NCBI GenBank assembly: GCA_018604165.1
Contig: CP075895.1
Location: 1,635,501-1,699,500, forward strand
Length of the DNA stretch: 64,000 bases
Origin: Chitinophagaceae bacterium LGM1
GTDB lineage: Bacteria > Bacteroidota > Bacteroidia > Chitinophagales > Chitinophagaceae
Direction of reading: 5' to 3'
The notes beneath the pieces were generated by a model that saw only the letters and a program-made list of their open reading frames with translations, was not told the origin of the DNA and made no database searches. Positions 1 through 64,000 of the stretch are shown piece after piece. Made by a program: the position numbers and the translations under genes. Positions within the stretch are counted from its first letter, which is position 1. The number at the start of each line of letters is the position of its first letter.

Positions 1-727
1 TGAGCGCAAAATGAGCCTCTCTATCAAGCAACTGACAGAAGACCCTTGGGAAACAATCGAAAACAAATTCCCGATAGATAGCCGTCATACAGGTGTTGTG
101 AAAAACATCACCCCGTATGGTGTGTTTGTAGAGCTGGAAACAGGTATAGGTGGTATGATACACATCAGCGACCTGAGCTGGATAAAGCGTTACAACCACC
201 CAAGCGAGTTTACTAAAGTGGGCGAACAAATTGATGTGGCTATACTGAGCATCGATAAAGAAAACCGCAAACTGGCACTGGGACACAAACAACTGGAAGA
301 AGACCCTTGGAATACTTTTGAAACCGTATTCCCGATTGGTAGCGTACACGAAGGTATCGTAACGAAGAAAGATGAAAAAGGTGCTACAGTACAGTTGCAA
401 TACGGCTTGGAAGCATACGCGCCTGCACGCCACCTGAAGAAAGAAGATGGCAGCACGGTAGAAGCAGAAGCTACTTTGCCATTTGTAATCATTGAGTTTG
501 ATCGCAACGATAAGCGCATCATGGTATCTCATACACGCGTTTGGGAACAGGGTGTAGCTGAAGAGAAAGAAGCAGCTAAAAAAGAAGCGGTTGCTGAAGG
601 TGAGAAAACTAAAAAAGCAGTGAAAAACATTCAGAGCAAAGTAGAGAAGCCAACACTTGGCGACCTCGGCGCACTGGCTGCACTGAAAGACAAAATGAAG
701 AAAGCTGAAGACGGTAGCGAGGGCTAA
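1..727 (+). CDS. rpsA: 30S ribosomal protein S1, C-terminal part (gene starts before the window)
   Basis: The reading frame is open from base 2 and enters with the residues ERKMSLSIKQL, the typical end of one S1 repeat, so this is the 3' part of a longer gene and the ATG at 11 is internal. Two further S1 RNA-binding repeats follow, at about residues 20-95 (with GVVKNITPYGVFVEL and GMIHISDLSW) and 105-180. An acidic/lysine-rich tail rich in KKA and EKK ends the protein. S1 helps the small ribosomal subunit bind mRNA, which matters in Bacteroidota because Shine-Dalgarno signals are weak. A good terminator follows. The identification is firm; how much is missing upstream cannot be seen. Confidence 0.95.
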   Translation, partial: ERKMSLSIKQLTEDPWETIENKFPIDSRHTGVVKNITPYGVFVELETGIGGMIHISDLSWIKRYNHPSEFTKVGEQIDVAILSIDKENRKLALGHKQLEEDPWNTFETVFPIGSVHEGIVTKKDEKGATVQLQYGLEAYAPARHLKKEDGSTVEAEATLPFVIIEFDRNDKRIMVSHTRVWEQGVAEEKEAAKKEAVAEGEKTKKAVKNIQSKVEKPTLGDLGALAALKDKMKKAEDGSEG

Positions 728-757
728 TCGTACAACAGTATATTCATACAATAATAA

Positions 758-787
758 GAGCCCTCTGCAATAGCAGGGGGCTTTTTC
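758..787 (+). terminator. Rho-independent terminator after rpsA
   Basis: A 10-bp stem (AGCCCTCTGC paired with GCAGGGGGCT, one G-T wobble) closes on an AATA loop and is followed by TTTTT. It sits about 30 bp after the rpsA stop. Confidence 0.9.
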
Positions 788-904
788 ATGCCTGTTAACA
801 TCTGCATTACTATCCTTAGCCTGCAAGTGGCTGTCTTACATATAACTATAGGTTATAAATCCTTAAACATTCTTAAAGAAAATCAAATAGGATATATAGC
901 CGAT

Positions 905-912
905 TAACTTTG
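905..912 (+). promoter_or_regulatory. Bacteroidota -7 element TAACTTTG
   Basis: This is a perfect match to TAnnTTTG, the Bacteroidota sigma-70 -7 consensus, four bases before the ATG at 917. It implies a very short or absent leader. No clear TTG is present at the -33 position. Confidence 0.5.
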
Positions 913-916
913 AAGT

Positions 917-2476
917 ATGCGTATTGGTAAAATAAAACCCCTGTATTGGTATAGCATAGCAGGCCTGATAATCATCAGCCTGATAGGTGTGCAGGTATAT
1001 TGGATTACCAATACCATCCGTATGCAGAAGCTGGCATTAGAGCGAAGGCTAAAGGAAGATGTAGATTTAGCAGTACGGAAAGTAGAAGAGGACGCTTATT
1101 GCTTTACCTATTATTCTCGCGCATACGTGAAAGCTGGCGAGGGTATGTATATGGTGAAGCAAAAATGGAATGATGGCGCATTTATAGGTCCTGAAAGAGG
1201 TGGGTTTCTTGATACACTCAACTTGTACAATACATTTCCTGCATCTGCAACGCGCGATACGTTTATAAAAGACAGAACCATATGGTTTGAGAAATACCCC
1301 GCTACGGTAGATGTTACGATGCGCTTTAGCTTCGTTGGGCTAAACCCAAACATCAAAGCCAAAGATGTAAACAACTATGAGGTAAAAGATATAAACAGCA
1401 CCAATTTTAAAGATGTGTTGCATAATAATTTTACCATAGATCAAGCAATAGATATAAGCCTGCTAAACCATGAAGTAAAAAGTCTGTTGGCAAAAAACAA
1501 ACTTGATACCAGTTATGCAATGGGTATATACAACCAGCAAACGGGTAGGTACGAATACCTGACGGCTGGTGCAAACCCCAAACAGTTTGATAATAGCAGC
1601 ATACGTGCCTATATGCTTGCCAATAAATTCAACAAACCGTATGAGTTGCGTTTGTTCGTGCCCGATTCGTTTATGAGTGTGGTACGCTCATTATTTGTAA
1701 TGATGGTATCATCGCTCATTATTATTATACTCTTGGTGTCTGCTTATGTTTACTTCATCCGCACTATACTGAACCAAAAGAAGCTGAGCGAAATGAAAGA
1801 TACTTTTATCAACAACATCACGCACGAATTCAGGACACCTATTACCAATATCAATCTGGCATTGGAAAATTGGTATGGTAAAGACCTGAATGGCAGCGCG
1901 CAATACCTACGCATCATAGCCGAAGAGAACAAACATATGGAGCGAAACGTAGAGCAGATACTACAAATTGCTACGCTGGAAAGCGACGTGGTGCGCAAAT
2001 ATTTTGCACGTACCAACATCCACAACATACTGCACGAGGCGATGGCTGCATTTAATATTCAACTGGAAAGTGTGGTTGGTAAGATAGTATTGAAAGAAAA
2101 TGCCAAGAACCCATATCTGCATTGCAATGCACAACAGATAAAAAATATGCTGCAAAACCTGATTGATAATGCTATTAAATACAGAGGAACAAAACCACCA
2201 CACATTACAGTGTCAACATACGAAACGGGTAGCCATTTTGTATTGCAGGTAGATGATAACGGTATAGGTATGAGCAGCGAAACACAACAATATATATTCA
2301 ACCGTTTTTACAGAGGGCATACAGGCGATAGGCATGATGTAAAAGGTTTTGGGCTGGGGCTTAGCTATGTGAAATACATTGTAGATGCACACGAGGGAGA
2401 GATAAATGTGAAAAGTAAAACAGGGCAAGGCACTTGTTTTACCATTTATTTACCAAAATCATTAGAAACTATATGA
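917..2476 (+). CDS. Two-component sensor histidine kinase
   Basis: Membrane-bound sensor kinase of 519 residues. One transmembrane helix lies near residues 9-31 and a second near 257-282; between them is a periplasmic sensor domain of about 225 residues with no family I recognise. The HisKA domain carries the phospho-acceptor His303 in ITHEFRTP. The ATPase domain shows the N box (NLIDNAIKY, 414-422), the G1 box (DDNGIGM, 446-452) and the G2 box (GFGLGL, 477-482). The next gene, a response regulator, starts in an ATGA overlap, so the two are translationally coupled and are almost certainly cognate partners. The signal sensed is unknown. Confidence 0.93.
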   Translation: MRIGKIKPLYWYSIAGLIIISLIGVQVYWITNTIRMQKLALERRLKEDVDLAVRKVEEDAYCFTYYSRAYVKAGEGMYMVKQKWNDGAFIGPERGGFLDTLNLYNTFPASATRDTFIKDRTIWFEKYPATVDVTMRFSFVGLNPNIKAKDVNNYEVKDINSTNFKDVLHNNFTIDQAIDISLLNHEVKSLLAKNKLDTSYAMGIYNQQTGRYEYLTAGANPKQFDNSSIRAYMLANKFNKPYELRLFVPDSFMSVVRSLFVMMVSSLIIIILLVSAYVYFIRTILNQKKLSEMKDTFINNITHEFRTPITNINLALENWYGKDLNGSAQYLRIIAEENKHMERNVEQILQIATLESDVVRKYFARTNIHNILHEAMAAFNIQLESVVGKIVLKENAKNPYLHCNAQQIKNMLQNLIDNAIKYRGTKPPHITVSTYETGSHFVLQVDDNGIGMSSETQQYIFNRFYRGHTGDRHDVKGFGLGLSYVKYIVDAHEGEINVKSKTGQGTCFTIYLPKSLETI

Positions 2477-3159
2477 ACGCAAGTATCTTATTTGTAGAAG
2501 ACGACCAAAACCTTGGTTGGTTGCTGAAAGAAAATCTTGACAACCGTGGATTTAACACGGTGTGGTGCAAAGATGGTGATGAAGGAATGCGAATGTTTCA
2601 GAAGCAAAAATTCAACCTGTGTATACTGGATGTGATGATGCCAGTGAAAGATGGCTTTTCATTATCGAAAGAAATCAGATCTGTAAATGCTGAGATACCC
2701 ATCATCTTCCTTACGGCGAGGGGTAGAGACGAGGACAAGATAAAGGGTTTTGAAAATGGTGGGGATGATTACGTGACCAAACCATTCAGTACACAGGAAT
2801 TGTATATGCGCATCAACGCCATACTGAAACGCACACAACCTAAGCAAGCAACTAATACTAAAATGATGAACGTGGGCAAATATACTTTTGACCACAACAA
2901 AATGACATTGCAGATAGGTGATGATGTAAAAAAACTTAGCTCGAAAGAAGCAGAGTTGTTGAACATACTGGCAAGCAATAAAAACGAACTGGTGCAACGT
3001 AGCACCATACTAGAGCGTGTATGGGGTAACGACGATTATTTTGCAGCAAAGAGTATGGACGTATATATCAGCAAGATACGCAAGCTGCTAAGGGAAGACC
3101 CTGAAATAGAAATACTGAATGCTTATGGTATAGGCTTCAAACTGATAATAAATGAATAA
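2473..3159 (+). CDS. OmpR/PhoB-type response regulator
   Basis: DNA-binding regulator of 228 residues, partner of the preceding kinase. The receiver domain begins NASILFVEDD and has phospho-acceptor Asp53 (ILDVMMP), Thr81 and Lys103 (TKPF). A winged-helix effector domain with the typical RSTILERVWG and DVYISKIRKL segments fills residues about 135-228. The frame is open further upstream to 2434, but the ATG at 2473 overlaps the kinase stop as ATGA and gives a standard receiver N-terminus, so I use it. Confidence 0.94.
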   Translation: MNASILFVEDDQNLGWLLKENLDNRGFNTVWCKDGDEGMRMFQKQKFNLCILDVMMPVKDGFSLSKEIRSVNAEIPIIFLTARGRDEDKIKGFENGGDDYVTKPFSTQELYMRINAILKRTQPKQATNTKMMNVGKYTFDHNKMTLQIGDDVKKLSSKEAELLNILASNKNELVQRSTILERVWGNDDYFAAKSMDVYISKIRKLLREDPEIEILNAYGIGFKLIINE

Positions 3160-3187
3160 AACCCACTCGAGAGTGGGTTTTATTTTA
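3158..3187. terminator. Bidirectional terminator between convergent genes
   Basis: A 10-bp stem (AAAACCCACT with AGTGGGTTTT, loop CGAG) with T-rich flanks on both strands. It overlaps the stop codon of the response regulator and lies 20 bp before the end of the minus-strand DUF4397 gene, so it can serve both. Confidence 0.8.
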
Positions 3188-3207
3188 TTACGTTCGTTTT
3201 GTAAGGT

Positions 3208-4890
3208 TTATTGTTTGATGAAGCTTTTTGTAAAGCTACCCTTATCGGTGTGCAGTTGTAAATAATATGTACCGGATGCGAGATTATTTATATTGATGGT
3301 ATTATTCTTTACCACAATGTTGTCAATTATCGTTGCTCCATATACATTGGTAATAGTAGCTTTGGTAATTTTTGCTTTTATATCAATATACAATGTATTA
3401 GTAACAGGATTAGGAAAAATGCTAATAGCTGTTTGTGTATTCGGACTATTGGGTATTCCGGTATAAGGTTTCTTATCTAGCCTTTTCATTGGACCACCAC
3501 TTGATTTTGCATAATATAGCCATGCTTGCGCACCTTTACTATTTTTGGTACTATCTACAAAACCACTACTAACTAATGTTATTGCTTCACCTTTCAAATT
3601 GTCAGTTCCAATATCCAAAGAGAAATAAACCGGTGCAATAATGTAAGAAGCATTTAATGCTGCATTATTTGCAACTGTATTATAGTACGTACTGCTATAA
3701 TTATCATAGTTTATGTTACTAAACCATGTAGGGTTTTTGGTAATACCTTCTGTTATAGTAACTGTACCTGCATCTGTGCTGCCCTGCATAAAGAGTACAT
3801 CTGTACTGGTAGTATTAGCAGCTTGTTCTTTACCATTATCAAACTTTGTTAGCTTAAAAGCTGGCTTAGGCGTATAGCCGGCAGCACTTTGTATGCCATT
3901 GGCAGTGATGATGTGTGTGCCAAGAGAGTCAAAAGTAAAATTGGTAGTGTAAAAAGCTGATGAAGCAGATGTACTGGTGCGAGGTGCTACAGAAAAAGCT
4001 GTAGGTACTTTACCAATTACATCAATAAAAGTAGTAGCATGCCTGAACTTGAAATCATCTGCAATTTTAGTATTATTCATGTATACATCAACTGTATCTG
4101 CAGTTGTATCTGCACAGTTGTGTATGAATTGTACGCGTGCAATTGGTTCCGGGGCTGTTGTCAACAATTCAATCATTGGGCCACCAATAGATGGGGCAAG
4201 CCAAAGGCCCATCGAGGCACCATTATTATTTGCTGCGGGATTTACAAAGCCTGAGGCTACAACAACACAAGCCTGATTGTTAATAGGCAAATAGTCTAAC
4301 TCAGCCATGTATGTATTTATTCTGGTAATGCCAGTTGTATTTGTAAGCCTGATTTTTGTTTTGTTGGGAGCCATAGATTGATACGAAGCACCGAAGCCAC
4401 CAAAAGCAACATCGTCACCTAAGGTGCTAAGCCCAGATTTAAAATCATAAGTCTGTCCATCACTTACTCCATTAGCAAAAAGTAAATCAACATTTCCGAA
4501 TATTCCTGCAGCTTCTGAGCCACCTTGAAAAATGTCAAATTTGAGTGGTTTTGCAGGAGAGTATCCGGTACTAACCCTTGTTCCGTTAATCACTATCACG
4601 TGGTATGGAAGGGGGTTGAAAGTAATTGTTCTGCTGAAAAAAGTATCAGTAATATTGCCACTATTTCCGGGCGAAAGTGCAATTTTAACAGGAGTAGAAG
4701 TATTGACGCTTGTGTATGGCATTGCACTTCTGAAAGGTAGTGCATTAAACATTTTAATGCCGTTAATCCAAATGTCAAATTCCTGATTAACAACATCGGG
4801 GCAATTATTGATAATTTGAATCTTGGTTGTTTGTGCAACAACACTGTTAAATACCATCAATGAAATCAATACAAGTATATATCTCAACAT
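3208..4890 (-). CDS. Secreted DUF4397 repeat protein with T9SS sorting domain
   Basis: A 560-residue exported protein. A signal peptide (MLRYILVLISLMVFNSVVAQ) is followed by two DUF4397-like beta domains, about residues 22-235 and 250-455, each starting with a KIQ/RVQFIHNCAD-type strand and containing a 'valuable mini-protein' pattern such as VDVYMNNTKI. The C-terminal 75 residues (IFPNPVTNTLYID, ASGTYYLQL, ending SFIKQ) form a type A T9SS sorting domain, so the protein is expected at the cell surface or outside. The binding target is unknown. It faces the terminator at 3158-3187. Confidence 0.85.
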   Translation of the reverse strand: MLRYILVLISLMVFNSVVAQTTKIQIINNCPDVVNQEFDIWINGIKMFNALPFRSAMPYTSVNTSTPVKIALSPGNSGNITDTFFSRTITFNPLPYHVIVINGTRVSTGYSPAKPLKFDIFQGGSEAAGIFGNVDLLFANGVSDGQTYDFKSGLSTLGDDVAFGGFGASYQSMAPNKTKIRLTNTTGITRINTYMAELDYLPINNQACVVVASGFVNPAANNNGASMGLWLAPSIGGPMIELLTTAPEPIARVQFIHNCADTTADTVDVYMNNTKIADDFKFRHATTFIDVIGKVPTAFSVAPRTSTSASSAFYTTNFTFDSLGTHIITANGIQSAAGYTPKPAFKLTKFDNGKEQAANTTSTDVLFMQGSTDAGTVTITEGITKNPTWFSNINYDNYSSTYYNTVANNAALNASYIIAPVYFSLDIGTDNLKGEAITLVSSGFVDSTKNSKGAQAWLYYAKSSGGPMKRLDKKPYTGIPNSPNTQTAISIFPNPVTNTLYIDIKAKITKATITNVYGATIIDNIVVKNNTININNLASGTYYLQLHTDKGSFTKSFIKQ

Positions 4891-5043
4891 ATTTATTAGT
4901 TTAAGGTTTGATATCCTTTAGAGAAAGATAAATATACGAAAAGTACATGAAAATGTAATATTTGTAACTGTAGCGCATTAAGTAGTGTATTAATGGGCAG
5001 ATAGAGTATTATTAAGTAAATTGTATGTAGTATCAGTTATTTA

Positions 5044-8000
5044 ATGAAGAATAATATTAGCATAAAAAATTGTGGTAAGTTTTTAATAGCTACACTTTTC
5101 TTACCTGCAGTATATTGCCAGTCTTTTGCTCAAGCTTTGCAATCTAAGCAATTAAGTACACGCATTGGTAATATATCAATTGCCCCCAATGCCAGCGAAT
5201 GGTATCAGAATACCATACAAACACTTACATCACCCGTTACCAAACAGGTAATAGTACACCTGACTAAAGTGCCTAGTAATAGCGAAAGTGCCGATTTGCT
5301 ACAAAACGGAATATTATTGAGCGACTATATTGGCGGAAATTCTTACGTAGCATTTGTTGAGTTATCTAACACAAGAAAGGTTTTATTGCCGCAAATTGTA
5401 TATGGAATTACAAGCGTAATGCCTGACTGGAAGATTGATGATGATCTAAAACGATCATCAGATAGAAAAGGTTACATAAAAGTTGTAGTTACAGTATCTG
5501 ATAATATTGAATCAAGTTATTTTAAAAACTTTGTTGAGCAAATTGGCGGGAATGTTTTGAATGCAATGCAAAGTTATTATTGGGCAATAAGTATTCCGTA
5601 TTCCAAACTGTATAATCTTGCGGAACATTATGCTGTGAAAAGCATCAGCAAATTGCAAGATGAAGAAACACTGAACTATGAATCAAAATGTGCGAGCAAA
5701 TCAAATATTGCAGGTTTAAATACGCTATATGGTGGGTATGGACTTACGGGGAAGGGAATAACAGTAGGTATTGGTGATAACATGACAGGTGCTGTAAATA
5801 TAGACCTGAAAGACAGGGTTATAAACTTCAATCCACAACCTTATACCAATCATGGGTTGCACATAAATGGCATAGCAGGTGGTGCAGGTATTATGGATAT
5901 GAAGGGAGACGGTGTAGCGCCAGCCGCAAGATTTATTACCCACTTCTTCAGTCAGATATTGGAGCATACTACTGATTTTTACAATCAGTATAATATGACA
6001 ATTACCAACAACTCTTATGCGGCAGTTGTTAAAGATTGTAACTATGCTGGTACGTACAACACTTATTCAGAAGCTACGGAAAATCTTACATTAAAGCATA
6101 AGGATATATTGCATGTTTTTGCCGCAGGTAATGATGGATTGATGACTTGTGCGCCATATCCGGCGGGTTATGGTACTGTTGTTGGTGCCTATCAGACATC
6201 TAAAAACTGCCTTGTAGTAACAAGTGCAGATAAACGATTGGAAAATGCTAAAGACGGCGGGCGCGGACCAATAAGGGATGGAAGATTGAAACCTGAAATA
6301 ACGGCTGTAGGTGTTGATGTGCGCTCTACTACGCAAGTAGATAGCTACTTGGTTTCTGGCGGTACCAGTATGGCTAGCCCGGGTGTTGCAGGTGCAGCAG
6401 CTTTGCTTACAGAAAGGTATAAACAAATTAATGGGGTTGTAAACCCAAGAGCAGATGTCTTGAAAGCATTGCTGATGAATGGTGCTACTGATATTGGTAA
6501 TCCGGGTCCTGATTATAGATATGGGTTTGGTTTTATGAATTTACCACACTCACTGATAATGTTGGAAAATAACAGGGTAATTACGAACAGCATTACCAAT
6601 GGCAATCAGCAACTGCATAGTATTACTGTGCCGCCCAATACCGCCCAGCTAAAAGTAATGCTCTATTGGCACGATGCTGTAGCCAGTACATTCGCAAGTA
6701 AGCAACTCGTAAATGATTTAGACCTGACAATTACTACACCATCTTCAGCACAAAACCGCCCATTGATATTAGACCCTGCACCTGATAAAATACTGAATAA
6801 TGCCGTAGAGGGTGTTGACCGGTTGAACAATGCAGAGCAGATAGTGATAAATAATCCAGTAGCAGGTACATATACTATTACTGTTAGCGGATTCAATATA
6901 CCATCGCCACAGCAAGATTATGTATTGGTGTATGACTTTGTGCCACAGGGAATAAAACTTACTTATCCTACAACAGGTGCGCAAGTAAAAACAGAAGACA
7001 GCCTGCGTCTATATTGGGATGCATCTGATAATAATAATACTCAAAAACTGGAAATAAGTACCGATGCAGGCGGCAACTGGTCTTTGATTGTAGATAATAT
7101 ACCATCCTCACAACGGCACTATGCTTGGTGGCTGCCTCAGGGCATCAACAGTGGTAAATGCAGGATAAGAATAAGCAGGAATAATACAGGAGAGCAGCAT
7201 AGCACAGGCAACTTTGCTATTAATACTATACCACAGGTAACACTTGATGCCAATCAATGTCCCGGGTATATAAAAATTAATTGGGGTAGTATAACAAATG
7301 CTACAGGTTATGAAGTGATGATGAAACAAGGGGCAGAGATGCGAATAATGGATACTACTAATACTACTACCTATACTTTTGCGGGTTTATCTGCTGATAG
7401 TATGTACTATGTTGCTGTAAGACCTTTGATAGACGGGCTGCAAGGGTACAGAAGCCTTGCTGTAAAAAGAAAACCTTTTGACGGTGATTGTAGTGGTAAT
7501 ATATCGGATGGGGATATAGAGATGGCAAGGGTGATAAGACCACTAAATGGCAGGCTGCTCACAAGCACAGCACTGACAAACAATACATTGCTGGAAGTAA
7601 TGGTGCGCAACTTAGATGATAACCCGACTAACAGTTTCAGGGTGTCGTATAGTATGAATGGCGGTATTTGGAAAGCTAAAGACTATGCAGTACCCATACC
7701 AGCACGTGATTTCTTTAGCGTTATTGTTGATACGCTTGATTTATCTGCACCCGGATTGTATTCTTTTGTCGTAGCTGTCCAAAACCTTTCTACTATAGAT
7801 GGGGTTCAGGCTAATGATACTATCAGGTACACAGTAAAGCAGATGAATAATTTTCCGATTGACTTGACCGTGCCAATGATAAATGACTTTGAAGATTGGG
7901 CTGTGTTAGAATTAATTAATGCGGCAGGTGGCATATCGCCAGATGAGCGATGGGACTATAATAATGCAAATGATACCTGCAGGCTCAGGAGTTTTGTAAA

Positions 8001-9567
8001 ACCCGATATTACTATTAAAGGCAATCGTTCTATCAGCCTCGATGCTACTTACAATACTTTTAAAGACCAGCGTAATGAATTGAGTGGCACTTTCAACCTT
8101 GCAAACTATAATGCGAATAATGAAGAAATAAGATTGGAGTTTGATTATAAACTGCATGGGTATTCGGGCGAAGAAGATAGTAATAAAGTGTATGTAAGGG
8201 GGAGTGATACACAACCATGGCAGCCCATCTATGCTTATGATAAGAAAAATGCTGCTACTGGTAAAACAGCCAATTCTGGTTCGTTATCGCTAACAGATGC
8301 TATGCTTGCAGCAAAGCAAAACTTTTCTGCAAGTACACAATTCAACTTTATACAAAGCGACGTTTCCCTTATCAGTACCAACAGCTTTGGCAGGGGCTTT
8401 ACGATGGATAACCTGAAAATATATACGGTACAGAATGATGCACAATTATTAAGCATCGTTTCGCCAATAATATCGGAATGTGGATTGACAGGTATGCAAC
8501 CCCTGACAATCAAAGTGCGTAACGGTATTAACCAAACGCTGAATAATATACAGTTGTATTACAAATACGACGACAATGCTATTGTAAATGAAACTATAGC
8601 ATCTTTATCGGGTAAGCAAACTATAAACTATACATTCAATAACAAGATTAATTTATCTAAGCAAGGAAAACATACACTAAGTGTATGGCTTGCAGTAAAC
8701 GGCGATACATATTTACTGAACGATAGCCTGCTTAACTACGAGTTTTATAACCAACCATTGATAATAGCCTATCCGTATCTTGAAAATTTTGATGGTGATG
8801 ATGGTGACTGGTATGCTAAGGGTAAAAATAATAGTTGGGCGTATGGTGCACCTAATTCGCCACTCATCAAGAAAGCTGCCAGCGGTACTAAGGCTTGGAA
8901 AACGAATTTAACAGGCAACTATAATGTATCAGAACTATCATATCTCTATTCTCCCTGCTTCGATATTACGGCTGTAAAGAATCCGCACTATCGTTTCAAA
9001 ACAGCAATGGATATTGAAAATTGCGGACAGGTATTGTGCGATGGTGCAAACATGGAGTACAGTACAGATGGCATCAACTGGCAACGCTTGGGTAAGTTTG
9101 GCGATGGTACTAACTGGTATAACGATAGCCTGCATAATGTATGGACCATAGAGAATAGCGTTAACTGGCAGTCATCGTCCATCAAACTGCCACTGAGTGC
9201 AAAAGCATTGCGCTTGCGTTATAGGTTTGAAGCCGACTTGGGTGCTGAGCGAGAAGGCATGGCTATTGATGATGTTGAAATATATGATGAGCAACCTGTT
9301 GTGGTAGCTAATAACCTGCTGAATATTGTACCAAACCCTGTAACAGATGGCAAGCTATTGATAGACTGGACTGCTAAGGCAGGTACTACTATAGACATAA
9401 AAATGCACAATATAGCAGGCAAACTTGTTTATGAAAACAGATTATCTACCAATAAAGAAGGGCGAAATAAGTATGAGATACAAACACCTGTTTTTCAGAG
9501 AGGTGTATACATCATACAAGTATTAATTGGCGATAGAAAGTTCGCACGAAAGCTGGTGTACCTGTAA
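5044..9567 (+). CDS. T9SS-secreted subtilisin-like (S8) serine protease, multidomain
   Basis: Secreted protease of 1507 residues. A signal peptide ends near SFAQA (about 30). The S8 catalytic domain spans roughly 215-500 with Asp245 (GIGDNMTG), His270 (NHGLH in place of the usual HGTH), Asn323 (TNNSYA) and Ser442 (GGTSMASP). After it come a proprotein-convertase-like beta domain (about 510-640, VNDLDLTI), a fibronectin-III-like segment (about 735-815), two further beta regions of MAM/jelly-roll type holding FEDW and NFDGDDGDW, and a type A sorting domain (IVPNPVTDGKLLID to the end). The region before the catalytic domain (31-215) probably acts as a propeptide. Expected at the outer surface, degrading extracellular protein. 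Confidence 0.88.
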   Translation: MKNNISIKNCGKFLIATLFLPAVYCQSFAQALQSKQLSTRIGNISIAPNASEWYQNTIQTLTSPVTKQVIVHLTKVPSNSESADLLQNGILLSDYIGGNSYVAFVELSNTRKVLLPQIVYGITSVMPDWKIDDDLKRSSDRKGYIKVVVTVSDNIESSYFKNFVEQIGGNVLNAMQSYYWAISIPYSKLYNLAEHYAVKSISKLQDEETLNYESKCASKSNIAGLNTLYGGYGLTGKGITVGIGDNMTGAVNIDLKDRVINFNPQPYTNHGLHINGIAGGAGIMDMKGDGVAPAARFITHFFSQILEHTTDFYNQYNMTITNNSYAAVVKDCNYAGTYNTYSEATENLTLKHKDILHVFAAGNDGLMTCAPYPAGYGTVVGAYQTSKNCLVVTSADKRLENAKDGGRGPIRDGRLKPEITAVGVDVRSTTQVDSYLVSGGTSMASPGVAGAAALLTERYKQINGVVNPRADVLKALLMNGATDIGNPGPDYRYGFGFMNLPHSLIMLENNRVITNSITNGNQQLHSITVPPNTAQLKVMLYWHDAVASTFASKQLVNDLDLTITTPSSAQNRPLILDPAPDKILNNAVEGVDRLNNAEQIVINNPVAGTYTITVSGFNIPSPQQDYVLVYDFVPQGIKLTYPTTGAQVKTEDSLRLYWDASDNNNTQKLEISTDAGGNWSLIVDNIPSSQRHYAWWLPQGINSGKCRIRISRNNTGEQHSTGNFAINTIPQVTLDANQCPGYIKINWGSITNATGYEVMMKQGAEMRIMDTTNTTTYTFAGLSADSMYYVAVRPLIDGLQGYRSLAVKRKPFDGDCSGNISDGDIEMARVIRPLNGRLLTSTALTNNTLLEVMVRNLDDNPTNSFRVSYSMNGGIWKAKDYAVPIPARDFFSVIVDTLDLSAPGLYSFVVAVQNLSTIDGVQANDTIRYTVKQMNNFPIDLTVPMINDFEDWAVLELINAAGGISPDERWDYNNANDTCRLRSFVKPDITIKGNRSISLDATYNTFKDQRNELSGTFNLANYNANNEEIRLEFDYKLHGYSGEEDSNKVYVRGSDTQPWQPIYAYDKKNAATGKTANSGSLSLTDAMLAAKQNFSASTQFNFIQSDVSLISTNSFGRGFTMDNLKIYTVQNDAQLLSIVSPIISECGLTGMQPLTIKVRNGINQTLNNIQLYYKYDDNAIVNETIASLSGKQTINYTFNNKINLSKQGKHTLSVWLAVNGDTYLLNDSLLNYEFYNQPLIIAYPYLENFDGDDGDWYAKGKNNSWAYGAPNSPLIKKAASGTKAWKTNLTGNYNVSELSYLYSPCFDITAVKNPHYRFKTAMDIENCGQVLCDGANMEYSTDGINWQRLGKFGDGTNWYNDSLHNVWTIENSVNWQSSSIKLPLSAKALRLRYRFEADLGAEREGMAIDDVEIYDEQPVVVANNLLNIVPNPVTDGKLLIDWTAKAGTTIDIKMHNIAGKLVYENRLSTNKEGRNKYEIQTPVFQRGVYIIQVLIGDRKFARKLVYL

Positions 9568-9570
9568 GTA

Positions 9571-10826
9571 TTATCTGTTGAATAAGATGTTGAGATAAAA
9601 AGATGGTTTGCGCAGTTTATCGCGTAAGTCCATATCAGTAAACATACAGCTTATTGTATCGCTCAACGATTTGCTCTTGCTGGCTTTATTCACTACAAGG
9701 TTGAACAGCCACGGGTATTTGCAAAGACGTTGTAGGGTAGTGCTTATCTTCAGTTCATCGCCGAGCCGTTTGTAGAGTACATCATCGTAGGCTTCTTTCA
9801 GAAAAGCCCTGTCGGTTCGTTTTTCATTCAGCGATTTCTCAACTGCATAGGCAGCCAACATGCCACTATATAATGCATTGCCAATGCCTTCGCCACTAAA
9901 TGGGTCAACAAGACTTGCCGCATCGCCCGTCAGTAAAAAATTGTCGCCCGATACGGGTAGTTGTTCCATACCCATCGGCAGTCCCCATCCCTGTATTTTA
10001 TCTACCAGTGTAGCATTGGCAAAACGGTGATTGATATTGGGGTTTGTCTTGATGGCATTGAGCATCTGCTCGCGAAGGTTTATCTTCTTCTTCCTGATGA
10101 CATCAGATAATATGCCTACGCCCACATTTGCCATGCCATTCGGCATAGGGAATATCCAGAAATACCCCGGTAGCATTTCGGGTAAAAAATGTAACTCAAT
10201 AAAGTTGTTGTCGTTCAGCCCTGTTATGCCTGTGTAATATGCACGCAGCCCCACAGCATACGCTTTTGGTGATGTATGTCCTGTAAGCATTGTCTTTCTT
10301 ACAATCCCCTTATCTCCATCTGCGCCAACTAATAATGGGGCTGTTACTTCATAAGTTTCATTGTCCTTTATGAAGGTTACCGTTACTATATCATCGCTTC
10401 CTCGTTGTATATCTTTTACATCTGCTCCCTGAAAAACGGTTGCGTATTGAGATGGTATTTTGTTGAACAGGAAATTGTCAAACACCATGCGTGGGGTAGT
10501 GAAGCCGGGGGCTTGTTCTCCCGGTTGCGGATTGGGGTTGTATGGTATGTTTAATGATTTGCCGTTTGGCGCCACGAATATGATACCATGGCTGGGCATA
10601 AACTCTTCACTCTGCTGAAAGACTTCCTGCAACCACTGTGGATTGGCTTTACGCATCACAAAAGCTGTTTTGCCACTACAGGCATCGCCGCATACTTTAT
10701 CTCTCGGAAAAATAGCTTTTTCAATGATGATGTGTGGTATGCCTGCTTGTGTAAGGTAAAAAGATGTGCCTGCACCTGCCGGCCCAGCCCCTATTATTAT
10801 CGCCTTTGTTTCAAGTTTAGTAGCCA
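9571..10826 (-). CDS. FAD-dependent oxidoreductase, geranylgeranyl reductase family
   Basis: Flavoprotein of 418 residues. The N-terminal dinucleotide motif is IIIGAGPAGAGTSFYL, followed by the CGDACSGKT segment and, late in the protein, LTGDAASLVDPFSGEGIGNAL, which contacts FAD; all are typical of the geranylgeranyl reductase / p-hydroxybenzoate-hydroxylase-like fold. Likely reduces isoprenoid double bonds or oxidises a small aromatic; the substrate cannot be told. The frame opens at a TTG at 10836, but the ATG at 10826 (MATKLETKA) fits better and lies 17 bp from a TATATTTG promoter element. Its 3' end is 3 bp from the convergent subtilase gene. Confidence 0.85.
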
Positions 10827-10843
10827 TTTGTGCCAATGATGTG

Positions 10844-10851
10844 CAAATATA
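10844..10851 (-). promoter_or_regulatory. -7 element TATATTTG for the FAD oxidoreductase
   Basis: Perfect TAnnTTTG on the minus strand, 17 bp before the ATG at 10826. No clear -33 TTG. Confidence 0.5.
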
Positions 10852-10883
10852 GGGGCGACGGCATTGGTTATGCTTTTTTTGGA

Positions 10884-10917
10884 AAAATAAAATGCCTCAT
10901 GAACGCATGAGGCATTT
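10884..10917 (-). terminator. Terminator after pdhB
   Basis: A perfect 12-bp stem (AAATGCCTCATG with CATGAGGCATTT) with a 4-nt loop. On the minus strand it is followed by a T-rich run (TTATTTTTCC), just after the pdhB stop. Confidence 0.88.
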
Positions 10918-10942
10918 ACAGAATATTATTTGTTTGTAATAA

Positions 10943-11929
10943 TTACTTAACCAAGTACATAACTTCTTTAACCAATTTTACGGTGCGCGGTACATCAGGC
11001 AGATAAGCTGCTACCAGATTAGGTGCGTAGTGCATGTTGGTATCGGCAGATGTAATGCGGCGGATAGGAGCATCCAGATAATCAAACGCTTCTTTCTGCA
11101 CACGGTAGCTGATTTCAGAAGAAACAGAAGCAAAAGGCCATTGCTCTTCTACAATCACCAAACGGTTTGTTTTCTTTACAGAGTTAACAATCGTTTCCCA
11201 ATCAAGCGGGCGGATGGTGCGAAGGTCTATAACCTCTGCACTGATGCCTTCCTTAGCCAGTTCTTCAGCAGCACCCAGTGCTACTTTCATCATTTTATTG
11301 AACGATACGATGGTAACATCATTACCCTCGCGCGCTATCCTTGCTTTGCCTATCGGTATCAGGTATTCTTCTTCAGGTACTTCACCCTCATCGCCATACA
11401 TTACTTCACTTTCCATAAACACCACCGGGTCGTTGTCGCGGATGGCAGATTTCAGCAGTCCTTTTGCATCGTATGGGTTTGAAACGGAAATGACTTTCAA
11501 ACCGGGGATGTTAGCATACCAGCTTTCAAAAGCCTGTGAGTGCTGTGCACCTAATTGACCGGCAGAACCATTAGGGCCACGGAATACGATGGGACAGCTA
11601 AACTGTCCGCCACTCATAGATACCATTTTAGCGGCATGGTTCAGTATCTGGTCGAGTGCCAACACGGCAAAGTTCCAAGTCATAAACTCAACAATAGGCC
11701 GTGTACCGTTTGACGATGCACCCACTGCTATGGCAGCAAAACCCAATTCTGCAATAGGGGTATCAATCACTCTTCTTTCGCCAAACTCATCGAGCATACC
11801 CTGGCTCACTTTATATGCACCATTGTATTGTGCAACTTCTTCGCCCATCAGAAAAATACTGTCATCACGACGCATTTCTTCCTGCATTGCTTCTCTTAAT
11901 GCCTGTCTGAATGGTATTATGCGGCTCAT
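10943..11929 (-). CDS. pdhB: Pyruvate dehydrogenase E1 component, beta subunit
   Basis: 328 residues, full length. Carries the transketolase-type pyrimidine-binding domain (FMTWNFAVLALDQILNHAAK, FRGPNGSAG, HSQAFESWYANIPGLKV) and the C-terminal domain (VIDLRTIRPLD, VEEQWPFASV). With the alpha subunit it decarboxylates pyruvate and passes the acetyl group to the lipoyl E2. The alpha subunit and E2 genes are not next to it in this window. Closely related branched-chain 2-oxoacid E1-beta is the main alternative; the PGLKVISVSNPYDAKGLL stretch favours pyruvate. Confidence 0.9.
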   Translation of the reverse strand: MSRIIPFRQALREAMQEEMRRDDSIFLMGEEVAQYNGAYKVSQGMLDEFGERRVIDTPIAELGFAAIAVGASSNGTRPIVEFMTWNFAVLALDQILNHAAKMVSMSGGQFSCPIVFRGPNGSAGQLGAQHSQAFESWYANIPGLKVISVSNPYDAKGLLKSAIRDNDPVVFMESEVMYGDEGEVPEEEYLIPIGKARIAREGNDVTIVSFNKMMKVALGAAEELAKEGISAEVIDLRTIRPLDWETIVNSVKKTNRLVIVEEQWPFASVSSEISYRVQKEAFDYLDAPIRRITSADTNMHYAPNLVAAYLPDVPRTVKLVKEVMYLVK

Positions 11930-11984
11930 ATCTGCTAATATTATTTTGTCAGTTAAATATTGGGTAAAGATAAATGATTAAGGC

Positions 11985-12506
11985 TTATTTATCAGCAGGT
12001 TTAAACGTTACTGTACTTGTGCCGTTGTTGTCAGTAAATTTCAGTTTCATGGCAGTAGTAGTAAGTTCCAGCACGTCCATTGTTATTTTAGAACCATTAC
12101 CTGCTTTTCCCTCTTCTGCCAGTTCCAGTTTACCCTCTTTGGTCAGCTTCCATTTTACGGTATCTATCTGCCCACTGAAGTTCATAACGGCCGTACCTTT
12201 TTTATCAAAATCGAAAATGGTATTTTCTACCGCGTGTTGCTGCATGGTACGGTAGTCTTTTAATTGTGCCTTGAGCGATTCGCGCGCACTGTCAACATTG
12301 CTGAAACCATACATGGCCATATTAGTAGCATCTGTATTGTTTTTACCGAATGTATCGAGAAATTGCTCCTCTGCCACGAAAGCAGCATCTTGTTCTTTAT
12401 TATCAACAGTTACTGCTTTCCATTTGCGGGCTATCATGTCTTCTTTGCTTTGGGTGCAAGAGGCTATGACAATGCTTAACGTAACAAATAATATCGCTTT
12501 TTTCAT
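11985..12506 (-). CDS. Lipoprotein, lipocalin-like fold suggested
   Basis: 173 residues. The N-terminus MKKAILFVTLSIVIASC is a lipoprotein signal with Cys17 as the lipidation site. The rest alternates helical and beta segments; the C-terminal half (DFDKKGTAVMNF, KWKLTKEGKLEL, MKLKFTDNNG) resembles the short beta-strand pattern of bacterial lipocalin-like DUFs that begin with 'I.GKWK'. Function unknown. It is followed by pdhB after 55 bp but has no evident link to it. Confidence 0.7.
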   Translation of the reverse strand: MKKAILFVTLSIVIASCTQSKEDMIARKWKAVTVDNKEQDAAFVAEEQFLDTFGKNNTDATNMAMYGFSNVDSARESLKAQLKDYRTMQQHAVENTIFDFDKKGTAVMNFSGQIDTVKWKLTKEGKLELAEEGKAGNGSKITMDVLELTTTAMKLKFTDNNGTSTVTFKPADK

Positions 12507-12517
12507 TTAAGTATATA

Positions 12518-13423
12518 TTAGGGAATGATGAGCCTGAAATAGCTTTTCCATTCCTGTGTTGTTAACAATGCTTCCAATGCGGGGAATTTTGCCTGGTCTG
12601 TAACCCTCGAATACACTTTTTTCAGAAAGGTATATCTTTCAGGGTCGTTCTTCAATGTTCTTGCCAATACCCTTGCCTGATTGGTAGTGAAGCAGTTACC
12701 CTCTGTTTTTTCCAGTAGATATTTCAGGCGGCTTTTATCGGGTTTATCGTTTGCCTTTTTCTGTATGGCTTCAAACAGTTCGTAGTCTATGGCTTTGGGG
12801 CAATCGCTATTGGGTATATTGGGGTTCTTTACTTGTTCGCCACCTGCTGCAACGGTATTGCTTTTATCGTTGTTCAGTTCAATGTCTATAAAGTCGGGGC
12901 CATTGGTAGGCTTCTTGGTTTCTTTTATAGCTATGGGTTGTTCAACAGGCACATATACCTGTTGTGGTTCTTCAACTATGGGTGTTTGTTCTACCACTTC
13001 GTTTCTTTCAGGCTGTTCGGGTGCCTGCAGGTTCATATTAGTAGGTGTCGCAGGTAGTTTATCATCCTCTAAGCTATTGCCTGCCGGTAGGTAAAACTGC
13101 TGCTGTATATCGTATAGCGAAAATGCATCGCCTTTTTGCGTAAGCAGGAAGCCCCTCGTACCGTTCTCCGGTACTTGTATAGTAAAGCTTTGAGCAGGAT
13201 AAATATTTTGTTGAAACAGTATCTGTATTTTAATAGGGCCGGGTGCTAATTGAGAGATGATGCTATAGTTTTTACCATAACGAGGCAGCATTTCATCTTC
13301 AAACTTTACATAGAAAGGGGTTTGCTTATCGCCCTGTATATATACATACGAGAAATTGTTTGCTACCACCATATTGGTAAGCAGCAACAAGATGAGCGAC
13401 ATATATAAACGTGGGTGTTTCAC
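12518..13423 (-). CDS. Exported protein with C-terminal DUF4476 domain
   Basis: 301 residues. A hydrophobic N-terminal signal (SLILLLLTNMVVANN) precedes a beta-rich region, then a proline/valine/glutamate-rich linker (about 120-200), and a C-terminal DUF4476-like helical domain (about 205-301: CPKAIDYELFEAI, LLEKTEGNCFTTNQ, TTQEWKSYF). The start is a GTG at 13423 because it supplies the basic n-region of the signal; the ATG seven codons on is possible. The upstream biotin carrier gene ends 4 bp away, suggesting co-transcription. Function unknown. Confidence 0.72.
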   Translation of the reverse strand: MKHPRLYMSLILLLLTNMVVANNFSYVYIQGDKQTPFYVKFEDEMLPRYGKNYSIISQLAPGPIKIQILFQQNIYPAQSFTIQVPENGTRGFLLTQKGDAFSLYDIQQQFYLPAGNSLEDDKLPATPTNMNLQAPEQPERNEVVEQTPIVEEPQQVYVPVEQPIAIKETKKPTNGPDFIDIELNNDKSNTVAAGGEQVKNPNIPNSDCPKAIDYELFEAIQKKANDKPDKSRLKYLLEKTEGNCFTTNQARVLARTLKNDPERYTFLKKVYSRVTDQAKFPALEALLTTQEWKSYFRLIIP

Positions 13424-13427
13424 GATA

Positions 13428-13928
13428 TTATTCCAGTTCTATTAATACAGTTCCTTTTTCTACTGCTGTACGTTCATTTATTTTAATAGCTTTAACGGTA
13501 GCCGATGCGGTGGCTTTAAGTACGTTTTCCATCTTCATGGCTTCCAGTATTATCAGCCCGTCGCCTTTGTTTATTTGCTGCCCCGGTTCTACCAATACTT
13601 TCAGTATCATGCCTGGCATGGGTGCTTTAATGGGTTCGGCTTTTTGCATGGCTTTCAAATCAAGCCCCATGCTTGTGAGCAATTGGTCTATCGGTTCTTG
13701 TATGGCAATATTATATGGCTGTCCGTCTATTTTCAGGGTTATTTCTTTTGCTTTGGTGTCTATTTTTTCAATAGTAGCCGTATAGCTTTTATTGTCAACC
13801 AAAACACTTATCAGCCCGTTGGGTTGTGTAAGCGCATCAAGGTTTACAGCCTCATCTTGCAACAGCCATTGCCCGTCTTTCTGGGCAACTTCATATTTGT
13901 TATTATTGTTAACAGTTATTTTCAGCAT
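13428..13928 (-). CDS. Biotin carboxyl carrier protein (acyl-CoA carboxylase subunit)
   Basis: 166 residues. The C-terminal domain (about 98-166) is a biotinyl domain with the motif EAMKMENVL; Lys132 is the expected biotin site. The start MLKITVNNN and the middle region (ATIEKIDTKAKEI) match the carrier subunits of Bacteroidota acetyl/propionyl-CoA carboxylases. It would shuttle CO2 between a biotin carboxylase and a carboxyltransferase, neither of which is nearby. The frame opens with a GTG at 13937; the ATG at 13928 is preferred, 10 bp after a TATTTTTG promoter element. Confidence 0.88.
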   Translation of the reverse strand: MLKITVNNNNKYEVAQKDGQWLLQDEAVNLDALTQPNGLISVLVDNKSYTATIEKIDTKAKEITLKIDGQPYNIAIQEPIDQLLTSMGLDLKAMQKAEPIKAPMPGMILKVLVEPGQQINKGDGLIILEAMKMENVLKATASATVKAIKINERTAVEKGTVLIELE

Positions 13929-13938
13929 ATAGAGCACG

Positions 13939-13946
13939 CAAAAATA
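13939..13946 (-). promoter_or_regulatory. -7 element TATTTTTG for the biotin carrier gene
   Basis: Perfect TAnnTTTG on the minus strand, 10 bp before the ATG at 13928. Confidence 0.5.
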
Positions 13947-14069
13947 GTTAATTACGCTCTGTAAACATCATTTTTGCTATATAAGTTAATGGCAATACAC
14001 AATTACAGCATTTGGGGTTATTTTTTGTTGTATTGAATGCTTTACATTTAACGCTGAATTGCTATACGA

Positions 14070-16667
14070 ATGAAATTTTATATTAATATAATTCTGCTTT
14101 CTGTTATTGTTTTTACATCATGCTCCAACAGAAAAGCAAACAGACGCAACATAACCTTAGATAACATTAGCGTTAGTGCCAATAACAACCCGCTGAATAT
14201 ATACAGAGCTACTACTACCAAAGAATGGGAAATAATACACACAAAAGCCTCACTCAGCTTTAACTGGAAAGAAAAAACAGCCAAGGGGGTAGCAACGCTT
14301 ACTCTAACGCCTTATTTCTATGCTACGGATAGCATTGCATTGGATGCCAAGACGATGGATATTGATAAGATAGATTTGGTACAGGGTGGCAAAGCATTCA
14401 AATCGAGTTATCATAAAGAAGATAAACTAGTTATAAAATTTGCAGGTAATTACGAGCATACAGATACCATCAAGTTGACCATTGCATACACGGCAAAACC
14501 CTATCAGGCAACACAAGGGGGCAGTAAAGCCATCAACGATGATAAGGGTTTGTATTTCATCAATACCGATTATGCTATAGCAGGCAAGCCCGCACAAATA
14601 TGGACACAAGGCGAAACAGAAGCCAACAGCCGATGGTTACCGACAATAGACAAACCCAACCAACGTACTACTACAGAGATAAGCCTGACCGTACCCGATA
14701 GCTTTACAACACTTAGCAATGGCTATCTGAAAAAGCAGACCAAACTGGATAATGGTATGCGTACCGATGTATGGGCAATGGATAAACCAATACAAGTATA
14801 TGCCATCATGTTTGCTATTGGCAGGTATAGTGTTGTAAAAGACGATGAAGCATTGGGCAAAGAGGTGAGCTATTATGTAGAGCCAACTTTTGCTCCTTAT
14901 GCTAAAGCCATGTTCAGAAATACGCCCGAGATGATTCGTTTTTTCTCAGACTATACCGGTGTACCGTATCCGTGGAATAAATATAGCCAAGTAGTAGTGA
15001 GGGACTATGTATCGGGTGCAATGGAGAATACCAGTGCCAGCACGTTTGGTGAGTTTATGAATCAGGATTTGAGAGAGAATAAAGATGACGATCATGAAGA
15101 TGTAGTAGCGCACGAATTGTTTCACCAATGGTTTGGCGATTATGTAACGGCAGAGTCATGGTCGCACCTCACAGTGAATGAGTCTTTTGCCACTTATGGA
15201 GAACAACTATGGCGAAGATATAAATACGGTAAAGCATCGGTAGATAAAACAATCAACGATGACTTGCAAGCGTACTTGAGTAGTAACAGCACAGAAGTAT
15301 TGGTAAGGCATCACTATCGCGATAAGGAAGATATGTTCGACAGAGTGTCTTACCAAAAGGGTAGTGTGATACTGCATTACTTGCATCAACTGGTGGGCGA
15401 TGATGCATTCAGGGCTGCTATGAAAGCATACCTAACAAAAAATGCCCTGCAATCGGCAGAAGCTACCAACTGGCGGCTGGCGGTAGAAGAGGCTACAGGA
15501 AAGGACTGGAATTGGTTTTTCAATCAGTGGTATTACAGAGAGGGGCATCCTGAACTGGAAATAAAATATGAATATAATAATGACGCCAAGCAACTGAAAC
15601 TAACCGTATTACAAAAGCAAAAACAAGGTTCTTACATCTTGCCATTGAAAACAGCATTGGTATATGGCAAAGAGAAAGAAGTAATTGACTGGTATATAGA
15701 CAGCCGCACAGAAACATTTACCTATCCTTACAAAAACGGCATAAAGCCAATAGTGGTGCCAGATGCAGGGCATTGGTTAATTGGTACTATTGCAGACCCC
15801 AAAACAAGTGCAGATTGGTTGGCAGTTTTCAATGCCAGCGCAGATGACATCATCAGCCGTAAAAATGCCATTGAGCAAATAAAAACCAAATACGAAGACA
15901 AGAATAATCAAGCCATTTTATCGGCTGCGTTGCAAGATAAGGAAGCCTATATACGTGGCTTGGCTATAAATAAAATACAGCTAATCAGTTCTACACAACT
16001 ACGTACTAAATGGAAAACGGACATCAGGTACATGGCAGAAAATGACAACGATAACAAGGTACGAGCTGCAGCCATCAAACTATTGGGTGCATGGAAAGAA
16101 AATGATGCCTTGCCGCTTATGTATAGTGCCATAGCTGATAATTCTTACCAAGTGGCAGCAGCAGGCTTAGGCAGCATAAACGGAATGCAGAAAGATACTG
16201 CCTATACAATTGCAAAACGCCTGTTAGCAACCAAGCCAAGGGGCGAATTGGATGCAGTAATATGGGAAGTAATAGGTGAGAAAGGTAATGCGGAAGACGT
16301 AAACTTGTTTGAGAATGCAGCTACACAATACTATGGAAGTAAAAAAATACGGTTTGCCAGTGCATTGTCGGTATATGCAGAACGGGTAAAGGTTGATGAT
16401 GTGCTTGACAGGAGTTTGAAAGTGTTTACTTACATCATAAAAACAGAAGTCATTAAATCGTATAGGTTGCAATGTGGTATGTACTTGTTGGAAGTAGCAG
16501 ATGCATATAAACAACAAAAAGCAGTAGCTAAAACCTATGCAGATAAAGAAGTGGCTGAGATAAAAATGAATAAGGTAAAAGCAGCGATGGATGACGTGAT
16601 AAAAGCAGAAACAGACGAGGGGAATATCAGCACGTACAAGGCGTACATGGCAAGGGTGTTTAATTAA
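14070..16667 (+). CDS. M1-family zinc aminopeptidase, lipoprotein
   Basis: 865 residues. The signal MKFYINIILLSVIVFTSC ends in a lipobox, so the enzyme is probably anchored in a membrane facing the periplasm or surface. The N-terminal beta domain is followed by the GAMEN substrate motif near residue 317 and the zinc site HELFHQWFG (His348, Glu349, His352) plus the distal Glu in NESFATYGE (about 371). The C-terminal region from about 590 is an alpha-helical repeat (HEAT-like; YIRGLAINKI, VRAAAIKLLG). Removes N-terminal residues from peptides. Its 3' end overlaps the convergent coaE by 8 bp. Confidence 0.92.
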   Translation: MKFYINIILLSVIVFTSCSNRKANRRNITLDNISVSANNNPLNIYRATTTKEWEIIHTKASLSFNWKEKTAKGVATLTLTPYFYATDSIALDAKTMDIDKIDLVQGGKAFKSSYHKEDKLVIKFAGNYEHTDTIKLTIAYTAKPYQATQGGSKAINDDKGLYFINTDYAIAGKPAQIWTQGETEANSRWLPTIDKPNQRTTTEISLTVPDSFTTLSNGYLKKQTKLDNGMRTDVWAMDKPIQVYAIMFAIGRYSVVKDDEALGKEVSYYVEPTFAPYAKAMFRNTPEMIRFFSDYTGVPYPWNKYSQVVVRDYVSGAMENTSASTFGEFMNQDLRENKDDDHEDVVAHELFHQWFGDYVTAESWSHLTVNESFATYGEQLWRRYKYGKASVDKTINDDLQAYLSSNSTEVLVRHHYRDKEDMFDRVSYQKGSVILHYLHQLVGDDAFRAAMKAYLTKNALQSAEATNWRLAVEEATGKDWNWFFNQWYYREGHPELEIKYEYNNDAKQLKLTVLQKQKQGSYILPLKTALVYGKEKEVIDWYIDSRTETFTYPYKNGIKPIVVPDAGHWLIGTIADPKTSADWLAVFNASADDIISRKNAIEQIKTKYEDKNNQAILSAALQDKEAYIRGLAINKIQLISSTQLRTKWKTDIRYMAENDNDNKVRAAAIKLLGAWKENDALPLMYSAIADNSYQVAAAGLGSINGMQKDTAYTIAKRLLATKPRGELDAVIWEVIGEKGNAEDVNLFENAATQYYGSKKIRFASALSVYAERVKVDDVLDRSLKVFTYIIKTEVIKSYRLQCGMYLLEVADAYKQQKAVAKTYADKEVAEIKMNKVKAAMDDVIKAETDEGNISTYKAYMARVFN

Positions 16668-17256
16668 CAGTAGCTTTTTTCAAAAAGATTTGGTGTAAAT
16701 CGAATACTTGCGGTATAATGGCTCTGTTGCCATCGTTTGTAATGATATAATCGCAACGCTTCATTTTTTCGTCTTCGTCCATTTGGTTGGCCATGCGCTG
16801 CAGTACTTTTTCTGCTGTCATGGCTGCATCGCGTGTTAAAACACGTTTTAGCCTTACATCTTTGGGTGCATGCACACCTATGATAACGTCAAGCTCTTTG
16901 TAGCTGCCGCTTTCAAAAAGTATAGCTGCTTCTTTTATAGTGTAGGGGCTTGTTTGTGCTGCCATCCATTTATTGCCGTATGCTATTACAGCAGGGTGAA
17001 TAATAGCGTTGAGTTGAGATAACAGAGCAGGATTTTTAAAAACTGCATCTGCAATCAGTTTTTTATCAGGTTGGTTATTGATATATACATCATTGCCTAA
17101 TAATGCTTTTACAGAAGCGATAACGGATACATCTGTAGCCATCAGGTATTTGCCTGCATCATCGGCATTAAACACAGGTATGCCGAGTGTAGTAAACACC
17201 CGGCATACGACAGATTTTCCGGAGCCGATGCCCCCTGTTACACCTACTTTCAGCAT
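16660..17256 (-). CDS. coaE: Dephospho-CoA kinase
   Basis: 198 residues, normal length. P-loop GGIGSGKS at about 8-15, the FNADD substrate segment, and the LLSQLNAIIHPAV and LFESGSYKELD stretches are typical of CoaE. Phosphorylates the 3' hydroxyl of dephospho-CoA, the last step of coenzyme A synthesis. It is the last gene of a run with yajC, the DUF1573 gene and nusB. Confidence 0.95.
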   Translation of the reverse strand: MLKVGVTGGIGSGKSVVCRVFTTLGIPVFNADDAGKYLMATDVSVIASVKALLGNDVYINNQPDKKLIADAVFKNPALLSQLNAIIHPAVIAYGNKWMAAQTSPYTIKEAAILFESGSYKELDVIIGVHAPKDVRLKRVLTRDAAMTAEKVLQRMANQMDEDEKMKRCDYIITNDGNRAIIPQVFDLHQIFLKKATVN

Positions 17257-17270
17257 AGGTAGTAGTTTTA

Positions 17271-17609
17271 TTATTTTGCTACAACAGCAGCTTCTGCTTT
17301 TTTGCGGGCAGCGTTGGTCATTTCCATAGACACCGCAGAACGGTCAACCGTCATGAATGTGCCACGGCTTACTTCTATCTGCAAAGTGCCATCATCATTT
17401 ACACGGTTTATAACAGCATGTATGCCTGCTGTAGTTACGATTTTTTCACCGGCAGCAATAGCTTCGGCAAATTTCTTTTGCTCTTTAGCACGCTTAGCTT
17501 GTGGGCGTATCATAAAGAAGTACATCACGGCTATCATACCTACCATGAATATCAGAGAGAACATGGGGCTTTGTGCCTGCAATAGAATAGTCATCAGATT
17601 TACGAACAT
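17271..17609 (-). CDS. yajC: Preprotein translocase subunit YajC
   Basis: 112 residues. A single transmembrane helix (about 15-35) is followed by FMIRPQAKRAKEQ, the YajC hallmark, and a small cytoplasmic domain (GEKIVTTAGIHAVI). YajC associates with SecDF in protein export. It lies 21 bp after the DUF1573 gene and 14 bp before coaE in one transcription unit. Confidence 0.95.
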   Translation of the reverse strand: MFVNLMTILLQAQSPMFSLIFMVGMIAVMYFFMIRPQAKRAKEQKKFAEAIAAGEKIVTTAGIHAVINRVNDDGTLQIEVSRGTFMTVDRSAVSMEMTNAARKKAEAAVVAK

Positions 17610-17630
17610 TGTATTTGTATTTATTGAGTT

Positions 17631-18137
17631 TTACCTGTTTTTTGTATCAATAGTTGTTGAAATAACGTTAGGGTCTTTCTCTCCGGGTGCTACATCTGCT
17701 TTTATATACAGCATGTGTGTACCTCTGGCAGAGTTGGTAGTTATTGTAACCGATTTTTCCTGATGGTTAGGTTTACCGGCAGAGTTGAATTTTACGGTAA
17801 TAACACCTGTTTGCCCGGGCTTAATAGGGTCGTGCGGATAGTCTGGTGCAGTACAGCCACAAGAGCCGTTAGCACTGCTTATAATCAGCGGCGATTTGCC
17901 ATTGTTCTTAAATTCAAAATCGTGCGTAGCTACTTCGCCCTCTTTCATATTGCCGAAGTTGTGCAGGGTATCGCTAAAGTCCATCGTAGGCAATTCGCTC
18001 AATGTTTTGGCATCTACACCTTCTGCACTGGCAGGGTTGTTTACCAAATCGGCAGATAATTTGCCATCTGTGTTGCCCGTATTTTCTTTACAGGCACTCA
18101 TGGTGGCTATCGCGGCAATAAACAATAGTTTCTTCAT
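17631..18137 (-). CDS. DUF1573 lipoprotein
   Basis: 168 residues. Lipoprotein signal MKKLLFIAAIATMSAC with Cys16. A DUF1573 Ig-like domain follows (about 60-150): HNFGNMKEGEVATHDFEFKN, SANGSCGCTAPDYP, GVITVKFNSAGK. The family is common next to yajC/coaE in Bacteroidota; its role is unknown, and cell-envelope location is inferred from the signal. A TTG start at 18146 is possible in frame, but the ATG at 18137 begins the signal peptide and lies just after a promoter element. Confidence 0.85.
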   Translation of the reverse strand: MKKLLFIAAIATMSACKENTGNTDGKLSADLVNNPASAEGVDAKTLSELPTMDFSDTLHNFGNMKEGEVATHDFEFKNNGKSPLIISSANGSCGCTAPDYPHDPIKPGQTGVITVKFNSAGKPNHQEKSVTITTNSARGTHMLYIKADVAPGEKDPNVISTTIDTKNR

Positions 18138-18143
18138 AATGTG

Positions 18144-18151
18144 CAAATTTA
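18144..18151 (-). promoter_or_regulatory. -7 element TAAATTTG for the DUF1573-yajC-coaE unit
   Basis: Perfect TAnnTTTG on the minus strand overlapping the last codon of nusB and 6 bp before the ATG at 18137. It could give a near-leaderless transcript independent of nusB. Confidence 0.5.
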
Positions 18152-19087
18152 TGATTTACGATTGCGTTCTTGTTTGCGTATCAGGTTTTCTTTTTCCAAA
18201 TCTTTCAGAATATTGTCGAGTACACCATTTACAAACTGTCCGCTTTGCGGGGTGCTGTATTGCTTGGCTATTTCTATATACTCGTTGATGGTTACTTTGG
18301 TAGGTATGGTAGGGAAGTAGAGTATTTCGCAAACACCCATGCGTAGCAGCAATAAGTCTATCAGTGCCACGCGTTCCGCATCCCAATTGATGAGTTTGGG
18401 TTGCACAAGGCTCATACAATATGCTTCTTTCTCCAGTACGGTATGCATCAGGTTGTGTGCATACTCTCGCTTTTCGCCGGAAATAAGGTTCAGGAAATTG
18501 ATTTTGCTATTGCTTTTGAAAAAGTTTTCCATCAGCATACCAGCCATTTCTTTATCATCTTCCCAGCCAGGCAGTTCTTCGGTAAAATGTTCCTGCAAGG
18601 TTTCGTTTTCCCAAATCAGTTTTTCCCAAGTCAGTTGCAGGATGCCTTTTTCACGGGAGGTTTCGCGTTCTTTGGCAGTGATGTATTTTTTGTATTCCGT
18701 ATGTTGTACTAATTGCTGATAGAGTTTTTTTATCCATTCAGCATCTATGTACTGCTCCAGTTTGGCTTCCTTTACCTTTTCGGCAAACGTCTGGTTGTGC
18801 ATTACATCCCACAAAAACTCGTTGCCAGCTATTTTGGTACTTACGTTCAGGTCTTCGGCTGTAGGCAGGTATTTGGATGCGCGTTGCATAGCATCTGTTT
18901 CGGCATATTGCGCCGTGCGGAAAGTGTATAGTATAGATACTACAAAGAGGTCTAAAGAGCGGTTGAGCTTATCGTTAAGTAAATTTGAGCCAATCTTTTT
19001 CTGTTGTTCCAAGTCTGCGGGCTCCATGCTTGCCAACGTATAGAGCGTTTGCATCACTTTTACCCGTATGTTTCTGCGGCTTATCAT
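18149..19087 (-). CDS. nusB: Transcription antitermination factor NusB (long Bacteroidota form)
   Basis: 312 residues, about twice the E. coli length, as is usual in Bacteroidota. Begins ISRRNIRVKVMQTLYTLASME; the conserved NusB helical core is C-terminal, with VALIDLLLLRMGVCEILYF, TKVTINEYIEIAKQYS and FVNGVLDNIL. NusB with NusE binds boxA RNA and supports rRNA transcription. The middle insertion (about 30-190) is helical and lineage-specific. The promoter is the TACCTTTG at 19114-19121. Confidence 0.92.
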   Translation of the reverse strand: MISRRNIRVKVMQTLYTLASMEPADLEQQKKIGSNLLNDKLNRSLDLFVVSILYTFRTAQYAETDAMQRASKYLPTAEDLNVSTKIAGNEFLWDVMHNQTFAEKVKEAKLEQYIDAEWIKKLYQQLVQHTEYKKYITAKERETSREKGILQLTWEKLIWENETLQEHFTEELPGWEDDKEMAGMLMENFFKSNSKINFLNLISGEKREYAHNLMHTVLEKEAYCMSLVQPKLINWDAERVALIDLLLLRMGVCEILYFPTIPTKVTINEYIEIAKQYSTPQSGQFVNGVLDNILKDLEKENLIRKQERNRKS

Positions 19088-19113
19088 ATCCTGTAAAGAA
19101 CCTGTTTGACGCG

Positions 19114-19121
19114 CAAAGGTA
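19114..19121 (-). promoter_or_regulatory. -7 element TACCTTTG for nusB
   Basis: Perfect TAnnTTTG followed by CGCG on the minus strand, 26 bp before the nusB ATG. The same octamer precedes the ferredoxin gene at 62078-62085. Confidence 0.55.
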
Positions 19122-19167
19122 AGGAATTCGGGGTTAATATAACAGTTGTATTAAGGTAATATTATAT

Positions 19168-19731
19168 TCATTTGCTCAGTGCTGCAATACAAGCCTCTCT
19201 GATATTCCATATCTCATCTAAGGTATATGGAACTTTCTCAGTTTGTAGCCATGTGTTGAGATAATTTTTATGATATGCTACTTTATAGTCTGTAATCTGT
19301 TCCCGAGAGATTTCGGTTTCGTTCAAGAGGTATGGTAGAAAATCTAGTTCTTTGGTTGTGGTGCAATCTATAATGGTATCGTTATGCTTCAGGTAGTTGT
19401 GTGCTTCTGGGATGTAATCTAGTTGATAATTTGCTAAGGTCTTTAAGACAGTAGGTGTGTTTTGACCGTTCATTCTAAATATCCCAAGCATCAGCCTGAC
19501 ATCAGGCATCCCATTTTCATCTGCTAGAGTTTTCAGCAAAGCATGTTTTGTGCTGCAAGTGCCTTTGTTTTCTTGCAACACACATAGCTTGTTTGTCTTG
19601 TCAGTATTACGCCCGTAAGGTATGTGTTTTGTATAAGAGCAAGCATCCGAAAAAGTATTGATACCCAATGAGATGAATGTATCGCTTATTGGGTTATTGC
19701 CTTTAATAGAGAAATGCAGATTGGTGTGCAT
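19168..19731 (-). CDS. Transglutaminase-like protein, function unknown
   Basis: 187 residues, no signal peptide. The central segment NKGTCSTKHALLKTLADENG with a Cys, then EAHNYLKHND and TIIDCTT, gives a Cys-His-Asp order like transglutaminase-fold cysteine enzymes. I see these motifs but cannot assign a named family. The gene is bracketed by nusB and a small lipoprotein gene on the same strand with 40-80 bp gaps. Confidence 0.6.
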   Translation of the reverse strand: MHTNLHFSIKGNNPISDTFISLGINTFSDACSYTKHIPYGRNTDKTNKLCVLQENKGTCSTKHALLKTLADENGMPDVRLMLGIFRMNGQNTPTVLKTLANYQLDYIPEAHNYLKHNDTIIDCTTTKELDFLPYLLNETEISREQITDYKVAYHKNYLNTWLQTEKVPYTLDEIWNIREACIAALSK

Positions 19732-19772
19732 TATACAACTGAATTCTTTGAATACACTAAAGGTAACGATAG

Positions 19773-20213
19773 CTAATAGAACCTCTCACCTTTAAATGCA
19801 TAAAAAACCATATCTCCCCCAAAAGTTTCATGTGCCTCTATAAATATACTATCCCTTTTAATTCTGAATTTCTTATACATTTTGGGCTCAGCATAATAAT
19901 AACTATCAATAGCATTTCTTTTAAAAGCACCGGTAAAATATTCCTTTACGTATGGGGAATCAATGCCTGTATAATTAGAAAATGAAACAGTAGAGTCATT
20001 GTAATACGTAACACTTATTCTTGCAGGAGTATATGAATCACCAGAGGTATGTCCATAAAATCGTATTGACTTTGTTATGACTGGGTTCGGAACCTTTGGT
20101 TTAACTGTATCATTTGTCGTATTAGTAACAGTCGGTTGAGCAGAGGTGTCTTTTTCAACTTTCTTACAAGAGAAAATACACACCAATAACAATAAGCATA
20201 TAGGGTACTTCAT
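19773..20213 (-). CDS. Small lipoprotein of unknown function
   Basis: 146 residues. The signal MKYPICLLLLVCIFSC ends in a lipobox with Cys16, followed by a Thr/Pro-rich linker (to about 45) and a compact beta-rich domain (RFYGHTSGDSYTPARISVTYY, KKFRIKRDSIFIEA). No family recognised. Confidence 0.65.
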   Translation of the reverse strand: MKYPICLLLLVCIFSCKKVEKDTSAQPTVTNTTNDTVKPKVPNPVITKSIRFYGHTSGDSYTPARISVTYYNDSTVSFSNYTGIDSPYVKEYFTGAFKRNAIDSYYYAEPKMYKKFRIKRDSIFIEAHETFGGDMVFYAFKGERFY

Positions 20214-20282
20214 TCCGGTTGGTTTTGGAATAATAACGGTGTCTTATGCTATTTATTGCACAAGTATGGTGCATTGAGCTAT

Positions 20283-22430
20283 CTAACTGATTTTAGCCCA
20301 GTTATTAGCAGCTTTTTCTTGCAGCAGGATACTACGTATGGCTGTATGTTGCGGATGGGTGAGAGAGGGGTCTGATGTAATGATTTGTTGCGCGGCAATA
20401 CGGGTTTGCTCCAGTATGGCACTGTCATCAACAATATCAGCCAGCTTGAATTTCAGTATGCCGCTTTGCCTCGTCCCTGACAGGTCGCCCGGGCCACGCA
20501 TAGCAAGGTCTTTCTCGGCAATTATAAACCCGTTGGATGTGGATGTCATTATCTTCATCCTTTCTCCACTTTCGTTGGATAGTTTATTACCTGTTAGTAG
20601 TATGCAATAAGATTGTTCTGCACCACGCCCCACGCGCCCGCGTAACTGGTGCAGTTGAGATAGCCCAAAACGCTCGGCACTCTCTATTAGCATCACGCTT
20701 GCATTGGGTACGTTTACACCTACTTCTATTACGGTGGTAGCAACCAATATATGCGCATCCCCTTTTACAAACCGTTGCATATTCCGTTCCCGCTCACCAG
20801 CCTCTTGTTTACCATGCACCATAGCTATATTATACTTATGGTCGGGGAAAAAGGTTTTCACTTGTTCAAAGCCTGCTACAAGACTTTCATAGTCCATTTT
20901 TTCAGACTCCTCAATCAGTGGATATACAATATATGCCTGTCTGCCTTTGTCTATTTCTGCTCTTATAAATTCCATCACACTGGCACGGCGCATCTCGTTG
21001 CGGTGTACCGTTTTTATTTCCTGCCTGCCGGGTGGCAGCTCATCTATTACAGATACATCAAGGTCTCCATAAAGTGTCATGGCGAGTGTGCGAGGTATAG
21101 GTGTTGCTGTCATTACCAACACATGGGGTGGGGTACTGTTCTTCTGCCATAGTCGAGAGCGTTGTGCTACACCAAAACGGTGCTGCTCGTCAATTATAGC
21201 CATTCCCAGATTGCTGAATTGTACAGTATCTTCCAGCAACGCATGTGTGCCTACTACTATTGATATAGCACTTGACTGTAAGCCTGCTAGTGTTTCCTTA
21301 CGCTCTTTGCCTTTAGTAGTGCCCGTCAGTATGGCAACGGGTATATTCATTGGTGCGAGTAAATCTTTTACACTTTGGTAATGTTGTTGTGCCAGTATCT
21401 CAGTAGGTGCCATCAGGCAAGCCTGAAAACCATTATCCATAGCCAGCAGCATAGACATTACCGCCACCATTGTTTTGCCACTACCTACATCGCCTTGCAG
21501 CAGTCGGTTCATTTGCTTGCCTATAGCGGTATCTATCCTTATTTCTTTCAGTACCCGTTTTTGCGCACCTGTTAGCTGAAAGGGTAAGTGATTATTATAG
21601 AAGCCATTGAAATGATTACCTACTTTATCAAACTTCCATCCTTGCTGTATGGTGTGTTGCAGGCGCAGTTGTGCTATTTTCAGTTGAGATGCCAGCAACT
21701 CTTCCCACTTCAGGCGATAGCGGGCAGCTTGCATGTGTTCATCACTATCCGGAAAGTGAATCCACTTGATGGCATTGTATCTGCTGCAAAGCTGGTATTG
21801 TGTCAGTATGTTGGATGGCAATATTTCAGGAATATCACCGGGCTTTATTTTTTCAAAGAGGCTTTGTGTCAGTTTGGCGAAAGAACGGTTGCTGATGCCT
21901 TTAGCTCGCAATTTTTCGGTACTGGGATATACAGGCTGCATACCCGGTATGCTGGTGTCGCTGTTTAGTGGTTCAATTTCGGGGTGGGCGATATTGGGTA
22001 CACCATTGAAGAAAGAAACTTTGCCGAATAATATATACCTGCCATGGTCAACCAACGATTTCTTCATCCATTGTGCACCCTGAAACCATATCAGTTCTAT
22101 CTGCCCTGTATCGTCATAAAACGTAGCAACCAATCGCTTCTTTCTGCCTTCCCCTTCTTCAAAAATATTAATGACAGTGCCAAGTAACTGTACATATTCT
22201 GTATTGCCGTTGATGGCAGCTACTTTATCAACCTTTGTACGGTCGAAGTATCGGTAGGGATAATGATAAAGCAAATCGCCAAACGAGGCTATATCCAATT
22301 CCTTACGCAGCATTTCTCCACGCTGTGGCCCAACACCTTTCAGGTATTCGATGGGGGAATCTAATATGGAAGCGAGATGGCTGATTGTTGAATTATTTAG
22401 ACAAATATAAACAAGACAATGTTTTGACAA
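20283..22430 (-). CDS. recG: ATP-dependent DNA helicase RecG
   Basis: Up to 715 residues. The wedge/OB domain (LGTVINIFEEG, TFYDDTGQIELIWF) is followed by helicase motifs: Walker A GDVGSGKT (313-320 in this numbering), the DEQHRFG box, MTATPIPRTL, and motif VI LRGRVGRG. RecG reverses stalled forks and processes Holliday junctions. The start is unusual: the only in-frame ATG/GTG/TTG before the conserved ILDSPIEYLKGVG is the TTG at 22430, yet a perfect TATATTTG promoter element (22402-22409) lies inside that extension. Family length would put the start at codon 16, an ATC (22383-22385). Confidence 0.92.
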   Translation of the reverse strand: MSKHCLVYICLNNSTISHLASILDSPIEYLKGVGPQRGEMLRKELDIASFGDLLYHYPYRYFDRTKVDKVAAINGNTEYVQLLGTVINIFEEGEGRKKRLVATFYDDTGQIELIWFQGAQWMKKSLVDHGRYILFGKVSFFNGVPNIAHPEIEPLNSDTSIPGMQPVYPSTEKLRAKGISNRSFAKLTQSLFEKIKPGDIPEILPSNILTQYQLCSRYNAIKWIHFPDSDEHMQAARYRLKWEELLASQLKIAQLRLQHTIQQGWKFDKVGNHFNGFYNNHLPFQLTGAQKRVLKEIRIDTAIGKQMNRLLQGDVGSGKTMVAVMSMLLAMDNGFQACLMAPTEILAQQHYQSVKDLLAPMNIPVAILTGTTKGKERKETLAGLQSSAISIVVGTHALLEDTVQFSNLGMAIIDEQHRFGVAQRSRLWQKNSTPPHVLVMTATPIPRTLAMTLYGDLDVSVIDELPPGRQEIKTVHRNEMRRASVMEFIRAEIDKGRQAYIVYPLIEESEKMDYESLVAGFEQVKTFFPDHKYNIAMVHGKQEAGERERNMQRFVKGDAHILVATTVIEVGVNVPNASVMLIESAERFGLSQLHQLRGRVGRGAEQSYCILLTGNKLSNESGERMKIMTSTSNGFIIAEKDLAMRGPGDLSGTRQSGILKFKLADIVDDSAILEQTRIAAQQIITSDPSLTHPQHTAIRSILLQEKAANNWAKIS
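22402..22409 (-). promoter_or_regulatory. -7 element TATATTTG at the recG 5' end
   Basis: Perfect TAnnTTTG on the minus strand, inside the annotated N-terminal extension of recG and 16 bp before the candidate ATC start. If real, the TTG at 22430 cannot be the start. Confidence 0.4.
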
Positions 22431-22503
22431 ACTAAACCGTCAAATGTATTGCAGCCGACAAATGAGTTGCATTAGGCTACCTAATTTGCACAAAAAAACA
22501 GAG

Positions 22504-23487
22504 ATGAAATCTTTAAAGCTGATATGGGTATTGTTGATAAGTGTAGTTAGCACATCCGCCCAGCCCGTGGCGCAAACGGTGGTTGCAGAGCATTTTACCA
22601 ATACATATTGCAGTGTATGCGCATCCCGAAATCCCGGGTTATATACTAATTATGCCAACTTTCCGCAAGCATTGCATGTGGCTTACCATCCAAGTTCTCC
22701 TTATGCTGCTTGCCCGCTCAATCAGCATAACAAAACAGAAAATGATGCCCGCACTAATTTTTATGGCATATTTGGCGCAACGCCAAAGCTTGTAGTGCAG
22801 GCAAAAGAAGTATCAGGCTCTTTTACAAATGCGTCTATTTTTCAAAATGAATTAGGAAAGACTACTGCATTTGAGATGACTGCAAAGTTGAGTGAGATTG
22901 CAGGTAATAACCTTGAGATAAGAGTAGTAATCAGGAAAAAAGATGCCAGCGCATTGACGAACCTTACACTCTATGTGCCGCTTGTAGAAGATACACTGTT
23001 TTTTGCCGCCAACAACGGAGAGAGTAAACACCTTGATGTATTCAGGAAAAGTTTTTGGGGTGTCAATCCGTTAGCTATTACCGCACCTGTAAACATCGGA
23101 GATTCTACGGTGCATACACAACAGATTGCCATCAATGGTGCATGGAATAAAGGTAGGGTATATGGTATAGCCATATTGCAGGACAATAGTAAAAACCATG
23201 TACAGGCTGCTAAGTCAAATAAATTGGCTTACCCAACAAGTATTCAGCATCATACTACATCGTCTGTATTTATCACGCCAAACCCTGCTACTGATTATTT
23301 GCAATTACATGGCAATGGCAATAACAGATATGCCGTTGCTATACAAGATATTACAGGCAGGCAGATAAGTCGCCTTGCTATAAATGGCGGCGATAGAATA
23401 GATATTTCAGGATTGGCAGACGGACAGTATATTGCCTATATACAACATGGTAGCACACAGCAGGCATTCAAGTTTATTAAGAACTAA
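22504..23487 (+). CDS. Omp28-like thioredoxin-fold protein with T9SS sorting domain
   Basis: 327 residues from the ATG at 22504, which begins a signal peptide (MKSLKLIWVLLISVVSTSAQ); the frame is open upstream to 22444 but that part is not signal-like. A thioredoxin-fold domain resembling Omp28-related proteins follows, with the CxxC pair Cys36/Cys39 (FTNTYCSVCASRNPG) and GIFGATPKLVV. A beta domain and a C-terminal type A sorting domain (ITPNPATDYLQLH, DGQYIAYI) complete it. Likely exported by T9SS; redox activity is plausible but unproven. Confidence 0.8.
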   Translation: MKSLKLIWVLLISVVSTSAQPVAQTVVAEHFTNTYCSVCASRNPGLYTNYANFPQALHVAYHPSSPYAACPLNQHNKTENDARTNFYGIFGATPKLVVQAKEVSGSFTNASIFQNELGKTTAFEMTAKLSEIAGNNLEIRVVIRKKDASALTNLTLYVPLVEDTLFFAANNGESKHLDVFRKSFWGVNPLAITAPVNIGDSTVHTQQIAINGAWNKGRVYGIAILQDNSKNHVQAAKSNKLAYPTSIQHHTTSSVFITPNPATDYLQLHGNGNNRYAVAIQDITGRQISRLAINGGDRIDISGLADGQYIAYIQHGSTQQAFKFIKN

Positions 23488-23502
23488 TGTAACTTAGGGG
23501 TA

Positions 23503-24201
23503 ATGGGCATGGATGATACATTTTTGCTAATCAGGAAAAACGATTTTCTGAATAAGTTATCAGATGATGATTATACCGCTCTGCATCTTGAACATAATAT
23601 AGTTGTAGCCGATAAAGGTGCGTATGTATATTTTGATGCCCATGCCCTCAACAAGTTGTATTTCGTAAAGGACGGGTATATAAAAATAGGTTGTATAGAT
23701 GATGAGGGCAATGATATTGTAAAGGAAATACTGCAACCGGGGGATATTTTCGGACAGTTTACTTTAGAAAAGAATAATATGCAGGGCGAGTATGCACAGG
23801 CTTATAAATGTGAAACCAGTCTTTGTTCCTTTACGCTCGAAGATTTTCAACGCCTGCTGATGCACCGACCAGATTTATCTGTACAATATGCAAAAAAAGT
23901 AGGGCAGAAGCTGAGAAAGGTAGAAAACAGGTTGATGAACTTGTTACAGAAAGATGCAAGGAGCAGACTACTATACTTTTTCTGGACACTGCTGCCGCAA
24001 GATAATGCAACAGAGCAAAGCTCATACAGTATTCAAAACTTTTTGACACATGAGGATATTGCAAGGCTTACGGGCACCAGCAGGCAAACGGTTACTACTC
24101 TGATAAATGAATTTGCACAGGATGGTTTGCTGGATGTTGACAGGCGCACTATTGTGATACACGATATTAAATCGCTGCTACGGTTAGCTAAAATCGGCTG
24201 A
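23503..24201 (+). CDS. Crp/Fnr-family transcriptional regulator
   Basis: 232 residues. The N-terminal cyclic-nucleotide-binding-like jelly roll (about 20-130; GYIKIGCIDDEGNDIVKEIL, PGDIFGQFTL) lacks an Fnr-type Cys cluster. The C-terminal Crp helix-turn-helix is clear: THEDIARLTGTSRQTVTTLINEF. Effector and targets are unknown. The 3' end is 1 bp from the convergent exbD-like gene. Confidence 0.9.
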   Translation: MGMDDTFLLIRKNDFLNKLSDDDYTALHLEHNIVVADKGAYVYFDAHALNKLYFVKDGYIKIGCIDDEGNDIVKEILQPGDIFGQFTLEKNNMQGEYAQAYKCETSLCSFTLEDFQRLLMHRPDLSVQYAKKVGQKLRKVENRLMNLLQKDARSRLLYFFWTLLPQDNATEQSSYSIQNFLTHEDIARLTGTSRQTVTTLINEFAQDGLLDVDRRTIVIHDIKSLLRLAKIG

Positions 24202-24202
24202 T

Positions 24203-24607
24203 TTATTTCCCCTCTTTATCTACCGCCAATACAGTTTTCAGGTTCAGTGATTTTGCGGCTTTCATTACGGCTACAATACTTTCCGCATCAGCCTGTTTAT
24301 CTGCATTGATAACGACAGTAGGTTCTGCATCTTGTGATTTAAGCACTACACCATTGATGGCTGATACCAGTGAGTCTTTGTTGGTAGCTTGTGTGCCAAC
24401 ATAAAACTGTTGCTCTGGTGTTATGGATACTACTACTGTTTGCTTGGCTTTGGTATCGCTCTTGGCACTGGGTATAGACAGCTTTATAACATTAGGATTA
24501 GCCAATGTAGATATGATTAGAAAAAACAACAGCAGTATGAATAATATATCATTCAATGCGGAAGCATGCGCTTCGGGTTTTTCTCTGAGTCTTTTTCGTA
24601 AATCCAT
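24203..24607 (-). CDS. exbD: Biopolymer transporter ExbD/TolR family protein
   Basis: 134 residues: cytoplasmic N-terminus, one transmembrane helix (DILFILLLFFLIISTLA, about 20-36) and a periplasmic domain (TVVVSITPEQQFYV, AEPTVVINADKQADAES). Works with ExbB to couple the proton gradient to TonB or Tol machinery. It starts 6 bp after the upstream ExbB-like gene, as expected of a single unit. Confidence 0.88.
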   Translation of the reverse strand: MDLRKRLREKPEAHASALNDILFILLLFFLIISTLANPNVIKLSIPSAKSDTKAKQTVVVSITPEQQFYVGTQATNKDSLVSAINGVVLKSQDAEPTVVINADKQADAESIVAVMKAAKSLNLKTVLAVDKEGK

Positions 24608-24613
24608 ATCAGG

Positions 24614-25300
24614 CTATTTGGCAGGTTCGTGTAAAATATCCAGAAACTCTACCGAGGCAGACTCCATACGGTTTACGTTTTTGTTTATCTGTGCATTCAA
24701 ATAGCTGTATGCCACATAAGACAGCAAACCAATTATCAACCCAACGGCAGATGTAACCATTTTGGTATATATACCGCTGGCAATACCCTCTATAGAAAAG
24801 CCCTGATGCTGTATGTTGAAGAATAAGATTATCATACCCGCAATAGTGCCGAGGAAACCAAACATAGGTGCTATACCTGCAATGGTAGAAAGTATAGAAA
24901 GGTTTTTTTCAAGTTGATATACTTCCAGTTTACCGGCATTTTCCATAGACTTTTCAATATGGTCTATAGGTTTGCCAATACGGCTCAATCCCTTATCTAT
25001 CATACGAGCTACGGGGCCTGTCGTATTTTTTGATAGCGTTTTCGCAGCCTGCAAGTTGCCATCTGTAATATGTTCCCTAATGCGCGCCATAAATGTAGGG
25101 TCAGATACGGATGCTTTGCGTATAGCCATCAGGCGTTCTGCAAATACATACACCATTAGCACAGAGCATATCAGCAGTGGTATCATTAATACACCGCCTT
25201 GCATCAACAGATACCATAAAGATATTTCCTGCTGTTTTGCGGCCACAGCAGCAGAGTTTGCCAACGTATCGGCTTGTAATAATATGGAGAGTATTACCAT
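24614..25300 (-). CDS. exbB: MotA/TolQ/ExbB proton channel family protein
   Basis: 228 residues. Three transmembrane segments near 30-55, 125-150 and 170-190; the conserved channel region reads ILSTIAGIAPMFGFLGTIAGM and TKMVTSAVGLIIGLLSY. Partner of the ExbD-like protein just downstream. Whether it serves TonB-dependent uptake or a Tol-like system cannot be told; no tonB lies nearby. Confidence 0.9.
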   Translation of the reverse strand: MVILSILLQADTLANSAAVAAKQQEISLWYLLMQGGVLMIPLLICSVLMVYVFAERLMAIRKASVSDPTFMARIREHITDGNLQAAKTLSKNTTGPVARMIDKGLSRIGKPIDHIEKSMENAGKLEVYQLEKNLSILSTIAGIAPMFGFLGTIAGMIILFFNIQHQGFSIEGIASGIYTKMVTSAVGLIIGLLSYVAYSYLNAQINKNVNRMESASVEFLDILHEPAK

Positions 25301-25362
25301 AGTTTCTAAAAAGACTAACTGTAATAATAGTAAATTTTAGTGGTTGTGGCAGATACATTCTG

Positions 25363-25399
25363 TTAAAAAACAAAGCCGACACTAAATGTGTCGGCTTTG
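25363..25399 (-). terminator. Terminator after the FKBP gene
   Basis: A perfect 12-bp stem (CAAAGCCGACAC with GTGTCGGCTTTG, 5-nt loop) at 25371-25399. On the minus strand a T6 run follows. It ends the FKBP transcript that stops at 25419. Confidence 0.9.
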
Positions 25400-25418
25400 C
25401 AATAAAATATAGTAAGTA

Positions 25419-25847
25419 TTAACCGATAGATACAAGTTCCAGGTCGAATATCAAATCCTGTCCTGCCAGCGGGTGGTTAGCATCCAGTATTACTACTTCT
25501 GCTTGTACATCAGCTATTACTACCGGAAATACGTTGCCTGTATTGTCGCTCATGTGTAGTTCAAGACCTACCACAGGTTGCATATCTGCTGGGAAATCAC
25601 TTTTAGGATATTCCATCATCATATCATCACGGCGCTCACCATAAGCCTGCTCTACCGGAATTTGTACTGTTTTTTTGTCGCCTACTTTCATATCCAGCAG
25701 CGCATCGTCAAATCCTTTTATCACCTGTCCGCTGCCAACGGTAAACTGTAGCGGGTCGCGGCCTTCAGAGCTATCAAATGTTGAGCCGTCTGTCAGCTTT
25801 CCGTGATAATGCACGCTTACAGTATCACCATTTTTCACTTGTTGCAT
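25419..25847 (-). CDS. FKBP-type peptidyl-prolyl isomerase, SlyD-like
   Basis: 142 residues. Begins QQVKNGDTVSVHYHGKLTDG, then FDSSEGRDPLQFTVGSGQVIKGFDDAL, with an IF-domain insertion (AYGERRDDMMMEYP to PLAGQDLIFD) as in SlyD-type FKBPs. Catalyses proline isomerisation and may act as a folding helper in the cytoplasm; no signal peptide. It lacks SlyD's His-rich tail. Ends at a strong terminator. Confidence 0.92.
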   Translation of the reverse strand: MQQVKNGDTVSVHYHGKLTDGSTFDSSEGRDPLQFTVGSGQVIKGFDDALLDMKVGDKKTVQIPVEQAYGERRDDMMMEYPKSDFPADMQPVVGLELHMSDNTGNVFPVVIADVQAEVVILDANHPLAGQDLIFDLELVSIG

Positions 25848-25888
25848 GTAAATTGTTTTAATAAATGCTAATAATGATGCAAGTTACG

Positions 25889-25918
25889 TTTAATATCGGA
25901 AACACGGGGCTATCTTTA
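25889..25918 (+). promoter_or_regulatory. Candidate promoter for namZ
   Basis: TATCTTTA (25911-25918) is one base off TAnnTTTG, 7 bp before the ATG at 25926, with a TTTA (25889-25892) at about the -33 spacing (18 bp). Confidence 0.35.
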
Positions 25919-25925
25919 TGCTCAA

Positions 25926-27140
25926 ATGAGGAACTTATTGTTAAGATTTTTATCGCTTTTGTTGCTGTTCGTAAGTTATGAAGCCGCAGCACAAAAAAAG
26001 GACGTAAAGCCTTTAAAATACGGGAATGATGTAGTAGTGGGTGCGGAGCGCATGAAAGAGTATTTGCCCGTACTAAAGGCGAAGCGAGTAGCCATGCTGA
26101 TTAATCATACATCTTTAGTAGGTAGTGTAAATCTGCTTGATACATTGTTGAAGGCTGGCGTAAATGTGGTAAAAGTATTTACGCCTGAGCATGGTTTCAG
26201 GGGCGAGGCCGAAGCAGGTGCTAAAGTGAATAATAGCATTGACAGTGCTACCAATCTACCTATAGTATCGCTGTATGGTGATAACAAAAAACCTAAAGCT
26301 GAACAGTTGCAAGATGTAGATGTAATTGTATATGATTTGCAGGATGTGGGCGTACGTTTTTATACCTATATATCTACCATGCAGTATGCTATGGAAGCAT
26401 GTATAGAGAATAATAAACAACTTGTGATATTGGACAGGCCAAACCCCAACGGACATTACGTAGATGGTCCTGTATTAAAGTCTGAGTACAAATCTTTTGT
26501 TGGTATGCAACCTGTACCAATTGTGTATGGCATGACGGTAGGGGAGTATGCAAAAATGCTGGCAGGCGAAAAATGGGTAAACGGAGCAGGTAAATTGGAT
26601 ATGAAAGTTATTGCCTGCAATAACTACAATCATTATACACAATATGATTTGCCAGTACGCCCGTCGCCTAACCTGAAGACGATGGCAGCTATATTTGCGT
26701 ATCCATCTATCTGCTTGTTTGAGGGTACAGTAGTAAGCGTTGGCAGGGGTACATCAACACCTTTTCAAATGTTTGGCCATCCGGATTTTGCAGGTAAAGC
26801 TGGTTATAGTTTTCGCCCCGTACCTGTATGGGGTAAGCCAGACCCTATGTATGCCTTTAAAGACTGCTATGGGCAAATGGTGGTAATGGATAAACAGGAA
26901 GCACAAACTTTGATAGGCAGGCGTGTAAGGCTGCTGTGGCTGATAAGGGCGTATAGCTGGTACCCTGATAAGAAAAAGTTTTTCAATTCATTCTTTGAAA
27001 AGCTCGTTGGCAATGGCGAATTGAGAAAGCAAATAGAAAGTGGTATGGATGAATATGCCATCAGGGCTACCTGGCAAAAAGATATTGATGCGTTTAAAAA
27101 AATAAGAAAGAAGTATTTGTTGTACGAAGACTTTGAATAA
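25926..27140 (+). CDS. namZ: Exo-beta-N-acetylmuramidase NamZ (GH171, DUF1343)
   Basis: 404 residues with a signal peptide (LLRFLSLLLLFVSYEAAAQ). The DUF1343 landmarks are clear: INHTSLVG, TPEHGFRGEAEAGA, VDVIVYDLQDVGVRFYTYISTM, LDRPNPNG, and GTSTPFQMFGHPDF. This family removes terminal N-acetylmuramic acid from peptidoglycan fragments, so a role in cell-wall recycling in the periplasm is likely. The large fusion gene downstream follows after 29 bp and may be co-transcribed. Confidence 0.9.
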   Translation: MRNLLLRFLSLLLLFVSYEAAAQKKDVKPLKYGNDVVVGAERMKEYLPVLKAKRVAMLINHTSLVGSVNLLDTLLKAGVNVVKVFTPEHGFRGEAEAGAKVNNSIDSATNLPIVSLYGDNKKPKAEQLQDVDVIVYDLQDVGVRFYTYISTMQYAMEACIENNKQLVILDRPNPNGHYVDGPVLKSEYKSFVGMQPVPIVYGMTVGEYAKMLAGEKWVNGAGKLDMKVIACNNYNHYTQYDLPVRPSPNLKTMAAIFAYPSICLFEGTVVSVGRGTSTPFQMFGHPDFAGKAGYSFRPVPVWGKPDPMYAFKDCYGQMVVMDKQEAQTLIGRRVRLLWLIRAYSWYPDKKKFFNSFFEKLVGNGELRKQIESGMDEYAIRATWQKDIDAFKKIRKKYLLYEDFE

Positions 27141-27169
27141 ACAATCGTTGCCCCTTTGTTTGAATTGAA

Positions 27170-30100
27170 ATGCAGGTAATATTCGTTTCTATATACCGGT
27201 TTTTTGAGCGTAATAAAAAACTATACTGGCTGTTCTTTGCCGGTAGTTTTTTGTTGCTGGCAGTGCTTGCATTGCAAATAAAGCTGAAAGATGACATAAC
27301 CAGCATGTTGCCCGATAGCAAAGCTATCAAGGCAATGAATAATGTTGTTAGTAATACACAGGCAGGCGAGCAGGTTATCTTCATGCTCTCATTTACAGAT
27401 AGTAGTGTTACCAACCCCGATAGCTTAATTACAGAGGCAAACGACTATTTATCAATCCTGCAAAAAGATTGTGCCCAGTGGATTGATACCATCATCTTAC
27501 AGCCCGGTGCAGGATATGAAGAGGTTTTGGTAGATGTTGTACAACAAAACCTGCCTTTGTTTTTGAACGATAATGACTATAAAAGGCTCGATACATTATT
27601 AGAACCTGAACGAATTGCAAAGACGCTTGAACAGAATAAAAAACTATTGTTATCGCCTGCAGGTACATTCTATAAAACATTGGTAGCGAAAGATCCAGTA
27701 GGCATATCTGGCTTGGTATGGGGAAAGTTGAAAACACTACAAGCAGACCCCGGGTACGAAACATACGAGGGTTATTTGTTCAACAATGCGCAACGCAACC
27801 TCAGTTTTTTTCTGAAACCCAAATACAAAGCATCTGAAACAGGGAAGAATGCAGCGTTATTTAAAAAAGTTGATGAACTGACAGATACATGGCAGGCACA
27901 ACATGCAGATTTGCAGGTAATGTATTTTGGTGGACCAGCCGTTGCAGCGGGCAATGCATCGCAATTGCAAACTGATACCATTGTAACGTTATCAATAACC
28001 ATTGTACTGTTATTGATACTAACGTATTATTTCTTTCGCAGAAAACGCACTTCACTATTACTCTTAGTACCTGTACTGTTTGGCGCAGTATGTGGGTTGG
28101 CAGTTATGTACATTGTGCAGGGTTCTGTTGCCGTAATAGCATTGGGTGCTGGTGCTATAATATTAGGTATAGCAATAGATTTTGCTATTCATTTTCTATC
28201 GCACACAAGGCATGTGAGTAACATAAAGGTAGCTGTGCAAGAAATGTCAAATCCACTGACGATAGGTAGCTTTACTACTATTGCCGCTTTTCTGTCATTA
28301 CGCTTTGTATCAACACCTATATTGCAAGATTTAGGATTGTTTGCTGCCGCCAGCCTTGCGGGTGCATCTTTATGTACGCTTATTTTTCTACCTCATTTGC
28401 CGATAGGCTCAAACATATCATCTAAACCAACCATTTTTGACAAAGCTGGCAAGTGGAAACCTGAAAAAAATAAATGGCTTGTTATAGGTATTATATTGCT
28501 GACACCTGTTATGTACAAGTGCATTGATGGTGTATCTTTTGATAGCGATATGATGCACCTCAACTACCTATCACCAAAACTACAAAAAGCACAGGAAGAG
28601 GTGAGCAAGTACAACGCTGCCGCACTCAGCAGTGTATTTGTAATGGCAGGCGATAGTACAGGCGACCATGCTATACAGCAATTGGAGAAAGCCAATAGTA
28701 TTATTGACAGTTTAGCAAACACTGGGTTAATTCGCAATGCCTCTAATCCTACTCTATTAGTACCATCTGTAAATGAACAGTTGAAAAGAATAGCAAAATG
28801 GAAAACTTACTGGACAGACGAAAGGCAAAGCAGTGTGATGTCTACTGTTAATGCTGCATCAGTTGCCAATGGCTATAGCGCAAATGCTTTCAGTGATTTT
28901 AAGGATGTAATACAAAAAGACTACAAACCTTTTGATGCCGCAACACAAAATGTATTGGCTTCATTATTTCCCGGTGGGTTTTCAAAAGATGGCAATACGC
29001 ATTATACCATCGCGTCTTTAAAAGTAGAGCAGGCTAACAGGCAAGCAGTATTTGATAAATTGAAGAATATTGAGGGTATTACCATTGCAGACAGGCAACA
29101 AGGCGCAACACAATTAGTAGAAATACTAAATAAGGATTTTACAAGTATTGCGTTATACTCATCGCTTATAGTCTTCTTTGCATTGCTCATTGGCTACGGG
29201 CGAATAGAGCTAGCCATCATAGCATTTTTGCCAATGGCTATATCATGGATTTGGATATTGGGGTTGATGTCTTTATTGGGTTTACAGTTCAATATTGTCA
29301 ATATCATTATTTCTTCGCTGATATTCGGGTTGGGAGATGATTATACCATCTTTACTATGGATGGGCTGATAGAAAAATACAGAACAGGTAAGCAAAAACT
29401 TGAATCAACACGTTCGGCAGTATATGTATCGGTGCTAACTGTTATCATAGGCTTGGGCGTATTGTTACTGGCTAAGCATCCGGCCTTGCGTTCTATAGCG
29501 TTTATATCAGTTACAGGGTTAGTTTGTGTTTTGTTTGTTTCACAAGTACTACAGCCCTTTTTGTTCAACTGGTTTATTCAAAACAGGGCAGATAAAAAAT
29601 TCTTGCCGTTTACGCTACGTAGTTTCTTCATATCAGTATTTGCTTTCGCTTATTTCTTTACAGGTTCAATGGTTTTAACTATACTGGGTGTAATACTCAC
29701 TAAGCTATGGCCATTAAACAAAGAGAAGGCAAGGTATTGGTTTCATGCATGGGTGAGCAGATATACATGGAGTATGATGTATATAATGGCTAATGTGAAA
29801 AAGCGTGTGTTTAACATCAGTAAAGAAGACTTTCAAAAGCCTGCTGTTTATATTGCCAATCACTCTTCTTTTTTGGATATACTCGTTACCACTATGTTGC
29901 ACCCTAAGCTGGTACTGATGACGAACAGGTGGGTATGGCGTAGCCCTGTGTTTGGTGCTGTTGTACGTATGGCTGAATATTATCCTGTGGCAGACGGTGC
30001 AGAAGAAAGTTTAGAACCTTTGCGCGATTTGGTAAGCCGTGGGTACTCTATTGTAGTATTTCCCGAAGGCACACGTTCTTATGACGATACAATCAATCGT

Positions 30101-31000
30101 TTTCATAAAGGTGCGTTTTTTATTGCTGAAAAACTGAAACTGGATGTTGTGCCCATATTATTGCACGGAGTAGGGTATACGATGCAAAAAGGTGATTGGT
30201 TGTTGAAAGACGGAACCTGTTCTATATACATTCAAAACAGAATTAAACCTGATGATGCCCGCTTAGGTACTACTTATACAGAACGTGCTAAGATGATAGG
30301 CAGGTGGATGAGAAATGAATTGAACGAAACAAAAATAAAAGACGAAACACCCAAATACTTTAAAGAACAACTGATACGGAGCTATACTTTCAAAGGGCCT
30401 GTTACAGAATGGTATTGCCGAATTAAAACGAAGCTCGAAGGTTATTACGAACCATTTCATCAACTATTACCACGCAAAGGAAAGTTTTACGACTTAGGCT
30501 GTGGTTATGGCTTTATGACGTATATGCTACACTGGGCTGCACCTGAAAGAACATTCATTGGGGTAGATTACGATACAGACAAAATTGAAACAGCGCAAGG
30601 CAATTTCTTACGTAGCGATAAGCTAAATTTTATGCAAGGGGATGTTACTGATGTAGAGATGCGAGCCTGCGATGGTATCATTATCAGCGACGTGCTGCAT
30701 TATTTACTACCTCATCAACAAGAAGCATTACTTGAAAAGTGCTACAATAGCCTTAATGCTAATGGTACACTGATAATTCGAGATGGGGTAGCAGAGCTGC
30801 AAGGTCGTATAAAAGGCACTAAGCTTACAGAGCTATTTAGCACAAAGCTGTTTAAGTTCAACAAGACACAGAATGAGCTGCATTATATCAGTAAGGCTTT
30901 TGTAGAAGCATTTGCTGCAAAGCATAATATGAGTATTGAAATGCTGGATAATGCAAAGTTTACTGCCAACCTGATTTTCGTGCTAAAGAAACAAGACTAA
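27170..31000 (+). CDS. MMPL/RND exporter fused to PlsC acyltransferase and SAM methyltransferase
   Basis: 1276 residues in one uninterrupted frame. Residues 1-800 are an RND/MMPL exporter with an N-terminal helix (17-37), a first helical bundle (about 270-410), a periplasmic loop (about 450-650) and a second bundle (about 658-800; GLGDDYTIF). Residues about 860-1060 are a 1-acylglycerol-phosphate-type acyltransferase with NHSSFLD (His898, Asp903) and FPEGTRS (964-970). Residues about 1080-1276 are a class I methyltransferase with DLGCGYG (1108-1114) and GVDYD. It probably acylates, methylates and exports a lipid. Similar proteins occur with aryl-polyene/flexirubin genes, but none of those lie nearby. 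Confidence 0.9.
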   Translation: MQVIFVSIYRFFERNKKLYWLFFAGSFLLLAVLALQIKLKDDITSMLPDSKAIKAMNNVVSNTQAGEQVIFMLSFTDSSVTNPDSLITEANDYLSILQKDCAQWIDTIILQPGAGYEEVLVDVVQQNLPLFLNDNDYKRLDTLLEPERIAKTLEQNKKLLLSPAGTFYKTLVAKDPVGISGLVWGKLKTLQADPGYETYEGYLFNNAQRNLSFFLKPKYKASETGKNAALFKKVDELTDTWQAQHADLQVMYFGGPAVAAGNASQLQTDTIVTLSITIVLLLILTYYFFRRKRTSLLLLVPVLFGAVCGLAVMYIVQGSVAVIALGAGAIILGIAIDFAIHFLSHTRHVSNIKVAVQEMSNPLTIGSFTTIAAFLSLRFVSTPILQDLGLFAAASLAGASLCTLIFLPHLPIGSNISSKPTIFDKAGKWKPEKNKWLVIGIILLTPVMYKCIDGVSFDSDMMHLNYLSPKLQKAQEEVSKYNAAALSSVFVMAGDSTGDHAIQQLEKANSIIDSLANTGLIRNASNPTLLVPSVNEQLKRIAKWKTYWTDERQSSVMSTVNAASVANGYSANAFSDFKDVIQKDYKPFDAATQNVLASLFPGGFSKDGNTHYTIASLKVEQANRQAVFDKLKNIEGITIADRQQGATQLVEILNKDFTSIALYSSLIVFFALLIGYGRIELAIIAFLPMAISWIWILGLMSLLGLQFNIVNIIISSLIFGLGDDYTIFTMDGLIEKYRTGKQKLESTRSAVYVSVLTVIIGLGVLLLAKHPALRSIAFISVTGLVCVLFVSQVLQPFLFNWFIQNRADKKFLPFTLRSFFISVFAFAYFFTGSMVLTILGVILTKLWPLNKEKARYWFHAWVSRYTWSMMYIMANVKKRVFNISKEDFQKPAVYIANHSSFLDILVTTMLHPKLVLMTNRWVWRSPVFGAVVRMAEYYPVADGAEESLEPLRDLVSRGYSIVVFPEGTRSYDDTINRFHKGAFFIAEKLKLDVVPILLHGVGYTMQKGDWLLKDGTCSIYIQNRIKPDDARLGTTYTERAKMIGRWMRNELNETKIKDETPKYFKEQLIRSYTFKGPVTEWYCRIKTKLEGYYEPFHQLLPRKGKFYDLGCGYGFMTYMLHWAAPERTFIGVDYDTDKIETAQGNFLRSDKLNFMQGDVTDVEMRACDGIIISDVLHYLLPHQQEALLEKCYNSLNANGTLIIRDGVAELQGRIKGTKLTELFSTKLFKFNKTQNELHYISKAFVEAFAAKHNMSIEMLDNAKFTANLIFVLKKQD

Positions 31001-31001
31001 C

Positions 31002-31619
31002 CTACTTGTAGTCTTCAATAGCTATTGTTTCCTTGCAAAAAAAGTATTCTCGCACATCGTTGGATGCAACGATTACTAAACGGTCTTTTGTGTATTGTTC
31101 TATCCAGTTGGTGTATTGTTCTACACCCTGTTTGTCGAGGTTGGTACAAGGTTCATCTAGCAGTAGTATAGGTGTATCAGCAAATATTGCTTGTGCCAGT
31201 TTCACCCTTTGCTTCATACCAGATGAGTAATCGCCGATAGGTTTGTGTGTAAATGCTTCTAACCCGATTATTTTGATTATCTCAGCAACACTTAATCCTG
31301 ACAATGTTTTTTTGAACCTAAAGTGAAACGTCAGAAATTCATGCAGTGTTAGTTCTTCTACTATTTCCTGCCCCGGCGCGGTAAAGCTGATGTGTGAAAA
31401 TATCTTGTCTATCCCTATAGTACCATTATCATTGCTATACAATACCTTACCTATACTCGGGTTTTGCATCCTTGCAATAATGCGCAATAAAGTTGATTTA
31501 CCGCTACCATTGGCCCCTAATATAGCATAGCTGCCGGGTGTAGTAAAGGAATAAGATATGTCCTTGAAAATCCGGTGTTTCTGAAAACGTTTACTTATGT
31601 TCTCAAGAGATATCTTCAT
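31002..31619 (-). CDS. ABC transporter ATP-binding protein
   Basis: 205 residues from the ATG at 31619 (MKISLENISKRF); the ATG at 31634 is an alternative. Walker A GANGSGKST, signature YSSGMKQRV, Walker B ILLLDEP, then the H-loop region is replaced by VIVASND. Only the ATPase is encoded; no permease is adjacent. It overlaps the end of lpxA, and a lone ABC ATPase after lpxA is a recurrent Bacteroidota arrangement, so an envelope role is plausible. Substrate unknown. Confidence 0.88.
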   Translation of the reverse strand: MKISLENISKRFQKHRIFKDISYSFTTPGSYAILGANGSGKSTLLRIIARMQNPSIGKVLYSNDNGTIGIDKIFSHISFTAPGQEIVEELTLHEFLTFHFRFKKTLSGLSVAEIIKIIGLEAFTHKPIGDYSSGMKQRVKLAQAIFADTPILLLDEPCTNLDKQGVEQYTNWIEQYTKDRLVIVASNDVREYFFCKETIAIEDYK

Positions 31620-32403
31620 TGAATCTGCGGGCATAACCCTTCATGATACCACGTCCGGTATCGCGTACAAATGAGATGATTTCATCGCGCTCGTCAGACA
31701 CAGGTATTTCTGCTTCAATAATGCTCAATGCTTTCGAAACATTATAACCCCTTACAAACAATATGCGATATATGTCAAGTATGTGGTTGATTTTTTCAAT
31801 GTCGTAGCCGCGACGTTTCAGCCCTACAGAGTTGACACCAACATAAGAAAGTGGTTCGCGTGCAGCTTTTACATAAGGCGGCACATCTTTACGAACCAAT
31901 GAACCACCTGTAATGAAAGCATGAGAACCAATGCGTACAAATTGCTGAACGGCTGTAAGCCCTGCTAATACTACATTGTCGCCCACGGTTATGTGTCCTG
32001 CAAGTGTAGTGTTGTTTGAGAATATGCAGTAATTACCCACTTCACAATCATGTGCTATATGAGAGTACGCCATGATGAGGCAGTTGTTACCTATCTTGGT
32101 TTTATTCCTGTCAGTAGTACCTCTGTTGATGGTAACACACTCACGTATTGTCGTGTTATCACCTATTACTGTTTGTGTTTCTTCTCCTTTATACTTTAAG
32201 TCTTGTGGTATGGCAGATATAACAGAGCTCGGAAATATGCGGCAATTTTTACCTATCCTCGCGCCTTCCATTATGGTGACATTCGAGCCAATCCACGTCC
32301 CTTCTCCAATTTCTACATTCTTATGAATGGTAGTAAATGGGTCAATCTTTACATTCGGACCTATTTTTGCATCCGGGTGGATGTATGTTAACGGGTGAAT
32401 CAT
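31603..32403 (-). CDS. lpxA: UDP-N-acetylglucosamine O-acyltransferase
   Basis: 266 residues. Left-handed beta-helix of hexapeptide repeats (IGPNVKIDPFT, IGEGTWIGSNVTI, ATIRECVTINRGT) followed by a helical C-terminus. The His of HIAHDCEVGN is the catalytic residue of the family. First step of lipid A synthesis. The start overlaps the lpxC/fabZ stop as ATGA, so translation is coupled. Confidence 0.95.
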   Translation of the reverse strand: MIHPLTYIHPDAKIGPNVKIDPFTTIHKNVEIGEGTWIGSNVTIMEGARIGKNCRIFPSSVISAIPQDLKYKGEETQTVIGDNTTIRECVTINRGTTDRNKTKIGNNCLIMAYSHIAHDCEVGNYCIFSNNTTLAGHITVGDNVVLAGLTAVQQFVRIGSHAFITGGSLVRKDVPPYVKAAREPLSYVGVNSVGLKRRGYDIEKINHILDIYRILFVRGYNVSKALSIIEAEIPVSDERDEIISFVRDTGRGIMKGYARRFNEDIS

Positions 32404-33866
32404 CGTTTGTCTTTTCTTACAATTTGTGCTACTAATTCGGCTTCCGTTACCAGTTTGTTGCCCACATATACTGTACCTCTCATTTCACATATACCTCGGC
32501 GGATTGGGTTCATCAAATCCAGTTTCAGTATAAGTGTATCACCCGGTAATACTTTGTGTTTGAATTTTACTTTATCTATTTTCAAAAAATAGGTATCATA
32601 ATTTTCAGGGTCGCTATAGTTGTTTAATGCAAGTATACCACCTGTTTGTGCCAAAGCCTCAATCTGCAATACGCCAGGCATTACAGGATTGCCCGGGAAG
32701 TGTCCCTGAAAGAAATGCTCGTTGTATGTAGCATTTTTAATGCCTACCACATGGTTGTCGCTCAGTTCAATGATTTTATCAACTAATAAGAACGGAAATT
32801 TATGCGGCAGCGCTTTTTCTATCTGTGTAATGTCGTAGATAGCAGGCTGGTTAGGGTCGTAATGAGGTACATCAGACAAGTGTTTATTCTTTTTGATGTA
32901 CTGTTTTATTTTTTTAGCAAACTCAACGTTTGATGCATGGCCAGGACGGCTGGCAATAACATGTGCTCTGATGTTGAAACCAACAAGTGCTAAATCACCT
33001 ACTACATCCAGTAATTTGTGTCTGGCAGGTTCGTTGGTAAAGTGTAGTTGCACATTGTTTAATATGCCTTCCTGTTTTACTTCTATATTTTGCTTGTTAA
33101 ATACCTTGGCAAGCCTATCCAGTTCTCCTTGACTTACAGGTTTATCTACTACAACTATCGCATTGCTTAAATCACCCCCTTTTATAAGGTTGTTATCAAG
33201 CAAGTATTCCAATTCATGCAAAAAACAAAAAGTACGGCAAGGGGCTATTTCACCTTTGAATTCTGCAATATGCTTCAGTGTAGCATGTTGCGTACCCAAC
33301 ACTGGTGAATTAAAGTCAATCATGGTAGTTATCTGGTATTCGTTTGACGGAACCGCCAGCATATCTACATTCTTTACAGGGTCGTAATAATGAATATTAG
33401 AATCTATGGTATAAACTATTCGTTTTGCATCTTGTGCTTGTACGCCAACGCTCTCAATAGCTTCTATAAATACTTTTGAGCTACCATCCATAATAGGTAC
33501 TTCAGGGCCGTCCAGTTCTATCAATACATTATCAATGCCTAAGCCTACCAATGCTGCTAAAGTATGTTCTACTGTACTCACTTTAGCTCCATTGTGTTCC
33601 AATGTAGTGCCGCGAGATGTATCTACCACATAGTCGCAATCTGCTTTTACGATGGGTTTTTCGGGCAGGTCTATTCGCTGAAACCTGATGCCATAGCCTG
33701 GGTTGGCAGGCTTCAAGGTCATGGTAACAGGTTCGCCTGTATGTAAGCCAACACCAGGGAGCGATACGGGATTTTTCACCGTATGCTGATATTCTGATGC
33801 AAAGGCTGCGCTGCCTGCATCTGCTTTTTTCTTCGTCTCAGTATGCATTATCGTATCCAAACTCAC
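32400..33866 (-). CDS. lpxC/fabZ: LpxC deacetylase fused to FabZ 3-hydroxyacyl-ACP dehydratase
   Basis: 488 residues. Residues about 28-320 are LpxC ([14 protein letters not shown], the zinc-ligand HTLAAL segment, [14 protein letters not shown], and a late His in SRPGHASN). Residues about 340-488 are FabZ ([32 protein letters not shown]). The fusion joins the committed lipid A step with fatty acid elongation and is characteristic of Bacteroidota. The GTG at 33866 overlaps the lpxD stop as GTGA; the ATG six codons on is possible. Confidence 0.95.
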
Positions 33867-34936
33867 TGGTTTTCCTTTACTTGTTGTTTATTTAACAGGG
33901 ATGATAATTCAGCAACCATTTCTTCGAGCTTGATGAGCCGTTGCTGCAATTCTGGCAAATTTCTAAAAATTGCCTGACTTTTTAATGAACTTTTATAATC
34001 GTATGCAGGCGAACCTGTTAAAGCTGTGTTAGGTTCATTCACTGTTTTTGATACCCCGCTTTGTGCATTGATGCGTGTACCATCTGCTATTTGTATATGT
34101 CCAACAATACCTACCTGCCCACCTACTATAGCGTTTTTGCCAACTTTTGTACTACCTGATATGCCAGTTTGTGCTGCAATCACCGTGTTTTCTCCTATCT
34201 CTACATTATGGGCTATTTGTATCAGATTATCCAGCTTCACACCTTTTTTGATGATGGTAGAGCCCATAGTTGCCCTGTCTATTGTTGTATTAGCACCTAT
34301 TTCTACATCGTCCTCAATTATCACGTTACCTATTTGCGGCACTTTGCGGTACGTGCCGTCATTTTGCGGTGCAAAACCAAAACCATCTCCACCAATAACA
34401 CTTCCCGAATGTATGATAACACGGCTGCCTAATGAGCAACCATCATATATCTTAACCCCTGCAAATAATCGTGAGTCTTCATTAATCACCACATTATCGC
34501 CAATGTAGCAGCCGGGGTATATTTTTACATTGTCGCCAATGATAACGTTATCGCCTATATAGGTGAAGGCACCTATATACACATCCTTGCCGATAGAAGC
34601 CGTTTTCGATACAAAAGAGGGTTGCTCTATGCCGTTTTTGCCAGACTTGGATATGATTTCATTGTATTTCTCCAACAGGTAAGCAAACCCACTGTATGCG
34701 TCTTTAACGCGTATCAGCGTTGGTTTTACTTTTTGGGTAACTTCCAATGAATCGTTGATAATCAATATGCTTGCATTGGTTGAATAGAGGTACTCTTCGT
34801 ATTTAGGATTGGCTATGAAGCTCAATGCTCCATCACCTGCATCTTCTATTTTGGCAACCTTGCTTACTTTGGCATCAGGGTTTCCCTCTATGCTGCCTTT
34901 TATTAAAGTTGCTATCTGTAAAGCGGTAAACTGCAT
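33863..34936 (-). CDS. lpxD: UDP-3-O-(3-hydroxyacyl)glucosamine N-acyltransferase
   Basis: 357 residues. An N-terminal uridine-binding domain ([18 protein letters not shown]) is followed by a long hexapeptide-repeat beta-helix ([55 protein letters not shown]) and a coiled C-terminal helix. Third acylation step of lipid A. First gene of the lpxD-lpxC/fabZ-lpxA-ABC unit. Confidence 0.95.
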
Positions 34937-35006
34937 TCCGACCGTTTATAAATTCCATGTAATTTACATTATCCTTTCTAAATGGCTAATGTATTTGTAT
35001 TAGTTT

Positions 35007-36233
35007 TTATATGACTTCGTTTGTATAGCACAGGTAATTTTTATGTACCGGCTTTGAAAGTGCCTGATTTACTACAGGATTATCAATTTCTGATATATCC
35101 AGCACGTTTCCGTTTTTCATGGCTATCTGTATCTTTTCGTCATTAATATTATAAGTATTGTTGGATGCTACGCCCATAGATACATAATAATCTATATCTG
35201 CTTCGCGGATGTTTTTTTGCGATACAGTACTTTCCTTCAGCGATTTGTATTGCTCTTCTAAAGGAGATGTACTCAATATCACTTTATACAACTTTCGCTG
35301 GCTCATCATCCTGCATAGCATAGATAGTATCTTATCGTCGTGTGCTTGCCATACTTTAATGGATGTCATGATGTCGTTATCGTCCAGTTCACAATACAAC
35401 TTCAGTAAATCTCCATTGTTGGCAAAGCTATCCGCATCATATTTATTGTACAGAAAAAAGCGTAATGCAGGCGTGGCAAATAGCTCTTTACCTTGTTCAG
35501 CCAGTTCTTTGGCTCTTTTCAATATGTTAATTAACAGTATTTCGGCAGAGAGGACAGTTTTGTGTAGATAGACCTGCCAATACATCAACCTGCGGGCAAT
35601 GATGAATTTCTCTACAGAGTGTACGCCTTTTTCCTCTACCATCAATGCTCCATCGTTTACTGTCAGCATTTGCAAAATCCTGTCATAGCCTATAACGCCT
35701 TCCGAAACGCCCGTATAAAAGCTATCTCTGTTCAGGTAGTCCATCCTGTCAACATCCAGTTGGCTGGATACTAATTGGTGCAGGTATTGCTTGGGGTAAG
35801 AACTATTAAAGATATTGATGGCATCTGTCAGCAAGCCGCCCATTTCATGGTTCAGTTGCTGCATGATGAGCTTTGATATTTCTTCGTGCGATACGCCCTC
35901 TATCAATGTATGTTCTAAAGCATGAGAAAATGGTGCATGGCCAATGTCGTGCAGCAGTATGGCAATGCGAGCAGATAAGTATTCTTCTCTGGAAATATCT
36001 AATCCTTTTGCCCTCAATTCATCTAAAGCCTTACCCATCAGGTGGCATGCACCTAGTGAGTGGTGGAAGCGTGTATGCACCGCACCCGGGTACACAAGTT
36101 GCGCCATCCCCATCTGCTTGATGTTTCGCAAGCGTTGAAACCAGGGGTGGTTGATGATTTGCAGTAATTCTTTTTCGGGAAACTTTATGAAGCCATAAAC
36201 GGGGTCGTTAATAATCTTGCCTTTAATGTTCAT
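35007..36233 (-). CDS. HD-domain phosphohydrolase (dGTPase-like)
   Basis: 408 residues. The HD fold shows VYPGAVHTRFHHSLGACH (His57/58 region), LLHDIGHAPFSHALEH (His95-Asp96) and LDVDRMDYLNRDSF. These are landmarks of the SAMHD1/YwfO-like group that hydrolyse nucleotides. The gene sits directly upstream of lpxD, a common Bacteroidota arrangement. Substrate unproven. Confidence 0.9.
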   Translation of the reverse strand: MNIKGKIINDPVYGFIKFPEKELLQIINHPWFQRLRNIKQMGMAQLVYPGAVHTRFHHSLGACHLMGKALDELRAKGLDISREEYLSARIAILLHDIGHAPFSHALEHTLIEGVSHEEISKLIMQQLNHEMGGLLTDAINIFNSSYPKQYLHQLVSSQLDVDRMDYLNRDSFYTGVSEGVIGYDRILQMLTVNDGALMVEEKGVHSVEKFIIARRLMYWQVYLHKTVLSAEILLINILKRAKELAEQGKELFATPALRFFLYNKYDADSFANNGDLLKLYCELDDNDIMTSIKVWQAHDDKILSMLCRMMSQRKLYKVILSTSPLEEQYKSLKESTVSQKNIREADIDYYVSMGVASNNTYNINDEKIQIAMKNGNVLDISEIDNPVVNQALSKPVHKNYLCYTNEVI

Positions 36234-36253
36234 CTATATCTCTGCAATTGGGC

Positions 36254-38506
36254 TTAATCAAATTCTTCCATTATATCACCATCACTGCTTACTTTTTCAG
36301 GCACAATACCACTTGAGGGATATGTACTACTGCGCTGCATACTGGTAGGGTCGTACACATTACAGTCATCAAAATTTTCAGGTTCCTTAAAAGTTGCGTC
36401 TGCTCTTATATCAAGCGATTTGTCTGCATAAACTTTTTGCATGAAGATGCCCCATATAGGCAATGCTGCTGCTGCACCTTGTCCCAATGCCTCGCTGTTG
36501 AAACGCAAATACCTATCATCGCAACCAACCCACGAGCCTGCTAATATCTGCGGTGTGTAGCCAATAAACCAAGCATCTGCCTGATTATTTGTTGTACCTG
36601 TTTTACCGGCAATATCTGCTTTAAAACCATAACGATAACGCAACCTTTTAGCTGTACCAAAATCTACTACACCGCGCATCAGCCTTACTACTTTGTAGGC
36701 TGTATTGGCATTGATGATTTCTTTTTGTTCGGGTACAAAGCTCTTTACCAATGCGCCGTTTTTATCTTCAATCTTGGTAATGAAGTAGGGCTGCACATTC
36801 ATACCACCACTGGGGAACATGGTATATGCCCCCAACATTTCGTAAAGTGAAATATCAGGTACACCCAATGCCAGTGCGGGTACTTTATCCAGTTTTGCCT
36901 TTACGCCACATTTTTGCAGGAAGTCTGCAAATGCATCTACACCCACTTGTTTTATAAGATACAAGGCAGCGTTGTTGATAGACAGTGCCAATGCTTTTGC
37001 CATAGGCAACTGTCCGTATTTAGAGCCACCTGCATCGTACATACCTACATAAGGAAACTGTTGTGGCATGGTAGATACAGAACCGCATGGCGAAAACCCG
37101 TTGTCGACTGCCAAACAGTAGAGTAGTGGTTTGATGGTAGAACCTACCTGCCTGCGGGTGTTCACATTCACGTGGTCGAACTGGAAATAGTTGTGGTCTA
37201 TACCGCCCACCCATGCTTTTACTTCACCAGTATAAGGGTCCATAGCCATAAAGCCCGCCGTCAAAAACATTTTCATGTACTTGATGGAGTCTATAGGGCT
37301 CATCACCGTGTCTTTGTAGTGCTTGTCATTCCATGCAAACACTTTCATCTTTACAGGTTTGCTTAGCTCTGCAATAATCTCATTATGCTTTTTATCTCTT
37401 TCTTTCAAAATCCTGTAGCGTTCACAGTCTTTGATGGACTGGTCTAAGTATTTCTTATGCTTAGTCCATATACTACCATCTCGATACCCCGATTGCTGTA
37501 CAAACAGTTTTTGTATTTCGCTGATGTGCTGTTCAACAGCTGCCTCTGCATACCCCTGCATTTTGGGGTTGAGCGTGGTGTATATTTTCAGCCCGTCTTT
37601 ATAGATGTTATAGTTTGTACCATCGGGCTTTTTAAGTTCTTTGCATATCTTCTTTACTTCTTGCTCTACCACTTGTCTGAAGTATGGTGCCATACCCTCG
37701 TGATAGTCGAGCTTGTGGTAATCTAATACAATAGGTTCTTTCTTTATTTTATCACCGTCTGCTTCGGTTATATACTCATAGTTCACCATTTGGTCAACTA
37801 CTACATTGCGGCGTTTCAGTGCGTTTTCAGGGTTGCGGCGTGGATTGTAGAGGGTATTACCTTTCAGCATACCTATCAATACAGCCGCCTCGTTTACGGT
37901 TACTTTGTCGGGTGTTTTATTATAGAAAGTGAGCGATGCATTGCGTATGCCATACACGTTATCACCAAACGGAACGGTATTCAGATACATCGTTATAATT
38001 TCATTCTTGGTAAGATTGCGCTCCAGTTTTACTGCCATTACCCATTCTTTCAGTTTAATGAATGGCAGGGTAAACATATTTTGGTTTTCTCTTGGGAAGA
38101 GGTTTTTGGCAAGCTGCTGGGTAATGGTAGATGAGCCTCTTTTTTTGCCTGTCAGTACATAAAAAGGTATGGCAACGGTAGCAACAGGGTCTATGCCCGA
38201 ATGGTCGTAAAAACGGGCATCTTCCGTAGCCAGTAATGCATTAAATACATTGGGCGATATTTCGCGGTATTTACTGGTAGAACGGTCTTGCACATAATAG
38301 CGACCTATAAGCGTACCATCTGCTGCATACACGTCAGACGATAAGGCACTACTGGGGTTTTCCAGTTCCTTCATAGATGGCATATAACCAAGCCATCCCA
38401 GATTGATGAATATGATGAGCAGGTTGAATGCAACAACACCTATCCAGAATGCTTTCCACAATAGTTTTACGCTGCGTTTTTTGCCTGTTTGATTTTGCTG
38501 CTGCAA
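36254..38506 (-). CDS. mrcA: Class A penicillin-binding protein 1A
   Basis: 750 residues. One membrane anchor (about 17-38). Glycosyltransferase domain about 60-240 with ATEDARFYDHSG (Glu95) and SSTITQQLAKNL. Transpeptidase domain about 410-690 with SxxK at 456-459 (STIK), SxN at 509-511 and KTG at 635-637. Polymerises and cross-links peptidoglycan. The start must be the TTG at 38506 because an in-frame stop lies two codons upstream and the next ATG would cut into the membrane anchor. A TAGCTTTG promoter element lies 23 bp before it. Confidence 0.94.
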   Translation of the reverse strand: MQQQNQTGKKRSVKLLWKAFWIGVVAFNLLIIFINLGWLGYMPSMKELENPSSALSSDVYAADGTLIGRYYVQDRSTSKYREISPNVFNALLATEDARFYDHSGIDPVATVAIPFYVLTGKKRGSSTITQQLAKNLFPRENQNMFTLPFIKLKEWVMAVKLERNLTKNEIITMYLNTVPFGDNVYGIRNASLTFYNKTPDKVTVNEAAVLIGMLKGNTLYNPRRNPENALKRRNVVVDQMVNYEYITEADGDKIKKEPIVLDYHKLDYHEGMAPYFRQVVEQEVKKICKELKKPDGTNYNIYKDGLKIYTTLNPKMQGYAEAAVEQHISEIQKLFVQQSGYRDGSIWTKHKKYLDQSIKDCERYRILKERDKKHNEIIAELSKPVKMKVFAWNDKHYKDTVMSPIDSIKYMKMFLTAGFMAMDPYTGEVKAWVGGIDHNYFQFDHVNVNTRRQVGSTIKPLLYCLAVDNGFSPCGSVSTMPQQFPYVGMYDAGGSKYGQLPMAKALALSINNAALYLIKQVGVDAFADFLQKCGVKAKLDKVPALALGVPDISLYEMLGAYTMFPSGGMNVQPYFITKIEDKNGALVKSFVPEQKEIINANTAYKVVRLMRGVVDFGTAKRLRYRYGFKADIAGKTGTTNNQADAWFIGYTPQILAGSWVGCDDRYLRFNSEALGQGAAAALPIWGIFMQKVYADKSLDIRADATFKEPENFDDCNVYDPTSMQRSSTYPSSGIVPEKVSSDGDIMEEFD

Positions 38507-38529
38507 GTGTCAGATTTTTGGAAGTAGAG

Positions 38530-38537
38530 CAAAGCTA
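38530..38537 (-). promoter_or_regulatory. -7 element TAGCTTTG for PBP1A
   Basis: Perfect TAnnTTTG on the minus strand, 23 bp upstream of the TTG start. The same octamer precedes the C gene at 53491-53498. Confidence 0.5.
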
Positions 38538-38625
38538 AAAAAATCTTGTTTGGCTAAGCCTGAAATCGTTTTCTTTTCGGTTAAAAACCGGATTATTATT
38601 TTGTATGCAATATTAATCTAAAGTA

Positions 38626-41241
38626 TTACTCGTTTTCTTCCGGTTTAATGAAGAAGCTGAGCATCCTTACCGGGTTTAAGAAACCTGCCATACGTTTTCG
38701 CCAACCGATTTTACTACTTACCGTTTTGATGAACGGATGCAGGAACAAAGCTGCTTTTTCAAGTTCAGCAGGTGTCAGTGGCATGTTGGCATATTTCTGC
38801 TTCAGGTAAATATTCATAAACGATGCAAAGGATGTTCCAAAATTAGCATCAACCATTTGGTTGGCATATTGCATCGGCGTTTCGTTACCTCTTGCCAATC
38901 CGCAAATATGCAGGTAATATCCGGCAGCTCTATATGCCCAATAAGATTTGTTATTCTTTTCAGCAAAGCGATGTCTTATTTTATAGTACATCCATACAAG
39001 CAATGGCAGCATGAAAATGATAAACAACAAGATGCCTGCTGCAATGGCTATTCTTGTGGCTATTTCTTTAACCGTCAGTGGTTTTTCGGTTTGTGCTGCT
39101 TTAGGTTTTTCATCCGGCTTGCCCGTATCTTTTCTTTTCAGATATACCTCGTCTATGGGTGCAGGTTTGGGGAAACGGTTCAGCAATGACTGTCCTTTCT
39201 CGCCATTCATTGCTTCCAGTTTTTTCATCGCTTCCGCATAAGACACAGCCGTTGCCTCATCACCTTTCTGAATATTAGATAGCGGCACATCCATACTATC
39301 TCTGTGTACGGTGGCAATTTTTACATCCATCAATACAGGTTGTGCCGTTGCTACATCATATTCCTTATCATGAAAAATGAAGTGCTTTACGTTAAGCGTC
39401 ATCAGTTTTTTGATGGTATCTATGTTTTCTACAATGCCATCGGCTGCCAGCCATGCACGTGGTGGCTGCATAGGTGGTGTGCCATCGGGTTTGGGGCTTT
39501 CTTCCGCATCGTTATTACCTACGGTGGTATCAAAGTCGAGCCAACCATAGCCCGGAAAGTAAACCTGTACCCATGCGTGTGCCTGGTCTGCATAGTACCA
39601 ATACCAGCCTTTGTTTTTATCGCTACGGTCTACCGTCATAAAACCTACGGTGATGCGCGATGGTATGCCCAAAGACCGTAGCATAAATAGGGTAGCACCT
39701 GCATAATACGCGCAATAACCCTTTCTGTTTTCAAACAGGAAGTACATCAGTTTCGATGCGCTGGGTATATCGGGTATGCCGGGGTTGTCTGTATATGAAT
39801 ACAAGGGTTCGCCGTTTTCATCTTTTGAAAGAAAATAGTCGCGGATGGCAATGACCTTATCAACAGGTGTCTTAGCATTCTGGGTAACACGGTGTGCCAA
39901 TTCGCTGATAGAGTTGAATTTGGCATCGCGAGGCATGTAGGTGTAATAGTCCATGAATTGTTTATCTGTACCATCATACCCTTTTACTTGCCTTAACACT
40001 TCAAAACGCTGCTCCTGAAATTTCTTGATATCCGGGTTTTGAGCATTGTACACGAAGTAAGCACTGTTCAATTCAGATACATATCCTTTTGCCCTGAAAG
40101 CGGATTTAAATTCATCTCTGAAATCTTTTTCAACTGTTATTGGTTGTACGAAATAACCAACATTTGGAGCGAGATAGGTAGTGGGGGATAACCCTTTGCT
40201 ATATACCTCTATATCTATGCTCCGCCTAAGTTTGGTAGCAAGGCTGTTTCTGATAACATTGGTATCTACCTGTGTAAAGAACACCGGCAGTTTTGATGGG
40301 TCTGGTTCAAACAGGTCGTTATAGGGTATGGTTTTATCCCTTTCAAATGTTTCAGTAAGCGTATCGAACTTAGTGTAATAAAACGCTGTTAGGTATAGCG
40401 GGTTAGGTGTTTCAGTACCCGGAAAGTAATTATCTATATGTGCACAAAAAAGTAGTTCATTGCTTCTGCCGAGGTTAGGACGTAGTCTAGTATAATCTTT
40501 CAGGTCGAATGTTCCATCGCTGTTTTTTTTCAGCATACTGGTTTCGCCGTTTTGCCCCTCACCGCCATAGTTGGCAACGGTTTCTTTTATCTCGCCCCGC
40601 ATACTGTATAGCACACCTGCCAGTAACAATGCTGCCACCATGCCAAATGCCACTAACCTACGGGTAAGAAACCACCAGAATTTACCACTCTTGTCTTTAT
40701 AATTATATATCTGCTCTGCTGTGAAGATGATATACACACTATAAATAAGTGCAGGTGCAAATGCCCTCAACAAGCTATAAACACTATCTGTTTTTTCTTT
40801 GGCAATTATCAGTATGCAACCCGTGAGTATAGAAGCTGCTATCAGGATAGACCAATAGCGCAACCTGATGAAGCCCCAACCCAATAGCCATCCAAAGCTG
40901 AACAGGATGGCAAATACAAGAAACTGAATAGAAATAAAGAAAGCATCAAACTCGCCCACTGCATAGGCATCAAGCCCTTTGTAAATACTATATAGTATAA
41001 ATGCCAGCAATGCGAACAATGGCAGAAAACGAAACCTGAAACTATACAGTAAAGCAGCACCTGCCATGCCTGCACACAAGTAAATGGTTTGCCGCCACGC
41101 TTCGTTTCTTGTAACAGAAAAATACTCATTGGCATTTTGTAAAAGGAAATAGCCTATACATGCCGTAGGCAGCAATAGAAAAATGACTTTCGCTAAAAAC
41201 TCGTTGACAGGTGTTGCCCTTTGAATACTCATATAGTGCAT
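38626..41241 (-). CDS. TgpA-like membrane protein with transglutaminase domain and DUF4129-like tail
   Basis: 871 residues. Five or six transmembrane helices in the first 210 residues, then an extracytoplasmic region, then a transglutaminase core (about 500-580) with the catalytic Cys in RKGYCAYYAGATLFM, His in DQAHAWVQVY and Asp in WLDFDTT. A further helix (about 740-765) and a cytoplasmic DUF4129-like domain (YWAYRAAGYYLHICGLARG) follow. This order matches TgpA-type proteins, which are thought to act on the cell envelope. The ATG at 41232 is an alternative start. Confidence 0.85.
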   Translation of the reverse strand: MHYMSIQRATPVNEFLAKVIFLLLPTACIGYFLLQNANEYFSVTRNEAWRQTIYLCAGMAGAALLYSFRFRFLPLFALLAFILYSIYKGLDAYAVGEFDAFFISIQFLVFAILFSFGWLLGWGFIRLRYWSILIAASILTGCILIIAKEKTDSVYSLLRAFAPALIYSVYIIFTAEQIYNYKDKSGKFWWFLTRRLVAFGMVAALLLAGVLYSMRGEIKETVANYGGEGQNGETSMLKKNSDGTFDLKDYTRLRPNLGRSNELLFCAHIDNYFPGTETPNPLYLTAFYYTKFDTLTETFERDKTIPYNDLFEPDPSKLPVFFTQVDTNVIRNSLATKLRRSIDIEVYSKGLSPTTYLAPNVGYFVQPITVEKDFRDEFKSAFRAKGYVSELNSAYFVYNAQNPDIKKFQEQRFEVLRQVKGYDGTDKQFMDYYTYMPRDAKFNSISELAHRVTQNAKTPVDKVIAIRDYFLSKDENGEPLYSYTDNPGIPDIPSASKLMYFLFENRKGYCAYYAGATLFMLRSLGIPSRITVGFMTVDRSDKNKGWYWYYADQAHAWVQVYFPGYGWLDFDTTVGNNDAEESPKPDGTPPMQPPRAWLAADGIVENIDTIKKLMTLNVKHFIFHDKEYDVATAQPVLMDVKIATVHRDSMDVPLSNIQKGDEATAVSYAEAMKKLEAMNGEKGQSLLNRFPKPAPIDEVYLKRKDTGKPDEKPKAAQTEKPLTVKEIATRIAIAAGILLFIIFMLPLLVWMYYKIRHRFAEKNNKSYWAYRAAGYYLHICGLARGNETPMQYANQMVDANFGTSFASFMNIYLKQKYANMPLTPAELEKAALFLHPFIKTVSSKIGWRKRMAGFLNPVRMLSFFIKPEENE

Positions 41242-41413
41242 GGCTAATTTAGGTGAATAATTGCTTGCTCTTTGTTAAAAAGCATACATATTTAATATAT
41301 CGTTTATGAGAAGGGGCTCGTAATCCACATAGTGTTGGATAACATTTACGTTTTTGAAGCGTGTTTTATTAAAAAACTGTTACCTTAGGCACGTTTTAAA
41401 AATATTTTATTAA

Positions 41414-42400
41414 ATGATACAGGAACAAACAGTTAATGCAGTAAAGCTGGGCGATGCTGCCATTGACGAAAACACAAAAGCTATGCTGGAACAAATTAAA
41501 ACCGTAACCGTAATTGGTTCGGGTACTATGGGCAATGGTATTTGCCATGTTTTTGCTCAAAGCGGTTTCAATGTCCACATGATGGATATTAATCAGGCTG
41601 CAATGGATAAAGCACTTGTTACTATCGGTAAAAACATGGACCGTCAGGTTGCAAAAAATACACTGACTGAAGAAGCCAAGCAACAGGCACTGAGCCGTAT
41701 ATCTACTTATACAGATTTGGCAGAGGCTGTAAAAGATGCTGATATAGTAGTAGAAGCAGCTACTGAAAACATTGACCTGAAAATCAAAATCTTCCAACAG
41801 TTAGACCAGCTTTGCCCTGAGCGTTGCATACTGGCTACTAATACTTCTTCTATCTCTATTACTCGTATCGGTTCATACACCAAGCGTCCGGGTAAGGTAA
41901 TCGGTATGCACTTTATGAACCCTGTGCCTGTCATGAAGTTGGTTGAAATCATCAACGGCTACGCTACGGATGCAGAAGTAACGAACACGGTACACGCATT
42001 ATCTACATATTTAGGCAAAGTACCTTGTATTGTAAACGACTATCCCGGCTTTATATCAAACCGTATATTGATGCCGCTTATCAACGAAGCCATCCTTTCA
42101 TTGCAGGAAGGTGTAGCAGGTGTTGAAGAAATAGATACCATTATGAAACTGGGTATGGCACACCCGATGGGGCCATTGCAACTGGCAGACTTCATAGGTT
42201 TGGATACTTGTTATTCTATCATGAACGTACTGCACATGGGCTTCGGCAACCAAAAATACGCACCTGCTACATTGCTTGCTAATATGGTGCAAGCTGGTTT
42301 CTTAGGTGTTAAGAGTGGCGAAGGTTTTTACAAATACACGCCCGGTAGTAAAGAACTGGTTGTTAGCGACCGTTTCAAAAACAAGGGCTGGAAAATATAA
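41414..42400 (+). CDS. 3-hydroxybutyryl-CoA dehydrogenase family protein
   Basis: 328 residues. Rossmann fold with VTVIGSGTMGNGICHVFAQSG; the C-terminal 3HCDH domain includes YPGFISNRILMPLINEA and GMAHPMGPLQLADFIGLD. Oxidises 3-hydroxyacyl-CoA with NAD. Family members normally begin a few residues before TVIGSG, so this start gives about 25 extra residues; the ATG at 41483 (MLEQIKTV) would give the usual length. Strong terminator downstream. Confidence 0.9.
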   Translation: MIQEQTVNAVKLGDAAIDENTKAMLEQIKTVTVIGSGTMGNGICHVFAQSGFNVHMMDINQAAMDKALVTIGKNMDRQVAKNTLTEEAKQQALSRISTYTDLAEAVKDADIVVEAATENIDLKIKIFQQLDQLCPERCILATNTSSISITRIGSYTKRPGKVIGMHFMNPVPVMKLVEIINGYATDAEVTNTVHALSTYLGKVPCIVNDYPGFISNRILMPLINEAILSLQEGVAGVEEIDTIMKLGMAHPMGPLQLADFIGLDTCYSIMNVLHMGFGNQKYAPATLLANMVQAGFLGVKSGEGFYKYTPGSKELVVSDRFKNKGWKI

Positions 42401-42429
42401 CCGAGCAATACCCTGCTCAATCCAATCAC

Positions 42430-42464
42430 AAGCCGTCCCTGCATAATAGTGGGGCGGCTTTTTT
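42430..42464 (+). terminator. Terminator after the hydroxyacyl-CoA dehydrogenase
   Basis: 10-bp stem (AAGCCGTCCC with GGGGCGGCTT, one G-T wobble) with an 11-nt loop, followed by TTTT. Confidence 0.9.
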
Positions 42465-42479
42465 AATGTACTTTGCATT

Positions 42480-42866
42480 GTGTCAAAAGATAAGAAACCA
42501 TACTTAGTACCGTCTTTGCTGCAGATGAAATGCCCCAACTGCAGGCGTGGGAAGATATTTGTCAACAATGTATTGCCATTAAAAACCTGCCTGCAAATGC
42601 ACGAGCGTTGCACGGTATGTAATGTAAAATATGCCAAAGAGCAAAATATAGGCTACGGTATTAATTATGTGCTGACGGTTATGATGATGTTCCTGAATAT
42701 AGTGTGGTATTATCCTCTATTTGGTATAGGCTTTAGCGACAACAGCCTGTATTATTTTCTGGCAACCAGTACCGCCATTACCATACTACTGCAGCCATGG
42801 TTTATGCGTTTATCGAGGGTGTTGTTTTTTTACTTTACCATCTACTACAACAGTTATAAAGAATAA
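42480..42866 (+). CDS. DUF983 membrane protein
   Basis: 128 residues from a GTG. The cytoplasmic N-terminus holds two CxxC pairs (MKCPNCRRGKIF and CTVCNVKY) as a likely zinc ribbon, then two transmembrane helices (about 60-80 and 88-108). DUF983 family, function unknown. A TACTTTGC lies just before the GTG, a one-base-shorter variant of the -7 element. Confidence 0.85.
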   Translation: MSKDKKPYLVPSLLQMKCPNCRRGKIFVNNVLPLKTCLQMHERCTVCNVKYAKEQNIGYGINYVLTVMMMFLNIVWYYPLFGIGFSDNSLYYFLATSTAITILLQPWFMRLSRVLFFYFTIYYNSYKE

Positions 42867-42890
42867 AGGTGGCCTGTAAAAGCCACCTTA
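42865..42890. terminator. Hairpin between convergent genes
   Basis: 8-bp stem (AAGGTGGC with GCCACCTT, 8-nt loop). T-tracts are weak on both sides, so it is a possible bidirectional terminator. Confidence 0.5.
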
Positions 42891-42913
42891 TTGCACAATA
42901 CACCCCAATCAAA

Positions 42914-43753
42914 TTACCTCAGTGTTATCGTTCTTGTTTTGCCATTGTAGCTGATGGTTGCTTGGTCGTCGCACGTACCTGTACCAAAGTCCAGTACCCT
43001 TGCAGCTGATGCACCCGCAGGTGTTATGGCTATCGTACCCTCTTTTATCCAGTTACAGTTTAGTGCTACCAGCAATGCACTTGTAATATTGTAATTAACC
43101 ACTTTGCCACTGGCACGTGTATTAGTACCGCTGCCTGTTATGCGGTATTCGTCATCGCTCAGCAGGGTAGTGCTTTCACCATTTACCCAAGTGCGCACAC
43201 GGCTTGCTACGTGTTTAACGGTATCGCCAGTAGTATTTAATATCATCATGCCATTCACAGCAATGTTATAATACAGTTGCCCGCTGCTGTTTCTGCCCAT
43301 ATTGGTAACGGTTTTAGTACCCAGCACCTGATTGTTGTTTACATAATACCCGTCAAAACCAATTGTCTTTACACTACCACTATCTCTGTATTTGCCTGTA
43401 TAGGTAATAATGATTTTGCCACGGCGAAGCCTACCGTCGTTACACAAGCAGTTTGTTGTGCCGAAGTCTATCGTAATTTTTCTTGGTGTAGAGGTAGTGT
43501 CGCGTGTTACAGTAGCACAGGCACCTAATATGCTTGGTCCGCCTTTCATCTGTACATTACCTGTTTCGTAAGCTTGGTCGGCAAGTGTTTGTGCATCATT
43601 GAACGATTGATCCATCCTTGCTTGGTCGTCAGCATAGTAGGTGTCTTCTTCTACATCTACAGTATTGTCTTTGTCGCGTTTACATGCTGTCATTGTCAGC
43701 ATCATTGCCAGCACTATCAATGTGCTTGTTGAGATTATTCTTTTTGTTTGCAT
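42914..43753 (-). CDS. Lipoprotein of unknown function
   Basis: 279 residues from the ATG at 43753, which begins a lipoprotein signal (MQTKRIISTSTLIVLAMML, then TMTAC lipobox). The frame is open 73 codons further upstream but that part would bury the signal. The mature part is beta-rich (KITIDFGTTNCLC, RRGKIIITYTGKYRDSG, AARVLDFGTGTCDDQATISYNG), with paired Cys in NCLC and TCDD. Similar Gly/Thr-rich lipoproteins are common in Bacteroidota; no named domain recognised. Confidence 0.75.
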   Translation of the reverse strand: MQTKRIISTSTLIVLAMMLTMTACKRDKDNTVDVEEDTYYADDQARMDQSFNDAQTLADQAYETGNVQMKGGPSILGACATVTRDTTSTPRKITIDFGTTNCLCNDGRLRRGKIIITYTGKYRDSGSVKTIGFDGYYVNNNQVLGTKTVTNMGRNSSGQLYYNIAVNGMMILNTTGDTVKHVASRVRTWVNGESTTLLSDDEYRITGSGTNTRASGKVVNYNITSALLVALNCNWIKEGTIAITPAGASAARVLDFGTGTCDDQATISYNGKTRTITLR

Positions 43754-43830
43754 AAGTGTCAATTTTGATATTAAGACCTGTATAATTAATAAAGGTTTAA
43801 ACAGCCTGCCATATTTTTTTGGATATGTCT

Positions 43831-43838
43831 TAGTTTTG
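43831..43838 (+). promoter_or_regulatory. -7 element TAGTTTTG for rdgB
   Basis: Perfect TAnnTTTG five bases before the ATG at 43844, implying a very short leader. Confidence 0.45.
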
Positions 43839-43843
43839 GGAAC

Positions 43844-44434
43844 ATGAAAGAACTGGTTGTAGCATCCAATAATCAAGGAAAAATAAGAGAGATAAAGCAA
43901 ATGATAGATGGTATCAGCCTTTTGTCTTTGAATGATATTGGTTTCACAGACGATATTGACGAACCATTCCAAACCTTTGAAGAAAACGCGTTAGCGAAGG
44001 CAGGCACAGTTCATCAGTTTTGTAACAAAAATGTGTTTGCAGATGATAGTGGTATATGTGCCAACGCCCTTCACGGCGCGCCGGGGGTAAACAGCGCGCA
44101 TTATAATGGTAGTAGAGATGATGCTGCCAACTTACAACAACTACTGGCAGACCTTACCGATAAAGTTGACCGAAGTGGTTATTACAAAGCAGTCATGTGC
44201 CTGATATGGGACGATGAAACTTATTTTTTTGAAGGTGTGTGTGAAGGACAAATAATAAAAGAGCCAATAGGAGAGGGCGGCTTTGGTTACGACCCTATAT
44301 TTATACCTAACGGGTATGATAAGACTTTTGCTGAACTACCACCTGATGTAAAGAATGAAATAAGCCACAGAGGTAAAGCTGTTCGCAAAATGGTTGCGTT
44401 TATTAAAGAAAGACTGGAAACAGAAGCATCATGA
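43844..44434 (+). CDS. rdgB: Non-canonical purine NTP pyrophosphatase (RdgB/HAM1)
   Basis: 196 residues. Starts KELVVASNNQGKIREIK, then FEENALAKA, FADDSGICANALHGAPGVNSAHY and GEGGFGYDPIFIP, all hallmark RdgB motifs. Hydrolyses ITP, XTP and related nucleotides to protect DNA. Its stop overlaps the ATG of the next gene (ATGA). Confidence 0.95.
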   Translation: MKELVVASNNQGKIREIKQMIDGISLLSLNDIGFTDDIDEPFQTFEENALAKAGTVHQFCNKNVFADDSGICANALHGAPGVNSAHYNGSRDDAANLQQLLADLTDKVDRSGYYKAVMCLIWDDETYFFEGVCEGQIIKEPIGEGGFGYDPIFIPNGYDKTFAELPPDVKNEISHRGKAVRKMVAFIKERLETEAS

Positions 44435-45435
44435 AATTTTCAATAGGCGATAAAATAATCCTCAAACAAACAGGAGAAAAGGGGCATGTAACGGCTTACA
44501 TCAATCAGGATATGTTTGAAGTGGAAGTGAAGGGGGTGAGTTTTCCTGTGTATAAAGACGATATAGACCATCCATACCTCAAATGGTTTACTGAGGGTAA
44601 GAAAAAGAAGACGGTGCAATCTATACCGGATGTACTGCCATTGGAGAAACAACAATTCAGAAAACCCAAGCTGGCAAAAGGTGCATACCTCTCATTTATG
44701 CCGGAGTACAAGCCAGATGTTTTTGAGGATGAAGTATCGTTTATCAAGATATATTTAATCAACGAACTACCGCAGGCCGTTTATTTTCAATACAGTGTAT
44801 CAGATAAAAACCAACGTACACTCTTTAAACACGAGGGTAAGTTGCATGGCTTCGGGCATATATATCTTCATGCCCTGCCTTTTGAAGAGATGAACGAACA
44901 GCCACGTTTTTATTGGGAACTGACAGATGCAGATGATACAACCAATGCTACTGCAACCGATGTATTACGCATCCGTCCGCAAAAATTATTCGAGCATATC
45001 AATACATTGTTATTAAATAACGAGCCGTCTTTCAGCTATTTGCTTGTTGATGGTTTTGTACCTAAACCTAAAGAGCAGCAAAAAGAAAGTATTGCACCAC
45101 CACCAAAGAAACAGGTAAAACATACCCAAACAGATTGGCGGGATTCATTACCCCGATTGGAAATAGATTTACACATCGAAAACCTCGTACCCGATACCAA
45201 GGGTATGAATAATGCAGATATGCTCCACATTCAGCTTGCTGCCCTGCACGACCACCTTAGAGCTGTCATGAAAAACAGGCAAGAGCGTACCATCATTATA
45301 CACGGCTTGGGCAAAGGCGTATTGCGAGATGAAGTACATAAAGCACTGCGTGAAATACCGCAAGTGTCAAAGTTCTCTAACGAATGGCAGGGCAGGTATG
45401 GCTTTGGTGCTACCGAAGTGTGGTTTAAGTACTGA
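44431..45435 (+). CDS. DUF2027 and Smr-domain protein
   Basis: 334 residues. An N-terminal SH3-like/DUF2027 part (IGDKIILKQTGEKGHVTAY, FPVYKDDIDHP) and middle beta domain are followed by a Smr domain (about 250-334) with EIDLHIENL and IIHGLGKGVLRDEV, the catalytic DxH and HGxGxG motifs. Smr domains nick or bind nucleic acid; related to the MutS2 C-terminus. Coupled to rdgB by an ATGA overlap. Ends against the convergent SGNH gene with no gap. Confidence 0.88.
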   Translation: MKFSIGDKIILKQTGEKGHVTAYINQDMFEVEVKGVSFPVYKDDIDHPYLKWFTEGKKKKTVQSIPDVLPLEKQQFRKPKLAKGAYLSFMPEYKPDVFEDEVSFIKIYLINELPQAVYFQYSVSDKNQRTLFKHEGKLHGFGHIYLHALPFEEMNEQPRFYWELTDADDTTNATATDVLRIRPQKLFEHINTLLLNNEPSFSYLLVDGFVPKPKEQQKESIAPPPKKQVKHTQTDWRDSLPRLEIDLHIENLVPDTKGMNNADMLHIQLAALHDHLRAVMKNRQERTIIIHGLGKGVLRDEVHKALREIPQVSKFSNEWQGRYGFGATEVWFKY

Positions 45436-46683
45436 TTACTGCACGGTAAACTTACCGCCCGAAACCATGCCATTGATATTTTGTGCTTTATAGATATACA
45501 TACCTGCCTGCAGGTCTATTTGCATAGATGTGTTTGCTTGTAGTTGCCCGCTTTTTACCTGCCTGCCACTGATGTCGTAAACCGATATATATATAGGCAA
45601 TGTACTGCTATTCAACAATGCAGTCTTACCATTGTGGTTGGTGATAATGATATTGGGTTTTTCATCAAAGATAGATTTAATGCTGACAGCCCCAATGCTC
45701 ACACTGTCTTTCTTGGTTTCTGTAAAGCAGGTATTGGATGCTGTGAGTGTTACCTGGTATTTGCCGTTTGCAGCATAAGTATGTGATGGGCTAACCAATG
45801 TGCTGGTATTGCCGTTGCCAAACGTCCAGCTATTGGTATTAGCATATACAGATGTGTTGGTAAATGTAGCTGTATTACCTGCTACCGATTTGGTAAAATT
45901 GGCGTAGGTGTAATTGCCGTACATATTCCATTTGCTGAAGCTGTCTAACACTACTTTGCCCGCAATTCTTTTCAGGTTGGCTGCATCTGTGGCAGATAGA
46001 CCGTTGTTAAATGTACTGGCAGTAGGGTTTTTATGAAATATAGATGCATAAAACACACAAGCTGCTAAATAGCTACCACTAACACTCGGGTGAGATTCAT
46101 CAGGGGAATACAAATCAATAGACGGAAAGCTATCTCTTACCTGCTTCCATGCAGCACCTACGGGCGATACAATGGAATTGTTATCTTGCGCCATCTGCAT
46201 ATAGCTTTCCCTGAGGCTTTGCTGCATACCCAAATAAGTGCATATAGGCGGGTAGGCTGCACAGTTGGATGCATCGCCGTTTTTGCGCCCCCATGTCATA
46301 AAAAACATTGTTTCAGTACATGCTTTGTTGGCACGTACAAGGCTATCTAATTTACGTGCATAAGGATATACATCTACAGCAACTTGCGCTGGTGAGAATG
46401 CAGGACGTTGGCTTTGTTCTTGCAGCACAACAATATCCCATTGCTGGGCTTTTATTTTGTTTAGTGTGGTAGGGTCTGTACTATGTCCTTGAAAAGTCAT
46501 GCCACCCGGTACGCTCTCCTCATATATCAGCGTATCGCCCAAAGACGTAGCTAATTGTTGCAGGATTACAGGCAGATTGTTGGTATATACATAGCTGTTG
46601 CCAATAAACAACACCCTACGGGTAGTTGCATTGGCTAATACAGGTAACATGACAAATAATAGTACGGGTATAAATTTTCTCAT
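45436..46683 (-). CDS. SGNH-type hydrolase with PKD domain and T9SS sorting domain
   Basis: 415 residues from the ATG at 46683, which begins the signal peptide (MRKFIPVLLFVMLPVLANA); the frame extends to a GTG at 46710. The hydrolase part (DUF4886-like) has FIGNSYVYTNNLP (nucleophile Ser), VPGGMTF, WDIVVLQEQSQ and, near 190, SPDESHPSVSGSY (Asp/His). A PKD repeat (WTFGNGNTSTLVSPSHTYAANG) and a sorting-like C-terminus (ISVYDISGRQVKSGQL, AGMYIYKA) follow. Likely a surface or secreted esterase; substrate unknown. Confidence 0.83.
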   Translation of the reverse strand: MRKFIPVLLFVMLPVLANATTRRVLFIGNSYVYTNNLPVILQQLATSLGDTLIYEESVPGGMTFQGHSTDPTTLNKIKAQQWDIVVLQEQSQRPAFSPAQVAVDVYPYARKLDSLVRANKACTETMFFMTWGRKNGDASNCAAYPPICTYLGMQQSLRESYMQMAQDNNSIVSPVGAAWKQVRDSFPSIDLYSPDESHPSVSGSYLAACVFYASIFHKNPTASTFNNGLSATDAANLKRIAGKVVLDSFSKWNMYGNYTYANFTKSVAGNTATFTNTSVYANTNSWTFGNGNTSTLVSPSHTYAANGKYQVTLTASNTCFTETKKDSVSIGAVSIKSIFDEKPNIIITNHNGKTALLNSSTLPIYISVYDISGRQVKSGQLQANTSMQIDLQAGMYIYKAQNINGMVSGGKFTVQ

Positions 46684-46742
46684 AAACAAGTTATTGATAA
46701 ATGTGTTCACATATAAGACGGCAATACGGGTGTAAAGATTGG

Positions 46743-47045
46743 CTAATCAGCCTTTTTTATTTTTAAGGCATCCAGCATTTCGTTGGTTATATCTTGCGTG
46801 TAAATGCCTGCACCGTTTACTAATATGCCTTTCAGCCCGTGTTTGTCAGAAGATATAGCGTAGAGTGTAGCTTCATCGGCAGGGTCACTATCACCCTCAA
46901 AACGATAGTATTTATCTATCACAAATTCATCATGAAATACTTTATAGCCACCTGCTCTGCATTCAAGACAGTTTTGCTCAAGGTTAAAATCTTCGGTGTA
47001 GCCCTCTTTGCGTAGCGTATCAATAGTTTGCGATAGTGTATCCAT
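46743..47045 (-). CDS. Small conserved-looking cytoplasmic protein
   Basis: 100 residues. MDTLSQTIDTLRKEGYTEDFNL, then CLECRAGGYKVFHDEFVIDKYYRFEGDSDPADEA, then a helical end. This pattern occurs widely in Bacteroidota, sometimes mislabelled as a phosphoribosylpyrophosphate synthetase; nothing here supports that activity. Function unknown. Confidence 0.75.
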   Translation of the reverse strand: MDTLSQTIDTLRKEGYTEDFNLEQNCLECRAGGYKVFHDEFVIDKYYRFEGDSDPADEATLYAISSDKHGLKGILVNGAGIYTQDITNEMLDALKIKKAD

Positions 47046-47067
47046 GATATTGTATTTGGCTGTAAAA

Positions 47068-48240
47068 TTATGCTATTTGTTTGTCTTGCTGCAATGTAGC
47101 TATATATACAGCCGCCACAAAAGCAATAACAGCCGTTGCTGATAGTGCAGCCGTAGCACTGTAGTTGTACCATACAATACCCGTTATGCTGCTGGCAAGC
47201 AATGTGCAGGTGCTCTGCAAAGCAGTATATGCGCCAATGGCTGTGGCTTTATCTTCTTTTGCTGCAATATTTGTAATCCATGCTTTGGCAATACCTTCTG
47301 TGGCAGCGGCATATATGCCATACAGCAGAAAGGCTGCAATAAACCATGTAAGCGATTGCATCATAGCCATACTTGCATACACAATGGAAAACAATAGGAT
47401 ACCAGATGCTAACACTTTTTTCATTCCTATCTTATCGGCCAGTATGCCTATGGGGTAGGCACATAGGGCATATACACAGTTATAGAAAATATAAATGCCG
47501 ATGGTGGTGGTATCGCTTATACCTGCTTCTTTCATTTTCAGTAAGAGAAATACATCTGAGCTATTGCATAGTGTAAACAACAGTAGCCCTATCAGTAGTT
47601 TTCTGTATGCAGCAGGTGATGTACGCCAATATTGTAGAAAGGATAAAAACCTTGTTGGTGTAGTTTGTATTGGTTTTATTTTTTTGTCTTTAAGAATACC
47701 AGTCAGCATGATGGCAGCTATGCCTGGGATAAATGCTATGTAAAACAGCATAACATAATTGCCGGGGATGAAGTATAAAAACATTAAAGCAATAACTGGT
47801 CCTATAACCGCACCAAGCGTGTCCATAGACCTGTGAAAGCCAAATACCCTTGCTTTGGTTTGTTGTGTGGCTTCGTCCGATAGCATGGCATCTCTTGCAC
47901 CTGTTCTGATGCCTTTGCCTATACGGTCTGTACTGCGTGCAAGTAATACCCATAAAGGATGGGTAAAGACTGCCATCATGGGTTTGGATATAGCACTCAA
48001 ACCATATCCCCAACGGATGAATGGTACGCGTACACCTTTCGCATCACTCAGTTTGCCGAAGTAACCTTTGCTGATACCTGCTATGGCTTCTGCCACACCT
48101 TCCAATACACCAATAAATACTATTGAAAACTGTATACTTTGCAGGTACAAGGGCATGATAGGGTAGAGCATCTCACTGGCTACATCGGTACACAAACTTA
48201 CCAATGATAACACCCATACCGTGCGGCTGATGGCTGACAT
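47068..48240 (-). CDS. MFS transporter
   Basis: 390 residues from the ATG at 48240 (a TTG lies four codons before). About 11-12 transmembrane helices. LSLVSLCTDVASEMLYPIMPLYL, GYFGKLSDAKGVRVPFIRWGYG and RSTDRIGKGIRTGARDAML match a subgroup of putative sugar/drug exporters. Substrate unknown. The start is 1 bp after the stop of the OmpA-like gene upstream, so the two may be co-transcribed. Confidence 0.88.
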   Translation of the reverse strand: MSAISRTVWVLSLVSLCTDVASEMLYPIMPLYLQSIQFSIVFIGVLEGVAEAIAGISKGYFGKLSDAKGVRVPFIRWGYGLSAISKPMMAVFTHPLWVLLARSTDRIGKGIRTGARDAMLSDEATQQTKARVFGFHRSMDTLGAVIGPVIALMFLYFIPGNYVMLFYIAFIPGIAAIMLTGILKDKKIKPIQTTPTRFLSFLQYWRTSPAAYRKLLIGLLLFTLCNSSDVFLLLKMKEAGISDTTTIGIYIFYNCVYALCAYPIGILADKIGMKKVLASGILLFSIVYASMAMMQSLTWFIAAFLLYGIYAAATEGIAKAWITNIAAKEDKATAIGAYTALQSTCTLLASSITGIVWYNYSATAALSATAVIAFVAAVYIATLQQDKQIA

Positions 48241-48241
48241 A

Positions 48242-49135
48242 TTATTTTTCAATTACCCGTATTTCTACTCGGCGGTTTTTGTCCTCATCTTCAATGGTCA
48301 ATTCAGGCTTTACCAATGGTTTGGTTCTGCCAAAGCCTATGTAGCGCATACGCTCTGCTTCAATCCCTTTTTTTACCAGATAGTCGTATATAAACTTCGC
48401 CCTGTTTTCAGATAGTTTCAATTCCTGTGTGTCTTCATCTATCGCGTCATACCCGTACTTCAGGCAGCAGATATGCCCCTCTATCTGTATTTTAAGATTA
48501 GGATTATTATCCATCGTTTCAAACAACTTGTCGAGCGTTGGCAATGAATTGTCTGTAAGCAAATGTCTGCCTAACAGAAAGTATATGTTCTCCAACCGTA
48601 CGGTTTCGCCAACTTTCAACTCGCTGATTGTTTGTATGGTTTTAGGTGAAAGTGGGAGCGTGGGTGGTGGTGGCTCTGAATCGACTTTGATTTTACTGGT
48701 TCTGTTTTTTACTATTGGTGGCTGTTTCTGTTTTTGTGTTTGCTTTTTGGTTATCACAATATCTACCCGCCTGTCTGTTACATACCCACCTTGTCGTTCT
48801 TGCTTTCTGGCTATTTCTCCTTTGCCAATTACTAATTTGATATTGCCTTCGGGTATCAGTAAAGCGGTAAGCAGTTGCTTAATATTTCTCGCCCTTCTTT
48901 CAGACAGGTTGACGTTGTACGAATTGCTACCCAAGTAGTCGGCATAACCAATAATCAGTACGTCTGTTTGTTGGTTAATGACATCTTCATACACCAAGCC
49001 TTCAATAATAGCTTTGTTGGTTTTGTTCAGGTAGTCTTTATCTAAGTCGAAGTGAATGCGGATGGTATCGCCTGTTGTAGCGGCAGAAGCATTGCATACT
49101 ATGCAGGCTAATAGTATGTATAGATAATGCTTCAT
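48242..49135 (-). CDS. OmpA-family protein with two OmpA-like domains
   Basis: 297 residues with a signal peptide (MKHYLYILLACIVCNASAA). Two peptidoglycan-binding-type OmpA domains: residues about 25-130 (IRIHFDLDKDYL, IGYADYLGSNSYNVNLSERRARNI, TDRRVDIVI) and about 185-297 (EGHICCLKYGYDAI, LSENRAKFIYDYLVKKGI, DKNRRVEIRVI). A basic linker (QKQKQPPIVKNR) separates them. No beta-barrel is present, so a soluble periplasmic protein that can hold the cell wall at two points is likely. Confidence 0.85.
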   Translation of the reverse strand: MKHYLYILLACIVCNASAATTGDTIRIHFDLDKDYLNKTNKAIIEGLVYEDVINQQTDVLIIGYADYLGSNSYNVNLSERRARNIKQLLTALLIPEGNIKLVIGKGEIARKQERQGGYVTDRRVDIVITKKQTQKQKQPPIVKNRTSKIKVDSEPPPPTLPLSPKTIQTISELKVGETVRLENIYFLLGRHLLTDNSLPTLDKLFETMDNNPNLKIQIEGHICCLKYGYDAIDEDTQELKLSENRAKFIYDYLVKKGIEAERMRYIGFGRTKPLVKPELTIEDEDKNRRVEIRVIEK

Positions 49136-49239
49136 ACATCTTATATGATACTATAAACTTACGCTTTTATTCAGCAGTTAAAAAATCTGATGGATTTAGC
49201 ATGATAGGTGCATTTTATCCACAAATGTGAAATATGTTT

Positions 49240-49270
49240 TTTGAGCTGTATATGTATTCTATCTAATTTC
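49240..49270 (+). promoter_or_regulatory. Candidate promoter for the 47-residue membrane protein
   Basis: TTTG at 49240-49243, 20 bp, then TAATTTC (49264-49270), close to the -33/-7 pair but not perfect. It lies 19 bp before the ATG at 49290. Confidence 0.3.
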
Positions 49271-49289
49271 AGGAAAACCCCCACGCAAT

Positions 49290-49433
49290 ATGCAAACGTC
49301 AAATACATTAGAAACACTGCTTTGGATTGTAGCAGGGCTTGTTACTGTCGGTATGACATTCGTACTGGCAATAGGATGGTTCAAAGGTGTATTTTGGGAG
49401 CAGCAACTAAAAGCAAAAAGAAAGAGCAGCTAA
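49290..49433 (+). CDS. 47-residue single-pass membrane protein
   Basis: An ATG frame of 47 codons that I translated directly. It has a short polar N-terminus (MQTSNTLETLL), one transmembrane helix (about 10-31, WIVAGLVTVGMTFVLAIGW) and a basic tail (QLKAKRKSS). The stop is 2 bp from the convergent mtgA stop, as expected of a real gene in this tightly packed region. The 'one helix plus KR tail' form resembles small oxidase or transporter accessory subunits, but I cannot assign a family. Confidence 0.55.
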   Translation: MQTSNTLETLLWIVAGLVTVGMTFVLAIGWFKGVFWEQQLKAKRKSS

Positions 49434-49435
49434 AC

Positions 49436-50161
49436 TTAACGGATAAGCTCCGCAACATCGGGGTCGCCATCAAGATTATTCATTTGCCGTACTATTTGCG
49501 GATAGCGCCAGCTAACCCTACGGCTCATAGGCTTAACGGTAAACTTCTTGGGGTTGGGTAGGCAGGCAATAATCATGGCTGCTTCTGCACGAGATAAGTT
49601 GCGTGCCGATTTATGAAAGTACGCTTGTGCTGCCGCTTCAATACCAAATATACCGGGCCCCATTTCTATCACATTCAGGTACACTTCCATTATTCTTTTC
49701 TTACCCCATATCAGTTCTATACCTTCAGTATATACCACTTCGGGTGCTTTGCGTATGTAGCGGGTAATGCCACTGCCTTGCCACAGGAATACGTTCTTTG
49801 CCGTCTGCTGGCTGATGGTACTTGCTCCACTTCCTTTTGCCCGCTTCTTCTTTCTGCGCTTAGGCTTTTCTTCCATGCTCTTTTCAATAGACTTCCAATC
49901 AAACCCTGCATGGTCTGGAAACAGTTGGTCTTCGCTGGCTATGGCAGCCAGTTTTACATTGGGTGATATTTCTTCCCAACTCACATAGTCGCGCTTCAAT
50001 CCATAACCATCTATGACAGCACCGATTTGCGTAGCTGTAATAGGTGGCATTATCCATTTGCATAACAATAGATACACTACTGAAAACAATAACAGATACA
50101 GTACAAACCTGAAAACACGTTTCAGTATGCTTGCTTTTTTAGGATGGATAGCCTCTGCCAT
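49436..50161 (-). CDS. mtgA: Monofunctional biosynthetic peptidoglycan transglycosylase
   Basis: 241 residues. One membrane anchor (about 15-35) and a GT51 domain with AIASEDQLFPDHAGFDW (catalytic Glu), GASTISQQTAKNVFLW and KKRIMEVYLNVIEMGPGIFGIEAAAQAYF. Polymerises lipid II without cross-linking; complements the PBP1A at 36254-38506. Confidence 0.95.
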   Translation of the reverse strand: MAEAIHPKKASILKRVFRFVLYLLLFSVVYLLLCKWIMPPITATQIGAVIDGYGLKRDYVSWEEISPNVKLAAIASEDQLFPDHAGFDWKSIEKSMEEKPKRRKKKRAKGSGASTISQQTAKNVFLWQGSGITRYIRKAPEVVYTEGIELIWGKKRIMEVYLNVIEMGPGIFGIEAAAQAYFHKSARNLSRAEAAMIIACLPNPKKFTVKPMSRRVSWRYPQIVRQMNNLDGDPDVAELIR

Positions 50162-50249
50162 GTCGAAATATACAAACAGTTAACCTGCTTTTAAAGATGT
50201 TTACAGAAAGGGAATAGAATATTGTATTATTTTGTCGCAAACAGATGTT

Positions 50250-51485
50250 ATGGCTGATAAGCGCAACTCGGCACTTGGTTTTATATTCATTACGTTGCTG
50301 ATAGATTGTACAGGTATTGGCCTCATCATACCCGTAGTGCCTACGCTGATACAGAAAATGGTAGGTGGCGATTTAAGTACAGCATCGGAGTATGGTGGTT
50401 GGCTGACGTTTTCTTATGCGTTCATTCAGTTTCTGTTTGCACCCATTGTAGGTGGGCTAAGTGATAGGTATGGCAGACGACCTGTATTATTAATGTCGCT
50501 GCTTGGCTTGGGTATAGACTATATATTCCTTGCATTAGCTCCTACTATTGCTTGGCTATTTGTAGGGCGCATAATAGCGGGTGTATTTGGTGCAAGCTTT
50601 ACTACAGCCACAGCCTATATTGCAGACATCAGCACACCCGAAAAGCGCGCGCAAAACTTTGGTATGGTTGGTGCGGCATTCGGTTTAGGCTTCATTATAG
50701 GCCCTGTAATAGGTGGTGTGTGCAGTGAGTTTGGCGATAGAATACCATTTATAGTGGCTGCTTGTTTATCCTTATTAAATGCCTTGTATGGTTATTTTAT
50801 TTTACCAGAGTCATTGGCTGTAGAAAACCGCAGGGCTTTCGATTGGAAGCGAGCTAATCCATTGGGTTCACTCATGCACCTGAAGCGTTATCCTGCCATT
50901 GCGGGTTTGTTGGGTGCTATGTTTCTGCTTTACATTGCGGGCCATGCTGCACAATCTACATGGACGTACTACACTATGGAAAAGTTTAAGTGGAGCGAGG
51001 CGATGGTGGGGTATTCATTAGGGGCGGTGGGTATATTGGTAGCGTTGGTACAAGGCGGACTGATACGTTATACAATACCCAAATTCGGGCAAAAGCGTTC
51101 GGTGTATATGGGCTTTACATTATACCTTATTGGCTTTATACTATTTGCATTTGCAACAAAAGGTTGGATGATGTTTGCCATATTAGTACCCTATTGTTTG
51201 GGTGGTATTGCCCCGCCAGCTATACAAGGCATCATGTCAACACAAACACCAGCTAATGAACAGGGAGAGTTGCAGGGTGTAATGACGGGTATTATGAGCC
51301 TATCATCTATTGTAGGACCGTTGCTGATGACCAATCTGTTTGCTTATTATACACGTCCGGGGCAACATATACACTTCCCCGGTGCACCGTTTATTGCCAG
51401 TGCTATACTAACTGTATTGGCAATACTTATATCGGCAAGGTCGTTGATAAAATACCACTCGCCTGTGAAAGCTGATAATGATTAA
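50250..51485 (+). CDS. TetA-like MFS drug transporter
   Basis: 411 residues from the ATG at 50250; the frame also offers a TTG at 50232, but that overlaps a TATTTTG promoter-like sequence. Twelve predicted helices. [31 protein letters not shown] (motif A), and [12 protein letters not shown] (motif C) resemble TetA-type exporters. In environmental Bacteroidota such proteins are usually general effluxers; tetracycline resistance is not implied. Overlaps the convergent next gene by 4 bp. Confidence 0.88.
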
Positions 51486-51796
51486 GCCTTATCGCCGAAG
51501 TAAAATCTGTTTTTATATAGCGTAGATACATGCTCGTACAAATTATTCAGCGTTTCAAAGCCCGTTAAACCGTCATGGCGTACCTGTTCACCACGTACTA
51601 CAAGCAATGCTGAGGAGTTGCTGGTTTCGGGTATCATAATCTTAGTGCCCAGAGGCTGGTAGCTTTCTACAAATATCTTTATCTTATCGCCCTTAGATAC
51701 TTTGCCGTTGATGGTGATAAAGTCGTTGTAGAAAACAAATTTGCCTTCTTCCTTTACAGGCGACAATTTCAGTTCGCCGACAGATGTCTTTAGCAT
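51482..51796 (-). CDS. Small protein of unknown function
   Basis: 104 residues, no signal or membrane segment. Mixed beta/alpha ([46 protein letters not shown]). No family recognised; the ORF fits snugly between its neighbours, which supports it being real. Confidence 0.6.
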
Positions 51797-51863
51797 ATTG
51801 CGTGTTTATCCTCTATGCAATGATATTGAATAACGAGCGTAAATAAAATAGTTTTCATACCAC

Positions 51864-52274
51864 CTACTCCTTTTTACTACGCCTGATGCGTGTTACACTC
51901 TTTAGTTTGTTTTCTTCCACCTTCCAGTAACCCCATACTTTGGTATCAGAGTGTCGCCATATATCTACCCCAGTTTTTTCGGCAAGGAAGTAACAAAGAT
52001 GATAGCCAAAGTCTTTGTTCTCAGTATTTACTTCAGCCTGTAGAATGGCATCCATGTGTTTAGTGATGATGCTTTTGAGTATTGTTTTACTCGTGCGCTT
52101 AGTGCTTTCTAATTCTATTATCAACTCTTTGCAACAGGTATCGAGTATGTTGCTGATGATATCCTGCTGATCGTCGGGGCTGTGAATGATGCCCGATTGT
52201 GCTTTGCCGAAAGTAGCGTACTTATCCATCCCCCTGAAGGAATAGAGTTTAGCAAGAATATCCTTTTTCAACAT
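51864..52274 (-). CDS. Helical protein of unknown function
   Basis: 136 residues, mostly helical with a late beta/Trp-rich part (VDIWRHSDTKVWGYWKV) and a basic tail. May belong to a small DUF family found in Bacteroidota, but I cannot name it. A good promoter lies directly upstream (52282-52312). Confidence 0.65.
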   Translation of the reverse strand: MLKKDILAKLYSFRGMDKYATFGKAQSGIIHSPDDQQDIISNILDTCCKELIIELESTKRTSKTILKSIITKHMDAILQAEVNTENKDFGYHLCYFLAEKTGVDIWRHSDTKVWGYWKVEENKLKSVTRIRRSKKE

Positions 52275-52281
52275 GACATTT

Positions 52282-52312
52282 CAAATCTAACTCGTTTATT
52301 GATTTTCGTCAA
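52282..52312 (-). promoter_or_regulatory. Promoter with both -33 and -7 elements
   Basis: On the minus strand TTG (52310-52312), 20 bp, then TAGATTTG (52282-52289), 7 bp before the ATG at 52274. One of the best full matches to the Bacteroidota consensus in the window. Confidence 0.6.
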
Positions 52313-52449
52313 TATTGGTATTTTGTTGAGCGTTTATTGGAAAACCTACCTTACATTTGTAAATAATAAATTATTCATGTGTGAAGAATTTATTATATAA
52401 ATATTAAGGGATAAACAAAACAACCTGACCTAAATCTTTATTTAAGAGT

Positions 52450-52734
52450 ATGATTCGTAGCCTGATTGTTGAGATTGGCCCATTCGCACTTATATTCATT
52501 GTTTTAGCATTCTTTCTGACCAAAATATACATGGTTTACACAAAAGGCTTGGGTAAACATTTTGGCGAGGTATTTTATGTGTCGCTCATACCCATCAGCA
52601 AGCAGGGTATAAAAAATACGTTTCAAGACAAGGTGAAGCGTTACTACAAAGCAAGCAACAGGGTAAACTATTTCTACTACGGCATGTTTGCAGTTGCTAC
52701 GCTGGTATATGCCATGATGAAAGCTATATCTTAA
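52450..52734 (+). CDS. Small membrane protein of unknown function
   Basis: 94 residues with two transmembrane helices (about 9-28 and 74-92) joined by a basic cytoplasmic loop (KGLGKHFGE, KDKVKRYYKASNR-like). No family recognised. The csaA start follows after 1 bp, suggesting one transcript. Confidence 0.65.
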   Translation: MIRSLIVEIGPFALIFIVLAFFLTKIYMVYTKGLGKHFGEVFYVSLIPISKQGIKNTFQDKVKRYYKASNRVNYFYYGMFAVATLVYAMMKAIS

Positions 52735-52735
52735 T

Positions 52736-53098
52736 ATGGACCCGATAAGCTGGCAAGTTAATATGGAGCTGATAAGCTGGCAAGATTTTGAACGTGTTGG
52801 CTTGTATGCAGGTACTATATTGGAAGTACAGGATTTCCCCAAGGCTAAGAAGCCAGCCTACAAACTGAAGATAGACTTTGGCGAACAGGGCATAAAGTGG
52901 AGCAGCGCACAGATAACCGCTTTATACACCAAAGAAGAACTGATTGGCAAACAAATAGTGGCCGTTATCAACTTCCCCGAAAAGCAGATAGCAGATTTCA
53001 TGTCTCAATGCCTTGTAACAGGCTTTGCAGATGCCGATGGCAACATTGCACTCACTACCACAGATAAGCCCGTACCGAATGGTACGAAGATAGGTTGA
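52736..53098 (+). CDS. csaA: CsaA/YgjH-type tRNA-binding domain protein
   Basis: 120 residues (111 from the second ATG). An OB-fold tRNA-binding domain: VGLYAGTILEVQDFPKAKKP, KIDFGEQGIKWSSAQIT, VAVINFPEKQIADFMSQ, and the end PVPNGTKIG. Family members are export-related chaperones or tRNA binders. The first 54 bases are a 27-bp direct repeat, giving two starts, MDPISWQ at 52736 and MELISWQ at 52763; family length favours the second. Confidence 0.9.
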   Translation: MDPISWQVNMELISWQDFERVGLYAGTILEVQDFPKAKKPAYKLKIDFGEQGIKWSSAQITALYTKEELIGKQIVAVINFPEKQIADFMSQCLVTGFADADGNIALTTTDKPVPNGTKIG

Positions 53099-53186
53099 GC
53101 GGTAGGGGATATTTACACTTCATGGCGAGGCGTTGCTGAGTGTTTGCTCTACGTGAGCCTTTTGCCACGCTCTTGCCTACGCTTCC

Positions 53187-53216
53187 TTTCTTTCTTTTGG
53201 CAGCAAAAGAAAGAAA
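53187..53216. repeat. Perfect 13-bp inverted repeat
   Basis: TTTCTTTCTTTTG, loop GCAG, then CAAAAGAAAGAAA. Either a bidirectional terminator-like hairpin after csaA or part of a dispersed palindromic element. Confidence 0.75.
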
Positions 53217-53229
53217 CAAAGAAAAGCTG

Positions 53230-53258
53230 TCGGGCATTAAAGACTGCCTAATGCCCGA
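53230..53258. repeat. Perfect 10-bp inverted repeat
   Basis: TCGGGCATTA, 9-nt spacer, TAATGCCCGA. It follows the previous hairpin after 13 bp. Confidence 0.75.
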
Positions 53259-53363
53259 TTGCTCCCCTGATGCTGCTGCATTACTACTGTGCTGCCAAGC
53301 TTATAGCTTCTATTATTTCTCTTTACTACTGCCTTTGCGTCTTTGCGGTTAGAAAACACTCGC

Positions 53364-53399
53364 GTCATGGCGAAGTATGAAGCCATCTCACGGAATGAG
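53364..53399. repeat. Left copy of a 36-bp inverted repeat
   Basis: Exact reverse complement of 57961-57996. It begins GTCATGGCGAAG and ends CGGAATGAG. Confidence 0.85.
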
Positions 53400-53452
53400 G
53401 GGCTACATCCTCGTTGTAAACGAGAACGAGAAGGTAATCTATAATTAAAAAT

Positions 53453-53468
53453 GCTAACTATAGTATGT
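53453..53468 (+). promoter_or_regulatory. Candidate C-protein operator O_L
   Basis: GCTAACTATAGTATGT fits the dyad GCnnACTnnAGTnnGC except for the last base, with ACTATAGT as a perfect 8-bp core. Centred about 45 bp upstream of the expected start of transcription, a position suited to activation. The same box occurs at 55397-55412. Confidence 0.55.
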
Positions 53469-53478
53469 GGCATTAGTT

Positions 53479-53494
53479 GCATACTATAAATAGC
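53479..53494 (+). promoter_or_regulatory. Candidate C-protein operator O_R
   Basis: GCATACTATAAATAGC, one intact half-site (GCnnACT) with a degenerate second half, 26 bp from O_L. It overlaps the -7 element, a position suited to repression. Confidence 0.4.
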
Positions 53495-53498
53495 TTTG
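53491..53498 (+). promoter_or_regulatory. -7 element TAGCTTTG for the C-R unit
   Basis: Perfect TAnnTTTG, 8 bp before the ATG at 53507. There is no TTG at -33; the O_L box occupies that side, consistent with an activator-dependent promoter. Confidence 0.5.
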
Positions 53499-53506
53499 AC
53501 AGATTA

Positions 53507-53728
53507 ATGGCTAAAAAAGAAAAAATATTAGTCGCTTTTGGTGATAGAGTAAGAGAATTAAGGAAGTTGAAGAACCTATCACAGGAAGAATTATCATATA
53601 AAGCTGATTTACATCGGACGTATATTGGCATGATTGAAAGGGCTGAAAAGAATATTACGTTACTGAATATTGAAAAGATTGCCAATGCTTTGAAGGTAGA
53701 TGTTAGTGACTTATTAAATGGATTGTAA
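53507..53728 (+). CDS. XRE-family controller (C) protein of a restriction-modification system
   Basis: 73 residues, nearly all helix-turn-helix: FGDRVRELRKLKNLSQEELSYKADLHRTYIGMIERAEKNITLLNIEKI. The RTYIGMIERG/A-like recognition helix and the size match known C proteins. I use the ATG at 53507; the frame opens at a TTG (53477) inside the operator region. The nuclease gene overlaps its end. It should activate its own operon early and repress it, and probably the methyltransferase, later (inference from operator positions). Confidence 0.88.
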   Translation: MAKKEKILVAFGDRVRELRKLKNLSQEELSYKADLHRTYIGMIERAEKNITLLNIEKIANALKVDVSDLLNGL

Positions 53729-54524
53729 AATGACATGGCAAGACAACATACAAGCTTTCTGTTCCCAATATAATATCCCTATTGAACATTTAGCAGATAC
53801 ACTAAAAGAACCTAAGGTCGTTCCAATGATTCGTGGAAAGGCTTTTGAATTTACAGTATTAGAAAGATTGAGGGTAATATTGCCAGAAGATACTTGGACT
53901 GTTCAGAAGGATATCATGAATGCACAATTAGGAACACATGATGAAGATGTAACTATTATGAATAATCTTAGTGAAAGACGTATTAGTGTTGAATGTAAAC
54001 TTGCCGGTAAGGGAAGGTTTAAAAAACTTGCAAATGGAAATTACTATATTAATGTTAAGTGTATGAGGTCTAGAACTTTAGGTGCTGCAATGATTGAAAG
54101 GCTTGCACCACAGCTTGGTATATCAACAGAAGTCTTAGGAATTCATAATGATCAATACCGTTCGACAGATTTTGATTTGGTTGTAACATCAATTGGTAAT
54201 GCGTTTTATGAAACAGATGAGGATGGCTTGTTTATATGGGCTCCTGATGAAGATGGTGAAGAGTTCTTAGGGCTCTTATTAGGTTATCATAATAATAATG
54301 AATTACAGCAATTAGCATTTAATAAAATGTATGTCAATACCTCTGCGAACTTATCTGTAGGCAATGGTATGCAAACTTGTGTTAGGCGAAAATGTACGAA
54401 CCAAAATAACTGTGGTTTTATACCAAATTATCCGCCAATAGTATTTAATGGTGATACCTTGCAACCGATAAATGGTTGGATACCCATAGAAAGTATTCAA
54501 GATTTATTATTAAACATGCTCTAG
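53718..54524 (+). CDS. Putative type II restriction endonuclease (PD-(D/E)xK type)
   Basis: 268 residues, overlapping the end of the C gene by 11 bp; an ATG at 53730, 1 bp after the C stop, is equally good. The likely active site is Asp77 (GTHDEDVTI) and Glu92-Cys-Lys94 (ISVECKL), with a possible helix Glu near 44-49. Late in the protein are four Cys in CVRRKCTNQNNCG and a preceding CVR, perhaps a metal-binding loop. No known restriction enzyme family is recognisable, so the site is unknown; the call rests on the motif plus position between a C protein and a methyltransferase. Converges on the methyltransferase with a 15-bp overlap. Base composition is visibly more AT-rich than the core genes. 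Confidence 0.72.
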   Translation: MDCKMTWQDNIQAFCSQYNIPIEHLADTLKEPKVVPMIRGKAFEFTVLERLRVILPEDTWTVQKDIMNAQLGTHDEDVTIMNNLSERRISVECKLAGKGRFKKLANGNYYINVKCMRSRTLGAAMIERLAPQLGISTEVLGIHNDQYRSTDFDLVVTSIGNAFYETDEDGLFIWAPDEDGEEFLGLLLGYHNNNELQQLAFNKMYVNTSANLSVGNGMQTCVRRKCTNQNNCGFIPNYPPIVFNGDTLQPINGWIPIESIQDLLLNML

Positions 54525-55385
54525 GGTAGGTATCTCTAATTGTTTGACACTACTATCTGAATAGTTCAAAATAAATATTTCTTTCCCCTTTCCTCTCGCG
54601 CCTTTAGTGATAGACTGTGTTTTATCAGATGTTTTTTTCTGATCATCAGTTCTACTAATTGTATAATTCCATTCTTTTTCATGAATTTCCACTGCCCAAT
54701 CGTATAAGTCCCAAACTTCTTTTGAGTTGTCATAGGTTATCATAAACTTCAATCTATGAGAATGTTCTTTAAGTTTTTTACAAAGCCTAATATGATCATC
54801 TAAAGAGAATGAACATGTATAGAATTTATCTTGGTCAGCATTATAATATGGCGGATCTATAAATAAAAATGCATTATCAGGAGCGTCATCAATAACTTTT
54901 TCAAAGTCAAATGAAGTAAAACGCACGTCTTTTAATTTTTCAGATGTCCTTAAAATACTTGCTCCCCAATTCTCAGGGCGCATACTATATTTATCACCGT
55001 AGCCCCAATAACAGTTTTGCATATTCATAATGCCAGAATATGAGGTCCTATTTAAGTAGTACCAACGTTGCGCCCTTTCTAAATTATTAGCTGGTTTGAA
55101 AATATTTTTATACCAATTATGCCTTTCTTTTGTAGCTATTTCACCTTTTAAAGCAGCAATTAGCTCTTCTGGGCTGTTTTGAATGTGTAAATACACATTT
55201 ACTAATGTTTCATCCAAATCATTTAACCAATTATTTTTTGCTTTTGCTTTTGCAAAGAAAATAGATCCCCCACCAGTGAATGGCTCAATATACATTTTAT
55301 GTGCAGGCACATGTTGTAAAATGAGATTACGGGCATAAAATTTACCCCCTGCATATCTAAATGGTGAATTTATGGCTTTATCCAT
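54510..55385 (-). CDS. DNA adenine methyltransferase, Dam/DpnM class
   Basis: 291 residues from the ATG at 55385 (a TTG lies three codons upstream). Alpha-class N6-adenine methyltransferase order: FRYAGGK (9-15, motif X), YIEPFTGGGS (32-41, motif I, SAM binding), LNRTSYSGI (about 111-119) and DPPY (177-180, catalytic motif IV). It should protect the sites cut by the neighbouring nuclease. Family members often act on GATC, but the target-contacting region differs from classic Dam, so I leave specificity open. A C-box operator lies 11 bp before the start. Confidence 0.9.
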   Translation of the reverse strand: MDKAINSPFRYAGGKFYARNLILQHVPAHKMYIEPFTGGGSIFFAKAKAKNNWLNDLDETLVNVYLHIQNSPEELIAALKGEIATKERHNWYKNIFKPANNLERAQRWYYLNRTSYSGIMNMQNCYWGYGDKYSMRPENWGASILRTSEKLKDVRFTSFDFEKVIDDAPDNAFLFIDPPYYNADQDKFYTCSFSLDDHIRLCKKLKEHSHRLKFMITYDNSKEVWDLYDWAVEIHEKEWNYTISRTDDQKKTSDKTQSITKGARGKGKEIFILNYSDSSVKQLEIPTLEHV

Positions 55386-55396
55386 ATTTAACAAAT

Positions 55397-55412
55397 GCTA
55401 ACTTTAGTATGC
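55397..55412 (-). promoter_or_regulatory. Candidate C-protein operator at the methyltransferase gene
   Basis: GCTAACTTTAGTATGC (plus-strand reading) is a full match to the dyad GCnnACTnnAGTnnGC and differs from O_L at two of 16 bases. It lies between a TACATTTG promoter element and the ATG, where a bound protein would block transcription. Confidence 0.6.
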
Positions 55413-55438
55413 AATTTAAGCTGTCTGTACTATAATAA

Positions 55439-55446
55439 CAAATGTA
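55439..55446 (-). promoter_or_regulatory. -7 element TACATTTG for the methyltransferase
   Basis: Perfect TAnnTTTG on the minus strand, 53 bp before the ATG at 55385. The same octamer precedes the DUF3987 gene (57906-57913). Confidence 0.45.
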
Positions 55447-55483
55447 ATGATCAAGGTGTCTGAATGAAAATTTACTCATTGTT

Positions 55484-56416
55484 TTACTTATGATTGTTAT
55501 CCACGATTGTTAATTTCTTTTTCATCATCACCCGCTTCACCAACACCCCAATCCCAGTATCTTTAGCGTGTTTCAGGCATTTATCGTATTGGTCGTTTGT
55601 TTTGTCGTAGGTGTAGGTTGGGTGAAACTGGCTTAGCTCCTGAAACAGCCCCACGCCGTCTTTGCCAAAGTTGGCAGCTATGCAGCACCCCAGCGAAAAC
55701 CAGTTGTTGTACCCCTCTGTTATGTCTTTGCCGCTTGCTACTACCTGTGCCACTATGCGCTGTATGGTAGCGCAGTTGTCGGTTTGTGGGGTGGTGTATG
55801 TTGCGGGTGCAGATGGTGGTGTAAGGTAATGATACAACTTCTCTGCCTGGTGGTTGAAGTAGGCATGGGCATCATAACTATAGCCACGCAGGCTGCATAT
55901 ACTTTTGGGTGCGCCATCTATATATATACCAAAGCGTTGCATGGTGGCGTGCAGGTATTGCCAGTGTTGCAAATGCCTGTGGGGGTAGGCTACCCGCAGC
56001 AGCCCCCAATAGCCCTGCCCGCTGGCACTGAGCCCGCAGTAGGCTATGTTGCGTATGTTGGCAAGTTGTTTTTTCAACTCTCCGTAGTTGGTTATGTGCT
56101 GATTGTCTTTCAGGTCTATATCAAACTGTATAAAGCCACTGTAGTGTTTCAGCCCATCTTCTCGCAGGTGGGTAAACTGTCCGCTTGGGGTGATGGCGGG
56201 CAGCCTTGCTTTCATTTTGTCGCGGGTATATTTATCGGTAATGGTACGCAGTTGCTGTATGGCTGCTGCATACTTGGCACTGGTAAGCCAGCGCAGCAAA
56301 GTAACATTACGGGGTGTATTTTTGGTATAGTAATTTGGTACACAGCTCACGTCTATATTCAGTACGCTTTCCATAGGGTAAAATGTATTGTTCAAAAAGC
56401 GTTCATGAACGTTCAT
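55484..56416 (-). CDS. BT4734-like / PriCT-2 primase-type replication protein
   Basis: Up to 310 residues. The N-terminal BT4734/VirE-N-like domain has LLRWLTSAKYAAAIQQLRTI, DKMKARLPAITPSGQFTHLREDGL and SGFIQFDIDLKDNQ; YCGLSASGQGYWGLLRV follows. A PriCT-2-like domain (about 230-290: GYNNWFSLGCCIAANFG, YDKCLKHAK) ends it. Such proteins pair with DUF3987 proteins in Bacteroidota mobile elements and are thought to prime or initiate replication. The ATG at 56416 lies inside a tandem palindrome; the ATG at 56374 (MESVLNIDV) may be the true start. Confidence 0.82.
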   Translation of the reverse strand: MNVHERFLNNTFYPMESVLNIDVSCVPNYYTKNTPRNVTLLRWLTSAKYAAAIQQLRTITDKYTRDKMKARLPAITPSGQFTHLREDGLKHYSGFIQFDIDLKDNQHITNYGELKKQLANIRNIAYCGLSASGQGYWGLLRVAYPHRHLQHWQYLHATMQRFGIYIDGAPKSICSLRGYSYDAHAYFNHQAEKLYHYLTPPSAPATYTTPQTDNCATIQRIVAQVVASGKDITEGYNNWFSLGCCIAANFGKDGVGLFQELSQFHPTYTYDKTNDQYDKCLKHAKDTGIGVLVKRVMMKKKLTIVDNNHK

Positions 56417-56420
56417 GAAC
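56401..56420. repeat. Tandem palindrome GTTCATGAAC x2 before the primase-like gene
   Basis: Two head-to-tail copies of the perfect 10-bp palindrome GTTCATGAAC, followed by a half-site CCTGAACG. The same arrangement recurs at 57873-57892. Operator or replication iteron. Confidence 0.8.
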
Positions 56421-56434
56421 GCCTGAACGGTTTA

Positions 56435-57832
56435 TTATGCTCTTTTTTCTTTACAGTTTTGCATTATCCATGTAAATACTTTTGAGGTGTAGGTATCACT
56501 GCCAAATATCTTAAAAGCTATTTTACGGTAAGACAACCCCTCGTTATGATAACATGCGCAGCATTGCGCTATCAGTTCCTGTTTATCAAAAGTATTATCA
56601 ACCGCTACGTTGGGGTGCTTCACATTCAGTGGTGTCAGTTGCTGATACACATGCAGGCTATAGTGCAGCAAGTGTTGGGTGATGCGTATGGCATTTTCAT
56701 AATCCGCATCGGTGCAGCTTATATAGTCTGTGCCCGATAGTGTGTTGTATCGCACCATTGTCAGTATCATAGCTATACGGTAGCATATAAGCCCCAACCT
56801 GTTGGCAGTACCTTCCAGCTCGTCGCTTATGTTGTGGTGCAGGTCTATTTTATTTTCTTCAAACAGTTTTCGGAAAGATAGTTGCTGATGCGGGCGTAGC
56901 TTGAATACTACAGGCTCTGTAAGGGCTTCCAGTTTTTTATACAGCGCACAATACTGCTGTGCCTGCATATTAAAAAATGGTTCAAAATCATTTTTATTGT
57001 CATCAAACGGATTGCGAAAATATACCCGTGGCTGCAATCTGTAAAAGCATATACGGCTGAATAAGCCATTGTGTATATCGCGTAGCAAACGCTTCACCTG
57101 GTCTGGTGTGCCGCTTAGTACCATGCTGAGTGCGGGGCGGGCTATCTTTACAAACTCGTTATTTGTTTTTCGGCTATAGCTTATGGGCTCGTGGTGGTAT
57201 GCTTTGCGCAGCACATCGCTGAAGTCGCCAAAATCCTGCCCGAAGATGTCTGCCAGTGTATCGGCTTCGGTTTCAAAAATAATGCCCTTACCACCATTCT
57301 CTTTCAGCATTTGTATAATGGCTGCTTTACTACTGTTGGCAGGTATATACAACTTCATGTTGCGGGCAGCATCGGGTGGGGTAGGTGGCTCTTGCAGCTT
57401 GCCTTTATCAAAAAGTTTCACCTGCCTGTTGTATAACATCTGTCGGGTGTGGTGGTCTTTGGCTTCCTGCTGTGTTTTTTCTTCCAGATAGGTTTCTACG
57501 GCTTCGCCCAGCGCACGTGCCCATAGCAGCGCACCCTTGCCCGTACCATATTTACCTACTATAAAGCAGTAGAGGTTGGCAGCTACACGGCGGCTATCAT
57601 ACATAGCCTCTACATTGGGCAGCATACCGCTGATAACACCCAATGCACCTATCAGAAACAACTCTCTTTCTTCTGCCTCGGCAAATTTGTAACAGGCTTC
57701 GCGCAGCAGGGGTGGCAGGCTTTCAAAAATATCATCGGTAAAGGGTGCAAAATCCTGCATGGTAGATGGTGGCGCGGGCGGATTGTTCATGTCATAACCC
57801 TCGGGGATGTGTACGTGTTTCTTTTCAGTCAT
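56435..57832 (-). CDS. DUF3987 P-loop protein (mobile-element helicase/primase partner)
   Basis: 465 residues. P-loop IVGKYGTGKGALL (Gly93-Gly100) near the front, then the DUF3987 core with LYIPANSSKAAIIQML, GIIFETEADTLADIFGQDFGDF, FVKIARPALSMVLSGTP and GLFSRICFY. The C-terminus (LSYRKIAFKIFGSDTYTSKVF) is a short winged-helix-like segment. It stands in the usual order just upstream of the BT4734-like gene, 18 bp apart or 60 bp if the later start is used. Expected to act in replication of an integrated element. Confidence 0.85.
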   Translation of the reverse strand: MTEKKHVHIPEGYDMNNPPAPPSTMQDFAPFTDDIFESLPPLLREACYKFAEAEERELFLIGALGVISGMLPNVEAMYDSRRVAANLYCFIVGKYGTGKGALLWARALGEAVETYLEEKTQQEAKDHHTRQMLYNRQVKLFDKGKLQEPPTPPDAARNMKLYIPANSSKAAIIQMLKENGGKGIIFETEADTLADIFGQDFGDFSDVLRKAYHHEPISYSRKTNNEFVKIARPALSMVLSGTPDQVKRLLRDIHNGLFSRICFYRLQPRVYFRNPFDDNKNDFEPFFNMQAQQYCALYKKLEALTEPVVFKLRPHQQLSFRKLFEENKIDLHHNISDELEGTANRLGLICYRIAMILTMVRYNTLSGTDYISCTDADYENAIRITQHLLHYSLHVYQQLTPLNVKHPNVAVDNTFDKQELIAQCCACYHNEGLSYRKIAFKIFGSDTYTSKVFTWIMQNCKEKRA

Positions 57833-57872
57833 GATGTTTGTGTGTGGTTTTTGCGTTTTAAAAGTGTTCGGC

Positions 57873-57892
57873 GTTCATGAACGTTCATGAAC
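57873..57892. repeat. Tandem palindrome GTTCATGAAC x2 before the DUF3987 gene
   Basis: Identical 20 bp to 56401-56420, also preceded by GC and followed, with one extra base, by CCTGAACG. It lies between the promoter element at 57906-57913 and the ATG at 57832, the place for a repressor site. Confidence 0.8.
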
Positions 57893-57905
57893 ACCCTGAA
57901 CGATA

Positions 57906-57938
57906 CAAATGTACATAATAATTGTACAAATGAACAAA
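57906..57938 (-). promoter_or_regulatory. Promoter of the DUF3987-primase unit
   Basis: On the minus strand TTTG (57935-57938), 21 bp, then TACATTTG (57906-57913). Confidence 0.45.
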
Positions 57939-57960
57939 TAAAAAGGGCGGATAACTTTTT

Positions 57961-57996
57961 CTCATTCCGTGAGATGGCTTCATACTTCGCCATGAC
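57961..57996. repeat. Right copy of the 36-bp inverted repeat
   Basis: Exact reverse complement of 53364-53399. It overlaps the start of the 162-bp repeat array; its first 13 bases (CTCATTCCGTGAG) form a small hairpin. Confidence 0.85.
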
Positions 57997-58320
57997 TGGA
58001 GTCAAGCCGAATAGTATTCGTCATTTCGACCATCGGGAGAAATCTCTTGAAAGATAGCTGTGTAGCTTTTTTGTTCTGTAGTACTAAAGCTCAGGAGATA
58101 CCTCACTGCGTTCGGTATGACGGCGTTGATGTGAGATGGCTTCATACTTCGCCATGACTGGAGTCAAGCCGAATAGTATTCGTCATTTCGACCATCGGGA
58201 GAAATCTCTTGAAAGATAGCTGTGTAGCTTTTTTGTTCTGTAGTACTAAAGCTCAGGAGATACCTCACTGCGTTCGGTATGACGGTGTTGATGTGAGATG
58301 GCTTCGTTCCTCGCCATGAC
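57971..58320. repeat. 162-bp tandem repeat, two full copies and a diverged partial third
   Basis: Copy 1 is 57971-58132 and copy 2 is 58133-58294; I find a single difference (C to T near the end). A third start at 58295-58320 matches for 11 bases, then diverges and stops. Each unit carries two imperfect inverted arms of 27 nt (58020-58046 and 58095-58121 in copy 1), so each can fold into a long hairpin. No ORF crosses it. Confidence 0.9.
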
Positions 58321-58333
58321 TCGTGCTGTGTTA

Positions 58334-58475
58334 TTTCTTAACGGCTAAAGCCGCTTATAAACACATACCAACACCCCTGCCTGAAGGCAAGGGTTACTGC
58401 AACTAATAACCCCATGCTTTAGCTTGGGGAGTATGGCATAATATGTAGGTGGCTTTAGCCGTGATGTGTAAGAAA
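58334..58475. repeat. Nested multi-hairpin element
   Basis: Outer arms ACGGCTAAAGCC (58341-58352) and GGCTTTAGCCGT (58451-58462) pair perfectly, extended by TTTCTTA/TAAGAAA. Inside are two hairpins: 58373-58395 (CCC..GCC-TGAA-GGC..GGG) and 58410-58429 (CCCCA.GC-TTTA-GC.TGGGG). Each outer arm can also fold alone as GGC-TAAA-GCC. It resembles dispersed palindromic elements; transcription unknown. Confidence 0.65.
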
Positions 58476-58554
58476 CCCCTTACTATAGGTTGTAAACGCT
58501 GTGCCTCTCTATAATCATTTTGGGTATCTTTACATTAGCTATAATATTTACGAA

Positions 58555-58707
58555 ATGAAAACGATTCAGAAGTACGTATCATTTGAAGACATGAAATCTG
58601 CTGAGAAGAAGATTAGTGATGATAAGGCTCAGTTAAAGAAACATACTGATTTTCAAAAAGTCATTATGGAGATTTATTCTGTAAAAGCTAAAAAGACTAA
58701 GCAATAG
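58555..58707 (+). CDS. 50-residue basic helical protein paired with a nucleotidyltransferase
   Basis: Begins MKTIQKYVSFEDMKSAEKKI and is charged and probably all helical, with a Lys-rich tail (SVKAKKTKQ). The frame extends upstream to 58501 but the ATG at 58555 starts the conserved-looking part. It is 16 bp before the nucleotidyltransferase gene, so the two are likely co-transcribed. Possible partner or antitoxin; no family recognised. Confidence 0.6.
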   Translation: MKTIQKYVSFEDMKSAEKKISDDKAQLKKHTDFQKVIMEIYSVKAKKTKQ

Positions 58708-58723
58708 AGCTGAATAATTACAA

Positions 58724-59236
58724 ATGCAAGATAATCTCAAAAGCTCTATACTGACTATATGTGAACTACTTGAAAAACACAAGGTTCAATATATGTTTGT
58801 TGGTGGTACAGCAGTAGCATTAAATGGTTATTACAGACATTCTGTTGATGCTTCTGGTGAGTTAGCAGATAAGCCAGACATTGATATCTGGTACAATCCT
58901 ACTTATGGGAATTATTATAGTTTTTTGAAAGTAATTGAAGAATTAGGTTATGATATTACTACATTCAAAAATGAGCAGAGTCCGAATCCACATAAATCAT
59001 TCTTTAAATTAGATTTTGATGATTTTAGTTTCGATGCCTTACCTAAAATTATGGCTGACATAAAATTTGGTGAAGCATATAAAAGAAAAGAAACTGTGGA
59101 GTTAGGTACAATTCAGATACACTTTATGAATTACTACGACTTGATTGAGGATAAAAAAGTAGCAGGTCGAAAGAAAGATATAGAAGACATAGAGCAGTTA
59201 CAGAAAATAAAAAATCAAGAGAAAGGAAACGACTAA
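58724..59236 (+). CDS. Minimal nucleotidyltransferase-superfamily protein
   Basis: 170 residues. The nucleotidyltransferase core shows MFVGGTAVALNG (Gly27-Gly28) and PDIDIW (Asp52, Asp54 metal ligands), with a third acidic site likely in FDDFSFDALP. The C-terminus (YDLIEDKKVAGRKKDIEDIEQL) is the usual end of AbiEii-like and related domains. Members include toxins and antitoxins that modify tRNA or proteins. With the small gene upstream it may form a toxin-antitoxin or defence pair; this is inference. AT-rich like the restriction genes. Confidence 0.75.
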   Translation: MQDNLKSSILTICELLEKHKVQYMFVGGTAVALNGYYRHSVDASGELADKPDIDIWYNPTYGNYYSFLKVIEELGYDITTFKNEQSPNPHKSFFKLDFDDFSFDALPKIMADIKFGEAYKRKETVELGTIQIHFMNYYDLIEDKKVAGRKKDIEDIEQLQKIKNQEKGND

Positions 59237-59248
59237 TTTAAGAAACAA

Positions 59249-59275
59249 AAATGCCCTGCATATCGCAAGGCATTT
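59249..59275 (-). terminator. Terminator after the desaturase gene
   Basis: AAATGCC/GGCATTT stem (7 bp plus an inner TGC/GCA) with TTTTTGTTTC following on the minus strand. It may also work on the plus strand. Confidence 0.7.
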
Positions 59276-59308
59276 CAAAAGTATCTTTTCTTATTCAGCA
59301 ACAGCCCA

Positions 59309-60409
59309 CTACTTTCTACCCAAATCCCTCAGCATACGGGCGTGTACCAATAGTGCTTCTACAAACGTGGGTTGTACGTTGTAGGGCAGGTTGTGTTCTT
59401 GTGCGGTTTGTGCTACTATTTTTGATAATTGCGGATAGTGTACATGGCATATATGCGGAAACAGGTGGTGTTCTATCTGATAATTAAGCCCACCTATAAA
59501 CCAAGACATAATGGTGCTGCGTGGCGAAAAATTGGCTGTATTCAGCAGTTGGTGTATAGCCCAGCTATTTTCCATTTTGTTCATCTCATCGGGCTCTGCA
59601 TAGTCTGATGTATGCATTACGTGCGCCAGTTGAAACACACAGGCAAGTATAATGCCTGCCAGCATCTGCATCAGCACAAAGCCCAGCACTACATGCTGCC
59701 ACGCCATACCCGAGAATAACAACGGCAATACAATGACATAGCCAAAGAATACCAGTTTATAAAAAGTCAACTCTGCCAAAGCCCTGCCAAAAGATACTTT
59801 CTCTTTCTTCAGCAGCCCTGTTTTGTGGTATTTTATAAGCCCTTTGTAGTCTTTAACGGTTACCCAGTATATGTTCATGATGCCATATAGCAGCCATGCA
59901 TACAGGTGTTGGTATCTGTGTATGCCATACCTCTTTTTGTTGGGCGACATGCGTAGCAATATACCCGCTTCTATATCTTCATCCAGCCCGTCAACATTGG
60001 TATAAGTATGGTGTAGTATGTTGTGCTGCATACGCCAGTTGCGGCTATAGCCACCCAGTATGTTGAGGGTGCTGCCAAACAGGGTGTTTACAAAGTTATT
60101 ATCAGAATAGGCTTCGTGGTTGCTATCGTGCATTACAGACATGCCAAGGCTTGCCAAACCGATACCCATCATCAGCCACAGTGCGTAGAAGAATACGATG
60201 TTGACACTTGCTACACCTGTAACGATAAGGGCATAAGGCACAAAATATATACATAACAGCGCGGCTGTCTTGATGTACATTTTCAGGTTGCCATGCTTTG
60301 CAATACCGTTTTGGGTGAAGTATTCGTTAACCCTTGTTTTAACGTTGTCGTAAAAGCTATCTGCACCTTTAGGGGCAAATTTTACAAGGGGCAATGATTG
60401 ATTGGACAT
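59309..60409 (-). CDS. Membrane fatty acid desaturase
   Basis: 366 residues from the ATG at 60409. Membrane helices about 48-90 and 195-250. Three histidine boxes: HDSNH (94-98), HNILHH (129-134) and QIEHH near 315, matching acyl-lipid/acyl-CoA front-end or delta-9 desaturases. Introduces a double bond in fatty acyl chains using di-iron chemistry. Regiospecificity unknown. A TATTTTTG element lies 6 bp upstream. Confidence 0.93.
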   Translation of the reverse strand: MSNQSLPLVKFAPKGADSFYDNVKTRVNEYFTQNGIAKHGNLKMYIKTAALLCIYFVPYALIVTGVASVNIVFFYALWLMMGIGLASLGMSVMHDSNHEAYSDNNFVNTLFGSTLNILGGYSRNWRMQHNILHHTYTNVDGLDEDIEAGILLRMSPNKKRYGIHRYQHLYAWLLYGIMNIYWVTVKDYKGLIKYHKTGLLKKEKVSFGRALAELTFYKLVFFGYVIVLPLLFSGMAWQHVVLGFVLMQMLAGIILACVFQLAHVMHTSDYAEPDEMNKMENSWAIHQLLNTANFSPRSTIMSWFIGGLNYQIEHHLFPHICHVHYPQLSKIVAQTAQEHNLPYNVQPTFVEALLVHARMLRDLGRK

Positions 60410-60415
60410 TAAACG

Positions 60416-60423
60416 CAAAAATA
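60416..60423 (-). promoter_or_regulatory. -7 element TATTTTTG for the desaturase
   Basis: Perfect TAnnTTTG on the minus strand, 6 bp before the ATG at 60409, implying a near-leaderless mRNA. Confidence 0.45.
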
Positions 60424-60571
60424 TTTTGGCAAAGATAGGCTAAATATTGTTGTTTTTTCAATTTGTATATTTTATTTCCGTTATCTGAGGCAGATGTTTT
60501 AACATTTTGCATCAAACGTGTAGGGCGGCAGCATAGTCTATTGCTGTTAATTAGTTACTATTTTTACGGGT

Positions 60572-61129
60572 ATGAAGCATGTAATAAGCATTTGCATAGT
60601 ATTTATTTTACTGATAACGGTACGTAGTGCTGCACAATCCTTTACGCCCGATTGGTATATACTTGAAAAAGGTGCAACGGTCAGCATCATCAAACCCGGG
60701 GTGAATGACTTAACATATTACTTAGCAGCATCGGGCAATAAGCCCATAGATAAAGCAGCGGTAGATAGCATGAACAAGCGCGTATCGTTTGTAGCTGGTA
60801 GTGCCGTGCTGATATATGCACAAGAGGGCGAACATTACATTGCACAAGATATGGAAGGGCGCAATCTGGTAATAAAAGGAAATGTTACCAAAGCCATACA
60901 CAATACAGGCTGCGCGGTAGGCTACCTGAAAGCCAATGCAACATCGGGCAACATCACCATCAGAAAGACAACTTTTGTATGGATTAAAGAAAAGAAAGCG
61001 GGCGGTGCAGAGGCTGTGATACAAGGACCTGATAAAACAGATATTACAGTACCACTATCTCAGTTGTACGATATTAACGCCACTACGCTTGAAATGCTGC
61101 CAGCCGCAACACAAAAGATGGTACAATAA
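60572..61129 (+). CDS. Exported protein of unknown function
   Basis: 185 residues with a signal peptide (MKHVISICIVFILLITVRSA). The rest is beta-rich (WYILEKGATVSIIKPG, SAVLIYAQEGEHYIAQD, GNITIRKTTFVWI). No family recognised. Confidence 0.65.
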   Translation: MKHVISICIVFILLITVRSAAQSFTPDWYILEKGATVSIIKPGVNDLTYYLAASGNKPIDKAAVDSMNKRVSFVAGSAVLIYAQEGEHYIAQDMEGRNLVIKGNVTKAIHNTGCAVGYLKANATSGNITIRKTTFVWIKEKKAGGAEAVIQGPDKTDITVPLSQLYDINATTLEMLPAATQKMVQ

Positions 61130-61153
61130 AAAAAGCACACCCGAAAGTGTGCT
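61128..61153 (-). terminator. Terminator after the cold shock gene
   Basis: 7-bp stem (AGCACAC/GTGTGCT, 6-nt loop). On the minus strand it is followed by T6, 28 bp after the csp stop. Confidence 0.85.
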
Positions 61154-61180
61154 GTGTACTAAACTTCTTAAAAGTATAAA

Positions 61181-61372
61181 TTAGATAACTTTTACGTTAA
61201 CCGCGTTTAATCCTTTTTTACCATTTTGTACTTCGAAAGACACACGGTCGTTTTCACGAACCTCGTCTATCAGGCCTGATACGTGAACGAAAATGTCCTG
61301 TCCGCCATTGTCAGGCTTAATGAAACCGAAACCTTTGGTTTCATTGAAGAATTTGATTATACCTTCTTGCAT
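61181..61372 (-). CDS. cspA: Cold shock protein
   Basis: 63 residues, one cold shock domain with RNP1 (KGFGFI) and RNP2 (DIFVHVS). Binds single-stranded RNA or DNA and prevents RNA folding. Starts MQEGIIKFFNETKGFGF as usual. Confidence 0.95.
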   Translation of the reverse strand: MQEGIIKFFNETKGFGFIKPDNGGQDIFVHVSGLIDEVRENDRVSFEVQNGKKGLNAVNVKVI

Positions 61373-61447
61373 TCTAAAAAAAATTAATTGAGATGCGAAG
61401 TTAAGGGTATATATATTATAAACCTAAAATACTTTTTTAAATTATTG

Positions 61448-61687
61448 TTACCTCTGATTATCGCGCCACTCATACACCCAGCTCGATTGTATCATTTCCA
61501 GATGCCCCTCGTTGCTGTCTTCTCTTTTACCTTCAAAATTGGGTATTTCCAACACCCAATCCAGCAATTCGGTAAAGCGTATGCGGTATATCTTGCTCTC
61601 CGTAAAGTCGTCGCCGAAACGCTCGTATAGTTTCAGTGCTATGTCTTCGTAATCTCCCCAGTTAATTGGTGGTTCGTAATGTGCCAT
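61448..61687 (-). CDS. iscX: Fe-S assembly protein IscX
   Basis: 79 residues: INWGDYEDIALKLYERFGD, then RFTELLDWVLEIPNFEG and HLEMIQSSWVYEW, the IscX pattern. Modulates cysteine desulfurase IscS. It lies 29 bp after the ferredoxin gene, the classic isc order. Confidence 0.93.
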   Translation of the reverse strand: MAHYEPPINWGDYEDIALKLYERFGDDFTESKIYRIRFTELLDWVLEIPNFEGKREDSNEGHLEMIQSSWVYEWRDNQR

Positions 61688-61716
61688 TGTATGCTTGCTG
61701 AAAAAGTTAAGTAATG

Positions 61717-62055
61717 TTATTCGCCGTGTATTAAAGACTGGTCTGGTATAGTTACTTCAAGGCTACCGCTACCGCCATCGTGCAGTACGCATTGGCAGCC
61801 CAGCCTGCTTTCCAGCTTGGGGTTGCGCGCGCGGTCTATAAAATCTTCTTCTTTATCGCTCAACTCTGCTACGTGTTCTTCCCCTTTTTCCAGATACAGG
61901 TGGCAGGTGCTGCAAGCGCATACCATACCACAGTTGTGGTGCAGTTCTATATTATTGTCTTCGGCAACTTCTAGTATGCTTTGTCCGCCTGCTACTTGTT
62001 CTATCGTTACAGGCTCCAGCCCTTTTTGTTCAAATTTGAAATGTATCGTGTACAT
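61717..62055 (-). CDS. fdx: [2Fe-2S] ferredoxin, ISC type
   Basis: 112 residues. Cys42-x5-Cys48-x2-Cys51 (HNCGMVCACSTC) and Cys87 give the adrenodoxin-type cluster; Cys46 and Cys89 are extra. Supplies electrons to Fe-S cluster assembly. Followed by iscX. A TACCTTTG promoter element lies 22 bp upstream. Confidence 0.93.
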   Translation of the reverse strand: MYTIHFKFEQKGLEPVTIEQVAGGQSILEVAEDNNIELHHNCGMVCACSTCHLYLEKGEEHVAELSDKEEDFIDRARNPKLESRLGCQCVLHDGGSGSLEVTIPDQSLIHGE

Positions 62056-62077
62056 GATACGGGTAGTAATTTTTGCG

Positions 62078-62085
62078 CAAAGGTA
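62078..62085 (-). promoter_or_regulatory. -7 element TACCTTTG for fdx-iscX
   Basis: Perfect TAnnTTTG on the minus strand, 22 bp before the ATG at 62055; same octamer plus GCGC/CGCG-type context as before nusB. Confidence 0.5.
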
Positions 62086-62219
62086 ATCTAAACAGTTCAG
62101 TATGGTTGTGTAAAAACGAAAGATGTAATCTATCGGGGTATTGGTTAGTTCTAAGATTTTTGTTGAATACTTATAATGTTTAAAATAATTTATATATATT
62201 GGCTGTAAACAGAAACATT

Positions 62220-62735
62220 ATGCAACAAATCAATTTCTTAGTAACTGCATTGGCAGGTATCATCATCCCCACAGTAGTAGGTATGATATGGTACAACCCC
62301 AAAGTGATGGGTACCGCATGGATGAAAGAAGCAGGGCTTACACCCGAAGATGCTAAAGGCGTAAACATGGCAAAAGCGATGGTGTTTTCCATCATAGCCA
62401 GTTTCTTCATTGCTTTGTTTATGAATATTGTGGTCATTCATCAGTTTGCTATCAATTCAATATTTGCATCGCCTGCTGATATGGAAGCGTATAAAGACAC
62501 TGGTAGCGAACTGCATAAATACATTGACGATTTCTATAGCAAGTATGGTCGCAACTTCCGCACCTTCAAACACGGCGCATTTCATGGTTTTCTAACAGCA
62601 TTGCTATTTGTAACACCTGTTATGGCACACGGTGCTATATGGGAAAGAAAAAGCTTTAAGTACTTAGCCATCAACGCTGGTTACTGGATTATTACGCTGA
62701 CACTTGTTGGTGGGGTAATATGCGCGTATAGCTAA
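62220..62735 (+). CDS. DUF1761 membrane protein
   Basis: 171 residues from the ATG at 62220. Four transmembrane segments (about 5-25, 55-77, 120-138, 148-168). IIIPTVVGMIWYNPKVMGTAWMKEAGL, then FHGFLTALLFVTPVM, match DUF1761. Function unknown. 3' end 6 bp from the next, convergent gene. Confidence 0.8.
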   Translation: MQQINFLVTALAGIIIPTVVGMIWYNPKVMGTAWMKEAGLTPEDAKGVNMAKAMVFSIIASFFIALFMNIVVIHQFAINSIFASPADMEAYKDTGSELHKYIDDFYSKYGRNFRTFKHGAFHGFLTALLFVTPVMAHGAIWERKSFKYLAINAGYWIITLTLVGGVICAYS

Positions 62736-62741
62736 GGCACT

Positions 62742-63944
62742 TTATTGCGGCGTGTATTCAAACGCTATCTGATAGCTCATATTCTTAAATTCAGGAGCAG
62801 ACTGGCCTACCCGTAAGTTTTGTACTTGCGGTGTAGGCTCGCATATAGTGTATTGTTGCCCTTTATATTCTATCGTTCTACCCAATGGTTTGTCGAACTT
62901 TACTGCAACGGTAATGTGTGTAGGGTAGAGGACGGCTATCATGGGGACGTTGTATATTTCTTTTACCAAATAAAAGAATAGTGCTGCCCTGTCATCGCAA
63001 TCGCTGTAGGTATTAAACAGTGTTTGCTCGGGGCTCATACGTTTTTCTTTTCCGTAAGACTGTTGGTCGTCTTCGTACAGAAACGCATTGCGGGTAAACT
63101 GCATCAGGTAATCTATACCGTTCTTTTGTTTCATGCCTGCTACTGCTTCTTTCAGCACGGGTATCAGTGAGCTGTAGGTTGTATGGCTGAGTGGTATGTT
63201 GAAGTAGGAAGCGTAATCTACCACAGGGTAGTTATTAAAAGCTGTTTGTACCTCATTACTCATTTTTACTTTGAAGTGATATAAGCGGTTGTTGTAGTTA
63301 AACTGTATATCTTTCTCTGTATAACGTTGTGGTGTAAAGTCGGGCAACTGTGTTACTCGGTAAGAGAAAGCTTTTGTGGCTTCGGGTACTATAATGTCTG
63401 TAGCAAACAGGCCTTTTTGTTGCAGGTTGTAGGTGGCGGCATAGTCGTGCCTGTTGAGGCATACATATTGCTTGCCATGGCTCATATAGTAGGGTATGTC
63501 ATAGATGTTCTCATCGCAGTGAACATAGAAAAAAAGTTGGTTATCCTCACTGATAGCCAATGTAGCATCGTAGCCCGATTTGGCAAGCAGAAACCATTTA
63601 TACAAGGTATATCGGGGGTAGTTGTCGGCTTTAGGGGCAATGGCTTGTGCCGTTTTGCGTATCAGTTGATAATACAACCAGTCATTCAACTGCCTTTTTT
63701 CTTTATACTGCAATAATGAGGTAATGATGGGTTGATAATCGAGGTCGTTGATGATATTGTAAAAATCTTGTACAGAGGCTTTGCTGGGTTGTACATTGTA
63801 TGAAATGAGTGTGGCAGTTGTAGCAGGTATTTCAATCGTATCTCCGTAATAATCAATCTTTAATGTTTTATCATCAGCATACGAAAAGAGGGTAACAAAC
63901 TGTAACCCCAAGACAATAAGTAATATATATGCTTTTTTTGCCAT
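62742..63944 (-). CDS. Exported transglutaminase-like protein
   Basis: 400 residues with a signal peptide (MAKKAYILLIVLGLQFVTLFSYA). The C-terminal third holds NTYSDCDDRAALFFYLVKEIYNVPM (Cys) and YPTHITVAVKFD (His), in the order of transglutaminase-fold cysteine enzymes; an acidic third member could be in ICEPTPQ or IEYKG. The N-terminal 200 residues include a beta region. Periplasmic or surface action likely; substrate unknown. 56 bp of AT-rich DNA without a clear gene follows to the end of the window. Confidence 0.7.
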   Translation of the reverse strand: MAKKAYILLIVLGLQFVTLFSYADDKTLKIDYYGDTIEIPATTATLISYNVQPSKASVQDFYNIINDLDYQPIITSLLQYKEKRQLNDWLYYQLIRKTAQAIAPKADNYPRYTLYKWFLLAKSGYDATLAISEDNQLFFYVHCDENIYDIPYYMSHGKQYVCLNRHDYAATYNLQQKGLFATDIIVPEATKAFSYRVTQLPDFTPQRYTEKDIQFNYNNRLYHFKVKMSNEVQTAFNNYPVVDYASYFNIPLSHTTYSSLIPVLKEAVAGMKQKNGIDYLMQFTRNAFLYEDDQQSYGKEKRMSPEQTLFNTYSDCDDRAALFFYLVKEIYNVPMIAVLYPTHITVAVKFDKPLGRTIEYKGQQYTICEPTPQVQNLRVGQSAPEFKNMSYQIAFEYTPQ

Positions 63945-64000
63945 TAACTACCTTATAAAGTTACAATAACTTAACAATAAATTAATGTTAAGTTTTTCGC

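Follow-up and report, generated by a model that had tools for sequence, protein, structure and literature searches.

A probable C protein-controlled type II restriction-modification cassette with three predicted operators of one type, the proximal one overlapping a Bacteroidota-type -7 element

We analyzed a 64-kb stretch of the 3.3-Mb genome of Chitinophagaceae bacterium LGM1 (hereafter the window; all coordinates are positions within it). Judged from sequence, the segment 53453-55442 is a compact C/R/M cassette, that is, a type II restriction-modification (R-M) system under the control of a C protein. A small XRE gene (C) lies directly before the endonuclease gene (R), the methyltransferase gene (M) lies alongside, and palindromic C boxes precede C and overlap its promoter. 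The features are as follows.

53453..53468, + strand: OL, distal operator, reading GCTAACTATAGTATGT, with 1 mismatch to GCnnACTnnAGTnnGC; proposed activating site
53479..53494, + strand: OR, proximal operator, reading GCATACTATAAATAGC, with 2 mismatches to GCnnACTnnAGTnnGC; proposed repressing site
53491..53498, + strand: -7 element TAGCTTTG of the C-R promoter, an exact TAnnTTTG
53507..53728, + strand: C gene, 73-aa XRE controller protein, with a predicted leader of about 4 nt
53730..54524, + strand: R gene, 264-aa type II restriction endonuclease, PADLOC family PDLC03516
54510..55385, - strand: M gene, D12-class adenine methyltransferase, convergent with R
55397..55412, - strand: OM, perfect dyad directly upstream of M, on the predicted M start; proposed repressing site
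55412..55419, - strand: -7 element TTAAATTG of the M promoter, weak, with 4/6 consensus bases
55439..55442, - strand: -33 element TTTG of the M promoter, 19 bp before the -7 element

The 73-residue XRE protein had been taken for a controller protein in a first-pass annotation of this DNA, and this assignment was borne out by matches to PADLOC control proteins (E 2.9e-24) and to solved controller proteins, among which C.AhdI was the top match (E 1.5e-14). R matched the PADLOC REase_II family PDLC03516 (E 9.9e-84); it had no Pfam or NCBIfam family above cut-off and no solved relative (best E 0.65). A single base separates the C stop from the R start, the two genes being arranged head to tail, and an in-frame ATG at 53718 offers an alternative R start. 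The 3' ends of R and M overlap by 15 bp. All three frames are intact and of full length compared with their homologues.

The R-M cassette and two further genes, a BT4734-like/PriCT primase (55487-56416) and a DUF3987 gene (56438-57832), are bracketed by a 42-nt inverted repeat (95%; 53358-53399 and 57961-58002), and the bracketed R-M cassette, primase and DUF3987 gene are possibly one mobile unit. Two tandem 162-bp repeats at 57969-58292 are 99% alike and share a 29-nt motif with the 42-nt inverted repeat. On both sides of the DUF3987 gene lies a self-complementary 25-nt repeat (96%; 56399-56423 and 57871-57895), its two copies each lying where a minus-strand gene begins; it is perhaps the site of another regulator.

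The strong distal dyad and the weaker copy over the -7 element had both been noticed in the first-pass annotation, and both proved real; the third copy before M, a perfect one, was absent from it. In a site model constructed from the boxes of nine relatives, with the window's own boxes left out, OL (20.8), OM (19.0) and OR (14.8) ranked first, second and third in the 64 kb, and the next site scored 11.3. A search of the whole genome for GCWWACTWWAGTWWGC with at most one mismatch found two sites only, OM and OL (backward-read control, 0), and the looser exact pattern GCNNACTNNAGTNNGC found OM and one unrelated site (control, 1). A repeat finder paired OL with OM (19 nt, 95%) and, in inverted orientation, OL with OR (18 nt, 83%). 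C is preceded by two copies of one operator type and M by a single copy, and the strong form of this operator occurs at no other place in the genome. A loose dyad with up to 2 mismatches occurred 19 times in the 64-kb window against 23 expected, which is not above chance, and we discarded this dyad as a statistical criterion.

All three boxes overlap or abut core promoter elements. The -7 element begins 30 bp downstream of the OL centre, the OL-OR distance is 26 bp from centre to centre, and OR overlaps the -7 element TAGCTTTG by 4 bases. If the first base of a TAnnTTTG or TATA-type element is taken to lie at about -12, the centre of OL falls near -42.5, a position common among activators that contact RNA polymerase. 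Predicted transcription starts lie near 53503 (+) for C-R and near 55407 (-) for M. Compared with the -7/-33 promoter consensus reported for Bacteroides (PMC7366714), the C-R promoter has an exact -7 element and no TTTG at the -33 place, and the M promoter, TTTG-N19-TTAAATTG followed by OM, has an exact -33 element and a -7 element with 4/6 matches. Comparison with about 100 related loci supports the C gene, the strong distal and weaker proximal boxes and the Bacteroidota-type -7 element proposed at first pass. Only ∼3.7% of Bacteroides leaders are given as shorter than 10 nt (PMC7366714), so that the predicted 4-nt C leader would be unusual there; leaderless C transcripts are described as common in C-controlled systems (PMC4824078). 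A different -7 candidate for M, TAGCATTTG, lies downstream of OM; we discarded it, since the exact TAnnTTTG of relatives runs up to and includes the first OM base (20/22 exact occurrences in the stretch scanned, among the loci listed).

Relatives were collected in two ways. A protein search detected C-like matches at E ≤1e-8 in 62 of 395 genomes of the phylum, own genome included, and 29 loci among the matches listed, own genome left out, were examined. Here, OL, matching the consensus at 14 or 15 of 16 positions, was present in all nine loci with a full-length C of at least 60% identity, and six of the nine had an exact TAnnTTTG at +30 relative to the OL centre. OL was absent for a 41-residue C fragment at 68% and in 19 of 19 loci with a C below 60% identity, three of which had a single 13-of-16 site elsewhere (all among the 29 loci listed). 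Independently of protein similarity, the exact operator pattern ATGCTAAYTWTAGTMTGTNG was found at no fewer than 116 loci, i.e., at least 116, in genome_contigs. Among the 116 listed, 101 had a C homologue (44–77%) downstream on the same strand, with an alignment-estimated C start 43–78 bp after the box start in 100 loci and 260 bp in one, and 15 had none, some of these stretches ending too soon. In viral_contigs, C accompanied the pattern in 2 of 23 loci and was lacking in 21. Since five of the nine protein-found loci recurred in the pattern set and four lay outside it, the two sets are partly independent.

Within 196 relatives of the window's genome, the pattern occurred in six genomes, own included (backward control, 0), and the 14 other members of the genus all lacked it; C lay downstream in four of the five other pattern-bearing relatives. 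The M gene was detected in 1 of 59 relatives searched, which was the own genome. Both the pattern and M being rare among relatives, the cassette is sporadic in its genus. One locus (L197, G425) has OL, OR and the -7 element intact, with no C homologue following in the stretch examined. A single-sequence search for R relatives found none in genome_contigs, viral_contigs or phages; they came instead from the family search, plasmids and the operator pattern. In G255 (L051, 3361-5261), homologous C (42%), R (31%) and M (58%) genes are present in the same order with no such box before C, so that the operator goes with the C protein and not with the R-M type. R and M homologues also occur on Acinetobacter plasmids (L002-L004) and in G283 (L005, L052), where the stretches examined contain no C-like frame; in L002, L004 and G283, a small frame of another HTH-like kind (SISDFAKYKGTSRQTVYNNL) is divergent from M, and in G283 the M gene is broken into two frames.

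We aligned on the OL centre 102 of the 103 C-bearing loci listed (61 Bacteroidota, 37 other or unassigned, 2 Balneolota/Ignavibacteriota and 2 viral; L147, with its 260-bp distance, was left out). TAnnTTTG started at +30 in 45/61 Bacteroidota versus 3/37 others, and TATA[AC]T started at +30 in 18/37 others and was outside the eight commonest offsets in the 61 Bacteroidota; the common denominator, TA...T at +30, was shared by 58/61 Bacteroidota and 32/37 others (all among the loci listed). The free base of TGTNG was T or G in 52 of the 61 Bacteroidota and A in 29 of the 37 others listed. In the relatives, OL thus lies at a constant distance from the core promoter, whichever element forms it. 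Three loci, from a Giovannonibacterium (L095), a Deltaproteobacterium (L122) and a Zixibacterium (L126), had R (49–53%), M (62–68%) and C (58–63%) together, with the same OL and a TATA-type element at +30 in each, so that the same cassette is seen in both fittings. A quick tree of 97 C proteins required 2 changes between promoter classes (shuffled mean 14.6; 0/500 as low); with 3 of 94 inner branches starred and 31 rows belonging to neither class, it fixes neither the number nor the direction of refits.

The second operator was more variable in position. By a simple consensus count (a first site model was dropped for this purpose as too sharp), a further box with 13/16 matches was found at +26 in 31/61 Bacteroidota and at +45 to +47 in 42/61 of the loci listed, compared with a background rate of 0.0005–0.0006 per position. 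Both positions were occupied in 22 listed Bacteroidota loci and +26 alone, as in the window, in 9; ten had a box at none of the four counted offsets. Because the +26 box is absent at this threshold from 30/61 Bacteroidota and +45 to +47 is commoner, OR at +26 represents one of two layouts. Of the 37 others listed, 12 had a 13/16 box at +15 and 10 had one at +36/+37, and at 12/16 the +15 box was found in 25/37 others versus 1/61 Bacteroidota. The +15 position fits the canonical C-box spacer of ∼4 bp, at which dimers on opposite sides of the helix are described as touching (PMC4321490). OR at +26 is 11 bp, or about one helical turn, further downstream, and with 26 bp between OL and OR instead of ∼15 bp the customary contact between dimers should not be taken for granted. 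We infer that direct dimer-dimer contact is lost at +26; if so, the cooperativity of the switch must arise differently.

On the METHYLTRANSFERASE side, 43 of the 112 loci listed (9 from genome stretches and 103 with C from pattern scans) had a box with at least 15/16 matches in front of a reading frame of 150 aa or longer, a number that is neither a species count nor a full count, since L042 and L071 are the same DNA and many stretches may end before M. A crude methyltransferase motif was present in 40 of these 43 frames, both the adenine/N4 and the C5 kinds being represented. We read the M promoters of 36 of the 43 and of the window (L042-L046, L049 and L089 were left out). Among 28 listed Bacteroidota M promoters, 26 matched TAnnTTTG at 5 or 6 of 6 bases in an element whose final base is also the first of OM, so that one of the six matches, the closing G shared with the box, is built in; TTG was located 18–21 bp upstream in 16 of the 28. 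In other phyla, six named loci had 2–4 of 6 matches and one Balneolota locus had 6.

The strong-distal, weak-proximal layout of C.AhdI and C.Esp1396I, to which the first-pass annotation had likened this region, is present, but the spacing is 26 bp and not ∼15 bp, and the third operator at the M promoter makes Esp1396I the closest model rather than AhdI. Like the window, Esp1396I combines a small XRE C protein with two operators before C-R and a separate one before M (here OM, 55397-55412), and its C protein is reported to bind OL, OR and OM with very different affinities, OR being the weakest (PMC3758141). It differs in that the box described here keeps the ACTATAGT-like core with ATGC/GCAT-like flanks replacing GAC/GTC, and in the 26-bp OL-OR distance and the Bacteroidota-type promoter. 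AhdI and PvuII share the joint, autoregulated C and R, and C.AhdI is the best solved match; however, their canonical GACTTATAGTC boxes with a ∼4-bp spacer (PMC4321490) have no such pair here. Given these flanks and the 26-bp distance, the present system would work like PvuII/AhdI but is not filed among them. Csp231I and EcoO109I (motif 8) likewise have spacers, of 18 and 25 bp, that are too long for side-by-side dimers; in the account given in PMC4321490, that class has CTAAGN5CTTAG sites and a C-terminal extension of C, giving a 98-aa protein, whereas the C protein here has 73 aa and an ACT/AGT core in its boxes. Within Bacteroidota, NsoJS138I of Niabella soli is also a C-controlled R-M system, but its C is fused to the endonuclease, its boxes were assigned by comparison with PvuII, and its promoter was annotated with -35/-10 hexamers and tested in E. 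coli, where activation was 23-fold (PMC3850674). The accessible portions of the open-licence literature on C boxes and controller proteins in Bacteroidota and Flavobacterium did not describe the present layout. The OL/OR/OM box may already be a motif of the main survey (Sorokin et al. 2009).

We consider it probable, at roughly 80%, that the locus is a three-operator, C-controlled R-M switch which delays and then caps the nuclease, with OR covering a Bacteroidota -7 element. In a cell that has newly received the cassette, M would be made first, from its own promoter with a -33 TTTG, while the C-R promoter, which has no such TTTG, would be weak. As C accumulates, its dimers would fill OL near -42.5 and recruit RNA polymerase, and C and R would be switched on together. 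At higher C levels, C-R would be turned off by dimers that occupy OR and mask the -7 element, and M would be lowered by dimers bound at OM, where M transcription is predicted to start. The net outcome would be a nuclease that is delayed and later capped. Weighing against this reading are the weak -7 element of M, the 30/61 listed Bacteroidota that have no 13/16 box at +26, and the pattern loci that lack a C homologue (15 of the 116 listed in genome_contigs, 21 of 23 in viral_contigs, and L197).

C might instead act purely as a repressor of a C-R promoter that is active without it: a dimer on OL would block the -33 region, one on OR would block the -7 region, and one on OM would obstruct the M start. 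Many XRE autoregulators are pure repressors, all three boxes overlap or adjoin the core elements in a manner suited to this, and the fixed OL distance would equally fit a site that merely blocks the -33 region. We nevertheless regard it as improbable: TTTG is found at -33 in the M promoter and not in the C-R promoter, and OL is exactly 30 bp from two different core elements, as contact with RNA polymerase predicts. Activation by a C protein of this phylum's R-M systems also has a precedent in the 23-fold effect of the Niabella soli C-endonuclease fusion on its promoter in E. coli (PMC3850674).

A decayed or silent R-M system, its boxes surviving as relics, appears very unlikely. The weak -7 element of M in the window and the confinement of M to the own genome among the 59 relatives searched would agree with decay, and R-M activity is here deduced from sequence; but the three frames are intact and full-length, with homologues at 49–53% (R) and 62–68% (M) identity, and the strong boxes are near perfect. 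Chance matches are hardly credible. The loose dyad is indeed as common as in shuffled sequence, but the site-model ranking in the window, the two strong sites genome-wide, OL in 9/9 loci with C at 60% or more, the C homologue beside the pattern in 101 among the 116 loci listed and the empty backward-pattern control in 196 relatives all argue against them, and the co-occurrence of box and C across phyla nearly excludes them.

Returning to the activator-repressor switch, the best reading of its geometry is that, compared with relatives having TATA-type promoters, the distance from OL to the core promoter has been kept and OR is placed 11 bp further downstream, over the Bacteroidota -7 element. 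The operator steps, among the loci listed, would then be +15 and +36/+37 in other phyla and +26 and +45 to +47 in Bacteroidota. We lean, by a small margin over even odds, towards a more general view in which one C-protein family has been fitted to two core-promoter classes, with 30 bp between OL and the core held fixed and the repressing operators shifted by about one turn. R-M genes cross between distant bacteria, and unless their timing suits a new RNA polymerase at once, the host will be cut. A division that holds across two promoter classes is suggested by this locus and its relatives: the spacing from activator site to core promoter would be the fixed part, and the repressing sites the movable part. 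If true, this would provide a simple and testable rule for the adaptation of a transferred regulatory switch, and would also offer self-timing promoters for Bacteroidota.
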